From positions 1 through 45,027 of the forward strand of contig JAFKEE010000066.1 of assembly GCA_017307505.1 (NCBI GenBank): a stretch of DNA of 45,027 nucleotides, in the 5' to 3' direction. A program made the translations under genes and the position numbers. The notes below the pieces were generated by a model, which worked only from the letters and a program-made list of their open reading frames with translations, made no database searches and was not told the origin of the DNA. Within the stretch, counting starts at the first letter, position 1, and each line of letters starts with the position of its first letter. This DNA is from Acidobacteriota bacterium. Its GTDB lineage: Bacteria; Acidobacteriota; Terriglobia; Bryobacterales; Bryobacteraceae. Shown here piece by piece: positions 1-45,027 of the stretch.

Positions 1-416
1 CTGATCCGCAGGTCGCGCTGCACCTGGGTGGTCAACCAGTCCAGCGCCTGCTTCCATTGCGCCGCATTCATGAAGGGCGTCTGGTTGAACGGCATGGCGC
101 AGACGTCCATCTGGCCAGACTGTACGACCTTGGTCAGTTGCTCGCGGCGCGCCGGGGCCGCGCCCTTCCACCAGTCATCCACCGTCAGCGTGGCTTCGCA
201 CGTCCAGTGGAAATGCGGATTCCGCATGCAGGTTTCGAGAGCGGCGTCCAGAAACCGTACCTGCAGATCGCGGCATACCGAAGGCATGTCGGTGTAGCCG
301 ACATCGGTATGCGAGTGATGAATGATGTCGATATGGCGGATGCCGCCGGCCGGTGCGGCCACGGCAGGTACGGCCGTTAATAAGGTGGACTTCAAGACAT
401 CTCTACGAGTTGGCAT
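1..416 (-). CDS. GH38-like glycoside hydrolase, Tat-exported (partial, N-terminus only)
   Basis: This reading frame starts at ATG 416-414 on the minus strand and runs off the left edge, so only about 138 N-terminal residues are visible. The first 25 residues look like a Tat signal: an early TRRDVLKS twin-arginine stretch followed by a hydrophobic run ending near AAPAGG. After it comes HHSHTDVGYTD (residues 33-43), which matches the HxHxD metal-binding signature of the GH38 alpha-mannosidase N-terminal domain. Residues H36 and D38 are the expected zinc ligands. The start codon lies 4 bp after the stop of the GH42 gene, so the two are probably cotranscribed and act together on exported or imported glycans. 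The substrate cannot be told from this fragment. Calling it a GH38 relative is fairly safe, but calling it an alpha-mannosidase is an inference. Confidence 0.8.
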   Translation of the reverse strand, partial: MPTRRDVLKSTLLTAVPAVAAPAGGIRHIDIIHHSHTDVGYTDMPSVCRDLQVRFLDAALETCMRNPHFHWTCEATLTVDDWWKGAAPARREQLTKVVQSGQMDVCAMPFNQTPFMNAAQWKQALDWLTTQVQRDLRI

Positions 417-420
417 AGTA

Positions 421-2478
421 TTAACGCTCTTCAGCGATGATCACGTCCCAGGCCGGCAAAGTGACGGACTGAGACTTGGCAACCGCCTTGCCGGTCAGCA
501 GATCGACGGCGCCGGAGTAAGGATAGGCAAAGCTCTGCGGAGAGCCGGAGTAATTGAAGTAGTAATGAATGGCGTGTCCGCTATTCCCCGTGCCATGCTT
601 CACATGGACGGCAGCAGGGAGCTGGCGGTCGGGGCTGTCTAATCCAGCCTGCTTGAGTACAGAATCGACCACCTTTTTCTGCAGTTCATCAGACAGCACA
701 GTGCCTTCGAAGGTGACTGAGCCGCGGCCGAACTCGTTGCGGGTGATGGCGGGATAGCGGCCGAAGAACGGGTGATCATAAGACGCCAGCCCCTTCGCCG
801 TGTCGAGCTCGATCATCTCGATCCAGGTCGACACCTGGTTCTGCTCGCCGGCCTGGAACGGATCGCCCTTCAACGCCAGCGGCTGCTTCAAGGAGGAGAA
901 TTCCTGGTAGTGGAAGCCGGCCGCTTCGCGCAGCGGACCCGGCGCCATCACCGGCCGGACCGTGTCGTACTCATCGGTGAATCCGCTCTTGAACGTCAAC
1001 AACAGGTGGCCGCCGTTCTTCGCGTACTCCGCCAGACGATTGAGCACGGTATCCGAGGCCACGTAGAGCGGCGGCACCACAATCACCTTGTAGCGCTGCA
1101 GGTCTTTGGTCTCGGGGGTGATGAAGTCCACGCCGACGTTCAGGCGGTACAGAGTCCTGTGCATCTGCTGCAGCAGGGTCATGTAGTCGTGCTTGTCGGA
1201 GAACGGCATGTAGCGGATGCCGTGATACGAGTCGGCTGAAAACAGGATCGCGACGTCCTGCTTCTTCTTCAGATTTACCAGTTTCGGCCCAATTTTCTGC
1301 AGCTCGTGCCCGACCTGGGAGAACTCCTTGTAGATCCGGTTGGGCTGCAGATCGTGCGACAGTACGCCTTTCCAATACGTCTCCTGGCCGTAGTGCAGCG
1401 AGTGCCAGTGCCAGTATTCGACCATGTTCGCGCCATCGGCCAGATGTCCATAGACATTCATCCGAAGCTGTCCGTCATAGGGCGGGAACTGGCCTTTCGA
1501 GTCCCAGCCGATGGTCTGCGCGTTGGTCTCGGTCACCAGGAAGTTGGCGTCTTTCACGGAACGCGCGACGTCGTCGGTCAGCGTGGCCGTCTGGAAGTCG
1601 AGTTCGTCCTGCACGCTGTAGTAGGGATTCGTCGCCGCGATGTCAAGGCTGCGGGCAATGGCCCACTGGTCGATGTCGGTGTGGACGCCGCCGCTGAAGT
1701 CCTGCGTGACGAACTGGCCCGGGCGCTTGTATTCGTTGACGATGCGCGCCTGCCAGTCGAGGAAGTCCGTCACGCGCGTCCGCTGATACCGCTCAAACTC
1801 CACTTTGTACCCAGGATTCAGGATGCCGTCGCGCGGCGGCAGTTCGTCCCAGCCCTGCACCAACTGGCCCCAGTAGACCAGGCCCCACACTTTGTTCAGT
1901 TCCTGAGTTGATCCGAACTTCTTCTTCAAGTAATCGACGAACCCCTTCTGCACCACCGGTCCGGCCGACTGGTAATAGGACGTTTCGTTATCCACCTGGT
2001 AGCCAATGATCGACGGATGGTCCTTGTAGTGGGCCATGATCTGCCGGATCACCCGCTCGCAATAGAAGCGATAGGTGGGATGGGAGATATCCATGTTCTG
2101 GCGGATGCCGTAGGTCGACTTCGACCCATCCAGGTGCACCGCCATGATCTCGGGGTGCTTGGCGTACAACCACGGGGGAATGGAGTAGGTGGGCGTGCCC
2201 ATGATCACCTTGATGCCTGCCTTGTGCAAAGCGTCAAGAATGCGGTCCATCCACGCAAATTCGAACTGCCCCTCCTTCGGCTCCCAACTGGTCCAGGTGG
2301 ATTCACCCAACCGCACCACCGTGAGACCGGCCTGCTTCATCAACTCGATATCCTTGTCGAGCCGGTCGGACGGCATGTACTCGTGGTAGTAGGCGGCGCC
2401 GTAAAGCACGGTCGGCATCTTGGGCGGCTGAGCCAGCGCCAGCGACAGGGAGGCGAGTAGAATAGCGATTTGCTTCAC
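421..2478 (-). CDS. Beta-galactosidase, glycoside hydrolase family 42, secreted
   Basis: A 685-residue protein with a short Sec signal peptide (about residues 1-16, ending LALAQ). The N-terminal TIM barrel opens with the typical GH42 stretch (YGAAYYHEYMP, then the LGESTW and PPWLYAKHPE region). The expected retaining-mechanism catalytic pair is present: N164-E165 in YQVDNET as acid/base, and E317 in LVTETNAQ as nucleophile. The C-terminal part (about 400-610) fits the trimerisation domain of the family and is followed by a small beta domain. The length is normal for GH42, which removes terminal beta-galactosides. Export is less usual than cytoplasmic location and suggests action on plant or microbial galactans in the periplasm. 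The gene precedes the GH38-like gene by 4 bp. It is divergent from the CobW-type GTPase with only 18 bp between start codons. Confidence 0.93.
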   Translation of the reverse strand: MKQIAILLASLSLALAQPPKMPTVLYGAAYYHEYMPSDRLDKDIELMKQAGLTVVRLGESTWTSWEPKEGQFEFAWMDRILDALHKAGIKVIMGTPTYSIPPWLYAKHPEIMAVHLDGSKSTYGIRQNMDISHPTYRFYCERVIRQIMAHYKDHPSIIGYQVDNETSYYQSAGPVVQKGFVDYLKKKFGSTQELNKVWGLVYWGQLVQGWDELPPRDGILNPGYKVEFERYQRTRVTDFLDWQARIVNEYKRPGQFVTQDFSGGVHTDIDQWAIARSLDIAATNPYYSVQDELDFQTATLTDDVARSVKDANFLVTETNAQTIGWDSKGQFPPYDGQLRMNVYGHLADGANMVEYWHWHSLHYGQETYWKGVLSHDLQPNRIYKEFSQVGHELQKIGPKLVNLKKKQDVAILFSADSYHGIRYMPFSDKHDYMTLLQQMHRTLYRLNVGVDFITPETKDLQRYKVIVVPPLYVASDTVLNRLAEYAKNGGHLLLTFKSGFTDEYDTVRPVMAPGPLREAAGFHYQEFSSLKQPLALKGDPFQAGEQNQVSTWIEMIELDTAKGLASYDHPFFGRYPAITRNEFGRGSVTFEGTVLSDELQKKVVDSVLKQAGLDSPDRQLPAAVHVKHGTGNSGHAIHYYFNYSGSPQSFAYPYSGAVDLLTGKAVAKSQSVTLPAWDVIIAEER

Positions 2479-2496
2479 GCTGGGGATTTTAACACC

Positions 2497-3585
2497 ATGG
2501 AGTCCGGTTTCGAAGCCAAATCCAAGCGTCCGGTTCTCGTCCTGGTGGGCGGGTTCCTGGGTGCGGGCAAAACGACCCTACTGCTCAAAGCGGCGGACAC
2601 TCTCGGAAGATCGGGACTCCGCTGCGCACTCATCACCAACGACCAGGGCGGCGCCCTGGTGGACACCGAGTTCGCCGGGGTCCAGGGCGTGGAAACAGGC
2701 GAAGTCACCGGCGGCTGTTTCTGTTGCCGGCTCACGGATCTGATCGATGCCGCCGCGGCCCTAGCCGCTCACCAACCGGACGTCATCTTCGCCGAGCCGG
2801 TGGGCAGTTGCATCGACATCTCGGCGACCATCCTCCAGCCGCTGAAAGCCTACTACGCCGATCAGTTTCAACTGGCACCCTTCACGGTATTGGCCGATCC
2901 GGATGAGTACGTGCGGATGCAGGCCGGCGACGCTGATCCGGACCTCGCCTATCTCTATCGCTATCAACTGGATGAAGCCGACATCCTGTGCTTCAGCAAG
3001 GCCGATCTCTGCACAGTCATGCCCGCCGGCGCTAACTTCCACCTCAGCGCCAGAACCGGCCAGCAAATTGACGCCTGGCTGGACGCCGTCCTGCATCAGC
3101 AACGGCCTGCGGGCGGGCAGCTGCTTCAGGGCGTGGACTACGCGCGCTATGCCGAAGCGGAGGCCGCTCTGGGCTGGCTGAACTGGCGTGGGGAGATCCG
3201 GCTGAAGAAAGCACTAAGTCCCGCCCTACTGGCAGGACCCATACTGGATGAGATCGATTCGGAGTTGAGCGCGGCCGGCATCCAGATCGCGCACCTGAAG
3301 GTATTGGATCGAGCCTCGACCGGCTATGTGAAGGCGAGTGTCACCCGAAATGGCGAGGAGCCCGGGGTGGATGGAGACTTGACGGCTTCGTTTGCCCTGG
3401 AACACACACTAACGCTCAATCTGCGAGCCACCGGGGATCCGGCGGTCATGGAGAGAATTGTCAGGACCGCCACCGGCCGGGCCGGTTCCTGGAGGAACGA
3501 GCACCTGCAGGCATTCCGGCCCTCGCCGCCCAAGCCGGAGCGGCGATTGGACCACATTGTGGCAGAATCCGGCCACACCAGCTAA
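2497..3585 (+). CDS. G3E-family (COG0523/CobW-like) metallochaperone GTPase
   Basis: A 362-residue protein when started at ATG 2497. An upstream in-frame TTG at 2470 exists but would overlap the divergent gene. It carries a Walker A GFLGAGKT (residues 19-26), the family-defining metal-binding motif GGCFCC (C74, C76, C77), an EPVGSC switch region and a SKAD base-recognition motif. A CobW C-terminal-like region follows (about 200-330). Members of this family use GTP hydrolysis to deliver Zn, Co, Ni or Fe to client proteins. The neighbours here (secreted glycosidases) do not identify the metal or the client. The C-terminal tail is divergent and lacks the His-rich stretch of some zinc chaperones. 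A strong hairpin follows the stop codon. Confidence 0.88.
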   Translation: MESGFEAKSKRPVLVLVGGFLGAGKTTLLLKAADTLGRSGLRCALITNDQGGALVDTEFAGVQGVETGEVTGGCFCCRLTDLIDAAAALAAHQPDVIFAEPVGSCIDISATILQPLKAYYADQFQLAPFTVLADPDEYVRMQAGDADPDLAYLYRYQLDEADILCFSKADLCTVMPAGANFHLSARTGQQIDAWLDAVLHQQRPAGGQLLQGVDYARYAEAEAALGWLNWRGEIRLKKALSPALLAGPILDEIDSELSAAGIQIAHLKVLDRASTGYVKASVTRNGEEPGVDGDLTASFALEHTLTLNLRATGDPAVMERIVRTATGRAGSWRNEHLQAFRPSPPKPERRLDHIVAESGHTS

Positions 3586-3590
3586 CGGGC

Positions 3591-3623
3591 GTTCGGCCAG
3601 CGGGCGTCCACCGCTGGCCGAAC
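3591..3623. terminator. Bidirectional hairpin terminator
   Basis: A perfect 12-bp inverted repeat (GTTCGGCCAGCG at 3591-3602 with CGCTGGCCGAAC at 3612-3623) encloses a 9-nt loop. It sits between the convergent ends of the GTPase gene (3585) and the secreted protein gene (3636). A short TTGTTC tail follows on the plus strand. Position and symmetry fit a shared terminator. Confidence 0.7.
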
Positions 3624-3635
3624 TTGTTCATCGCT

Positions 3636-4466
3636 CTATGGATAGGTGACCGGGATGGAAGTAAACGCCGTCCCGTTAAAGCGCAGCCCCAGCACCGAGA
3701 CTGCCCCATTGGCGACAGAGAATCGCGCATAGCCGCGGCGGGCGGTCACGCCGGCCAGTCCCGGCAGATCCCGCAAAGCAAACGCGGTCTTGCCGTGCGC
3801 CGCCAGATCGAAACTGCTGGTGCCGATCACGGAACCGTCGTCGGCGTAAACCGTGACGGAGACCGTCGTTGCCGAACCACTGGGATTCACGGCGGCCACA
3901 CCGGTGACAAAATTCGTTTCGTCCCAGGTCAGGTTGGCTACCTGTTTTGTTTCGTCGCTGAGGGGGGAGACTGCCTCCTGATCGGGCACGCCGGAAACCG
4001 ACTGGCGGAAGACGCCATAGCCGCTGACGCCAGGAGGCAGAATTGCCTCAGCCCAGCCTTGCAGCAGGCCGCCGGTGTTGGGAGCTTCGAGAATGGTGGT
4101 CCCGTTCGCGTTCAGGGTGACGCTCTGGCTCGAAACGGGGCCCAGACCCGACAGCGGCACCGTCAGAGGCGAGCCATCGCCCGAGTAGAAATTCACCGTC
4201 ACGGTCGTCGGAGAGTTGGTGTTGTTCGAGAAGTACATCGCCGTATACCACCCGCCGCCGAAGGCCAACTGCGGCAGGACCATGCCCGTGGAACCGGGCA
4301 CTGTATCGGCTAAAGCCAGGCCGGAAGCCAGTTCGGAGTCGAACAGCATGGAGATCGGCTCGGTCTCATTCCCGCCGTCACGGGCCGCGCCTGCGGGCAC
4401 AGCCCCCCAAGCGGCGCACGAGAGTCCAATCGCCAATGTTGTCACCCAGCAAAGTTTGAATCGCAT
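3636..4466 (-). CDS. Secreted protein with two beta-sandwich-like repeats, function unknown
   Basis: About 276 residues from ATG 4466-4464. A longer TTG-started version to 4514 is possible but would place non-signal sequence before the signal peptide. The start MRFKLCWVTTLAIGLSCAAWGA is a clear Sec signal peptide. The mature part holds two related segments. The first is around LAFGGGWYTAMYFSNNTNSP with VTVNFYSGDGSPLTVPL. The second is around NFVTGVAAVNPSGSATTVSVTVYADDGSVIG. Both pair a field of small and aromatic residues with an 'xDDGSxxxxxxxxL' turn, as in fibronectin- or invasin-like extracellular folds. From memory, similar secreted proteins are common in Solibacter-type acidobacteria, with no assigned role. 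It lies 49 bp downstream of the polymerase gene 4516-6273 on the same strand. Confidence 0.7.
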   Translation of the reverse strand: MRFKLCWVTTLAIGLSCAAWGAVPAGAARDGGNETEPISMLFDSELASGLALADTVPGSTGMVLPQLAFGGGWYTAMYFSNNTNSPTTVTVNFYSGDGSPLTVPLSGLGPVSSQSVTLNANGTTILEAPNTGGLLQGWAEAILPPGVSGYGVFRQSVSGVPDQEAVSPLSDETKQVANLTWDETNFVTGVAAVNPSGSATTVSVTVYADDGSVIGTSSFDLAAHGKTAFALRDLPGLAGVTARRGYARFSVANGAVSVLGLRFNGTAFTSIPVTYP

Positions 4467-4515
4467 CGTATATGCCCCCAGGCTCCATCCAGAATCGAAA
4501 TACAGCGAAAACAAG

Positions 4516-6273
4516 CTAGTACGGCGTCTGTCCCAAACGAATGCGGTCTCTAGTCAGAGTTACTTCCGGATGCTTGCCGCCGTCGAGTTCCACGGCCCGG
4601 TCCGCTTCCCGGTTTGCCTCCTCGAACTGTCCCCGTCCGGCCAGCAACCGGGCCAGCATCCAGTGCGGTTTGAACCACTGAGGGGAGGAATCGATGGCGG
4701 CGCGCAGATCTGCCTCCACGGCCCTGGCGTCGTTGGATGCCGAATGAAGCGCTGCCAGGTTGTAGAGGGCATTGGACCGATCTTCCGGTCCGGAGGCCGC
4801 CTGGCCCCCCGCGACGAGGGCCTCCGGCAGACTCCGGGCCGCCGTGAAGCGGCGGGAGAAGTACAGATCCGGCTGGCCGCCCAATTGGGCTGTCTCGCCG
4901 GCAGCCAGGTACTGCGCCACGGCCTCGCTGATCCGGCCGGCGTCCAGCGCAGTTTTCGCCTGCTGAAATCTGTAGTCAGCCAGCATGACACGCATCCCTG
5001 CGAGGATCAGACACGCGCCCAGGACCGCCGGAACAAGTTTCCACACAAAATTTCCAGGATTCTTTTCGTGCAGGTTGGATTCCGGCAGAAGCGCAGCGAG
5101 GAGAACAAAAAAAGCCAGGGCGGTAGGCAAGGTAAAACTGGTGAACTGCAGGCTCACGAGGACGGCGGCGAGTCCGGCCGTCAGCTCCGGATTCGTGCGG
5201 GGCGACCGCAGGGCCAAGCCACACAAACCGATGAGGATCAGCAGCCCAAGGAGGCCCTGGGCGGTAAGGGTATCCAACAGGATGTTATGCGGCGACTCGT
5301 GATAGAAGTCGGGATAGGCGCGAGCCAGTTCCGCCGACTGATAGCGCGGAAACACCGCCCCGAACAGGTCGAGCCCGGCGCCCAGTAGGGCGTGATCCTG
5401 GGCCAGGTGGAGAGAATCGCGCCAAAGCAACAGGCGGGCCCCGCCCTTCACGTCGTCGGCCGACCACTTCGCTCGTGCCACCAGCTTCGCCCCGGCAGGA
5501 CTCAGCAGGAGCAGTCCGAGAGCCGCAACGACGCCGGCAGAGAACAGGCCCAGGGCGCGGAGTGACGGCCGTCGTAGAAGGACCAGACAAAGCGCGCCGG
5601 CCGCCAGTCCCAGCAGGGCCGCGCGAGTCCCGCTGAGCAGAATCGCCAGGGGCATCAGGATGAGGGCACACCAGGCGAGCCTGCGGTTCGTTTGATACAG
5701 CGTCAGGGCGGCGGCGAGTGCGAATAGAAGGTAAGTAGCAAAGTAGCCGGCATGACCCAGCGTGGAAGGGGGCCGCACAATCTGATAAATCCCCTCACCC
5801 GACAGGTATGAGGCCGGCGGCAGCAGAGGATCCCAACCAAGATACTGGGCGATTCCATAAGCAGCCATGACGCAGCCGGAGAGGGCAACAGCCTGGAGCG
5901 AACGCTGCAGGATTTTCCGGTTGGCGGCGCAGTGCGCAGCGGCCAGCAACACGAAGAGGACGAGCGCCGTTTGTGACAGCAGGCCGAAGCGGCGCCAGTT
6001 GCCGCCGCCCACGGAGAACCATGGGTGGGCGGTCATCACCGTGGAAAGCAACAGCGAAACAAGCTGCGCGCCCAGCAGGCCGATGAACCAGCGGCCGGTT
6101 CTGCCATGCCAGAGGGAGAGCACGGCCCGGCGATTGTCCTCAAACCAGAAAAGCGCGATTCCGGCGCCAAATAGTAGTACCGCGACCTTCGGCGCGATGT
6201 CATAGTAAAAAACAACATTGGGCAGAATCAGGAGGGGCAGTAGAGCGAGGGTGACTGGAAGCAGGATCCCCAT
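4516..6273 (-). CDS. O-antigen ligase/polymerase (Wzy/WaaL-like) membrane protein with C-terminal TPR
   Basis: A 585-residue multi-pass membrane protein with about a dozen hydrophobic segments across residues 1-415. The Wzy_C signature region is visible: SGTRAA (214-219) after a membrane helix, GGARLLLWRDS in the large periplasmic loop (277-287) and HESPHN (325-330) before the next helix. Residues from about 425 onward form a soluble TPR-like tail (helical repeats with Ala-rich A/B helices and SPQWFKPHWMLARLLAGRG), as in TPR-bearing ligases. Such proteins polymerise or transfer lipid-linked glycans at the outer face of the inner membrane. The gene is divergent from the chain-length protein (24 bp apart). 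A second ligase-like gene lies at 7352, so one may polymerise and the other may ligate glycan to an acceptor. Confidence 0.85.
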   Translation of the reverse strand: MGILLPVTLALLPLLILPNVVFYYDIAPKVAVLLFGAGIALFWFEDNRRAVLSLWHGRTGRWFIGLLGAQLVSLLLSTVMTAHPWFSVGGGNWRRFGLLSQTALVLFVLLAAAHCAANRKILQRSLQAVALSGCVMAAYGIAQYLGWDPLLPPASYLSGEGIYQIVRPPSTLGHAGYFATYLLFALAAALTLYQTNRRLAWCALILMPLAILLSGTRAALLGLAAGALCLVLLRRPSLRALGLFSAGVVAALGLLLLSPAGAKLVARAKWSADDVKGGARLLLWRDSLHLAQDHALLGAGLDLFGAVFPRYQSAELARAYPDFYHESPHNILLDTLTAQGLLGLLILIGLCGLALRSPRTNPELTAGLAAVLVSLQFTSFTLPTALAFFVLLAALLPESNLHEKNPGNFVWKLVPAVLGACLILAGMRVMLADYRFQQAKTALDAGRISEAVAQYLAAGETAQLGGQPDLYFSRRFTAARSLPEALVAGGQAASGPEDRSNALYNLAALHSASNDARAVEADLRAAIDSSPQWFKPHWMLARLLAGRGQFEEANREADRAVELDGGKHPEVTLTRDRIRLGQTPY

Positions 6274-6297
6274 TCACGATCTACACTAGCAGGGGCC

Positions 6298-7368
6298 ATG
6301 ACGGATTCGTTCGATGCGTACGAATATTTTCAATATTTAAAGCGAAAGTGGTGGTATTCCGCACTCGCCTGCGGAACCGCGGCCACGCTTGCGCTGCTGG
6401 GCTGCGCGCTAATGACGAAACAGTATTCGGCGACAGCCAGCATCCTGATCGATCCGCCCCCCTCGAGTGATGTGAGAACGGCGGTCGCGGTGAGTCCCGT
6501 GTATCTGGAATCGCTGCGCACCTACGAGCACTTCGCCGGCAGCGACAGCCTGTTCCAGAAGGCAGTGGAGCAATTCCACCTGACCGCGGCTGAACCGACG
6601 GAGCCAATGGAACGGCTGAAGAAACGAGTATTGAAGGTCTCGAAACTGCGCGACACAAAGATCCTCGAAATTACGGTGACCCTGCCCGACCCCCGGCAGG
6701 CCGCAGCCCTGGCCGGCTTTCTCGCCGCACAGACCGCGGCCCTGAGCCAATCCGTAGGACGCGCCGGCGATCAGGACCTGATCTCGCACACCGAGCAGCA
6801 GTTGCAGGCCGAAGAGAAAAGGATGGGTGAGTTAAACACAGCGCTGCAAACCCTGGAAGCGGGCCATTCCGACAGCGCGGAACGCTACAAACTGGAGAAC
6901 CTGATTGATTCGCAGGCCGGCGTGGATCGCGAACTGATGCGGGGCCAGGCCGATCTGGCCGAGCATCGCGAAGACGGCCTGCAGCGGCGGGTGTCCGAAC
7001 TGCAGAAGCAAAGCGCGGCGTTGAAGACGCAGGTGGCCGAAGCGGAAGCGATGCTCGCCCGAACGGCGTCAAGGCGCGATGTGCTGGAAGCGGACATCGC
7101 CACGGCGGTGCGGGAACGGGACGCCTTGCGATCCCGCGCGCGCGAACTGCGCGCCAGCATGGGGACGCGCGGAGAACGGCTGAGCGTCATCGACTCCGGT
7201 GTCGTCCCGCAGAGGCCAAGCTCTCCCCGGACCTCGTTGATTGTTTTGTCGGCCTCGCTGCTCTCGTTCGTAGCTTCCCTCGTGTACCTGAGTGCCGGCT
7301 ACAGCATGGCTCATCTGCGTGGACGAAACACGCGTTTCTCTCAGCTCGAACATGAACGCAAGTATTGA
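6298..7368 (+). CDS. Wzz/GumC-type polysaccharide chain-length determinant
   Basis: A 356-residue protein with the architecture of polysaccharide co-polymerases. It has a short cytoplasmic N-terminus (SFDAYEYFQYLKRKWW), a first membrane helix near residues 20-40 and a long periplasmic region with coiled-coil content (about 170-270, rich in E, Q, A and R). The proline-rich PQRPSSPR motif comes just before a second helix (about 310-332). It lacks the C-terminal tyrosine-kinase (BY-kinase) domain of Wzc, so it is the kinase-free type. It sets polymer length together with a Wzy polymerase. The next gene starts inside its 3' end (17-nt overlap), so they are translationally linked. Confidence 0.85.
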   Translation: MTDSFDAYEYFQYLKRKWWYSALACGTAATLALLGCALMTKQYSATASILIDPPPSSDVRTAVAVSPVYLESLRTYEHFAGSDSLFQKAVEQFHLTAAEPTEPMERLKKRVLKVSKLRDTKILEITVTLPDPRQAAALAGFLAAQTAALSQSVGRAGDQDLISHTEQQLQAEEKRMGELNTALQTLEAGHSDSAERYKLENLIDSQAGVDRELMRGQADLAEHREDGLQRRVSELQKQSAALKTQVAEAEAMLARTASRRDVLEADIATAVRERDALRSRARELRASMGTRGERLSVIDSGVVPQRPSSPRTSLIVLSASLLSFVASLVYLSAGYSMAHLRGRNTRFSQLEHERKY

Positions 7369-8734
7369 TCGGCGTGAACACAATCCGCTGGTCCCGTTGC
7401 TGCTGGGCAGCGGCGCGGCGGCCATTGCATTTCTGCCTTCCGGCGCCGCACAGGTTGTGGCCGCGGGCGCTTTGCTGGCCGCTCCGTGCCTTTGGTTCGT
7501 GCTGCTGAAGCCGGACCGCTGGCTGTCGCTGTTCTTTGCGGCGTGCCTGCTGGCGCCGCCGCTGCCGGTGGCCGCGGGCAACTCAGGTCCTCATGTTGCC
7601 CTGGGCCTTGCATGCTGCGGACTGCTGGTGGGGCTTCTGAGGGCCGGGGACTGGCAGCCCAGGTTTCACGCGGTGACCGTACGGCTGGGCCTGCTGTTTG
7701 CCGCGCTGCTGGGCAGCGTATCGTTCGCGTTGTTCTACTCCGGCGCCGGCGTGGCGGCGGGCAGCCTGGCGCGGGTCTGCCTGTTCGGCATCGGGTGCTA
7801 CGTGTTCGTGTTTACGGCCTGGGGCCCCGAACAGAGGCACCGCCGGTTGGCGGCACAACTCTTCTGGTTCGCCGCCGGGTCAGCGTTGTTCGCGTGTTTG
7901 GATTTCTACTTCCAATGGCCGGCTCCGGCCGGCTACGGACCACAGTTCATCTGGCTGGACTCCGGCGTCTTCCGCCGCGCGCAGGGTGTCTTCTACGAAG
8001 CCAGCACGCTGGGCAATCTGTGTGTCTTCTTCCTCACCATGTGCGCGGTGGCCCTGCTGCGCCCACGCGATGAGGGCCCCGTGCCGCGCCTGGCGATCGC
8101 CGGCGCCGCGCCCCTGCTGGCCACCGCACTGGTCCTCTCCTACTCCCGAGCCTCCCTGGTGACGCTGTGTGTCTCGGTGGGGACATTGTTCCTGCTCCAA
8201 AAGAAGGGCCTGCCCGTGCGGCGCTGGGGCTTCCTCGCGGCCGCCTCCATGGCGGCAGGTGGGACACTGGCCTTCCTTCTTTTCCCCGAGTTCGTGCGCG
8301 GTTACCTGGCCAGGATCGCGCTCTCCGTGCAGTTTCTCTTCTCGGCGACAAACGGAGTGCTCTCCGGCCGCGTGGAAAGTTGGCAGAGGCTGACCACGTT
8401 CCTGATAGAGCATCCCTGGCACCTGCTCTTCGGGGTCGGGTACAAAACCCTGCCGTACTCTGACGTGGCCGGCGCGCCACTGATTGCCGACAACATGTAT
8501 CTCAGCCTGTTGGCCGAGACCGGCTTCGTGGGTCTGCTCGCCTTTCTGGCCTTGAACATTGCCATTCTCCAGGCGGGCTGGCGGGCCCGGTCCAGTTTCT
8601 ATGGCGCCTGGATCTTCAGTTTCTGGACCGGCCAAACCATCCAGATGCTCTCGGGTGACCTGCTGACGTATTGGCGCGTGATCCCCATCTACTTCTGGGT
8701 ACTTGCCCAGACGATCCGGGTGGAACGCGAATGA
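7352..8734 (+). CDS. O-antigen ligase/polymerase-like membrane protein (second copy in locus)
   Basis: About 460 residues from ATG 7352. A GTG at 7292 would extend it deeper into the Wzz-like gene without adding recognisable sequence. It is highly hydrophobic, with about 11-12 predicted membrane segments. It carries a Wzy_C-like loop: SYSRASLV after a helix, then SGRVESWQRLTTFLIEHPWHLLFGVGY, then IADNMYLSLLAETGFVGLL. This organisation is shared by Wzy polymerases and WaaL-type ligases, and the two cannot be separated by sequence alone. Unlike the 4516-6273 protein it has no TPR tail. The stop codon overlaps the start of the glycosyltransferase gene as ATGA. It is probably the polymerase partner of the preceding chain-length protein. 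Confidence 0.82.
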   Translation: MNASIDRREHNPLVPLLLGSGAAAIAFLPSGAAQVVAAGALLAAPCLWFVLLKPDRWLSLFFAACLLAPPLPVAAGNSGPHVALGLACCGLLVGLLRAGDWQPRFHAVTVRLGLLFAALLGSVSFALFYSGAGVAAGSLARVCLFGIGCYVFVFTAWGPEQRHRRLAAQLFWFAAGSALFACLDFYFQWPAPAGYGPQFIWLDSGVFRRAQGVFYEASTLGNLCVFFLTMCAVALLRPRDEGPVPRLAIAGAAPLLATALVLSYSRASLVTLCVSVGTLFLLQKKGLPVRRWGFLAAASMAAGGTLAFLLFPEFVRGYLARIALSVQFLFSATNGVLSGRVESWQRLTTFLIEHPWHLLFGVGYKTLPYSDVAGAPLIADNMYLSLLAETGFVGLLAFLALNIAILQAGWRARSSFYGAWIFSFWTGQTIQMLSGDLLTYWRVIPIYFWVLAQTIRVERE

Positions 8735-9876
8735 ACCTGCTGCTGCTGGACCAGTTCAGCGAGTTGGGCGGCGCCCAGCGTTGCCTGCTGGATCTCATCC
8801 CGGCCTTCCAGGATCGAGGGTGGAAACTCGCGGCGGCAATGCCTGGCGAGGGACCCATGTTCGAACGCCTGGCATCGATGGGCGTTTCCACCACCACTCT
8901 GCCTGGCGGACGCTACTCGTCAGGTTCGAAGACGCTGCGCGATGCGGCACGCTTTATCCGCTACACACGGGCGGCGGCCCGCCTCGTGCAACAACTGGCG
9001 GCCGCGCAGTCCGCCGACCTCCTCTATGTGAATGGCCCCAGGCTGCTGCCGGCGGCCCGGCTCAGCGGTGCGCCCTTCTGTTTTCACGCCCACAACCGGC
9101 TCATGCGATGGCACGATCTGCTGGCCGCGGGCTGGGCCCTGCGCGGCGCGCCGGTGATCGCCAGCTCGGAGTTCGTGGCCGCGCCGCTGCGCCGGTTCGC
9201 CAGTCCTGCGATTGTTCCAAACGCCTGTGAGGACCTCGGTTTTCGCCGTGCGGCGGCCAGCCGTGCCCTGCGAGTGGGCGTGGTGGGCCGCATCGCGCCG
9301 GAGAAGGGACAACTGGAGTTCGTGGAAGCGGTGCGCCGGCTGGAAGGCCGGATTCCCGGATGCCGTTTTGTCCTCTGCGGCGATGACGTGCTGTCGCGCG
9401 CCGGCTATAAAAAACGGGTGCTGGAGCTGGCGGCGGGGACGTCCATCACGTTTACCGGCTGGATGAGCGAACCCGCGGAAGCAATGCGGCAGGTGGATGT
9501 GCTCATCGTCTCCTCGACGGCAGAAGATGCGACTCCGCGCGTCATTCTGGAAGCCTTCTCCTCCGGCGTGCCCGTGGTGGCCTTCGCGGCGGGCGGCATT
9601 CCGGAGCTCATTCAGGACGGCGAGACCGGATTCCTTGTGTCGCCGAGGACACCAGAAGCGCTAGCTGCGCGCTTGACGGTGCTGCTCAAGGATCCGGGCG
9701 AACTGGCACGAGTGGCGGCCAACGCGCGGCGCCAGTGGGGTGTGCGCTACTCGATCGATCGCTACCGGAATCAGGTGGCCGGTTTGTTGGAGACCTGCGT
9801 CCCGCGGAGCAGAATCCAGAAGAGCATCGCCGCCGCGGCGCCGACAACCCCCGCTCCGCCGAGTGTCGCGGAGTAG
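8731..9876 (+). CDS. Family 4-type glycosyltransferase (GT-B)
   Basis: A 381-residue protein from ATG 8731, chosen because it overlaps the previous stop as ATGA. The N-terminal half opens with LLLDQFSELGGAQRCLLDL, the usual GT4 acceptor-domain start with its GGA loop. The C-terminal half has VGRIAPEKGQLEFVEAV, a nucleotide-sugar domain hallmark, and the E-x7-E-like region ending PRVILEAFSSGVPVVAF. It therefore uses a nucleotide-activated sugar and probably adds one residue to a lipid-linked repeat unit at the cytoplasmic membrane face. The sugar is unknown. Its last 106 bp overlap, tail to tail, the 3' end of the nucleotidyltransferase-MFS gene on the other strand. Confidence 0.88.
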   Translation: MNLLLLDQFSELGGAQRCLLDLIPAFQDRGWKLAAAMPGEGPMFERLASMGVSTTTLPGGRYSSGSKTLRDAARFIRYTRAAARLVQQLAAAQSADLLYVNGPRLLPAARLSGAPFCFHAHNRLMRWHDLLAAGWALRGAPVIASSEFVAAPLRRFASPAIVPNACEDLGFRRAAASRALRVGVVGRIAPEKGQLEFVEAVRRLEGRIPGCRFVLCGDDVLSRAGYKKRVLELAAGTSITFTGWMSEPAEAMRQVDVLIVSSTAEDATPRVILEAFSSGVPVVAFAAGGIPELIQDGETGFLVSPRTPEALAARLTVLLKDPGELARVAANARRQWGVRYSIDRYRNQVAGLLETCVPRSRIQKSIAAAAPTTPAPPSVAE

Positions 9877-12182
9877 CCGAAGCGGGTGATGGCCAGCCCC
9901 GCGGCGGAAGCCGCCAGCAACTGGGCCAGCAGGATGGCCATCATGTTCAGCGCGGCCGCCCCGGCCATCTCCTCCTTCGAAAGCGGGTTCATCAGCACGC
10001 TATACATGCCGGGCTCGGACATCCACTGGGCCGCCATATAGGCAACGTAGAGCAGCGCCCCCATGCCCGGAGAAGCGGCCCAGGCGAGGCCCAGCAGACC
10101 TGTCGCCGCCGCCACCTGCATGGCGACGATGCCCGGGATCAGGCCCAGGCGTCGCAGAAGCAGCGGCGCGGAGAGCATGGCGGCCGCCTGCACAAACTGG
10201 GAAGTGGCGAAGATGGAACCCAGTCCGGTGACATCCGCATGGAGCTTGCTGGTGAAGTAGGCATTGAAGAAGGGGTTGAAGGCGCCGGTGGCCAGATTCC
10301 AGACCACCAGCGCCGCCAGATAGCGCCAGACGACCGGATTGCGAGGGTAGATGCGGGGCGACGCCGCTGGCGTTCCGGCGGACGAGAGCCTCAGGCGCGA
10401 GACCGGCCAGGCGGCCGCAACCACCAGCAGGCAGGACGCAAGCAAGGCGCTCTTCTTGCCCGGCGCACCGATCGCCGCGAACCAGCCCGGCAGGCGGCCA
10501 CCCAGCAATCCACCCAGGATGCCCATCGCCACACCCGAGGAGAAGAAGATGCTGTAGCCCAGCGAGCGGCTGCGCGGGGTGGTGAGCCGGGCGATGGCCG
10601 GGGCGAAGGCCACGGTGAAGGCGGAGAGGACGACACCGCCGAGAAACGCCGTGATGAGCAGAGCAGCGGATCCGGTCACCAGAACGCGCAAGGTAAACAC
10701 CGCGCCCAGCGCCACAAAGGCAGTGCTGATGAGCCACGCCGGCCCCTTGCTTTGGAGCAACGCACCCATTGGCAATGCCGCGACAAAGCTGCCCGCCGTT
10801 TGGGCGCTGCTGATCGTACCTAGGAAATCTTCCTTGTAGCCGAGATCGATGAGCTGCAGGTTGTACAGCAGCATGAAGACGAACAGGCCCAGTTCGTAGA
10901 GCCAGGCCGCGCTGAGAAATCGCCAGAGGCCCGGCTCGATGCCTTGGCTGCGCGAGAGCCAGGCGGCGCCGTGGAGGAGTGTGGGCAGAGCCGCGCGGCC
11001 GTGGAAGACTGACCTGGCGCCCAGATGCAGCAGATACTTCCAGCGGCGGCGGAAACGGATCCAAAGTGTGAGCTGTTCCTCCGGCACGAGCACTGCGTCG
11101 ACCTCGCCGGGCAGCGTCGTCGGAATCAGACGCCGCAGGAGGATGGCCGCCCGGTCGCGGTTCGAGTCCACCAGGTTCAGATGAAGCCAGAGCTCATGCT
11201 TGTTGGGGACGAACTGTCCTTCCAGCGGCGCCAGCGCGTACTCGTCCAACCACTGTTTCACACCGTCAGGCAGCGCATCGACGGCTTGCGCGGCATGGGG
11301 CGGCAGCCGGCAGCCGAACCATCGCGCGGCAATGGCGAAACAGATGGCCTGCGGGCGGCGTAGCGAGTCGCCATGCAGGGCATGCCAGTTCTCCCAGAAC
11401 TCAGTGTTCTCCGCATGACGCTGGAGCAGCCATGCCAGCTCGTAGACGTGGCTGGGTCTCGCATTGCCGTGGAGAATGTGGCGCAGCAGATGCAGGCAGC
11501 TGTAGCCGAGCCGGTCTACCGGGTGGAGGGCCGGGTAGTGGAGTTCGCCGACGCTGTCCATTTGGCTCCGGGCAGCGAATTCCTCCAACCCCTGAGGCAG
11601 GAACCTTTCGTTCGGCTCGTTCCAGAAGCGGAAGTGCAGATCGACACTGATGGGGATGCCGGGATCGAAGTAGTCGCCCTTCCATTCCCAGCCGGTCTTT
11701 TTCACGAGCACCGGCAAATGGTCGATGGGATGGCGATCGTAGCCGATGAGCGATTCGTAGCCCAGCGTCAGCAGTTGTTCCCGCGCCTGGTGGACGTGCT
11801 CCGGCGGGCAGAAGAGGTCGAGATCGTATTGCACGCGGCCGCCGGGCTCCTGCGTGAACCAGGGGCTCTGGGTAAAGCCCTTCAGCAGGATAAAGGGGAT
11901 CCCTGCGTCATCAAGAGCGGCGGCGATCTGTGTGTACGCTTCCGCGAGCTTGAGGAACCTGATGCGGTTCGCCGCCAGATTCTTCTCCAGCCGCGCCCGG
12001 ATCTCGGGCGGCAGGCTGTCACCGCACTTCGAAAGCAGGCTGAGGCTCAACTGGGTGCGGTCCAGGAATTCGAGAACCTGTGGCCAATAACCCGGGGCGA
12101 CAGAGGCGAGTGTGTCCTCCGGCGACCGGTCGAACCGGAGCCCCTCCAGAACGGCGCGAATCGGAGCAGGTATGGCGCTCAT
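9771..12182 (-). CDS. Fusion: nucleotidyltransferase-like domain plus MFS transporter
   Basis: A single 803-residue open frame with two unlike halves. Residues 1 to about 380 resemble the uncharacterised nucleotidyltransferase family NTP_transf_5 (PF14907). Visible signs are ILLKGF (98-103), the paired acidic motif YDLDLF (119-124) and a third acidic residue in SVDLHF (179-184), the usual metal-binding triad of the polymerase-beta fold. Residues from about 415 to 800 form a typical 12-helix MFS-type carrier (start WLYELGLFVFMLLYNLQL, then RSRSLGYSIFFSSG, and a second bundle after about residue 615). No stop codon or frameshift separates them. The start overlaps the receptor stop by one base (TAATG), so translation is coupled. 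Stand-alone PF14907 proteins occur with HprK-like kinases in exopolysaccharide/exosortase and some lasso-peptide clusters. The substrate is unknown. Confidence 0.8.
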   Translation of the reverse strand: MSAIPAPIRAVLEGLRFDRSPEDTLASVAPGYWPQVLEFLDRTQLSLSLLSKCGDSLPPEIRARLEKNLAANRIRFLKLAEAYTQIAAALDDAGIPFILLKGFTQSPWFTQEPGGRVQYDLDLFCPPEHVHQAREQLLTLGYESLIGYDRHPIDHLPVLVKKTGWEWKGDYFDPGIPISVDLHFRFWNEPNERFLPQGLEEFAARSQMDSVGELHYPALHPVDRLGYSCLHLLRHILHGNARPSHVYELAWLLQRHAENTEFWENWHALHGDSLRRPQAICFAIAARWFGCRLPPHAAQAVDALPDGVKQWLDEYALAPLEGQFVPNKHELWLHLNLVDSNRDRAAILLRRLIPTTLPGEVDAVLVPEEQLTLWIRFRRRWKYLLHLGARSVFHGRAALPTLLHGAAWLSRSQGIEPGLWRFLSAAWLYELGLFVFMLLYNLQLIDLGYKEDFLGTISSAQTAGSFVAALPMGALLQSKGPAWLISTAFVALGAVFTLRVLVTGSAALLITAFLGGVVLSAFTVAFAPAIARLTTPRSRSLGYSIFFSSGVAMGILGGLLGGRLPGWFAAIGAPGKKSALLASCLLVVAAAWPVSRLRLSSAGTPAASPRIYPRNPVVWRYLAALVVWNLATGAFNPFFNAYFTSKLHADVTGLGSIFATSQFVQAAAMLSAPLLLRRLGLIPGIVAMQVAAATGLLGLAWAASPGMGALLYVAYMAAQWMSEPGMYSVLMNPLSKEEMAGAAALNMMAILLAQLLAASAAGLAITRFGYSATLGGAGVVGAAAAMLFWILLRGTQVSNKPAT

Positions 12183-15100
12183 TAGAAATCAGCGCGGAGC
12201 GCAAACTGGAAGCGGCGCGGCTCACCGGCGGACACAATCCTTCCAAAGAAGGGCCCAAAATCGGGATTCGGAACAGGGATGCCGACGTTGGGGTGGTTCA
12301 GGATGTTGAAGCCTTCGGCGCGCAGGGAAAGGGCCAGACGCTCGCGCACCTGAAACCGGCGCTGTAAGGCGGCGTCCACTACGCCGTTGCCCGGAGAGGG
12401 CAGTATATTCCTGCCAGCATTGCCAAAGGTGAAGGGCTTGGGGGTCTGGAAGGCGTCCGCGTTGAAATAGCGGTCGATGCTGCGCTGAGAGGCAGGCAGT
12501 TGCACGCTTTGGCCGGGCACCAGGTCCGGCCGGTTCGGAGTGCCCGAGTTCGCATTGTCCACGGTGAAGTACACGGGATTCAAGGGCGTGCCGTCCTGGA
12601 AGGTAAGGAGGCCGCTGGCCTGCCAGCCTCTGAATACGGGCTTCAGGAAGGGCAGCTTCGGGACATTGTAGACAACCCCGCCGCTCAGCCGGCGTCCTGC
12701 GTTGAAGAACGAGAGCCCGCGCTCCAGCCGCAGATTGCGCTCGTCCTGCGCGCTCCAACTGTCGTAGAGGCCATTGGTGACGGCGTCGGCGTCGTCGATC
12801 GATTTCGACCAGACGAAGGCGAGCAGAAAAGAGAGTCCCTTCGAGAGGCGGCGTTCGCCCTTCACCTGCAACGACTGGTAGGACGAATTCGCGATATGTT
12901 GCCGCTGGAAGATCGGCCCCAGTTCGGGAAAGGTACGCAGCGACTGCAGGTCGCCGGGCCGCGGATCCAGATTCTCACCGGTCTCCACATGCAGCGGCGT
13001 GTTGAAGCGGCGGAGACGTCCCAGGTGCGTACCCTTGCTGCCGACGTAGCTTACATCCAGAACGCCCACCGCGCCGATTTCGCGCTGCAGACTGAAGTTC
13101 CACTGCTGCATGTAGGGTGTGGCCGCGTTCCGGTCGAGTCCGAAATAGCTGGGCAGGCCCAGTGCACTGTTCTGCGGGAAGCCGTTCGCGGTGGTCAACA
13201 CCGGCAGCAGTCCATTGGTCTGGTTGGTTTCGTTGCGCAGGCCATTGCGGACCAGGTCGTAGGTCTCGATGGCGATCTCGGGTGAGTAGAAGAGACCGTA
13301 TCCGGCGCGCAGAACCGTCCTGGAATCGCCGCCGCGCAAGCCGGGCAGATGCCAGGCGAGCCCGAGGCGCGGCGCAAAGTTCCTGCTGTTCGGCTCCACG
13401 GCCTGCGAGCCGCCCACGAGGCGCGGTGCGGCCGGCAGGGTTGAGTAGTCGAGGTTCAACAGATGGCCGCGCTGCTCCGTGTAGGGCGAGAAGCGCTCAT
13501 ACCGCAGCCCCACGTTGATGGTCAGCCGGCGGGTCGGCCGCCAGTCGTCCTGCACGAACACGCCATAGTTGTGCTGGCGCAGGTAGGCCAGCGCATCGCC
13601 CGCGTTGCGCTGGGTGTTCTGCGGATACCCGAGCAGGAAGTCGGCAAAGGCATCGCCGGTCGCATCGGGATTCAAGGGATCGTTCGTGAAAGCCCCGTTG
13701 AACTGGTATTGGCCTCGTGGAAAGCGGCTCTGCAGGTAGTTGAGCTGGAAGTTCAACCATTGGAAGCCCGCCTTCCAGTTGTGTTTGCCGCTCACGCGGG
13801 CATAGCTGGCGGACGCGTTCCACAGGTTGTCGCGCTGCACCTGCGGCAGCGTCGTCGTGTCGATCACGGTTTCGAAATTGGTCACCAGGAAGTACGGCAG
13901 TCCATAGAAGAACGGGTCGGAGGAGAAGCCGGTGATGCCCAGTTCGGCCATCACATCCTTCTGGAAGGCGCTTTCCGGGATGTTGAAGACGCGCAGCCGT
14001 GTGTAGGAAAGCCGGCCCTCGCTGGTCCAGTGGCTGCCGGTGCGCAGGTAGCCGAGCGACACCTGCTGGGCCCGCAGGTTCTCAAGGCTCGGCCGTTCCG
14101 GGAAGGCGCGGCCCAAACGGCCTCGCTCGTCATTGATCGTGTAACGGCCGAACAGGGAGCTGCCATCACGGAACTGATGGTCCAGCCGGCCGTTCGCGCT
14201 GTCGTTGTCGTGGCGATCCGGCGTCGAGTCCAGATAGTTGGTGTTGCCCTCGGGACGATTGGGCAGGGGCAGGTAGGTGTCTATATACCTGCGAGCTATG
14301 CCGTCGATGCGGGAGGCGGGAATCCGGTTGCCCGGCAGGGGCGCCCGCTGTCCCGTGACGATATCCGCATTGAGGGGATCGAAGATCGGATTGCGGCCCG
14401 TGAAGTCTCCGGCGCGCAAGGCTGTATTCGGGAACAGGTGGAGGGTGGAGGCGGCCGCCTGCCCGCGCAGCCCGTCGTAGGCGGCGAAGAAGAAGGTCGA
14501 GTGCAGCGGCACACGGCCTCCGACCGATCCGCCGAACTGGTTCTGGCGGAAGATCGGGCGCGGCAGCGAAGGGTCGTCAAAGAAGCTGTGGGCGTCCGTT
14601 GCCTCGTTCCGCAGGTACTCGTAGGCGCTGCCGTGCAATTGCTGCCCGCCGGATTTGGTGACGACATCGATGACCCCGCCGCCGGCATTCGGGAACTCCG
14701 CGGCCGCCAGGGACGACTGCACGCGGAACTCCTGTACGCTCTCCAGCGGCGGCACAACCGCAATGGAGAACGTGTTGCGGTCCGTGTTGTTGGCGCCATC
14801 CAGCAGATACATGTTCATTGTGGAGCGTCCGCCATTAATGGGATGGTTCAGGGCCACCAGTCCGCGATTGCCCTGCAGGTCTGTGATGGTGTCGTGATAG
14901 AAGCCGCTCAACTGGCGCGGAATCGCGCCCGGACCCACGGTGATCAGCGATACGATGTTGCGGCCCACCAGCGGCAGCGAAGCCACGGCGGAGGACTCAA
15001 AGTAGGTACCGGCCGTGGAGTCGGCAGTCTGCAACTGCGACACGTCCGCCACGACATCCACGGAGGCGTTCGATTCGCCGGGCTTGAGTTCAAAGTCGAG

Positions 15101-15391
15101 CCGCGCCTTCTGGTTCACTTCGATCACGGCTTCGCGCGCAATGGTGACCTGAAAGCCTGCCTTCTCGGCACGCACGGAGTAGTTCCCCGCCGCCAGCCCG
15201 TCGAGAGTATAAGAACCCGCGCCGTTGGTCACCGCGGTCCGGACAAAGCCGGTGGCAGCATTGCGGGCCACTACATGCGCGCCAGGCACCAGCGCCTGGG
15301 AGGAATCCTTCACCTCGCCCAGCAACGTACCCGAGGATACCTGCGCCCAGGCGGCGCAACTCCAAAGGAGAATCGCGGCCAGGATCCTCAT
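12182..15391 (-). CDS. TonB-dependent receptor with N-terminal carboxypeptidase-regulatory-like domain
   Basis: A 1069-residue outer-membrane protein. It has a signal peptide (residues 1-16, ending AAWAQ), a carboxypeptidase-regulatory-like beta-sandwich (about 20-105; GTLLGEVKDSSQALVPGAHV, then GSYTLDGLAAGNYSVRAEKAGF) and a plug-like segment (about 110-245; LPLVGRNI, the LDGANNTDRN turn and VDVVTKSGG). A long 20-plus-strand barrel follows, ending in FQFALRADF with a terminal aromatic residue. This is the acidobacterial 'Oar-like' layout, widely expanded in Solibacter-type genomes. Here it is placed inside an exopolysaccharide locus, between and coupled to the HprK-like gene (ATGA overlap) and the nucleotidyltransferase-MFS gene (TAATG overlap). 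A role in moving a product of this operon across the outer membrane is an inference. Confidence 0.9.
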   Translation of the reverse strand: MRILAAILLWSCAAWAQVSSGTLLGEVKDSSQALVPGAHVVARNAATGFVRTAVTNGAGSYTLDGLAAGNYSVRAEKAGFQVTIAREAVIEVNQKARLDFELKPGESNASVDVVADVSQLQTADSTAGTYFESSAVASLPLVGRNIVSLITVGPGAIPRQLSGFYHDTITDLQGNRGLVALNHPINGGRSTMNMYLLDGANNTDRNTFSIAVVPPLESVQEFRVQSSLAAAEFPNAGGGVIDVVTKSGGQQLHGSAYEYLRNEATDAHSFFDDPSLPRPIFRQNQFGGSVGGRVPLHSTFFFAAYDGLRGQAAASTLHLFPNTALRAGDFTGRNPIFDPLNADIVTGQRAPLPGNRIPASRIDGIARRYIDTYLPLPNRPEGNTNYLDSTPDRHDNDSANGRLDHQFRDGSSLFGRYTINDERGRLGRAFPERPSLENLRAQQVSLGYLRTGSHWTSEGRLSYTRLRVFNIPESAFQKDVMAELGITGFSSDPFFYGLPYFLVTNFETVIDTTTLPQVQRDNLWNASASYARVSGKHNWKAGFQWLNFQLNYLQSRFPRGQYQFNGAFTNDPLNPDATGDAFADFLLGYPQNTQRNAGDALAYLRQHNYGVFVQDDWRPTRRLTINVGLRYERFSPYTEQRGHLLNLDYSTLPAAPRLVGGSQAVEPNSRNFAPRLGLAWHLPGLRGGDSRTVLRAGYGLFYSPEIAIETYDLVRNGLRNETNQTNGLLPVLTTANGFPQNSALGLPSYFGLDRNAATPYMQQWNFSLQREIGAVGVLDVSYVGSKGTHLGRLRRFNTPLHVETGENLDPRPGDLQSLRTFPELGPIFQRQHIANSSYQSLQVKGERRLSKGLSFLLAFVWSKSIDDADAVTNGLYDSWSAQDERNLRLERGLSFFNAGRRLSGGVVYNVPKLPFLKPVFRGWQASGLLTFQDGTPLNPVYFTVDNANSGTPNRPDLVPGQSVQLPASQRSIDRYFNADAFQTPKPFTFGNAGRNILPSPGNGVVDAALQRRFQVRERLALSLRAEGFNILNHPNVGIPVPNPDFGPFFGRIVSAGEPRRFQFALRADF

Positions 15392-16380
15392 CGCGCCATG
15401 CCCTTCTCCGCCAGACGCCGCAGGGCCGCCTCAGCGGAATCGAACTCGGAATAGGTGAAGTCGTAGGCCCGGATCCGGTCCAGATTGCGCAGGCACTCCT
15501 CCTGCTCCGCAATCATCCACTCATCGCCGTAGCGCGGCAGTTTCAGACGCTCCTGGATGTCATCCATAACGGGGGTCAGCCTGACTTCGGCGCCTTCCTT
15601 TCGATTGAGAAAAATGAGGTATTGGACGTCGGCGCGAACTTCCGTGCGAATGCCGGGAAAGTCGGAGGGACGTGCGAAGACCGTCGGCTTCCCATTGGTC
15701 CGCTGGACAGATGCGTGTTCGCTCAGCAGAGGAAACAGGCGGGCCGCATCGCGTTTGAATCGCAACTCATAGGGATTGCCGATCACGGTTGCGGAGCCGA
15801 AGCTGCGTACCAGGTAGCTGGCGTCGTCACACACCAGGCTCCAGCCCCGCATGGCGCAGGCGATCGCAAGAGACGTCTTGCCCGCGCCCGACTCTCCACA
15901 GAGCAGCAGCCCGCAGCCGTTCCAGGAAACGCAGGCGCCATGCACGCCCGACAGGTGCAGGCTGTGCAGCATCGTGTAGACCAGCGCGTCGGTGAAGGCA
16001 TCCCGGAGATACAGCCTGTTCTTCGCCGTCGATTCGGTGATCCAGGCACAGGCAAAGCCCGCGGCCATGTCGCACGATGCCTGGTTCGCCCGGTTTCCGT
16101 AGACGGACAGAAGATGCCGGCGACAGCGGAACACCGGCTGCGGCAGGGGCTCTTCCTGGTCGTCTGGGCTCACGACCACGCTGAGGTGCAGAGGGGTGGT
16201 TTCGAACGCTTTCTCAAAGCGCCCCCAGCTTTCCTGCAACGCATCCAGCACATCCCGGGAATTCGTCTCCGCCTGAATCGGAAATCCCAGAGGGTACAGC
16301 GTCGATCGGATTGGTAGCTCGAGCCTGGATAGCAGGGGGTCTTCCTGCGTATCGATCCGGCGCCGGTCTTCAGTTTGCAT
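15388..16380 (-). CDS. HPr kinase/phosphorylase-like P-loop protein
   Basis: A 330-residue protein with a P-loop GESGAGKT (162-169) preceded by hydrophobic strands GCGLLLC. A downstream WSLVCDDASYL (180-190) has the paired aspartates typical of the HprK C-terminal domain. Spacing between these motifs and the preceding V-H-G-A segment fits the HprK-related kinases of polysaccharide and RiPP clusters, not the true HPr kinase of carbon control. There is no PTS-type gene here and the N-terminal 140 residues are unlike canonical HprK. Related proteins phosphorylate a peptide in some lasso clusters, and in exosortase loci their substrate is unknown. The stop overlaps the receptor start (ATGA). It lies 84 bp after the flippase gene. 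Confidence 0.82.
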   Translation of the reverse strand: MQTEDRRRIDTQEDPLLSRLELPIRSTLYPLGFPIQAETNSRDVLDALQESWGRFEKAFETTPLHLSVVVSPDDQEEPLPQPVFRCRRHLLSVYGNRANQASCDMAAGFACAWITESTAKNRLYLRDAFTDALVYTMLHSLHLSGVHGACVSWNGCGLLLCGESGAGKTSLAIACAMRGWSLVCDDASYLVRSFGSATVIGNPYELRFKRDAARLFPLLSEHASVQRTNGKPTVFARPSDFPGIRTEVRADVQYLIFLNRKEGAEVRLTPVMDDIQERLKLPRYGDEWMIAEQEECLRNLDRIRAYDFTYSEFDSAEAALRRLAEKGMAR

Positions 16381-16464
16381 CCAATTGCCGCTGGAACAGC
16401 GCGCGCGGCTCCCCTTTCTTGGAGTTGGACAGCAAATCTCAGCGGGCGAAACAGCGAATTTGTA

Positions 16465-17850
16465 TCAAAATGCGTCGACGTCGCCGAAGGCAGCGACGTC
16501 TGCTGTGGGTGCGGAGTTTGTTCGCCGCAGACTCTGGAGACGGCGCCTCAGCTGGAAGCCCAGCGTCGTAAGCACGCTCAACTGGGTCAGCACAGAGGCC
16601 AGCGCAATGCCCTGGACGCCCAGCATGCGGCGCAAATGGTAGTCCGCCAAAGCGGCAGTCACCACGCCCACAGCCGCCGAGGGAATGACAAGCTCATTCG
16701 CGGCCAGGGAAGAGGCCAGCCGGAATCCGATCGCGCCCATCACCGCCAGCGGAACCTGGAGCAGCGAATAGCGCTGCACCCAGGCCACCTCGTAGGCTGC
16801 CTGGGCGGAAAAGGCGCCTTTCTGAAAGACCAGCCGCACCAGTTCCTCAGAGAACAGCATCAGTAGCGCGATCAGGGGGATCGTCACCAGCAGCACCAGG
16901 CTGCCGAAATGAAGCAGGCTGGCCCTCATTGAGCGCCAGTCGCCGGTTACCGCCAGACGTGCCATCTGCGGCAGCGCACCCGTGGCGATGGACACCGGGC
17001 CCAGCGAGAGAATCACCAGGGCCAGTTTCGTGCCGAAGCCGAAGATGGAGAGGCTGCCCGGGGCCAGCGCCGCGGCCATGGCATTGTCGATCAGGGGAAT
17101 GCACCCGAACAGCATAGAACTCAGAATCAACGTGCCGAACTGACGCAGCACGGGCGCCAGGCGCGGCAGTGCGCCCGTCATCTTCGGGACCAGCGGGAAT
17201 CCCAACCGGCAGACTCCGTAAGCCAGCAGCGCGGCCTCCAGGGTCCCTCCAACCACAGTGCCCACGGCCAGCACGTCCACACCCCAGCGGCCCGACCAGA
17301 AATAAAGCATAGCCAGCGAAACCAGCGGCGTGGCCACGGGCGCCAGCGCCGGCAGCGCGAAGCGATTGGCTGCATTCAGAACACAGCGCCAGACAATGTT
17401 GCAGGCGGTCAGCGGCAAGGCCGGCAGCAGCAGCCACAGCAGCCTGACCGTGACCTCGGATTTAGCGGAACTGAAGCCGGCGGCGAGCACCGGCAGCAGG
17501 AAAGGAAATGCAAGGCCCAGCAAGACGGCTGCAACCGCCATCGCCGCAGCGCCGGCCCCGAAGGCAGTGCGATAGAGGCTTACCGCGCCTTCCTGATGCT
17601 CCCGGACCGAGGCGCGGATCAATGCCGGAATCAACGCCGGAGCAGCAGCCGCGGCCAGCACATCGCCCAACATCGCGGGCAGCAGGAAAGCGGCCAGGAA
17701 GGCATCCTGCGCATCGCTGGTGCCAAACAGATGCGCCGCATAGACCAGCTTCAACAAGCCAACGGCCCTGACCGCCATCCCACCGCAGGCCACAATCGAT
17801 GTGGCCGATACCATCGAAGCTGTGGGGCCCGCTCGTGGAAATAGCCGCAT
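16465..17850 (-). CDS. MurJ/MviN-like lipid-linked glycan flippase
   Basis: About 461 residues from ATG 17850-17848, preceded by GAGGCG. A GTG at 17862 adds four residues. The protein shows about 13-14 membrane segments and MOP-superfamily features close to MurJ: the N-terminal stretch VRAVGLLKLVYAAHLFGTSDAQDAFLAAFLLPAML (shown here in outline; an 'FGTSDAxDAF' turn is diagnostic), then APALIPALI, and Arg/Lys-rich cytoplasmic loops. MurJ proper flips lipid II. A copy inside an exopolysaccharide locus more probably flips the undecaprenyl-linked repeat unit, since no separate Wzx is visible. It is the first gene of the minus-strand operon that continues through the HprK-like, receptor and nucleotidyltransferase-MFS genes. 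Confidence 0.83.
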   Translation of the reverse strand: MRLFPRAGPTASMVSATSIVACGGMAVRAVGLLKLVYAAHLFGTSDAQDAFLAAFLLPAMLGDVLAAAAAPALIPALIRASVREHQEGAVSLYRTAFGAGAAAMAVAAVLLGLAFPFLLPVLAAGFSSAKSEVTVRLLWLLLPALPLTACNIVWRCVLNAANRFALPALAPVATPLVSLAMLYFWSGRWGVDVLAVGTVVGGTLEAALLAYGVCRLGFPLVPKMTGALPRLAPVLRQFGTLILSSMLFGCIPLIDNAMAAALAPGSLSIFGFGTKLALVILSLGPVSIATGALPQMARLAVTGDWRSMRASLLHFGSLVLLVTIPLIALLMLFSEELVRLVFQKGAFSAQAAYEVAWVQRYSLLQVPLAVMGAIGFRLASSLAANELVIPSAAVGVVTAALADYHLRRMLGVQGIALASVLTQLSVLTTLGFQLRRRLQSLRRTNSAPTADVAAFGDVDAF

Positions 17851-17912
17851 GAGACGCCTCACAAAAATAACACGCAGCTTCGAACTTGCCCAATGCTAAA
17901 CTGCTTTGGCAC

Positions 17913-18995
17913 ATGCGGGTCGCCATCGCGCACTACTGGCTGCTCAACATGCGGGGCGGCGAAAAAGTCCTGGAAGCGCTGTGCCGCCTCCTGCCGCAGG
18001 CCGATCTATTTACACTTTTCTACGAGCCTCAAAAAGTTTCGGAAATTATCCGTTCCCGCAGGGTCACCGCTTCTTTCTTAAATCCTGGAAGAAGATTCTA
18101 TCGATCGTTGCTGCCTCTGATGCCGCTCGCTCTGGAGAGCCTCGACTTGCGCGACTACGACCTCGTGATAAGCAGCGAATCCGGTCCGGCCAAAGGTGTC
18201 CTCACCCGCACCGGGACGCGCCACGTCTGCTACTGTCATACGCCCATGCGCTACCTGTGGCAGTTGTATCCCGACTACCTGCACGACTGGACGCCTGCCT
18301 GGAAACGCGGCCTCATGGCGCCCATCGCCAATTACCTGCGCCTCTGGGACTACTCCACCGCCGCACGTGTCGACGAGTTTGTCGCCAATAGCGAGAATGT
18401 GCGGCGGAGAATCTGGCATACGTACCGCCGCGAAGCGGAGGTCGTGTATCCCCCGGTCGACGTGCAGCACTTCACCTGGGCACCACCCGGCGACTTCTAT
18501 CTGTCCGTCGGCGAACTGGTCGCCTACAAACGCCTTGATTATGCGGTTCGCTGGTTCTCCACATCAGGACGGCGCCTGAAGATTGTCGGCTCGGGTCCGG
18601 AGTATCAGCGCCTGAGGACGCTCGCCGGGCCGAACGTCGAGTTCTGCGGCCATGTCAGCGACTCGGAGTTGTACCGCCTCTACGCGCAATGCCGTGCCCT
18701 GCTGCTGCCGGGCGAGGAGGATTTCGGCATCACCGCCGTGGAGGCGACGGCCAGCGGCAAACCCGTCATCGCCCTGGGCCGCGGCGGCGTGCTCGACAGC
18801 GTTCCGCCGGAAGGTCTCTTCGCATACGAAATGCCAACAGCAGCGGACCTGGCGGCCGCGGTCGAAGCCTTTGAAGCAGCCGAGGCAGCCATTCCCGCGG
18901 AAGCGCTTCAACGGTCTGCCGCCCGCTTTTCGGAAGCCGCGTTCACCGCCCGCATGCATTCGATCCTGCGCCTGGAGCAGCCGCCCACCCGGTGA
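17913..18995 (+). CDS. Family 4-type glycosyltransferase (mannosyltransferase-like)
   Basis: A 360-residue GT-B protein. ATG 17913 is preferred over an in-frame TTG at 17886 because the conserved start MRVAIAHYWLLNMRGGEKVLEAL begins there. It shows the N-terminal GGEKVL loop, the CYCHTPMRYLW segment, and the C-terminal donor site with LLPGEEDFGITAVEATASGKPVIA, which contains the E-x7-E pair. Close relatives act in O-antigen and exopolysaccharide assembly, often as mannosyl- or other GDP/UDP-sugar transferases. The donor is not predictable here. The next gene, the sugar-1-phosphate transferase, starts 8 bp after the stop, so they form an operon. The promoter must lie in the 62-bp gap facing the flippase gene. 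Confidence 0.88.
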   Translation: MRVAIAHYWLLNMRGGEKVLEALCRLLPQADLFTLFYEPQKVSEIIRSRRVTASFLNPGRRFYRSLLPLMPLALESLDLRDYDLVISSESGPAKGVLTRTGTRHVCYCHTPMRYLWQLYPDYLHDWTPAWKRGLMAPIANYLRLWDYSTAARVDEFVANSENVRRRIWHTYRREAEVVYPPVDVQHFTWAPPGDFYLSVGELVAYKRLDYAVRWFSTSGRRLKIVGSGPEYQRLRTLAGPNVEFCGHVSDSELYRLYAQCRALLLPGEEDFGITAVEATASGKPVIALGRGGVLDSVPPEGLFAYEMPTAADLAAAVEAFEAAEAAIPAEALQRSAARFSEAAFTARMHSILRLEQPPTR

Positions 18996-19002
18996 CCATG
19001 GC

Positions 19003-19677
19003 ATGACCGGCTACCCCGAGTTGGGAGTCCCGATGCAGACGGCCGGCCGGCGCGGCTCGGCGGCAACAGCGGCGCGGCTCTTCGAGGCCGCCGAATGGAT
19101 GCTTACGGCGGCCCTCCTGGCCATCTCCAGTCCTGTATTCCTCGGCGTGGCGCTCACCATCCTGATCCTTTCGCGCCGCACGCCGTTCGTCGCGCATCTG
19201 CGCAGCGGCCAGGCCGGCCAGCCGTTCTGGATGTGGAAGTTTCGCACCATGTGGCCGCGCCATAGGCCCGCTGCGGCTCCAGGGCTGGTGGAACGCGTGC
19301 ACTCTGTCCCGTTCCACTGGCGCAAAGCCAATCCGGATCCGCGTGTCACCAGCCGCTTCGCGCGCTTCTGCCGCAAATACTCACTCGACGAACTCCCGCA
19401 GTTGTGCCACGTGTTGTCGGGCCGCATGGCTTTGCTTGGCCCCCGCCCTCTCACTGCCGAAGAACTGGCCGTTCACTACGGCACCGACACGGCCGAGGTT
19501 CTGTCCGTCAAGCCCGGCATCACCGGACTCTGGCAGGTGAACGGGCGGAACCGTCTCACCTATCCTCAGCGGCTGCGGCTGGATCTGTTCTTCGTCCGCC
19601 ACAATGCCCCGGGGTTGCGGTGCATCATCCTATTGCGCTCGCTGGCCGTCGTACTCAGCGGCCGCAATGCCTCGTGA
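19003..19677 (+). CDS. Polyprenyl-phosphate sugar-1-phosphate transferase (initiating enzyme)
   Basis: A 224-residue protein from ATG 19003. It has one N-terminal membrane segment (about residues 25-50, MLTAALLAISSPVFLGVALTI) and the conserved bacterial sugar transferase domain: WKFRTM after the membrane segment, KYSLDELPQL, LGPRPL, and KPGITGLWQVNGRN near the C-terminus. It thus resembles the catalytic half of WcaJ/WbaP-type enzymes without their extra N-terminal helices (a short, PglC-like form). It transfers a sugar-1-phosphate from a nucleotide sugar to undecaprenyl phosphate, the first committed step of repeat-unit synthesis. It directly follows a glycosyltransferase gene and closes the exopolysaccharide locus. 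Confidence 0.9.
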   Translation: MTGYPELGVPMQTAGRRGSAATAARLFEAAEWMLTAALLAISSPVFLGVALTILILSRRTPFVAHLRSGQAGQPFWMWKFRTMWPRHRPAAAPGLVERVHSVPFHWRKANPDPRVTSRFARFCRKYSLDELPQLCHVLSGRMALLGPRPLTAEELAVHYGTDTAEVLSVKPGITGLWQVNGRNRLTYPQRLRLDLFFVRHNAPGLRCIILLRSLAVVLSGRNAS

Positions 19678-19679
19678 CC

Positions 19680-20174
19680 CTACCGCGTCCTTCGCGCCGT
19701 CGCATCCAGATACGGATTGAATGCCTCCGGCTTGCCGGGTGGCGCCATCTCGAATTGAATGCGGACCTCATCGGCACCCGTCATCGTATAGGTCAATCGG
19801 AATCGCGGAGCCCCGGGATTCACGTCGCCCAGGAAGCGGATGGTTTTGCCTTCGACCGTCACGGTGTAGCGGATGACGTGTCCTTCGTTGTCGTAGTAAT
19901 CCGCCCGGAGCGGGCCTTGCCCGTTCTCCTGATACACCACCGTGAGATCGTCGTGGCGAAAGGCCGGCCGCTCTGCCGTCTTCGGGTACTCGGCAAAGCT
20001 CTTGCGCAGGACAACCTTGCCCTGCAACCCGGCCTCGAAGGTGAATCCGCCGGTGCCCTCGCCCGGCAAGCCTTTGCCTTCTCCGACCCAGTGACCCAGT
20101 AGCGGAGCCAGCAGTGCCACCCCATTCTCCGCCGGCGCAGCGGCCAACATCATCGCCAGCAATATGGAAAGCAC
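19680..20174 (-). CDS. Small secreted protein, lipocalin/DUF1579-like fold suspected
   Basis: 164 residues from a GTG start at 20174-20172. An N-terminal signal peptide (LSILLAMMLAAAPA) is followed by a compact beta-rich protein: LLGHWVGEGKGLPGEG, LQGKVVLRKSF, DLTVVYQENGQGPLRADYYDNEGHVIRY, and FRLTYTMTGADEVRIQFEMAPPG. The order 'GxWxGxG ... L.G...(R).S ... YD..G..' is that of small lipocalin-like or DUF1579-type barrels that bind hydrophobic ligands. This is a fold-level guess. The gene ends 3 bp from the convergent sugar transferase gene and lies on the same strand as the degenerate-JAMM protein, 57 bp away. Confidence 0.65.
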   Translation of the reverse strand: MLSILLAMMLAAAPAENGVALLAPLLGHWVGEGKGLPGEGTGGFTFEAGLQGKVVLRKSFAEYPKTAERPAFRHDDLTVVYQENGQGPLRADYYDNEGHVIRYTVTVEGKTIRFLGDVNPGAPRFRLTYTMTGADEVRIQFEMAPPGKPEAFNPYLDATARRTR

Positions 20175-20231
20175 GACGCCAATCTAGCACGTCGTGCCGT
20201 CCGCCTCACGCCGGAGGAGCTCCTGCTCTGA

Positions 20232-22184
20232 TCAATTCCGGAAGGTGAAATAAACGACCTGCGTGGAGGGCATCGCCGCGCCGCCAGCCGAGCGCGCCGG
20301 CCTGAACTTCCAGGACTGCGCCGCGACAGCCGCCCGCTCCGCCAGGAACCGGTAAACACCATCGCCATCGCCCTTCGCAGCCGAACCGCTCACCCTGCCC
20401 TGCGCATCGACATTCACCTGGACCGGCACCGTAATGGGGGTCCGGATGCGGGCCCGGACGCCTTCCGGCACCGTAGGCTGCATTTCGTAGATCGGCGCCG
20501 CCGGAATCGCAGGTAGCGCCGCCGGCGTCGAGGCCGTGCCGGTTGTCGAACCAGCCGAGGGGCCAGGCGCCGGGGTTGCATTCGCTGCCACCGCCACTGG
20601 TTTCAGCGCTGGAGCGGAGGGAGCGGACGCGCCGGAGGCTGGGGCCGCAGGCGGAGCAGCCGGTTTGGCCGCCAATTCCTTTGCTTCGACCTTCCCGCCG
20701 GCACCGACAACCCTCACGGACTCCACCGCGCTAGCGAGGCCCGTGCTGTATAACTGGAGCCGGAATAGGAGGTCGGTGCTGGAGGTGGGGTAGAGGTAGC
20801 TACCCGCGTGAAGCGTTTGGGCATCCAGTTCCACGGAACGGACCCTCCCTGGATCCCCGGTTTTTCCATCGCCGGCGTCTGCAACCTCGAGCTCGCCGCG
20901 GGATGCGTCCTTCAAGGCGGGCGATTCCCGGTCCCAGCTGATCTCGATTCCGCCGGCAGCCGGTTTCGCGTCCAGGCCAAGCCGGGACCACCGCGCCCTC
21001 TGCTGCGCGTCCCACCACTGGTAGCCGGCGCCCCCGCTCACCAGCAGCACTAGCAGCGCCGCGATCAACTGCCACAAGCGGTGCTTGTGCGGCTCCGCGG
21101 CATGGTCGTTCAGCAGCCAGCGCGGCTCCACCAGCGGTTCCATGGGCGCTGCCGCAACGGGCGGCTCCTCCACTCCTGGGGTGCCGGGCTCCGACCGCTG
21201 TTCCCGCAGCATCCGCCGCCGTTCCACCAGGCGCCAGGCTTCGTCACTACCCGGCAGATCCTCAGACATGGGGCGCACAGGATGCGGGAGTTCGCTTGTT
21301 CTCGTGTCACTCGCCGGAGCCTCAACCGGAGCGGCGCTGGCCGTCGCGGCGGGACTGGCAGGAGCCAAGGCGGCAGGACTCGCTCCGGCCGTCGCGGCCA
21401 GGGCCCTCTCCACGGGCACAGCCACCGGCACTGGCGGCGGCTCCATGGCCACCGGTTCCTGCACCGCAGCGGCGGGCGCCGCGGCCATCTCCGGCACCGG
21501 GGCCTGGGCCTCCGGTTCAGCCGTTGGCACCGCAGACAATTCCGGACGGCTAGCCCGGTCAGCCGTTCGACCGGACTTGCCCAGTGGTTGCCCAAAGGGT
21601 TCGGGGCTCTGCGACGGGACGCGCGGCAGCACCCCGTTGATCCTGCAGAAAAACCACGCTTCACACTCAAAAATTGAAATCGGCCGGATGGACAGGATCA
21701 CATGACGGGGATCCGGAAAGTACTTTCGCATCAACTGCTGGTCTGCGGCGTCCAGCGCGAGTTCGCGCCCCGTGCAGCTTCGGAAACACCCCACCACGAC
21801 CGGAGCCGGCGTTTCCTGGACCCCGCCGGGCGTGGGCAAAGCCGGGTTGTTCGCCAGCGCCTGTTCCAGTTTGGCGCGGTCCGTATCCGAAAGGATGTAG
21901 GAGGGTCCGTAGCGGTACTCGCACGGCACCGGCTCGAACCCGGTGATTTCAATACTCAGGGGCGACTCGGAAAGTATCCGGCCCAGCAGAATGCCGCCCA
22001 TCTCCGCCCCCCGTTTGGGCAGGATGTGAAAGCCTTCCAGGACAAAAGATCGAAGTTTCTGGATTAGCCCTGCGTCGATCGTGAACACGGCTCCGCTGTC
22101 GGGCATCGTCCAACGGCCCATTGCGCTGTTCGACCCGCTGACTTCTCCATTCCGTCCGGAGTCCGTATGCAAGTGTTCTGTCAC
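20232..22184 (-). CDS. Degenerate MPN/JAMM domain – membrane helix – TonB C-terminal-like protein
   Basis: 650 residues from a GTG at 22184, supported by AAGGAG five bases upstream. Residues about 40-170 form an MPN (Mov34/PAD-1) domain: EMGGILLG with the JAMM glutamate (E61), then VVGCFRSC (130-137), then LALDAADQQL with the JAMM aspartate position (D148). The HxH zinc ligands expected in VVG-WYHSH are replaced by CFRSC, so the metalloprotease site is probably dead. A long Ala/Pro/Ser-rich linker leads to a membrane helix (LIAALLVLLVSGGAGY, about residue 375). The C-terminal region VPVQVNVDAQGRVSGS and SWKFRPA is like the TonB/TolA C-terminal domain. It may couple cytoplasmic sensing or scaffolding to the periplasm. 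Its function is unknown. Confidence 0.75.
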   Translation of the reverse strand: MTEHLHTDSGRNGEVSGSNSAMGRWTMPDSGAVFTIDAGLIQKLRSFVLEGFHILPKRGAEMGGILLGRILSESPLSIEITGFEPVPCEYRYGPSYILSDTDRAKLEQALANNPALPTPGGVQETPAPVVVGCFRSCTGRELALDAADQQLMRKYFPDPRHVILSIRPISIFECEAWFFCRINGVLPRVPSQSPEPFGQPLGKSGRTADRASRPELSAVPTAEPEAQAPVPEMAAAPAAAVQEPVAMEPPPVPVAVPVERALAATAGASPAALAPASPAATASAAPVEAPASDTRTSELPHPVRPMSEDLPGSDEAWRLVERRRMLREQRSEPGTPGVEEPPVAAAPMEPLVEPRWLLNDHAAEPHKHRLWQLIAALLVLLVSGGAGYQWWDAQQRARWSRLGLDAKPAAGGIEISWDRESPALKDASRGELEVADAGDGKTGDPGRVRSVELDAQTLHAGSYLYPTSSTDLLFRLQLYSTGLASAVESVRVVGAGGKVEAKELAAKPAAPPAAPASGASAPSAPALKPVAVAANATPAPGPSAGSTTGTASTPAALPAIPAAPIYEMQPTVPEGVRARIRTPITVPVQVNVDAQGRVSGSAAKGDGDGVYRFLAERAAVAAQSWKFRPARSAGGAAMPSTQVVYFTFRN

Positions 22185-22447
22185 TGCTACTCCTTGAATT
22201 GGGATTTCTCAGGCTTGAAAAGCGAAGGCCTCGCCAGCCCTGCGCCGTTCTTCACCCCTCGGGTTGCGCCACCCCTTCCGGCGCAACAACAGCTGCATTC
22301 TGTCTACAGTCTACTCTGCCCGGCGGATCGCAGCCAAAGCCTTTGGGTCATACGAACGTCCGGCTTGCCGCCATTTCTTCTCCGCCTGCCCCCCCTGCAC
22401 GTTTATTAAAGTGTGTCCTCCCGGCATCCGATACCATAGTTGTAGTT
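22185..22447. other. Divergent intergenic region with one hairpin
   Basis: This 263-bp gap separates the GTG start of the JAMM/TonB protein from the proposed start of the hybrid kinase, so promoters for both should lie here. An 8-bp perfect hairpin (GTTGCGCC at 22263-22270 with GGCGCAAC at 22280-22287, 9-nt loop) is the only clear structure. An open frame from TTG 22199 covers the gap in phase with the kinase, but its translation is low-complexity and has no signal peptide. No tRNA or recognisable riboswitch core was found. Confidence 0.45.
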
Positions 22448-24445
22448 GTGCTTCACATAGCCGGTCGAGCACTGGTCGTCATCGCACTAGCTCAGTCCTT
22501 ACCAGCCAGCGGGCCGTATGGCCGCATCTCTGACGCGCGGAATTCTCGCGATGCCGCCGCCACCTGGCGCTTGCAGGGCAAGGTGACCCTCGTCCCCGGC
22601 ACTCTTCCCACCGAACCAACCTCGTTTTACATTCAGGACGAGACAGGTGGTATTTCCGTCCACAGTCCTTATCCGATTCGACTTTCCTATGCGGACCGCG
22701 TCGAGGTAAGTGGCTCCATTCACATGCTGCCGGAGAAGGAACCGGAGTTGCTGGCCTCCTCCGTCACGTTCGTCGGAAAAGAGACCAAAGCGCAGCCAAA
22801 AGACATGACGGTGGAGCAGGCCAGGCGGCCCCAATCAACCGGCCTGCTGATCCGGGTGAAGGGCATCGTAGGGAAGAACTCCATCGGCAGCGTACGGGAC
22901 GACCTGTTCATCGAGCAGAATGGAGTTGTCCTTCGCGCCTATATCCGCCGTCCGGCACTCAGCACGTCGCTGATCCCCCGACAGGCTCCGGTGGGCGCTG
23001 TGGTCGAGGCGGTCGGCATCGTCCTGCCTTCCGAGGGCGAGGGCAATGTCCTTCGTCTCCGCGACACCGTGGACCTCTCCCTGGTACGCCCGCCCACTAT
23101 CTTTCGTTCGCGCGAGGTGCTGATCGCCGTTGGTGTGATCTTTGGGGTGTTGCTGATCACCTTTGGCTGGATCTACGCGCTCCGCCGCTCCATCCGGAGC
23201 CGGACGGCCGAAATCCGAGTGCTCCTCGAAAGAGCGGAGGAGGCGTCGCGGGCCAAATCGGAGTTTCTGGCCAACCTCTCTCACGAGATCCGGACCCCCA
23301 TTCACGGCATTCAGGGCATGCATTCCCTGCTGCTGGAATCGACCCTGACCCCGGGACAGCGGGAGGAACTCATCATCGCCCAGGATGCCACCAAACACCT
23401 GCTGGCGCTGCTTGACGATGTCCTGGATTTCTCGCGGATTGAAGCCGGGAAGCTGACCCTCGAATCCGTACCCTTCGATCCTGGCCGGGTCGTAAAGGGC
23501 GCCGCCCGCACGTTCGCACCAAAGGCCCGCCAGAAGGGTCTGGACTTCCGTTCTCAACTGAATGATCTGCCAAATCTCGTGGCCGGGGACGCCATCCGCC
23601 TGCGCCAGGTCCTCTTCAACCTGCTGAGCAACGCCATCAAATTCACCCACTCAGGCCGCATCGAGGTACGCGCCTGGCGGCATTCAGAAAGCCTCGAGGG
23701 CATCCGCCTCCGTTTTGAGGTCCAGGATACCGGCATCGGCATCCCGCCCGAGCAACAGTCGGCCATCTTCGAGTCCTTCCGGCAGGTGGACGGTTCCATC
23801 TCCCGCCGTTTCGGCGGCACCGGACTGGGCCTCTCCATCGCCCGAAGCCTCGTGCAGCAGATGAAGGGCGAAATGGGGGTCCGCAGCGAGGCCGGCAAAG
23901 GATCCACGTTCTGGTTTACCGCGGTCTTCTCCGCGGTGGATGCGGCAGCGTCCGGAGATACACCCGAGGAGATCACGGCCGATCCCCAGAAATGGCAAGC
24001 CGATCCGTCCCAGCCGCTGAGGATTCTGGTCGCCGAGGATAACGACGTCAACCAGCGCCTGGTCCGGCGCATGCTTGAGAAAGACGGACACCTGGTGACG
24101 ATGGTGGGCGACGGCGACTCCGCCCTCGCGGCCTGGAACAACAACCAGTTCGACGTGATCCTCATGGACGTCCAGATGCCCGGCAAGGATGGACTGCAGA
24201 CGGCATCCGCCATTCGTGAAGCGGAGAACGCGACGGGCGCCCCCAGGGTCCCGATCTTCGCCCTGACTGCACACAGCATGAAAGGCGACTACGACCGTTG
24301 TCTGGGTGCCGGCATGGACAACTGCCTGATCAAGCCCTTCTCGCAACAGGACCTGCGCCGGATTCTGGAGACCCTGCCCACGGCCGGAACTCGTCCGCCC
24401 GCTTTTCAGGAGCAGGCGCCCGCGGTCGACTCCTCCCAAAGCTGA
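22448..24445 (+). CDS. Hybrid histidine kinase with tandem OB-fold-like sensor region and receiver
   Basis: About 665 residues from GTG 22448. This start gives a proper signal peptide (LHIAGRALVVIALAQSLPA), whereas a TTG at 22199 would add 83 featureless residues. The exported part (about 35-215) has two OB-fold-like units: ATWRLQGKVTLV with FYIQDETGGISV, and LLIRVKGIVG with DLFIEQNGVVL. A membrane helix (about 221-245) leads to a HisKA domain with SHEIRTP (phospho-acceptor H279) and an HATPase with the N box NLLSNAIKFT, G1 DTGIGI and G2 GGTGLGL. The C-terminal receiver has VILMDVQMPGKDG (phospho-acceptor D574) and FALTAHSMKGD. There is no output domain, so the signal passes to another protein not encoded in this window. 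The gene is divergent from the JAMM/TonB protein. Confidence 0.88.
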   Translation: MLHIAGRALVVIALAQSLPASGPYGRISDARNSRDAAATWRLQGKVTLVPGTLPTEPTSFYIQDETGGISVHSPYPIRLSYADRVEVSGSIHMLPEKEPELLASSVTFVGKETKAQPKDMTVEQARRPQSTGLLIRVKGIVGKNSIGSVRDDLFIEQNGVVLRAYIRRPALSTSLIPRQAPVGAVVEAVGIVLPSEGEGNVLRLRDTVDLSLVRPPTIFRSREVLIAVGVIFGVLLITFGWIYALRRSIRSRTAEIRVLLERAEEASRAKSEFLANLSHEIRTPIHGIQGMHSLLLESTLTPGQREELIIAQDATKHLLALLDDVLDFSRIEAGKLTLESVPFDPGRVVKGAARTFAPKARQKGLDFRSQLNDLPNLVAGDAIRLRQVLFNLLSNAIKFTHSGRIEVRAWRHSESLEGIRLRFEVQDTGIGIPPEQQSAIFESFRQVDGSISRRFGGTGLGLSIARSLVQQMKGEMGVRSEAGKGSTFWFTAVFSAVDAAASGDTPEEITADPQKWQADPSQPLRILVAEDNDVNQRLVRRMLEKDGHLVTMVGDGDSALAAWNNNQFDVILMDVQMPGKDGLQTASAIREAENATGAPRVPIFALTAHSMKGDYDRCLGAGMDNCLIKPFSQQDLRRILETLPTAGTRPPAFQEQAPAVDSSQS

Positions 24446-24459
24446 GGCTATCCCGCGCT

Positions 24460-24477
24460 GCCCGCCGCTTTGCGGGC
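24460..24477. terminator. Hairpin terminator between convergent genes
   Basis: A 6-bp GC stem (GCCCGC at 24460-24465 with GCGGGC at 24472-24477) and a 6-nt loop lie in the 40-bp gap between the kinase stop and the convergent oxidoreductase stop. A T-containing tail (GATTCCTTTC) follows on the plus strand. Confidence 0.55.
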
Positions 24478-24485
24478 GATTCCTT

Positions 24486-27128
24486 TCAACCGATATTCAC
24501 CAGCGTCTCGCCCACCAGAGCGTGATGGATCTCCTGCGCCGCGCGGGTGCCCTCGGCCACCGCCTGCACCACGGTCGCCCCGCCGTTCACGATATCGCCG
24601 GCCGCATACACCCGCGCCCGGCTGGTGGCGCTGGAACCCGACTGGGTGGCGATCGTACCCTGGCGGCTGAACGCCACCCCAGGCAGCGCGGACCGCAGCT
24701 TGGGATCCACCCCCTGGCCAATCGCTTCCACCACCAGGTCGGCAGCAATTACATGCTCCGACCCGGCCTGGTTCTCGGGCCGCCGCCGTCCGCTCGCATC
24801 CGGAGCACCCAGCTTCGTCCGCACCACCTCGAGCCCGGTCAGCTTTCTGTCGGCGTCCATCAGATACCGCACCGGCTGCGTCAGAATCAGGAAGTTCACC
24901 CCGCCGCGCATCGCCTCGTCTCGTTCGTTGGGCCAGGCGGGCATCTCCGCGAACGAACGGCGGTACAGGATCGCCACATCGTCCGCGCCGGCCCGTTTGG
25001 CCGAGAGCGCCGCATCGATCGCCGTGTTCCCGCCGCCCAGCACCAGGACAGTCCCGCTTACTTTGCGGCCCTCGTGCTTCACCTGCCGCAGGAACTCCAG
25101 CGCCCCTTCCACGCCACTGGCCGGACGGACGGAATCCGGCAAGGTCAGCGACCGGCTCAGGCCGGGAGCCAGCAGCACCGCATCGAAGCCTTCATCCAGG
25201 ATGTCGTCCAACGTACCTGCCGGACCCAGCGAGTAGCTACGCCGTTCAATGGCGCCCGTCGAGACCAGCACATCCTCCAGTTCCTTCTGCAGGATCGGAT
25301 CCGGCATCCGCTCCGCCGGGATCGTGTCCTTCGCCATCCCGCCCGGAGTCTCGGTCCTCTCCAGCAGCGTCACCCGGTGACCGAACGAAGCCAATGTGAC
25401 GGCGCCCGCCACGCCCGCCGGACCCGAGCCCGCCACGGCCACGCGCTTGCCCGTATCCGGCAGCACTGGCCGCGTCTCTCGCGCCCAGCCCTCCTCAATC
25501 GCCTTGCGCGAAACCCAGCGCTGCAGGTGGCGGATCGGCACCGACTCCTGGTAGTGCTCGTTGATGCAGGTGCTCTCGCACAAAGTCTCGCTGGGACAAA
25601 CATAGCCGCAGATCGTAGCCAGGACATTGTTCGCCCGGATCGTTTCGTACGCGTCGCGGAACCGGCCGTCCACAATCGCCTGGATGAAGCCCGGCACGTT
25701 CACGTGCGCGGGGCACTTCGGCACGCAGGTTGGGTCACTGCACTGCCGGCAGGTCTTTGCCATCGCCTGGATGGTGTCGAGAGCCTCGGCCCGGCCCGCC
25801 TTGTAGATGGGTTCGTAGACTTCCGCGTCCCGCGGCACACAGCCGCTGCGGCCGCCATCGCGCATAATCTGCGTACAGGCGGAACACGCGACACAGACCT
25901 TTTCCGGATCCAGCTTCCGGCCCTGTACCACCTCGCGGGCGAAGTCCGGATAGGCAAAAGACATACGGCCGCCGCCCACCAGCGAGACCCAGCCCTGCTG
26001 CACCGCCGCCGCGCCGACATTCGGCAGGAACTGCCGCAGCCAGGAATAACCTCCGCCCACCACGGGCAGACTCGGGAACTGCTGTTGAATATGCCGCACG
26101 ATGTGGAGGAAGCGGCCCACTCCCTCTAACGAGTGCTCCGGCGGAACATTCATGCCCACAATGGGCAGATCAAACGGCCGGTTGATGTGGGGATTGAAGT
26201 AAGGATTCCCAATCGTGATGTTCACCAGCGGAGCGCCGGCATCGCGGAGGAACTTCACCAGCCGGATGGGATCCGTCAGATCCGGCTGCAGCGAGCCGTC
26301 TTCCGCCATGCCCCAGCCGTACGGATACGCCATCGAATCGTACGCATTCATGCGCGAGGTCACGCCGATGCCAGGCACGCGGTCGCGGATCTTGGAAACG
26401 ATGTTCCGGAAGAAGCGGGTGCGGTTTTCCCACTCCGGACCGCCGTAGCGCGAATTCTCCCGCGTGTGCGACGCATGCAGTTCACTGATCAGATAGCGGT
26501 GGCAGGCCTTCACGTCCACGGCGTCAAAGCCGGCTTCCAACGCCAGGCGGGCGGCTTCGACATAGACATCTTCCAGCCTCTCGAGTTCGTTATCGGTAAT
26601 AAGCGGATAGTCCGCAGGCAGCTTGTGGATCGGATCCAGGTACTTGGAATGGTGCGCAATGATCGGCTTCGGCGCCCGGCCAGGCTTGGAATAGCGGCCG
26701 GAATGCGTCAACTGCAGCACCAGCGCCGGCCGGTGATTCGCGCCCATCGTCTCCCGCGCCGCCTGCCGGGCCTGGTCGACCATGGTCCGGAACACACCCA
26801 CGTTGGCTTTGTGGAGCCAGATCTGGCGCGGATTGGCCCGTCCCTCCTCCACCACCGCGCAGGCCTCCACCCACAGCAGGCCGGAACCGCCCGCGGCAAA
26901 CCGGCGATAGCGCCGCAGCGTCAGTTCGTCAGGCGATCCATCAGCCAGCCCGTCGCAACCTTCCATCGGCAGGACCACCAGCCGGTTGGGCAGCACGAAC
27001 CGGCCGCAATCTACTGGCTGGGCCAGTACGCTGACGTCTTCGCTCACCGGTACGTCGACGCCAAGCCGGTCAATATCCTGGCGCAGGTCTTCAAGGGAAT
27101 GGTAGTGGAAGGGCTGGTGCACAAGCAT
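24486..27128 (-). CDS. Fusion oxidoreductase: old-yellow-enzyme (FMN) domain plus GltD-like Fe-S/FAD/NAD(P)H module
   Basis: An 880-residue single frame (ATG 27128, CGGAG about 8 bp upstream). Residues 1 to about 400 are an OYE/2,4-dienoyl-CoA reductase barrel (LPNRLVVLPMEG, LVLQLTHSGRYS, then a late GGYSW/GGGRMSFAYPDF phosphate-binding end). Next is a 4Fe-4S cysteine set CVACSACTQ...GC (about 420-440), as in 2-enoate reductases. A second cysteine-rich domain of the GltD/dihydropyrimidine-dehydrogenase type follows (CRQCSDPTCVPKCPAHVNVPGF, later CGYVCPSETLCESTC). The C-terminal part holds two dinucleotide folds: GSGPAGVAGA for FAD and LVLGGGNTAIDAA for NAD(P)H, plus YAAGDIV. Electrons would pass NAD(P)H, FAD, Fe-S, FMN, then an activated C=C or related bond. 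Ordinary enoate reductases lack the extra GltD N-terminal Fe-S domain. Confidence 0.85.
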   Translation of the reverse strand: MLVHQPFHYHSLEDLRQDIDRLGVDVPVSEDVSVLAQPVDCGRFVLPNRLVVLPMEGCDGLADGSPDELTLRRYRRFAAGGSGLLWVEACAVVEEGRANPRQIWLHKANVGVFRTMVDQARQAARETMGANHRPALVLQLTHSGRYSKPGRAPKPIIAHHSKYLDPIHKLPADYPLITDNELERLEDVYVEAARLALEAGFDAVDVKACHRYLISELHASHTRENSRYGGPEWENRTRFFRNIVSKIRDRVPGIGVTSRMNAYDSMAYPYGWGMAEDGSLQPDLTDPIRLVKFLRDAGAPLVNITIGNPYFNPHINRPFDLPIVGMNVPPEHSLEGVGRFLHIVRHIQQQFPSLPVVGGGYSWLRQFLPNVGAAAVQQGWVSLVGGGRMSFAYPDFAREVVQGRKLDPEKVCVACSACTQIMRDGGRSGCVPRDAEVYEPIYKAGRAEALDTIQAMAKTCRQCSDPTCVPKCPAHVNVPGFIQAIVDGRFRDAYETIRANNVLATICGYVCPSETLCESTCINEHYQESVPIRHLQRWVSRKAIEEGWARETRPVLPDTGKRVAVAGSGPAGVAGAVTLASFGHRVTLLERTETPGGMAKDTIPAERMPDPILQKELEDVLVSTGAIERRSYSLGPAGTLDDILDEGFDAVLLAPGLSRSLTLPDSVRPASGVEGALEFLRQVKHEGRKVSGTVLVLGGGNTAIDAALSAKRAGADDVAILYRRSFAEMPAWPNERDEAMRGGVNFLILTQPVRYLMDADRKLTGLEVVRTKLGAPDASGRRRPENQAGSEHVIAADLVVEAIGQGVDPKLRSALPGVAFSRQGTIATQSGSSATSRARVYAAGDIVNGGATVVQAVAEGTRAAQEIHHALVGETLVNIG

Positions 27129-27201
27129 GGCGGAACTCCGGTCATTTCTACCATATCAGATGCGAAAGTCCGGTTACGGCCGCGCGCGACAATAGAGGGA
27201 G

Positions 27202-27897
27202 ATGCGAATCCACTTCCTGCAGCACGTCGCCTTCGAGAACCCCGGCCTGATCGGCGAATGGGCGGTTGAGCGGGGCCATTCCCTCACCGGAACCCGGCTC
27301 GACCTCGCCGAGCCTCTGCCTGCCCTCGACACCTTCGACCTGCTGTTGATAATGGGTGGGCCGATGAGCGTCAACGACGAGCACATCTACCCCTGGCTGC
27401 GCCCGGAGAAACAGTTGATCGCGGACACGATGGCCGCCGGCAAATTCGTCATTGGCGTCTGCCTGGGCTCGCAACTCCTCGCCGGAGTGCTGGGCTCCCC
27501 CGTCTATCGCAACAGGGAGAAGGAAATCGGCTGGTTCCCGGTCCAAACCACGGGCGCAGGGTCCCTGTTTGAGGACATGCCTTCCGAGTTCACCGTCTTC
27601 CACTGGCATGGCGAGACCTACGACCTCCCGGCGGGCGCCACCCTTCTCGCCTCCACGGCCGGGTGCCGGTCGCAGGCGTTTGAAACCGGGCGCTGCCTGG
27701 GGCTCCAGTTCCACATGGAGATGACCGAGCCCATCATCCAGGATCTTCTGGTCCATTGCGCAGCCGATCTCGGCTCCGGACCGTATCAGCAACCACCCCA
27801 GGAAATCCGGGAAGAAATGTGGCGATTGAAACCCGCCAGAGACCGGCTGTTCACCCTGCTCGACCGCGTGTCAACCCGTGCTTTTGTCGTAGCATAG
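27202..27897 (+). CDS. Class I glutamine amidotransferase-like protein
   Basis: A 231-residue stand-alone amidotransferase domain. The catalytic triad is complete: nucleophile C87 in GVCLGSQLLAG, and H171 and E173 in LQFHMEM. The oxyanion strand MGGPMSVNDE (51-60) is in place. No synthetase domain is attached. Such single-domain proteins resemble the YfeJ/GMP-synthase-like group that hydrolyses gamma-glutamyl compounds or donates ammonia to a partner. No partner is obvious here. The gene is divergent from the OYE-GltD fusion (73 bp) and lies 3 bp before GlgX, which suggests cotranscription without an evident pathway link. Confidence 0.85.
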   Translation: MRIHFLQHVAFENPGLIGEWAVERGHSLTGTRLDLAEPLPALDTFDLLLIMGGPMSVNDEHIYPWLRPEKQLIADTMAAGKFVIGVCLGSQLLAGVLGSPVYRNREKEIGWFPVQTTGAGSLFEDMPSEFTVFHWHGETYDLPAGATLLASTAGCRSQAFETGRCLGLQFHMEMTEPIIQDLLVHCAADLGSGPYQQPPQEIREEMWRLKPARDRLFTLLDRVSTRAFVVA

Positions 27898-27900
27898 CTC

Positions 27901-29919
27901 ATGGCCAGTTATTTCTGCGTCGACCGCGGCAGGGCCCTGCCGCTGGGCGCGACGCGACTCGAAGACGGTGTGAATTTCGCGCTTTTTTCGAAATATTCCA
28001 CGCACGCTTGGCTTTCTCTTTTTCGTCCCGGGGAGACCGCCCCTTACCTGGAGATTGAGCTCCATCCGGAGCGCGATCGCACTGGACAGATCTGGCATCT
28101 CTGGATCGGCGGGCTCGAGCCCGATGTTCAATACTGCTGGCGCCTCGACATGCGCCCGAATCCGAATCCGCACGTCCATCGCTTCGATCCGCAGCGCCTG
28201 CTGCTGGATCCCTATGCAAAGGTCCTGGTCGGCGGCGAACAATGGGGCATCTCGGCCGAACGCCGGTGTGCCCTGCCCCACGACCACTTCGACTGGGAGA
28301 TGGACCGGCCGCTGAACGTGCCCCTCAGCGAATCTGTCATTTACGAGCTCCATGTGCGCGGCTTCACGCGTCATGAATCGTCGGGAGTCTCTGCGCCGGG
28401 CACCTACCTCGGCCTGACGGAGAAGATTCCGTATCTCAAGAAGCTCGGCGTGACGGCCGTCGAACTGCTGCCTGTGTACGAGTTCGAAGAGGCCGATACC
28501 GATCGCAGCAACCCCCTGCTCGGCGCCACCCTGTTCAACCTGTGGGGCTACCAGCCCATCGCCTTCTTTGCACCCAATGCGACCTATGCCAGCGGCAAAT
28601 ACCCGGGTGCCGCGGTGGTGGAATTCAAGGAGATGGTGAAGCGGTTCCATGCCGCCGGACTGGAAGTGATCCTGGACGTCGTCTTCAACCACACGGCCGA
28701 AGGAGACGAACGCGGACGAACCCATTCCTTCCGCGGCATCGACAACTCCACTTACTACCTGCTGGACGAACAGGGCCACTACCGCAACTATTCCGGTTGC
28801 GGCAACACCTTTAACTGCAACCATCCTGTGATCCGCAGCCTGATCACCGATTGCCTGCACTACTGGGTCATGGAGATGCATGTCGACGGCTTCCGCTTCG
28901 ATCTGGCCAGCGTGCTCGGCCGTGGCCAGGACGGCAGCCCTCTGGCCGACCCGCCATTGCTCGAGCGCCTCGCCTACGACCCCGTGCTGGCCAACACCAA
29001 GCTGATCGCCGAAGCCTGGGACGCCGCCGGACTCTATCAGGTGGGCAGCTTCCCCGCCTGGGGCCGTTGGGCCGAATGGAATGGGAAATACCGCGACGAT
29101 CTCCGCCGGTTCGTCAAGAGCGACCGCGGTATGGTCCCCGCCCTGGCCTCGCGCGTCACCGGCAGCCCGGATCTCTATGCCTCCAGCGGCCGCCAATCCC
29201 GCCACAGCATCAACTTCGTCACCTGCCACGACGGCTTTACCTTGGCCGACCTCGTCAGCTACAACGACAAACACAACGAAGCCAACGGCGAGCAGAACCG
29301 CGACGGAGCCAACGACAACAACAGCTGGAACTGCGGCGCCGAAGGCCCCACGAACGACGAGGCGATCAACACCCTGCGCCGCCGCCAGATGCGCAATCTG
29401 GCCTCGCTGCTGCTGCTCAGCGGCGGCGTCCCCATGATTCTGGCCGGCGACGAGATGGCCCGCACCCAGGGCGGCAACAACAACGCCTATTGCCAGGACA
29501 ACGCCACCAGCTGGGTCGACTGGACCTTCACGGAATCCAATTCCGGAATGGTGGAGTTTTTCCGCCGCATGATCGCCTTCCGGGCCAGCCGCGAAGCCTT
29601 CCGGCATATCGACTGGGGGCCGCAGACCGAAGAGAAGCACACGCGCGTCACCTTCCACGGCGTCTTCCCTCACGCGCCCGACTGGGGCCAGGACTCCCAT
29701 GCCCTCGCCATCGAACTCGAGTGGGGCAGCGAGCGCATTTACTTCATCGCCAACGCCTATTGGGAGCCACTGCGGTTCCAGTTGCCGCTCCTCATTGGCG
29801 ATAGCCACTGGGTCCTGGTGGAAGACACCCGTCACGACGGCGCGCGCGGCCCGAAGCTGGAATCGCAGGAGTGGTACGATGCCGCGCCCCGCAGCGTCGT
29901 TGTGCTGGAAGCGATCTGA
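27901..29919 (+). CDS. glgX: Glycogen debranching enzyme GlgX (GH13 isoamylase type)
   Basis: A 672-residue GH13 protein with an N-terminal CBM48-like beta domain (about 10-110; GVNFALFSKYSTHAWLSLF) and a catalytic barrel. The GH13 conserved regions are visible: DVVFNHTAEG (259-268), DGFRFDLASV with nucleophile D334, LIAEAWDAAG with acid/base E371, and TCHDGFTL with H443-D444. It hydrolyses alpha-1,6 branches of glycogen or of phosphorylase limit dextrin in the cytoplasm. GlgP, which produces those limit dextrins, is encoded 9 kb away at 38579-41137. The length and motif spacing fit GlgX/TreX well. A hairpin overlaps its 3' end. Confidence 0.92.
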   Translation: MASYFCVDRGRALPLGATRLEDGVNFALFSKYSTHAWLSLFRPGETAPYLEIELHPERDRTGQIWHLWIGGLEPDVQYCWRLDMRPNPNPHVHRFDPQRLLLDPYAKVLVGGEQWGISAERRCALPHDHFDWEMDRPLNVPLSESVIYELHVRGFTRHESSGVSAPGTYLGLTEKIPYLKKLGVTAVELLPVYEFEEADTDRSNPLLGATLFNLWGYQPIAFFAPNATYASGKYPGAAVVEFKEMVKRFHAAGLEVILDVVFNHTAEGDERGRTHSFRGIDNSTYYLLDEQGHYRNYSGCGNTFNCNHPVIRSLITDCLHYWVMEMHVDGFRFDLASVLGRGQDGSPLADPPLLERLAYDPVLANTKLIAEAWDAAGLYQVGSFPAWGRWAEWNGKYRDDLRRFVKSDRGMVPALASRVTGSPDLYASSGRQSRHSINFVTCHDGFTLADLVSYNDKHNEANGEQNRDGANDNNSWNCGAEGPTNDEAINTLRRRQMRNLASLLLLSGGVPMILAGDEMARTQGGNNNAYCQDNATSWVDWTFTESNSGMVEFFRRMIAFRASREAFRHIDWGPQTEEKHTRVTFHGVFPHAPDWGQDSHALAIELEWGSERIYFIANAYWEPLRFQLPLLIGDSHWVLVEDTRHDGARGPKLESQEWYDAAPRSVVVLEAI

Positions 29920-29938
29920 CCGGTTTCACTGCTTCCAG
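29905..29938. terminator. Possible shared hairpin at convergent gene ends
   Basis: An 8-bp inverted repeat (CTGGAAGC at 29905-29912 with GCTTCCAG at 29931-29938, 18-nt loop) spans the 6-bp gap between the stops of glgX and the convergent regulator gene and extends into both coding ends. No T-run follows, so terminator activity is uncertain. Confidence 0.35.
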
Positions 29939-31215
29939 GGCGTCAGAATGCGGATTTTGCGGTAGGAGGCGATCTCTTCCTCCGTCAGGTCGGAAGGGAT
30001 CACCCGCTGCTGATACAGCTTCCGGAAGCTCGCCCGGTTCATGTCGGCAGGCTCCACCTTTTCCAACTCCAGCCTGGGATTGAAGTAGTAGAGGTTGGAT
30101 GCCTTTTCAGCTCCGGCCGGATTCTCGCTGGTGGCCACCAGCAGGCTGTCGCCGACGCGCATCAGGGATCCGACGTAGTTGTAAGGACTGGTCGCCAGAT
30201 TGAGCGACGATCTCGGCAGCAGTAGCCGCGCCTTCTCCACGGCCGGCGGGTTCTGCTGGATCTGCTCCGCGGGCTCGGCCTCCACAGAGGCGCCCCCGAA
30301 TTTCTCAGGATCGAGCACGGTCAGGTCCGCACACTTGTAGCCATTCGCAATTCCGCCCAGAAAGATCTCGGGCCGCCCGTCGCTATCCAGGTCATCCACC
30401 AGCATCGTCGTAATGTGGCCGGCATGCCAGTATTCACGAAGCAGATTGCCGCGAGCGTCCAGAAGCGTAATCAATGCCGGCGAATGAATGTGATGGGTTG
30501 AAGCAACAACGACCCTGGACTCCTTTTTCCCCGGAATCGGAACCAGTGCAAACCGGCGTATGCCGAAAGTCCCCTTCAGGGAAACGCCCTGGCGCAGGAC
30601 CGGTTTGGCGAAACTCCGCTGCCACAATACTTGCCCATCGGCAGAGAAAAGGTACAACTCGTCGTCGAGCCGGGAGTCCGCCCCATAACGCAACGGGAAC
30701 AGGATCTCGCGCCGTCCATCTCCGTCCACATCCACGATCCGCCAGGAATCGTAAGTCTGAAAGTCCGGAGTGAACTCTTCCACCGGCTCGTTCGGCAGGA
30801 TGTATCGCCACGCGAGCCGGCCCTGCTCGTCATAAACGACCAGGGTCCGGCCTTCCACCCGGCAGAGATTCGGGTTCGACCGGGGCCGCAGCACCCAGAA
30901 CACACCGATGCAGGCAAGAATCAGACAGGAGACGGCGGCAAGGATCAACGGCTTCCTGGAAGCAGCCTGAACCGCAGGCACCTCGGCCGGCTCCGGTTCC
31001 GTCACCGCTGCGGCCCGGGTCCCTTCGGTCTGCTTCCGCCAGGCCTCCAGTTCGTCGACGTAGGCGTAGATTCGCCCCTTCGCGCCTGGCATGCGGTGAA
31101 TGGGTAAGCCCCGTTCTTCTTCCCAATTCTGGACTGTACGTACGGTTACGTCAAAGAATCCGGCAATTTCCTTCCACGACTGCAGCATCCTCTCTTTGTC
31201 ATTCTGCGGGCGCAA
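29926..31215 (-). CDS. Membrane-anchored helix-turn-helix regulator with FG-GAP/VCBS-like exterior
   Basis: 429 residues from TTG 31215, which has GGGGAGG 11 bases upstream. ATG 31188 is an alternative start nine residues later. The N-terminal 65 residues form a winged-helix/MerR-type DNA-binding region (LQSWKEIAGFFDVTVRTVQNWEEERGLPI, then GRIYAYVDELEAW). A membrane helix follows at about 87-110 (LILAAVSCLILACIGVFWVL). The exterior has FG-GAP/VCBS-like repeats with calcium-loop-type motifs DVDGDGRREI and DLDSDGRPEI. The layout is like CadC/ToxR: an outside signal changes transcription directly from the membrane. The HTH type is common in acidobacteria. Its target could be its own upstream region, which holds a palindrome at 31373-31406. 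Confidence 0.8.
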   Translation of the reverse strand: MRPQNDKERMLQSWKEIAGFFDVTVRTVQNWEEERGLPIHRMPGAKGRIYAYVDELEAWRKQTEGTRAAAVTEPEPAEVPAVQAASRKPLILAAVSCLILACIGVFWVLRPRSNPNLCRVEGRTLVVYDEQGRLAWRYILPNEPVEEFTPDFQTYDSWRIVDVDGDGRREILFPLRYGADSRLDDELYLFSADGQVLWQRSFAKPVLRQGVSLKGTFGIRRFALVPIPGKKESRVVVASTHHIHSPALITLLDARGNLLREYWHAGHITTMLVDDLDSDGRPEIFLGGIANGYKCADLTVLDPEKFGGASVEAEPAEQIQQNPPAVEKARLLLPRSSLNLATSPYNYVGSLMRVGDSLLVATSENPAGAEKASNLYYFNPRLELEKVEPADMNRASFRKLYQQRVIPSDLTEEEIASYRKIRILTPWKQ

Positions 31216-31489
31216 CGAGAAACGGACCTCCCCGGAATATCATCAAGATCAAAGATACCAAGACACAGCAGGAAAACAGCGCAAAATGGCCGTGCGATTG
31301 GCACTTTCCGCATTAACAAACTGCAATGATACCAGAGCAATGTCGAAACGGTGCATCGGACTGGGCTATCAATATATCGAGTAATCGGAATTACTCTCCC
31401 GATATACGAGAAGAGTGTGCCGGACGACACTCGCGCGAAGATTCACTTATCGTCAATCTTCTGGCTCCGCTAATCTTAACTTTTCTATA
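31216..31489. other. AT-rich upstream region of the membrane regulator with an inverted repeat
   Basis: This 274-bp gap is clearly lower in GC than its surroundings and lies between the esterase stop and the regulator start, both on the minus strand. It should contain the regulator promoter. Small open frames in it have no recognisable protein features. It contains the nested inverted repeat listed separately at 31373-31406. Confidence 0.5.
31373..31406. promoter_or_regulatory. Nested inverted repeat, possible operator or terminator
   Basis: Two nested inverted repeats: outer TATATCG (31373-31379) with CGATATA (31400-31406), and inner AGTAAT (31380-31385) with ATTACT (31390-31395) around a CGGA centre. 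A 4-nt bulge (CTCC) interrupts the right side. It lies about 160 bp upstream of the membrane-bound HTH regulator and 84 bp downstream of the esterase gene. It could be a dyad operator for that regulator or a terminator of the esterase transcript. The AT-rich arms favour an operator. Confidence 0.4.
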
Positions 31490-33148
31490 TCAGTTTCTTG
31501 GGGAGTTCGGCAGAGGCAGCGGTTTGCCGGACGGCTTCCACTTGCCGGCCCGTACCGCATCGAAGAAATCGAACCCCATGGCCAGCGAGGTCACCCCCAC
31601 TGCCGCGTGGTTGCTGGACGCATCTTCGACATATTCGAACTGCTTGTACCGGCGCTGCAGGACAAAAGCCAGCCGCCGCGCCGTAGCGGTGCTGAAGATC
31701 TCATCCGCTCCACCCTGAACGAACAGAAAGGGCACGTCCGGCGCCTTGCTGAAATCCAGGACCTCCAACGGTTGCCCCCCCACCGCCATCAAGCCAGCGA
31801 AACGGCCCGGCTCGCCCATCGAGACAGACATCACCCCACCCGCCCCGGAGCCTTGTCCCGCCAGGAACACCTGTTTGCTGTCGATGGAGAAGGACTCCTG
31901 GACCCGTTCCGCCACGTCCAGCACGTCCTTGCGCGAGGCGTTGGTATAGTATTCCATCGGCCCCCGGCCCGAGGGCGCCGCCACCACATATCCTCGCTCG
32001 GCCGCCAGAGTCATCACCTGGCTGCCGCCATCCTTCGCAAGATACCGTTCGAAGTACGACCCCTCGTCTCCGCCCGCATCGTGCAGCAGAACCAACAGGG
32101 GCCACTTCTTCGAGGCGTCGTAGCCTGGCGGCAGGAACAGGCGGAAGGACTGCATGCTCTGGTCAACGGCGGACAGGTAGGCCAACCGCAGGTCGCCCTT
32201 CTTCGCCGCCAGCGGGCTATGGCCGGACAACAGCTCGGACGCCATCCACTCCGCCATCGGCAGGTCGCGCTCCGGATTGATCGGATCGGTCGCGTAGTTG
32301 GGCAGCTTCGGATCGGCCAGCGTGAGGGCCAACGGGGTCAGGTGGTTCGACAGCCCGGGACCCGGGCCCTCCAGTGCGCGCGCATAGAGGTCCCCCATGA
32401 ACTGGACGGTCTGCACCGCCAGCGCCTGCGCCGGACTCTTCAGCGCGACCCCGGCGGCCGCCAGCTTCCGGCCCTGCTCGACCAGGGCGCGAATCCTCTT
32501 CTCCATCGACGGGCTCAACAGGACTTCTCGTGTCGCCCATGCCCTAACCTTCCCCTCAGAGTCCAGCAATTGATACCGCACCCGGTAACTGCCTTCCGGC
32601 AATCCGCTGGTCCGGAGAGAGAAGTCCACCGGCTCCAGCCGCTGCAGGATCTCAGCCGGCCGCTCCACCACAACTTTCCCCTGCGCGTCCAGCAGCATCA
32701 CCTGCGCGCGGTAGGGCGTCTTCAGTGGCCGCCCCAGGACAAAGCGCGGTTCCAGGCGCGCATGGAGCGTGACACCCGGTGCGGCAATGCGCCGGTCCAC
32801 GTCAAACTGCAGGGACGAAGCCACCTCCAGCCACTCCCCCGGCGGCTGGTCCCGGTACACCGCCAGCACCCGGGCGAACAGCCGCGCCGCGGCATTCCAA
32901 TTGCCTACGCTGAGCGACTGGTACGCCATCTGCACCGCCTCCCCAACTTCCGGATGCGGCTTCCGCCCCGGCGCCGGATCCGCCTGCGCCGCCTGGATCT
33001 GGGCCATCAGGAACAACACGCTCTCGCGGTCCGCATCGGTGACGTACTGACCCTCTACCTTCGTCCAGGTCTCCGGTTTTTCGCTCAGCTGTGCGTGCAG
33101 CAGGGGCACCCAGAACAGCGCCAGCCCCACGCACCAGTTCCTATGCAT
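31490..33148 (-). CDS. Secreted alpha/beta-hydrolase (PHB-depolymerase/feruloyl-esterase-like) with N-terminal accessory region
   Basis: About 552 residues from ATG 33148, chosen because the signal peptide (MHRNWCVGLALFWVPLLHAQ) begins there. Residues about 30-320 have no clear family: a helical, TPR-like part, then a beta domain with paired 'VMLLDAQGKVVVERP' and 'YQLLDSEGKVRAW' strands. The C-terminal 250 residues form an esterase of the PhaC-depolymerase/LpqC type: LLVLLHDAGGDEGSYFE oxyanion region, nucleophile serine in GQGSGAGG, aspartate in GGADEIF, histidine in SSNHAAVG. It probably hydrolyses ester bonds in polymers outside the cytoplasm. It is divergent from the S9 peptidase gene with a 59-bp gap. 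Confidence 0.8.
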   Translation of the reverse strand: MHRNWCVGLALFWVPLLHAQLSEKPETWTKVEGQYVTDADRESVLFLMAQIQAAQADPAPGRKPHPEVGEAVQMAYQSLSVGNWNAAARLFARVLAVYRDQPPGEWLEVASSLQFDVDRRIAAPGVTLHARLEPRFVLGRPLKTPYRAQVMLLDAQGKVVVERPAEILQRLEPVDFSLRTSGLPEGSYRVRYQLLDSEGKVRAWATREVLLSPSMEKRIRALVEQGRKLAAAGVALKSPAQALAVQTVQFMGDLYARALEGPGPGLSNHLTPLALTLADPKLPNYATDPINPERDLPMAEWMASELLSGHSPLAAKKGDLRLAYLSAVDQSMQSFRLFLPPGYDASKKWPLLVLLHDAGGDEGSYFERYLAKDGGSQVMTLAAERGYVVAAPSGRGPMEYYTNASRKDVLDVAERVQESFSIDSKQVFLAGQGSGAGGVMSVSMGEPGRFAGLMAVGGQPLEVLDFSKAPDVPFLFVQGGADEIFSTATARRLAFVLQRRYKQFEYVEDASSNHAAVGVTSLAMGFDFFDAVRAGKWKPSGKPLPLPNSPRN

Positions 33149-33207
33149 GCAATGAATTATGTCGCAGCCCGGGCGGCCATGCACGGCTGTGAGAAACTCA
33201 TCTATTA

Positions 33208-35607
<2,400 letters not shown>

Positions 35608-35618
35608 AGCGGGCAGAA

Positions 35619-35770
35619 GAGAGCTTTCAGCGATCAGCTGTCAGCTGTCAGCTTGAGTTTGTTTATGGATTTACGGTGGAGGCCCCCGGAGGCCAGCTGC
35701 CAGCAATCAGCATCCAGCCCGTCGGCGATGTACTAAATAGGAGCTGAAAGCTGACAGCTGATCGCTGACA
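35619..35770. repeat. Cluster of TCAGCTG-type heptamer repeats with a 20-bp inverted repeat
   Basis: The gap after the S9 peptidase gene holds many copies of TCAGCTG/CAGCTGA-like words on both strands. A perfect 20-bp inverted repeat is formed by TCAGCGATCAGCTGTCAGCT (35627-35646) and its complement (35749-35768), about 100 bp apart. In the middle, degenerate copies (CCAGCTGCCAGCAATCAGC) continue the pattern. This is a short tandemly repeated intergenic array that can fold back on itself. It codes for nothing, and the irregular unit spacing rules out CRISPR. Confidence 0.65.
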
Positions 35771-35774
35771 GCTA

Positions 35775-35808
35775 GCTCCTGCGCTGCGCCACTGCGCAGC
35801 GCAGGAGC
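35775..35808. terminator. Perfect 15-bp hairpin between convergent genes
   Basis: GCTCCTGCGCTGCGC (35775-35789) pairs fully with 35794-35808 around a 4-nt loop (CACT). It lies immediately before the 3' end of the convergent alcohol dehydrogenase gene and downstream of the S9 gene. There is no T-tract, so it may act as a barrier between opposing transcripts more than as a classic intrinsic terminator. Confidence 0.55.
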
Positions 35809-35809
35809 G

Positions 35810-36841
35810 CTACGGCTTCAACGTCACCTTGCCTACACCGTCCACATACGCTTCCAGCGTCTCAAACGCCTTCTGCACCTGGTCCAGCGGCAGGCGATGC
35901 GTGATCATCGGCGTGAATCTTTGCGGTTGCTCCTGCAACAGCCGCAGCGCCAGTTCGCTCTTGTGATTCGAACGCCGCACCGGGTAGAAGTGCTGCTCCT
36001 TGCGCCGCAGATGGTGGAAATCGATCGCCGGCATCGTCTCCGAAGGCAGTCCCGTAATCACGATGCGCGCCGCGGAGGCGCCCATGCGGATCGCCCAGTT
36101 GATCGAGCCATCCTTGGCCGCGCAATCGTACACCATGTCGACGCCCCGTTTGCCGGTATCGCGCAGGACTTCCTGCACGGGATCTACCGCGTCAGGGTCG
36201 ATCACCACATCGGCGCCCATCACCTTGGCCAGGTCGCGCCGGTGCGCTACCTTCTCCACACACCAGATGCGCGCCACCCCGGCGACTCGCAGCGCCGCAA
36301 TCGTCGTCAAACCAATTGGACCGCCGCCGATCACCACCGCGGTCTCGCCGATCTTCGGGTCGCCCATGCGGAACGAGTGCAGGATGATGCCCAGCGGCTC
36401 AAACAACGTCGCTTCGTCGAAGCCCAGATTTTCCGGCAGCGGCAGCAGGTTGGTGGCCGGCAGGTTGGCGCGATCGCGAAACAGACCGGGCTCACCGGGA
36501 TTGCTGAGAAACCGGACATGCTCGCACAAGTGATGCCGGCCCGACATGCAGAATTCGCAGTGATAACAGTAAATGGGCGGTTCCAGCGCCACACGGTCGC
36601 CGGCAGCCCAGCCGGTCACACCCGCGCCTGCCTTCAGCACCGTACCCACGGGTTCGTGCCCCAGCACCATCGGATACTGGGAGGGCACATCGCCGATCTG
36701 CCCCTCTGAGAAGTTGTGCAGGTCGCTGCCACAGATGCCAACCGCTTCCACCCGCACCTGCACCTCACCGGGCAGCGGATCTTCGATCACGTTCTCTCTC
36801 AGTGCGAATTGATGCTGTGCAATCAGTTCAGCGACGGCCAT
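35810..36841 (-). CDS. Zinc-dependent alcohol/polyol dehydrogenase (medium-chain MDR family)
   Basis: A 343-residue MDR enzyme. Catalytic zinc ligands are C37 (GICGSD), H62 and E63 (GHE). The structural zinc site is complete with C92, C95, C98 and C106 (CYHCEFCMSGRHHLC). The Rossmann motif is GGGPIGL, and VEKVAHRRDLA after the second strand suggests NAD(H). The overall pattern is that of the sorbitol/threonine/glucose dehydrogenase subgroup (LxNFSEGQ after the GICGSD loop, EPLGIILHS). It oxidises a secondary alcohol or polyol in the cytoplasm. The secreted glycosidase-like gene lies next on the same strand (43 bp upstream of its start), so a sugar-derived substrate is plausible but not shown. 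Confidence 0.88.
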   Translation of the reverse strand: MAVAELIAQHQFALRENVIEDPLPGEVQVRVEAVGICGSDLHNFSEGQIGDVPSQYPMVLGHEPVGTVLKAGAGVTGWAAGDRVALEPPIYCYHCEFCMSGRHHLCEHVRFLSNPGEPGLFRDRANLPATNLLPLPENLGFDEATLFEPLGIILHSFRMGDPKIGETAVVIGGGPIGLTTIAALRVAGVARIWCVEKVAHRRDLAKVMGADVVIDPDAVDPVQEVLRDTGKRGVDMVYDCAAKDGSINWAIRMGASAARIVITGLPSETMPAIDFHHLRRKEQHFYPVRRSNHKSELALRLLQEQPQRFTPMITHRLPLDQVQKAFETLEAYVDGVGKVTLKP

Positions 36842-36884
36842 GGACGCTCCATTTCTTTTGCCCCGCGAGAAGAAGCCAGGATTC

Positions 36885-37799
36885 TCAGGGCTTATACGAT
36901 TTCAACATAAGCGGACCCACGGCTCGCAGCATGCCCGCGTCGGGCAGGCCCTGCAGCAGGCAGCCGGAGAAGCGCTCCAACACGGCCGCGCAGGCGCCCG
37001 CATCGGCCTCTTCCACCAGCACCGGCCGCTCCACCCGCCGTGGATCCATGCCTAGGGCGTCGCCCTGCGCGATGATCACGTCGGCGTTCTGCACCAGCCG
37101 GGAACTCTCGGTGATCCGGTTCTTGGCCGAGAGGGCGATCGGCAGCGCGAAATCGGTGTGGCGCACCTGGAACCGCTCCCGGATCGCCTCCGAGATCTTC
37201 TCCAGGTTGTTGGGCACGTAACTGTCGAAATCCCAACCGTGGCCCGACCAGTCAGCCGCCGGGTTGAGAATCACATGCCGGTGGTTCCGGTCGATGAGCC
37301 AGTCCGTGAGCTTTCGCGTGGCGTCCAGGATGGCGTCGGGTGAATCAAAGTTGTGGTCTTGATCCGCATGGAAGAGGACCAACTCCACCGCGATGCCCTG
37401 CTGGGCGGCGGCAGCCAGCACCACATCCAACCGCTGCTTCTCAGCGTCGGGAATGGAACCGTCCGGCTGGAAGGAGTTGTGACTTGCCCCCTGCAGCGCC
37501 ACCCGCACCAGGCGCAGTCCGCTGGAAGGCAGTGCGTTGATTCCGCCTGCCGGCGCTCCGCCGGAAGCCGGAAATGCATCCAGCGTGACGCCCACCAGCC
37601 GCCCCTGCACCTGCCGCCGGTACTCCGGCTGCGAACACGACTTCTGCCAGGCGGCGCCGGCCGACGAGCGCAGGTAGAACGCCCGCGGATCGTACCTCGG
37701 CCCGATCAGATAGCCAGTGGAGATCTCCAATGTTTCATTGGGAGACGACCCGCCAAAGAGTGGGCAGACACAAAGGACGCAACAGAGAAAGACACGCAT
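36885..37799 (-). CDS. Secreted protein with TIM-barrel glycosidase-like features, function unknown
   Basis: 304 residues with a signal peptide (MRVFLCCVLCVCPLFGGS). The rest reads like a GH5-type barrel: LRLVRVALQGASHNSF, DVVLAAAAQQGIAVELVLFH, DWLIDRNHRHVILNPAADWSGHGWDFDSYV, and VIIAQGDALGMDP with LVEEADAG. The usual GH5 'NEP' motif is replaced by NPAAD, so a standard acid/base is not apparent and activity is doubtful. It may act on glycans or serve as a binding protein. It lies between the zinc-ribbon gene (33 bp) and the alcohol dehydrogenase on the same strand, probably one transcript. Confidence 0.6.
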   Translation of the reverse strand: MRVFLCCVLCVCPLFGGSSPNETLEISTGYLIGPRYDPRAFYLRSSAGAAWQKSCSQPEYRRQVQGRLVGVTLDAFPASGGAPAGGINALPSSGLRLVRVALQGASHNSFQPDGSIPDAEKQRLDVVLAAAAQQGIAVELVLFHADQDHNFDSPDAILDATRKLTDWLIDRNHRHVILNPAADWSGHGWDFDSYVPNNLEKISEAIRERFQVRHTDFALPIALSAKNRITESSRLVQNADVIIAQGDALGMDPRRVERPVLVEEADAGACAAVLERFSGCLLQGLPDAGMLRAVGPLMLKSYKP

Positions 37800-37832
37800 T
37801 GGAAGTCAGAGTGCGCGCCCGCGGCCGGGCGT

Positions 37833-38327
37833 TCACTTCTTGAATAAGTTATCAAATGCGATGCGTGCGTCGTTGGCGGTCTTCGGCGCCAGGACTTCGG
37901 GCCGGTCCGCCGCGGGTCGCGCGGCAGCCGCCGGCGGCGCGGAATCGCGCGCTACCGTCACGCGCGCACGGAAAAACGTGCACTCGTTCGCCTTGTCCTT
38001 GTAGGCAATGCGCTCCGGAATCGGCTTCGTGCACTGGAAGCGCGTCGAAGGCTCGAAGAACGAGCACTGCTTGCAGCAGTGCAGCGCAACATTGCACTTG
38101 GGGCAGGAGCCCGTGAAATCCATACCAGGAGGTAGAGGCGTGGCACAGTTGTAACAACGGGACGCCGTCACCGTCTCCACCATCCGCGGCAGGCGCGGGC
38201 CGGTGACGTCGATCGGTGGACGGGGGCCACGGTTACGCTGGCGATCGTCGCCGCCCCGAGCCGGCCCTTGGCCTGCGGCTTCGGTATCCATGTAGCCCCG
38301 TTGTTTATACTTGCGGTCGCCGTCCAT
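37833..38327 (-). CDS. Zinc-ribbon, cysteine-rich protein of unknown function
   Basis: 164 residues. A basic, disordered N-terminus (about 1-55, Arg/Gly/Pro rich) leads to two metal-binding knots: CYNC with CPKC (58-78), a classic zinc ribbon, and then CCKQC followed by single cysteines in FQC and NEC. The C-terminus is Ala/Pro rich, ending IAFDNLFKK. No enzyme motif is seen. Such proteins are typical of nucleic-acid or protein-binding adaptors. The internal ATG at residue 13 is an alternative start. Similar cysteine-rich proteins with a terminal 'FDNLFKK' exist in acidobacteria as far as I recall, but this needs a search. Confidence 0.65.
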   Translation of the reverse strand: MDGDRKYKQRGYMDTEAAGQGPARGGDDRQRNRGPRPPIDVTGPRLPRMVETVTASRCYNCATPLPPGMDFTGSCPKCNVALHCCKQCSFFEPSTRFQCTKPIPERIAYKDKANECTFFRARVTVARDSAPPAAAARPAADRPEVLAPKTANDARIAFDNLFKK

Positions 38328-38578
38328 AAATGGAGTCCACTCCTTCGTGGGATCTCAGCTGTTTTCCGTGCCGAGCGGTCTGGGAGGTTCGCCTACAGGC
38401 CCCTTCCCGGCGCTATCCACAGCTCACCTTGGTAAAGGGGTTGTTGGGGAATCGCTTCTGGCAGGCACCGTCCCAGATCGGGCGGAGGGAGCGTCTAGCG
38501 GCTCAATTCCACCCGGTCATTGGCCGGCACACCTCATTCTTAGCACGGAACGCAGCCGGAATCCAGCACAGAAATTGT
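38328..38578. other. 251-bp intergenic region with an RNA-like fold
   Basis: The stretch between the glgP stop and the zinc-ribbon start carries no convincing gene. The long plus-strand frame across it is out of phase with any known family. A possible extended -10 (TGCTAAGAAT) is visible on the minus strand near 38540. The middle folds into the structure listed at 38371-38485. Confidence 0.45.
38371..38485. ncRNA. Candidate structured RNA with a long closing stem (6S-like in places)
   Basis: A 15-position closing stem (38371-38385 with 38471-38485) has two mismatches and encloses internal stems such as CCCCTT (38400-38405) with AAGGGG (38435-38440) and a small GCC/GGC hairpin at 38391-38400. 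Read on the plus strand, CTGGGAGGTTCGCC at the left side and GGCACCGTCCCAG at the right side recall the ends of 6S RNA. The enclosed length (about 115 nt) is shorter than usual for 6S. The strand is not certain: on the minus strand it would be a leader of the zinc-ribbon gene. Confidence 0.3.
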
Positions 38579-41137
38579 TCAGCTCCGGGTCCACTTCACG
38601 GGAGACAGGCATGGTCTCGTCAGTGGATCGTCGCAGTGGTTCGGACTCACGCGTAGCGTGTAGCCCAGCCGGCCCGTCTGGTGCGGGACAAAATCCCTTC
38701 CAAACAGAACCGTATCATTCTGTTCTGACAGCGGAGGCAGCGTGATGACACTGGTATCCTCCAGCCCGCCGTCCGGGTTCACACGCCCCACGACGGCCTC
38801 TACCCGCACGTCTTCCGGCGTCAGCCCGGCCAGATGCACCGCCGCGCGCAACTGGATCGGGGTGCCGGTCAGCACACACGCACCCGGACCTTCGCCCGAA
38901 TCCTGGATCGCCACCTGCGACCACAGCCGCTCCACCTGCGCGTACCAGCTTGCCTTCTCCCGCGCCGGCTGGTAGTTGTCGCGCCGCACTGCCAGGCAGC
39001 CGACGTGCGCCGGCTCGTAAAACCGGGTCGTGTAGTCATGAATCATGCGCTGGCAGTTGAAGCCCGGGCTCAGATTCATCAGGGACTGTTTCACGCGCTG
39101 CATCCAGCCGTGCGGAACGCCCTCTTCCCTGCCCTTGTAGTACAGCGGCAGGATGTCGTTCTCCAACTGCGAGTAAATCGACGACGCATGCAGGTCATCC
39201 ATGTCGGACGAGTACTGATCCCGGTCGCCAATCGCCCAGCCCCCGGAGACTTCATACGCCTCATCGAACCACCCGTCGAGAATCGAGAGATTCAACGTGC
39301 CGTTGATGGCCGCCTTCATGCCGCTGGTGCCGCACGCCTCTTCCCCGCGGCGCGGATTGTTCAGCCACAGGTCCACGCCATGCACCAGCTCGCGTGCCAC
39401 TTCAATGTCGTAGTCCTCAATAAAGACCACGTGCTTGGCGAAACCGGGATCGCGCGAAAGCTGCACGATCTCCCGGATAAACTGCTTGCCCGGGTTGTCT
39501 TTCGGGTGTGCTTTGCCGGCCACCAGAATCTGCACCGGCATCTGCGGATTCGAGAGAATCTTCTGCAGGCGTTCCTTGTCCCGGAAGATCAGCGTGGCGC
39601 GCTTGTAGGTAGCAAAGCGCCGGGAGAAGCCGATCGTAAACGCTTCGGGATCGAACAGCTCCGCCAGCCGCCGCTGTTCGGTGGAGGATGCCCGCCGCTC
39701 CTGCGCACGCTTCGACATCCGCTCCCGGACAAAATTGATCAGCCGCCGCTTGCGCCGCCGCCGGATCTCCCACAACTCATCGTTCGGGATCTCCGGCACC
39801 TGCTCCCAGATTGAACCCTCCGGATAGCGTTCCCGCCAGTCCGGCGCCAGATACTGGTCGTAGAGCAGCGCCAGGTCACCGTTCAGCCAGGTTGGCAGGT
39901 GGACGCCATTCGTGATCGGCGTGATCGGCACCTCGTGGATCGGCAGGTCCGGCCACAGCTTGTGGAACATCTCCTGCGAAACTTCGCCGTGCAGGCGGCT
40001 CACTGCGTTGCGGTACGCCGAGGTCTTCAGCGCCAGCACCGCCATCGAAAAACGGTCACCCTGTTCGTCCGTGCCGCCCTGGCCCAGACTCAGGAACTTG
40101 TCGAAGGGTACCCCGTACCTTTCGCAATATCCGTGCAGGTACTCATAGACCAGACCGGGATCGAACATATCGATTCCGGCGGGCACGGGCGTGTGGGTGG
40201 TGAACACATTGTTGCCGCGCGCCGACTCCAGCGCTTCCTCGAAGCTCAGCCGGTTCTCCTGCATCGAGAGCCGGATCCGCTCCAGCGCCAGGAACGCCGA
40301 GTGGCCTTCGTTCATGTGATAAACGGTCGGTTCCAGCCCCAGCGCCTTCAAGGCGCGCAGACCGCCCACGCCAAGCACCAGTTCCTGCTGGATGCGCGTC
40401 ACATTGTCGCCGCCATACAGCTGGTCTGTGATGTCGCGATACTCCGGGTTCTGGTTCTGCGGGATGTTCGTGTCCAGCAGCAGAAGGTCGACACGCCCCA
40501 CCTTCATCCGCCAGACCTTAATAGAGCAGACTCCGTGCGGCAGCTTCAGGTCCACCAGGACTTCATTGCCGTTGGCGTCCAGCGCCGGCTGCACCGGCCA
40601 CGTATAGAAGTCGTTGAGGGGCGTCTTCTCGGTCTGCCAGCCATCGGGGTTCAGATACTGCTGCAGATATCCTTTCTGATAGAGCAGCCCGATGCCCACC
40701 AGATTCAGGCCGGCGTCGCTGGCGGCCTTCAGGTGATCCCCTGAGAGAATGCCCAAACCACCCGAGTAAATCGTCAACGACTCCAACAGGCCATACTCCA
40801 TGGAGAAGTAGGCAACCAGCATGGAGTCCTTGCGGCTTGCATCGGCCGGCCGGGACATGTATTCGTCATAGCGGCGGCACGCGCTCTGGTACAGAGCAAT
40901 GTAGCGCGGGTCCGCCGCGGCCTTCTCCAACAACTCTTGCGGAATCCGGCCCAGCATCAAGACGGGGTTGCGGTGGCATTCCTTCCAAAGAGCGGGGTCC
41001 AGCCGGCGAAACAGGGGCCGGATGGTGTGATCCCAACTCCACAGCAGATTGTGCGCCAGTTCCCCAAGGCGGGAAATGGCGGGCGGCAGCGCGGGGCTGA
41101 CCAGGAACTCCTTCACTGGTTGAACTTGGAATGGCAT
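38579..41137 (-). CDS. glgP: Alpha-glucan (glycogen/maltodextrin) phosphorylase, GT35, short type
   Basis: About 852 residues from ATG 41137, which has AAGAG seven bases upstream. A longer frame to 41224 adds 29 unlikely residues. The N-terminal DUF3417-like region (SRLGELAHNLLWSWDHTIRPLFRRLDPALW) marks the TIGR02094-type phosphorylase. Conserved segments include VAYFSMEYGL, GGLGILSGDHLKAASD and the PLP-lysine signature GTSGMKAAINGTLN near residue 610. The enzyme releases glucose-1-phosphate from alpha-1,4-glucan in the cytoplasm. GlgX at 27901 would debranch the limit dextrin. The gene lies alone, facing the Rrf2 regulator gene across a 196-bp divergent gap. Confidence 0.92.
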   Translation of the reverse strand: MPFQVQPVKEFLVSPALPPAISRLGELAHNLLWSWDHTIRPLFRRLDPALWKECHRNPVLMLGRIPQELLEKAAADPRYIALYQSACRRYDEYMSRPADASRKDSMLVAYFSMEYGLLESLTIYSGGLGILSGDHLKAASDAGLNLVGIGLLYQKGYLQQYLNPDGWQTEKTPLNDFYTWPVQPALDANGNEVLVDLKLPHGVCSIKVWRMKVGRVDLLLLDTNIPQNQNPEYRDITDQLYGGDNVTRIQQELVLGVGGLRALKALGLEPTVYHMNEGHSAFLALERIRLSMQENRLSFEEALESARGNNVFTTHTPVPAGIDMFDPGLVYEYLHGYCERYGVPFDKFLSLGQGGTDEQGDRFSMAVLALKTSAYRNAVSRLHGEVSQEMFHKLWPDLPIHEVPITPITNGVHLPTWLNGDLALLYDQYLAPDWRERYPEGSIWEQVPEIPNDELWEIRRRRKRRLINFVRERMSKRAQERRASSTEQRRLAELFDPEAFTIGFSRRFATYKRATLIFRDKERLQKILSNPQMPVQILVAGKAHPKDNPGKQFIREIVQLSRDPGFAKHVVFIEDYDIEVARELVHGVDLWLNNPRRGEEACGTSGMKAAINGTLNLSILDGWFDEAYEVSGGWAIGDRDQYSSDMDDLHASSIYSQLENDILPLYYKGREEGVPHGWMQRVKQSLMNLSPGFNCQRMIHDYTTRFYEPAHVGCLAVRRDNYQPAREKASWYAQVERLWSQVAIQDSGEGPGACVLTGTPIQLRAAVHLAGLTPEDVRVEAVVGRVNPDGGLEDTSVITLPPLSEQNDTVLFGRDFVPHQTGRLGYTLRVSPNHCDDPLTRPCLSPVKWTRS

Positions 41138-41265
41138 GATGGCTCTTGATGGATAGACATTCCAACATAGCAAACCATGCAATAGAGCCGTGGGCCTCCC
41201 ATCTGTCCTGGCTATGGGTTGCAATTCCTTAATGTAAGCGACGGCACAGTACGGGCAGTACCCTC

Positions 41266-41293
41266 TTACAGGGTAATCATATTTTTATATCTT
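41266..41293 (+). promoter_or_regulatory. Possible promoter of the Rrf2-type regulator
   Basis: A TTACAG box (41266-41271) and a TATCTT box (41288-41293) are 16 bp apart in the AT-rich stretch just upstream of the regulator start at 41334. This is a weak sigma70-like match by eye. An AT-rich Rrf2-type binding site could overlap it. Confidence 0.3.
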
Positions 41294-41333
41294 TTTATCT
41301 TCACTGTCGGTGTTTTCGACGTACAATGTTGTC

Positions 41334-41834
41334 ATGAAGCTCAGCGCCCAAGAGGAATACGGGCTGCGATGCCTGTTATTTATGGCTCGCCACGGCGAGA
41401 CGAAAAGCCACAGCATTCCTGAAATAAGCCGGGCCGAGGGTCTCTCGGTCCCTAACGTTGCCAAACTGATGCGGATTCTACGCCTCGGTGGACTTGTAGC
41501 CAGTGTCCGCGGTCAGGCGGGTGGGTACACTCTTTCGCGGCCGGCCGATCAGGTCACTGTCTCCGAGATTCTGTCGCTCCTGGGCGGCAGTTTCTTCAAC
41601 CCGCACTTCTGCGATCGCCACTCAGGCCTGGAACGGAACTGCGCTCACTCGGGGGATTGCGCCGTGCGCCTGCTCTGGGGCGCCGTCCAGAAATCTCTGG
41701 ACGCCATCCTCACCAAAACCACTCTCCGCGATCTTCTGCGTAATGAAGAGGATATGTTGCTGTTCCTGAAAGAGCAGGGTGCGTCAACCCCGGCCGATCT
41801 GCAAACAGTCCCAGTCCATACCATTACGAATTGA
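41334..41834 (+). CDS. Rrf2-family transcriptional regulator, probable Fe-S sensor
   Basis: 166 residues from ATG 41334 (MKLSAQEEYGLRCLLFMARHG). Upstream GTG 41310 is in frame but the conserved start is here. It has a winged helix (IPEISRAEGLSVPNVAKLMRILRLGGLVASVRGQAGGYTLSRP) followed by a dimerisation helix. Three cysteines, C93, C103 and C109 (spacing x9 and x5), stand where IscR/NsrR/RsrR-type members bind a cluster, so it likely senses iron-sulfur status, nitric oxide or redox. The target is not shown. The nearest downstream genes are the osmoprotectant-type lipoprotein and the corrinoid group. It is divergent from glgP. Confidence 0.88.
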   Translation: MKLSAQEEYGLRCLLFMARHGETKSHSIPEISRAEGLSVPNVAKLMRILRLGGLVASVRGQAGGYTLSRPADQVTVSEILSLLGGSFFNPHFCDRHSGLERNCAHSGDCAVRLLWGAVQKSLDAILTKTTLRDLLRNEEDMLLFLKEQGASTPADLQTVPVHTITN

Positions 41835-41860
41835 CGGCATACTCGAACCGGATCCGGTCA

Positions 41861-41925
41861 GGCAGGGGCGGTACATCCACCGCGTGGGCAAACCCCACGC
41901 GTCCAACAGATGTGCGACCCCTGCC
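41861..41925 (+). promoter_or_regulatory. Three-tier hairpin in the leader of the OpuAC-like gene
   Basis: A 65-nt segment folds almost end to end: outer stem GGCAGGGG (41861-41868) with CCCCTGCC (41918-41925), a 2x2 internal loop (CG/GA), a 7-bp stem GTACATC (41871-41877) with GATGTGC (41909-41915, one G-U), an asymmetric loop (CAC against TCCAACA), and an 8-bp apical stem CGCGTGGG (41881-41888) with CCCACGCG (41894-41901) closed by CAAAC. It ends 24 nt before the ATG at 41950. It could be a structured leader, a small RNA, or a dispersed palindromic repeat. No T-tract follows, so it is not a standard terminator. Confidence 0.5.
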
Positions 41926-41949
41926 TATCGATCGAGTATTCTCAGATAG

Positions 41950-42849
41950 ATGATCCGTTTTCCCTATAGGGTTTCCGTGTGTGCTGTGTGGGCCGCCTGC
42001 CTCTTCTCCTCAGCCTGCGGACGCTCGCACCCCAGACTGACCGTAGGCTCCAAAGACAGCACCGAACAGGTCCTCCTCGGCGAGATCCTCGCCCAGCATC
42101 TCTCCAAGAGGCTGCCCGACAATCAGATCGAGCGCAGGTTCGGCCTCGGCAACGTCACCCTCGTTCACACCTCACTCCTCACCGGCGAGATCAGCGTCTA
42201 TCCCGAATACTCCGGCACCGCCCTTTTCAACGTTCTCAACATCGAACCGGACCGGGGCGACGATCCCCTCCTCGACCAGGTGCGCGAAGGCTACCGCACC
42301 AAGTTCCGCTGCGAATGGCTCGGCCCCCTCGGCTACAGCAGCTCGCGCGTCTTCCTCATCCCCCGCCGCATCGCAGAGAAACGCAAGATCCAGAACCTCA
42401 CCCAGGCCAGCGGGAATCACGAGGGTTGGGCGATTGGCGGCAGCCGCGAATTCCGTGACCGGCCCGACGGCATGGTGCTGCTCACGCGGAAATACGAATT
42501 CCAGCTCAGCGCTCCGGTCCAGATCGTCAGCGAGGAACAGCTCTACTCCGCTCTGTCCAAGGATCAGCTCACCTTCGGCGTCACACGCAGCACCGATCCG
42601 CACCTCGGCAGCGGCGATCTCGTCCAGCTTCCCGACGATCAGTCGGTCTACCCCTCCTATCAGGCTGGCTACGTCGTCAAACTCGAGACGCTCGAAGCCA
42701 ATCCCGGCCTCGCCAATGCGATCAAGGAACTGTATGGGAAAATCACACTGGAGCGCATGCGCGCCATGGTGCGCCGTGTGGACTTCGAAAAAGTGCCGGC
42801 CGAAAAGGCCGCCACTGATTTTCTCAAGGAAGTGGGCCTCAGCCAGTAA
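41950..42849 (+). CDS. Osmoprotectant/betaine ABC-type substrate-binding lipoprotein (OpuAC-like)
   Basis: 299 residues. The signal peptide ends in a lipobox LFSSAC with C23 as lipidated cysteine. The mature protein is an OpuAC/ProX-type type-II binding protein: LTVGSKDSTEQVLLGEILAQHL at the start, TGEISVYPEYSGTAL, GVTRSTDPHLGSGDLVQLPDD in the second lobe, and a C-terminal helix pair with VPAEKAATDFLKEVGL. This family binds glycine betaine, choline or related compounds for an ABC importer. No permease or ATPase gene is in the window. Instead the CobQ-like gene follows after 3 bp. It may work with a transporter encoded elsewhere, or be adapted to another ligand. Confidence 0.85.
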   Translation: MIRFPYRVSVCAVWAACLFSSACGRSHPRLTVGSKDSTEQVLLGEILAQHLSKRLPDNQIERRFGLGNVTLVHTSLLTGEISVYPEYSGTALFNVLNIEPDRGDDPLLDQVREGYRTKFRCEWLGPLGYSSSRVFLIPRRIAEKRKIQNLTQASGNHEGWAIGGSREFRDRPDGMVLLTRKYEFQLSAPVQIVSEEQLYSALSKDQLTFGVTRSTDPHLGSGDLVQLPDDQSVYPSYQAGYVVKLETLEANPGLANAIKELYGKITLERMRAMVRRVDFEKVPAEKAATDFLKEVGLSQ

Positions 42850-42852
42850 CGA

Positions 42853-43719
42853 ATGTCGGCCAAAGTCATAGCAATCTCAAGCCGCCTGCCCGGAGCCGGT
42901 AAGACACATGTCGCCGCGGCGCTCGCCGCCTGGTTCCGCCGCGAAGGCCGCCACGTCGCCCCGCTGCATCTCTCGAAACCCGATGGGGATCCGTATCAAT
43001 GCCCCGAGGGCGGTACCGTCTCTCGCGCCGCCGCTCTTCTCGCCGAGGCCTGCGGGCTCCCGGCAGAGCCTATTTACGAGGCGGGCTGGTCCGCGCTGCC
43101 CACCCTCCAGGCGCGCCACGACCTCATCGTCGCGGAACTCGCCGCTGGAGAATCCGCCCCCGCCGGCGCCGCCGACCTCGAACTGACCGTCCGGATGCAG
43201 GACGGCTCCATTCATTTAGGTGAACTTCCGCCGCTCCCGCTCTTCCAGCCCGGCCTGACCCCGAGTTGCCCGGGCGATGTCGCAGCTCTGCCCCTTTGGA
43301 GCCTTGTCTCGGCGCCCCGCTCCGGAATCATCTCCCTGCCCCACCTCGCCAACTTCGGCGACTTCCAGCTGCTTCGCGGAGCCGAGTGGCTGACCAGCGG
43401 CGCACCGGGCCGCTTCGAGCTGATCTTCGTCCCCGCTTCGCTGGAACCCGACAAGGATCTGGAGTGGATCCAGGAGGCCGGCCTCGACACCTGGATCGCC
43501 GGGCAACTGGCCTCGGGCGCGCGGCTGATCTCCACCGGCTGGGCCTACCCGGGCGCGGAACAGATCGAAACCGGAGCCCTGGCTGACAACTGGATCGTCT
43601 CCCGGATCCTCGGCCGGCGCGTCCCGCCGCCGCTTCCGCCGGAAGACACGCTCGACCGTCTGGGCCACTGGCTTTCCGAAGCCCCTGGAGTGGCCAGCTT
43701 CGTGCATCAATCCGTGTGA
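42853..43719 (+). CDS. Shortened CobQ-like (cobyric acid synthase-like) protein lacking the amidotransferase cysteine
   Basis: 288 residues. The N-terminal P-loop LPGAGKT (12-18) and EGRHVAPLHLSKP plus GGTVSRAAALLAEACGL match the CobQ stretch where the ATP-binding domain reads 'GxxVAPFKxQNM ... GGExxRAQxxQAxAA'. The middle ISLPHLANFGDFQLL (160-174) matches the CobQ 'VxRLPxxSNFTDFD' strand, and DLEWIQEAGLDTWI (202-215) the 'DLxWLxxxGLdxxI' helix. At the place of the amidotransferase nucleophile (GICGGY) the protein has STGWAY (227-232), so glutamine hydrolysis should be lost. It is also about 200 residues shorter than true CobQ. It probably is a corrinoid-pathway paralogue with a changed role. 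It shares a transcript with the OpuAC-like gene. Confidence 0.65.
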   Translation: MSAKVIAISSRLPGAGKTHVAAALAAWFRREGRHVAPLHLSKPDGDPYQCPEGGTVSRAAALLAEACGLPAEPIYEAGWSALPTLQARHDLIVAELAAGESAPAGAADLELTVRMQDGSIHLGELPPLPLFQPGLTPSCPGDVAALPLWSLVSAPRSGIISLPHLANFGDFQLLRGAEWLTSGAPGRFELIFVPASLEPDKDLEWIQEAGLDTWIAGQLASGARLISTGWAYPGAEQIETGALADNWIVSRILGRRVPPPLPPEDTLDRLGHWLSEAPGVASFVHQSV

Positions 43720-43784
43720 GGCCGGGAGTAGTAGAGTAAGAACAGAGCCTAATCCGGGTTCGCACGCCGCCCCGGCCGCTCAGA

Positions 43785-43800
43785 ACCCCGTCCGCGGGGT
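43785..43800. terminator. Short GC hairpin after the CobQ-like gene
   Basis: ACCCCG (43785-43790) pairs with CGGGGT (43795-43800) across a TCCG tetraloop, 66 bp after the CobQ-like stop. No T-tract follows, so it may be a weak terminator or part of a leader for cobD. Confidence 0.3.
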
Positions 43801-43814
43801 GGGAAGTTCGCTTC

Positions 43815-43864
43815 GATCCGTACAGCTTCATGATCCGTAAGAGCCTGATCCGCAGAAGGATCCA
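43815..43864 (+). repeat. Short array of GATCCGTA-like words
   Basis: GATCCGTA at 43815-43822 and again at 43832-43839, GATCCGCA at 43847-43854 and GATCCA at 43859-43864, at shrinking distances of 17, 15 and 12 bp. They lie in the 193-bp gap upstream of cobD. The function is unknown. Confidence 0.35.
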
Positions 43865-43901
43865 CCCGAGCAACCGGGACCCACTGCCATACATGTGTTG
43901 G

Positions 43902-43906
43902 GGAGG
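43902..43906 (+). promoter_or_regulatory. Shine-Dalgarno site that fixes the TTG start of cobD
   Basis: GGAGG (within GGGGAGGAAG) lies six bases before TTG 43913. This supports TTG as the start, because the GTG at 43895 upstream has no such site and would add residues not found in the family. Confidence 0.65.
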
Positions 43907-43912
43907 AAGTGT

Positions 43913-44932
43913 TTGACCATCACACACGGTGGAAATCTGTTCGCCATCAGCCGGGAACGCGGCTGGGACTGGCGGGAAGTGCTGGACCTCAGCGCCAGCA
44001 TCAATCCACTGGGGCCGGCGCCGGGCGTCCGTCCCGCCATCGAAGCCGCTCTCGATCGCATCAGCCACTACCCTGGCCAGCTGCCCGGTGAACTCGAAGC
44101 CGCCCTGGCCGCGGAATGGCGCGTCGCCCCGCATCAGGTCATGGCCGGCGGCGGCGCCACCGAGCTTCTCCATTTCGTCGCCCGTGCCGGCTGGAACGGA
44201 CCCTCCGCCCTCGTCACCCCCGTCTGGAGCGAGTTCTACCGCGCCCTCCCCCACGCCCTGCGTCTGCCCATGGACGAACCCGAGCGCTGGCCCCAGCGCG
44301 GCCTCCTCGTCCTCAGCCAGCCTGTCAACCCCACCGGCGCCGAAATCCCCGTGGAGATCCTGCGCCGCGCCATCGCCGGCCGCGAAGGCCCGGTGCTCAT
44401 CGACGAGAGCTTCATCGAGTTCACTCGCACGGAATCGGCCGTCTGGTGGACCGAACACCACCCCAACCTGCTGGTCCTGCGCTCCCTTTCCAAGTTCTAC
44501 GCCCTGCCCGGCCTGCGTGTCGGCGCCCTGGTGGGTTCTTCGGAATGGATGGAGCGGCTGAACCGCCGCCGCGAGCCCTGGCAGGTCAGCACCCTGGCGG
44601 AAGCCGGGGCCCTGGCCGCCATTGCCGACCGCGAGCACGCCGAACGGACCCGTGACCTCGTTGAAACCGAACGGCGCTGGCTGCTCGACCAGCTTTCCGG
44701 ACTGCACGGCCTGCACTTCGCCCCGGGGGTCGCCAACTTCCTGTTCGCTGAAACCGACCGCCCCGCCAAGGAAATCTGCGACTGGTTCCTGGACCGCAAA
44801 ATCATCCTGCGCAACTGCGCCCGCCTCCCGGGTGTCGCCGGCGAAGCGATCCGGTTCGCCGTCCGGACCCGCCCGGAAAATGAACGCTTTGTCCAGGCGG
44901 CCAAGGAGTTCTTTTGCGCGCCTCAGGAATAG
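43913..44932 (+). CDS. cobD: L-threonine-O-3-phosphate decarboxylase (CobD), PLP-dependent
   Basis: 339 residues from TTG 43913. The family start THGGNLFAISRERG and LDLSASINPLGP follow directly. It is a class I/II aminotransferase fold with NPTG (140-143), IDESFIEF with D164 against the PLP ring, and SLSKFYALPGLRVGALVG with Schiff-base K194. CobD makes (R)-1-amino-2-propanol phosphate, the linker that joins corrin ring and lower ligand. A histidinol-phosphate aminotransferase role is less likely given the HGGN start and the neighbouring CobQ- and BtuF-like genes. Its last 19 bases overlap the BtuF-like gene. The CobQ-like gene lies 193 bp upstream. Confidence 0.85.
   Translation: MTITHGGNLFAISRERGWDWREVLDLSASINPLGPAPGVRPAIEAALDRISHYPGQLPGELEAALAAEWRVAPHQVMAGGGATELLHFVARAGWNGPSALVTPVWSEFYRALPHALRLPMDEPERWPQRGLLVLSQPVNPTGAEIPVEILRRAIAGREGPVLIDESFIEFTRTESAVWWTEHHPNLLVLRSLSKFYALPGLRVGALVGSSEWMERLNRRREPWQVSTLAEAGALAAIADREHAERTRDLVETERRWLLDQLSGLHGLHFAPGVANFLFAETDRPAKEICDWFLDRKIILRNCARLPGVAGEAIRFAVRTRPENERFVQAAKEFFCAPQE
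44903..44908 (+). promoter_or_regulatory. Shine-Dalgarno site for the BtuF-like gene
   Basis: AAGGAG lies five bases before TTG 44914, inside the 3' end of cobD. It supports a coupled start for the next gene. Confidence 0.6.
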
Positions 44933-45027
44933 GCCGCCGAGCCGCGGTTCTCATTCTCGCCACTGTCTCCGCCTGCTCCGGCGCCGCGCCGCAGCGCATC
45001 GTCTCCACCGCGCCCTCCATCACGGAA
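44914..45027 (+). CDS. BtuF-like corrinoid-binding lipoprotein (partial, N-terminus only)
   Basis: 38 codons are visible from TTG 44914 to the window end. The start MRASGIGRRAAVLILATVSAC is a lipoprotein signal with lipobox TVSAC (C21). The mature start APQRIVSTAPSITE is the strand-turn typical of BtuF/FhuD-type (PF01497) binding proteins, where the 'RIVSLAPSxTE' motif is diagnostic. Given CobD just upstream, uptake of vitamin B12 or cobinamide is more likely than iron-siderophore uptake. The rest of the transporter would lie past the window. Confidence 0.75.
   Translation, partial: MRASGIGRRAAVLILATVSACSGAAPQRIVSTAPSITE

Follow-up and report, generated by a model that had tools for sequence, protein, structure and literature searches.

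What does an HprK-like kinase do beside a PF14907 nucleotidyltransferase, a pairing described from lasso-peptide clusters, when the two lie inside a polysaccharide locus and are joined there by an outer-membrane receptor and an MFS carrier? The window that holds this locus (the whole stretch of DNA analysed, 45,027 nucleotides) is one entire contig of an Acidobacteriota source genome of 9.39 Mb over 75 contigs. An earlier note, made from the letters alone, had read four minus-strand genes in it as an operon that leads from inner-membrane flipping through modification to passage across the outer membrane, with a likeness to lasso clusters. This first reading was supported in part: the genes do form an operon, and a conserved one, whereas a MurJ flipping step as a core member did not hold, and the likeness to lasso clusters lies in enzyme chemistry, not in membership. 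We know of no experiment on a unit of kinase, nucleotidyltransferase, receptor, and MFS carrier.

In the open-access literature, no paper was found on a PF14907 or NTP_transf_5 nucleotidyltransferase, nor one in which Acidobacteri, exopolysaccharide, TonB-dependent, and radical SAM came together (both weak as absences), and the terms HPr kinase, radical SAM, nucleotidyltransferase, and Acidobacteri met at most three at a time, only in a lasso paper (PMC10368454). Open-access papers in which exosortase, HPr kinase, and PqqD occurred together were likewise lasso papers.

Layout of the locus and its proteins

The earlier description of the four genes was borne out in identity by Pfam matches, and in coordinates and strand as well (Table 1). 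It also agreed with the junctions, which were read directly from the DNA: 84 bp separate the stop of the MurJ-like gene from the kinase ATG, kinase and receptor meet in an ATGA overlap, and receptor and fusion gene in a TAATG overlap. The exopolysaccharide setting also stood, with two Wzy_C proteins, one GNVR protein, two GT4 glycosyltransferases, and one sugar transferase in the flanks by Pfam. In the 20 proteins of the window that a Pfam scan covered, no exosortase appeared. A sigma-70-type promoter had no match in 8500-18500, a scan that tells little in Acidobacteriota, and the same scan returned 10 terminator-like sites against 7.2 in shuffles. For the MurJ-like gene, coding bias makes an alternative start at 17778 possible.

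Table 1. Genes of the unit and of the polysaccharide locus around it, by position in the window
Feature	Position	Strand	Length	Basis or remark
Wzy_C plus TPR protein	4516..6273	-		Pfam
GNVR chain-length protein	6298..7368	+		Weak Pfam match, 20.6 bits vs cut-off 27.7
Wzy_C polymerase/ligase-like protein	7292..8734	+		Pfam
GT4 glycosyltransferase, convergent	8671..9876	+		106 bp overlap with fusion gene
PF14907-MFS fusion gene	9771-12182	-	803 aa	Pfam and alignment of relatives
Oar-like receptor gene	12182-15391	-	1069 aa	Pfam CarboxypepD_reg and PF25183
HprK-like kinase gene	15388-16380	-	330 aa	Pfam Hpr_kinase_C
MurJ-like flippase gene, optional member	16465-17862	-	465 aa	Pfam MurJ, 164 bits
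GT4 glycosyltransferase, divergent, common neighbour	17886..18995	+		Pfam
Bacterial sugar transferase PF02397	19003..19677	+		Pfam on longer frame 18652-19677; start from coding bias

The kinase, whose query has a single match in the source genome, carries an Hpr_kinase_C domain (38.8 bits, cut-off 33.3, Pfam). It scored 34.9 bits with the HPr kinase/phosphorylase model TIGR00679 and 39.2 bits with the HPr-rel-A kinase model TIGR04352 and reached neither equivalog cut-off (240 and 200, respectively), and a canonical HPr kinase and an HPr-rel-A kinase were both ruled out on these scores. A PDB profile search placed the HPr kinases 1jb1, 2qmh, 1ko7, 3tqf, and 1knx at or near the top, amid generic P-loop ATPases. 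The H-G-G-G-K-S/T-D-D motif of lasso-type HprK-like kinases is present: H147, G162, G165, G167, K168, T169, D185, and D186 stand in the catalytic register of BsfK, offset by one from the residues H148, G163, G166, G168, K169, S170, D186, and D187 that are named in excerpts of PMC10368454, most of which matter by mutation according to the same excerpts. The motif is conserved, with the histidine, G167, the lysine, and the serine or threonine found in all 61 kinase relatives compared, G162 in 60, G165 in 49 (the other 12 of the 61 are without this middle glycine), D185 in 54 (G in 7), and D186 in 58 (E in 3).

PF14907 also has a single match in the source genome, at residues 50-290 of the fusion protein (106.3 bits, cut-off 31.2, Pfam), and MFS_1 matches from residue 424 (74.8 bits, cut-off 33.4, Pfam), a match that gives neither subfamily nor direction of transport. 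The protein thus falls into a nucleotidyltransferase part (about residues 1-410) and an MFS carrier (about 415-803), the latter with 8 strong segments in a crude hydropathy count that is not decisive. K101-G102, R116, D120-x-D122, and H155 are invariant in 59 of 59 aligned nucleotidyltransferase relatives, and the predicted kinase and the predicted nucleotidyltransferase both look catalytically active. Queried with the fusion protein, the PDB profiles gave four matches, the best at E 0.16 and none useful.

In the receptor, a TonB-dependent-receptor beta-barrel is present by way of PF25183 (692 bits), together with CarboxypepD_reg (Pfam), while PF00593 remained at 24.5 bits, below its cut-off of 27. 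Oar of Myxococcus xanthus itself has a CarboxypepD_reg domain and a barrel, and the window protein is of the same receptor type. With E values up to 5 allowed, the plug domain PF07715 did not match the window receptor; in the L223 receptor it was detected at 31.4 bits. By eye, the N-terminus resembles a signal peptide. Receptor-type matches occupy 168 stretches of the source genome, the next best of which is 34% identical.

Conservation of the unit and its departure from lasso clusters

The family sample comprised 237 genomes of the same family as the source, mostly draft or metagenome assemblies. From relatives, 80 stretches besides the window were taken and the window proteins mapped on them; architecture was scored by tblastn with these proteins and simple distance rules, and gene calls in relatives are our own. 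The kinase is present in 75/237 genomes and the nucleotidyltransferase in 71/237, all 71 of them with the kinase; it thus occurs in 71/75 kinase genomes vs 0/162 others, counts which argue that the unit is not incidental. The window's Wzy protein at 7292..8734 follows a similar pattern (60/237 genomes, 59 of the 60 with the kinase). The operon also withstood the refuting condition of the earlier note, scattering of the genes: in 58/70 nucleotidyltransferase loci, the kinase precedes the nucleotidyltransferase on the same strand at a distance of no more than 6 kb; among the remaining 12, a contig end falls between the two genes in 8, and they are apart in 4 (G011, G042, G201, and G273).

Around the kinase, in 71 stretches where short contigs lower every count, the divergent GT4 gene was found in 50, the convergent GT4 gene in 41, Wzy in 39, GNVR in 36, and Wzy_C plus TPR in 30. 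A MurJ-like gene stood directly upstream in just 15 of these 71; MurJ as a core member was ruled out, and the flipping step that the earlier note had placed at the head of the path therefore falls outside the core. Within the source genus, glycosyltransferase at 71-86% identity is confined to the three genomes that have the kinase, and 5/9 genomes have any glycosyltransferase match at E <= 1e-30, those beyond the three at 43-44%. Where the unit is missing in this genus, the 71-86% glycosyltransferase is missing too, so that these genomes offered no simple empty site.

Within the family, the receptor goes with only one form of the unit. In tblastn scoring (10/70 loci left out), it occurs in 27/34 loci in which nucleotidyltransferase and MFS are fused and in 0/26 unfused loci; 7 fused loci are without it. 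The operon copies available at full length, 23 receptors, group in a single clade (support 1.0) and are 52-94% identical (median 57.5), vs a median of 29.7% identity to 29 paralogues of the source genome. We count the receptor as dedicated because of this difference between 52-94% and about 30%, and on these identities it is an orthologue kept with the operon, not one of many paralogues. A chance neighbour was ruled out by the locus counts and the orthologous clade, despite the 168 matching stretches, and the claim that receptor and MFS belong with the kinase–nucleotidyltransferase pair was upheld.

Like the lasso pairs (paeninodin kinase, PsmK/PsmN, and BsfK/BsfN), the window has a nucleotidyltransferase next to an HprK-like kinase whose catalytic residues keep the same register, and we take PsmN and BsfN to be PF14907 members. 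The likeness claimed earlier thus extends to the enzyme chemistry, whereas membership of a lasso cluster failed: the source genome has no PqqD/RRE (B1) PF05402 among the matches listed, which bears out genome-wide the earlier remark that no PqqD-like protein was visible, and no B2 leader peptidase (Transglut_core3 PF13471). No Asn-synthetase-like cyclase was found among the 20 window proteins scanned. Further differences are the added receptor and MFS, the polysaccharide locus, and a precursor that was not recognised, here without a systematic pass over small open frames. Across the family genomes, 46 PF14907 genes were typed after six weak ones (43 bits or less) had been left out, and 0/21 of the window type, vs at least 15/25 others, lay within 15 kb of PqqD or Transglut_core3; none of the six was on a contig with PqqD or B2 among the matches listed. 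These neighbourhoods, together with a genome that has neither PqqD (among the matches listed) nor B2, ruled out a hidden lasso or other PqqD-type cluster. Compared with the HPr-rel-A system, which the TIGR04352 score (far below 200) makes a distant relative on the kinase side, the source genome likewise lacks PqqD, again among the matches listed. According to excerpts of PMC8498205, PsmN decorates the phosphate with one or two hexoses in vivo, and the nucleotidyltransferase step of lasso pathways has been observed in vivo only.

A radical-SAM cluster in place of the carrier

New here is that a B12/radical-SAM cluster is found instead in nearly all genomes whose nucleotidyltransferase is unfused. 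Unfused loci often hold B12-binding radical-SAM proteins, three methyltransferases, an amidohydrolase, and a SPASM radical-SAM protein, to which the cluster of G273 adds a P450; no member reaches the cut-off of any NCBIfam model matched. In G273 the cluster occupies the position that the receptor has in the window, between kinase and nucleotidyltransferase; in G016 it is directly upstream of the kinase. Its genes were seen within the stretch in 15/26 unfused loci and 0/36 fused loci.

Genome-wide, the cluster was scored by one marker, the first radical-SAM protein at E <= 1e-90. This marker occurs in 36/237 family genomes. The kinase accompanies it in 34; the remaining two genomes are 79% and 82% complete. 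It is present in 26/28 unfused kinase genomes vs 1/36 fused (11/75 kinase genomes were left out, 7 of these with the marker), the exceptions being G257 with both modules and G110 and G056 with neither. The association of fusion and marker has a Fisher p of 1.6e-14, with kinship ignored. Both states occur within each of the genera 25, 35, 50, 91, and 100, and a tree built from the nucleotidyltransferase domain calls for at least 10 changes of the MFS state, 11 of the marker, and 9 of the receptor. That tree yields 6 supported independent pairs, in about 5 of which the marker is opposite to the MFS and in 0 the same (median p 0.0625), and the kinase tree, with 8 MFS changes, yields 5 pairs, about 4 opposite and 0 the same (median p 0.125); the strictest pair test is not significant because the pairs are too few. 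MFS and receptor change together in about 3.4/5 pairs and oppositely in none, and the relation of receptor to marker is weaker (about 2.3 of 5 pairs opposite). Hence, the exclusion between MFS fusion and radical-SAM cluster is repeated and one-sided, with limited support once kinship is corrected for. Since carrier-less relatives nearly always hold this other enzyme cluster, the carrier is suggested to bring in a building block that others make; the earlier note, which had no view of this cluster, had offered both export and re-import, and near-exclusion with a biosynthetic cluster favours import without proving it.

Beyond the family, 64 of 399 genomes in a sample of the class match the fusion protein (28 in the source family and 36 elsewhere), and 20 stretches were taken from other families, which, because they were chosen from fusion-protein matches, show recurrence and not frequency. 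The kinase is present in 17 of the 20, and 14 of these 17 have an MFS of the same kind beside kinase or nucleotidyltransferase, fused in two (G434 and G440) and separate in the rest; the radical-SAM cluster is absent within the stretch from all 14. Conversely, G384 and G520 have kinase, nucleotidyltransferase, and 8/9 cluster genes with no MFS, the stretch ending inside the cluster, and G528 has the kinase but neither MFS nor cluster. In 9/17 loci, all nine with MFS, the gene that immediately precedes the kinase on its strand encodes a receptor, and these nine receptors form their own clade (support 1.0) with a median identity of 26.5% to the window type, no closer than paralogues. The window's polysaccharide genes were not beside the other-family loci, bar single sugar-transferase-like matches and G089 (receptor at 56%, nucleotidyltransferase, MFS, and polysaccharide genes), so a glycan acceptor would not be general. 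Other-family neighbours (two-component system, cupredoxin, and cytochrome c) gave no clue to a substrate.

Proposed salvage and its alternatives

A biosynthetic cluster in some relatives and what would be an uptake path in others is the pattern expected of a supply problem. The reading that we tentatively prefer, at somewhat less than even confidence, is that the kinase–nucleotidyltransferase pair activates a small molecule with which a surface glycan is decorated, a molecule that some strains make and these import. What we infer, namely the direction of transport, the identity of this molecule X, the order of the steps, their chemistry, and the glycan as acceptor, would run as follows. The Oar-like receptor would take X through the outer membrane and the MFS domain would carry it through the inner one; the HprK-like kinase would then place a phosphate on a hydroxyl group of X, and X-phosphate would be joined to a nucleotide or sugar by the PF14907 domain, which the fusion tethers to the carrier, whereupon the glycan machinery of the locus would use the activated product as a decoration. 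In relatives without the MFS, the B12/radical-SAM cluster would make X or an equivalent. In favour of salvage are the co-occurrence of kinase and nucleotidyltransferase and their link to the Wzy protein, the dedicated receptor, the opposite changes of MFS and marker in independent pairs, the second receptor clade beside MFS loci elsewhere, the position of the cluster in G273, the kinase motif shared with BsfK, and the lic1 precedent. Several observations count against salvage: no substrate and no dedicated transferase was identified, the precedent biochemistry is on peptides, the window receptor has no plug match at E up to 5, the independent-pair p values reach only 0.0625 and 0.125, the polysaccharide genes are not beside the unit outside the family except in G089, and there are the 7 fused loci without a receptor and the exceptions G257, G110, and G056. 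A broader version, which we regard as doubtful, is "make it or take it", in which the pair would be supplied by an in-house B12/radical-SAM pathway or by receptor and fused MFS, with repeated replacement of one by the other and two unrelated receptor clades recruited.

Such logic is shared by lic1 of Haemophilus (LicA, LicB, LicC, and LicD), with kinase, carrier, and nucleotidyltransferase in one unit, which to our knowledge consists of other protein families throughout and has no receptor. A transferase belongs to lic1, whereas none can be singled out here, both GT4 proteins and the sugar transferase being possible. Per excerpts of PMC2992063, the lic1 genes for choline kinase, permease, pyrophosphorylase, and transferase overlap at their start codons, and the locus decorates a surface glycan with a small molecule obtained by salvage.

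Export is a serious rival because Oar is required for PopC secretion in the excerpted text of PMC6434023, although the window receptor stands instead with kinase, nucleotidyltransferase, and MFS. Here, a phospho-glycosylated product would be built in the cytoplasm, pumped by the MFS, and released through the Oar-like receptor, and the radical-SAM loci would have another product and another route. An enzyme–carrier fusion would also fit make-and-export, and the locus is biosynthetic; however, no replacement exporter was recognised in the recurring radical-SAM-locus families scanned (not every family), TonB receptors are mostly importers, and the alternative module is itself biosynthetic, which fits a supply problem better, so that we hold export to be unlikely. 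We give still less credence to a further serious rival, tailoring of a peptide or protein encoded elsewhere, in which the kinase would phosphorylate Ser/Thr, the nucleotidyltransferase add hexoses as in pseudomycoidin, and receptor and MFS handle the product. The conserved kinase motif and the chemistry of PsmK/PsmN, paeninodin kinase, and BsfK (excerpts of PMC8498205 and PMC10368454) are in its favour, but the genome has no PqqD (among the matches listed) or B2, 0/21 window-type genes have either within 15 kb, and no precursor was recognised, a search made without a systematic pass over small open frames.

The position of the unit inside a polysaccharide locus and the optional MurJ would suit enzymes that act on lipid-linked sugars, with the MFS flipping the intermediate and receptor and radical-SAM cluster serving other ends; as this leaves unexplained both the mutual replacement of MFS fusion and cluster and the keeping of the receptor with the MFS only, we consider it improbable. 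Finally, a common receptor and a common carrier might stand beside the pair by chance, given that such receptors are very common (168 matching stretches in the source genome) and supported independent pairs few, but an orthologous receptor kept in place, a gene fusion, the reciprocal exchange with the radical-SAM module, and a second receptor clade that other families have recruited make this very improbable indeed.

Together, these comparisons give the kinase–nucleotidyltransferase pair a second home, in surface-glycan loci and in a genome with no PqqD (among the matches listed) or B2, a setting well suited to finding out what PF14907 enzymes transfer. The product of the radical-SAM cluster is the first candidate for both receptor ligand and kinase substrate. 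If salvage is true, it would provide a function for one of the very many orphan receptors in these bacteria, and if the pair is indeed supplied by making or taking, soil producers and scavengers would be linked by a shared building block.

Gene overlap and kinase copies

The nucleotidyltransferase-MFS fusion gene and the convergent GT4 glycosyltransferase gene overlap by 106 bp in the window, and their matches likewise overlap in four relatives' genomes (G006, G003, G019, and G256). Two stretches from relatives, L101 (G259) and L111 (G043), carry a tandem pair of HprK-like kinase genes immediately ahead of the receptor gene. Separately, genome G041 holds a second, distant HprK-like match (31%), which adjoins PqqD and Transglut_core3 matches; this is a lasso-type setting, separate from the locus studied here.

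Features with coordinates in the window and in relatives
Feature	Coordinates	Strand
Overlap of fusion and glycosyltransferase genes	window 9771-9876	
Second HprK-like match, G041	G041:C9:195662-198066	
GDPD phosphodiesterase with HEAT repeats	L226:7361-9091	(-)
Compact radical-SAM cluster, G273	L149:4389-14284	
Compact radical-SAM cluster, G016	L120:299-8850	

Recurrent genes near the kinase

A recurrent block comprising a response regulator, a dCache-domain sensor kinase, a porin-like protein (so named by eye), and a cupredoxin-like protein lies near the kinase locus in eight stretches (L216, L217, L221, L223, L227, L230, L231, and L232), while five others (L104, L125, L147, L163, and L164) have a comparable gene order, their likeness being one of order and appearance only. 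Near the kinase in six genomes (L105, L128, L156, L160, L161, and L164), there is also a small protein that, judged by eye, resembles an ECF sigma factor.

Neighboring enzyme genes

The compact radical-SAM cluster, also present in L230 and L232, encodes B12-binding radical-SAM proteins and a SPASM radical-SAM protein, together with three methyltransferases and a TRZ/ATZ-like amidohydrolase, and in all four stretches it is tied to the kinase-nucleotidyltransferase pair. Immediately downstream of the MFS gene, three genomes from a family other than the window's (stretches L226, L229, and L233) carry the GDPD phosphodiesterase, a placement that would fit phosphodiester chemistry.
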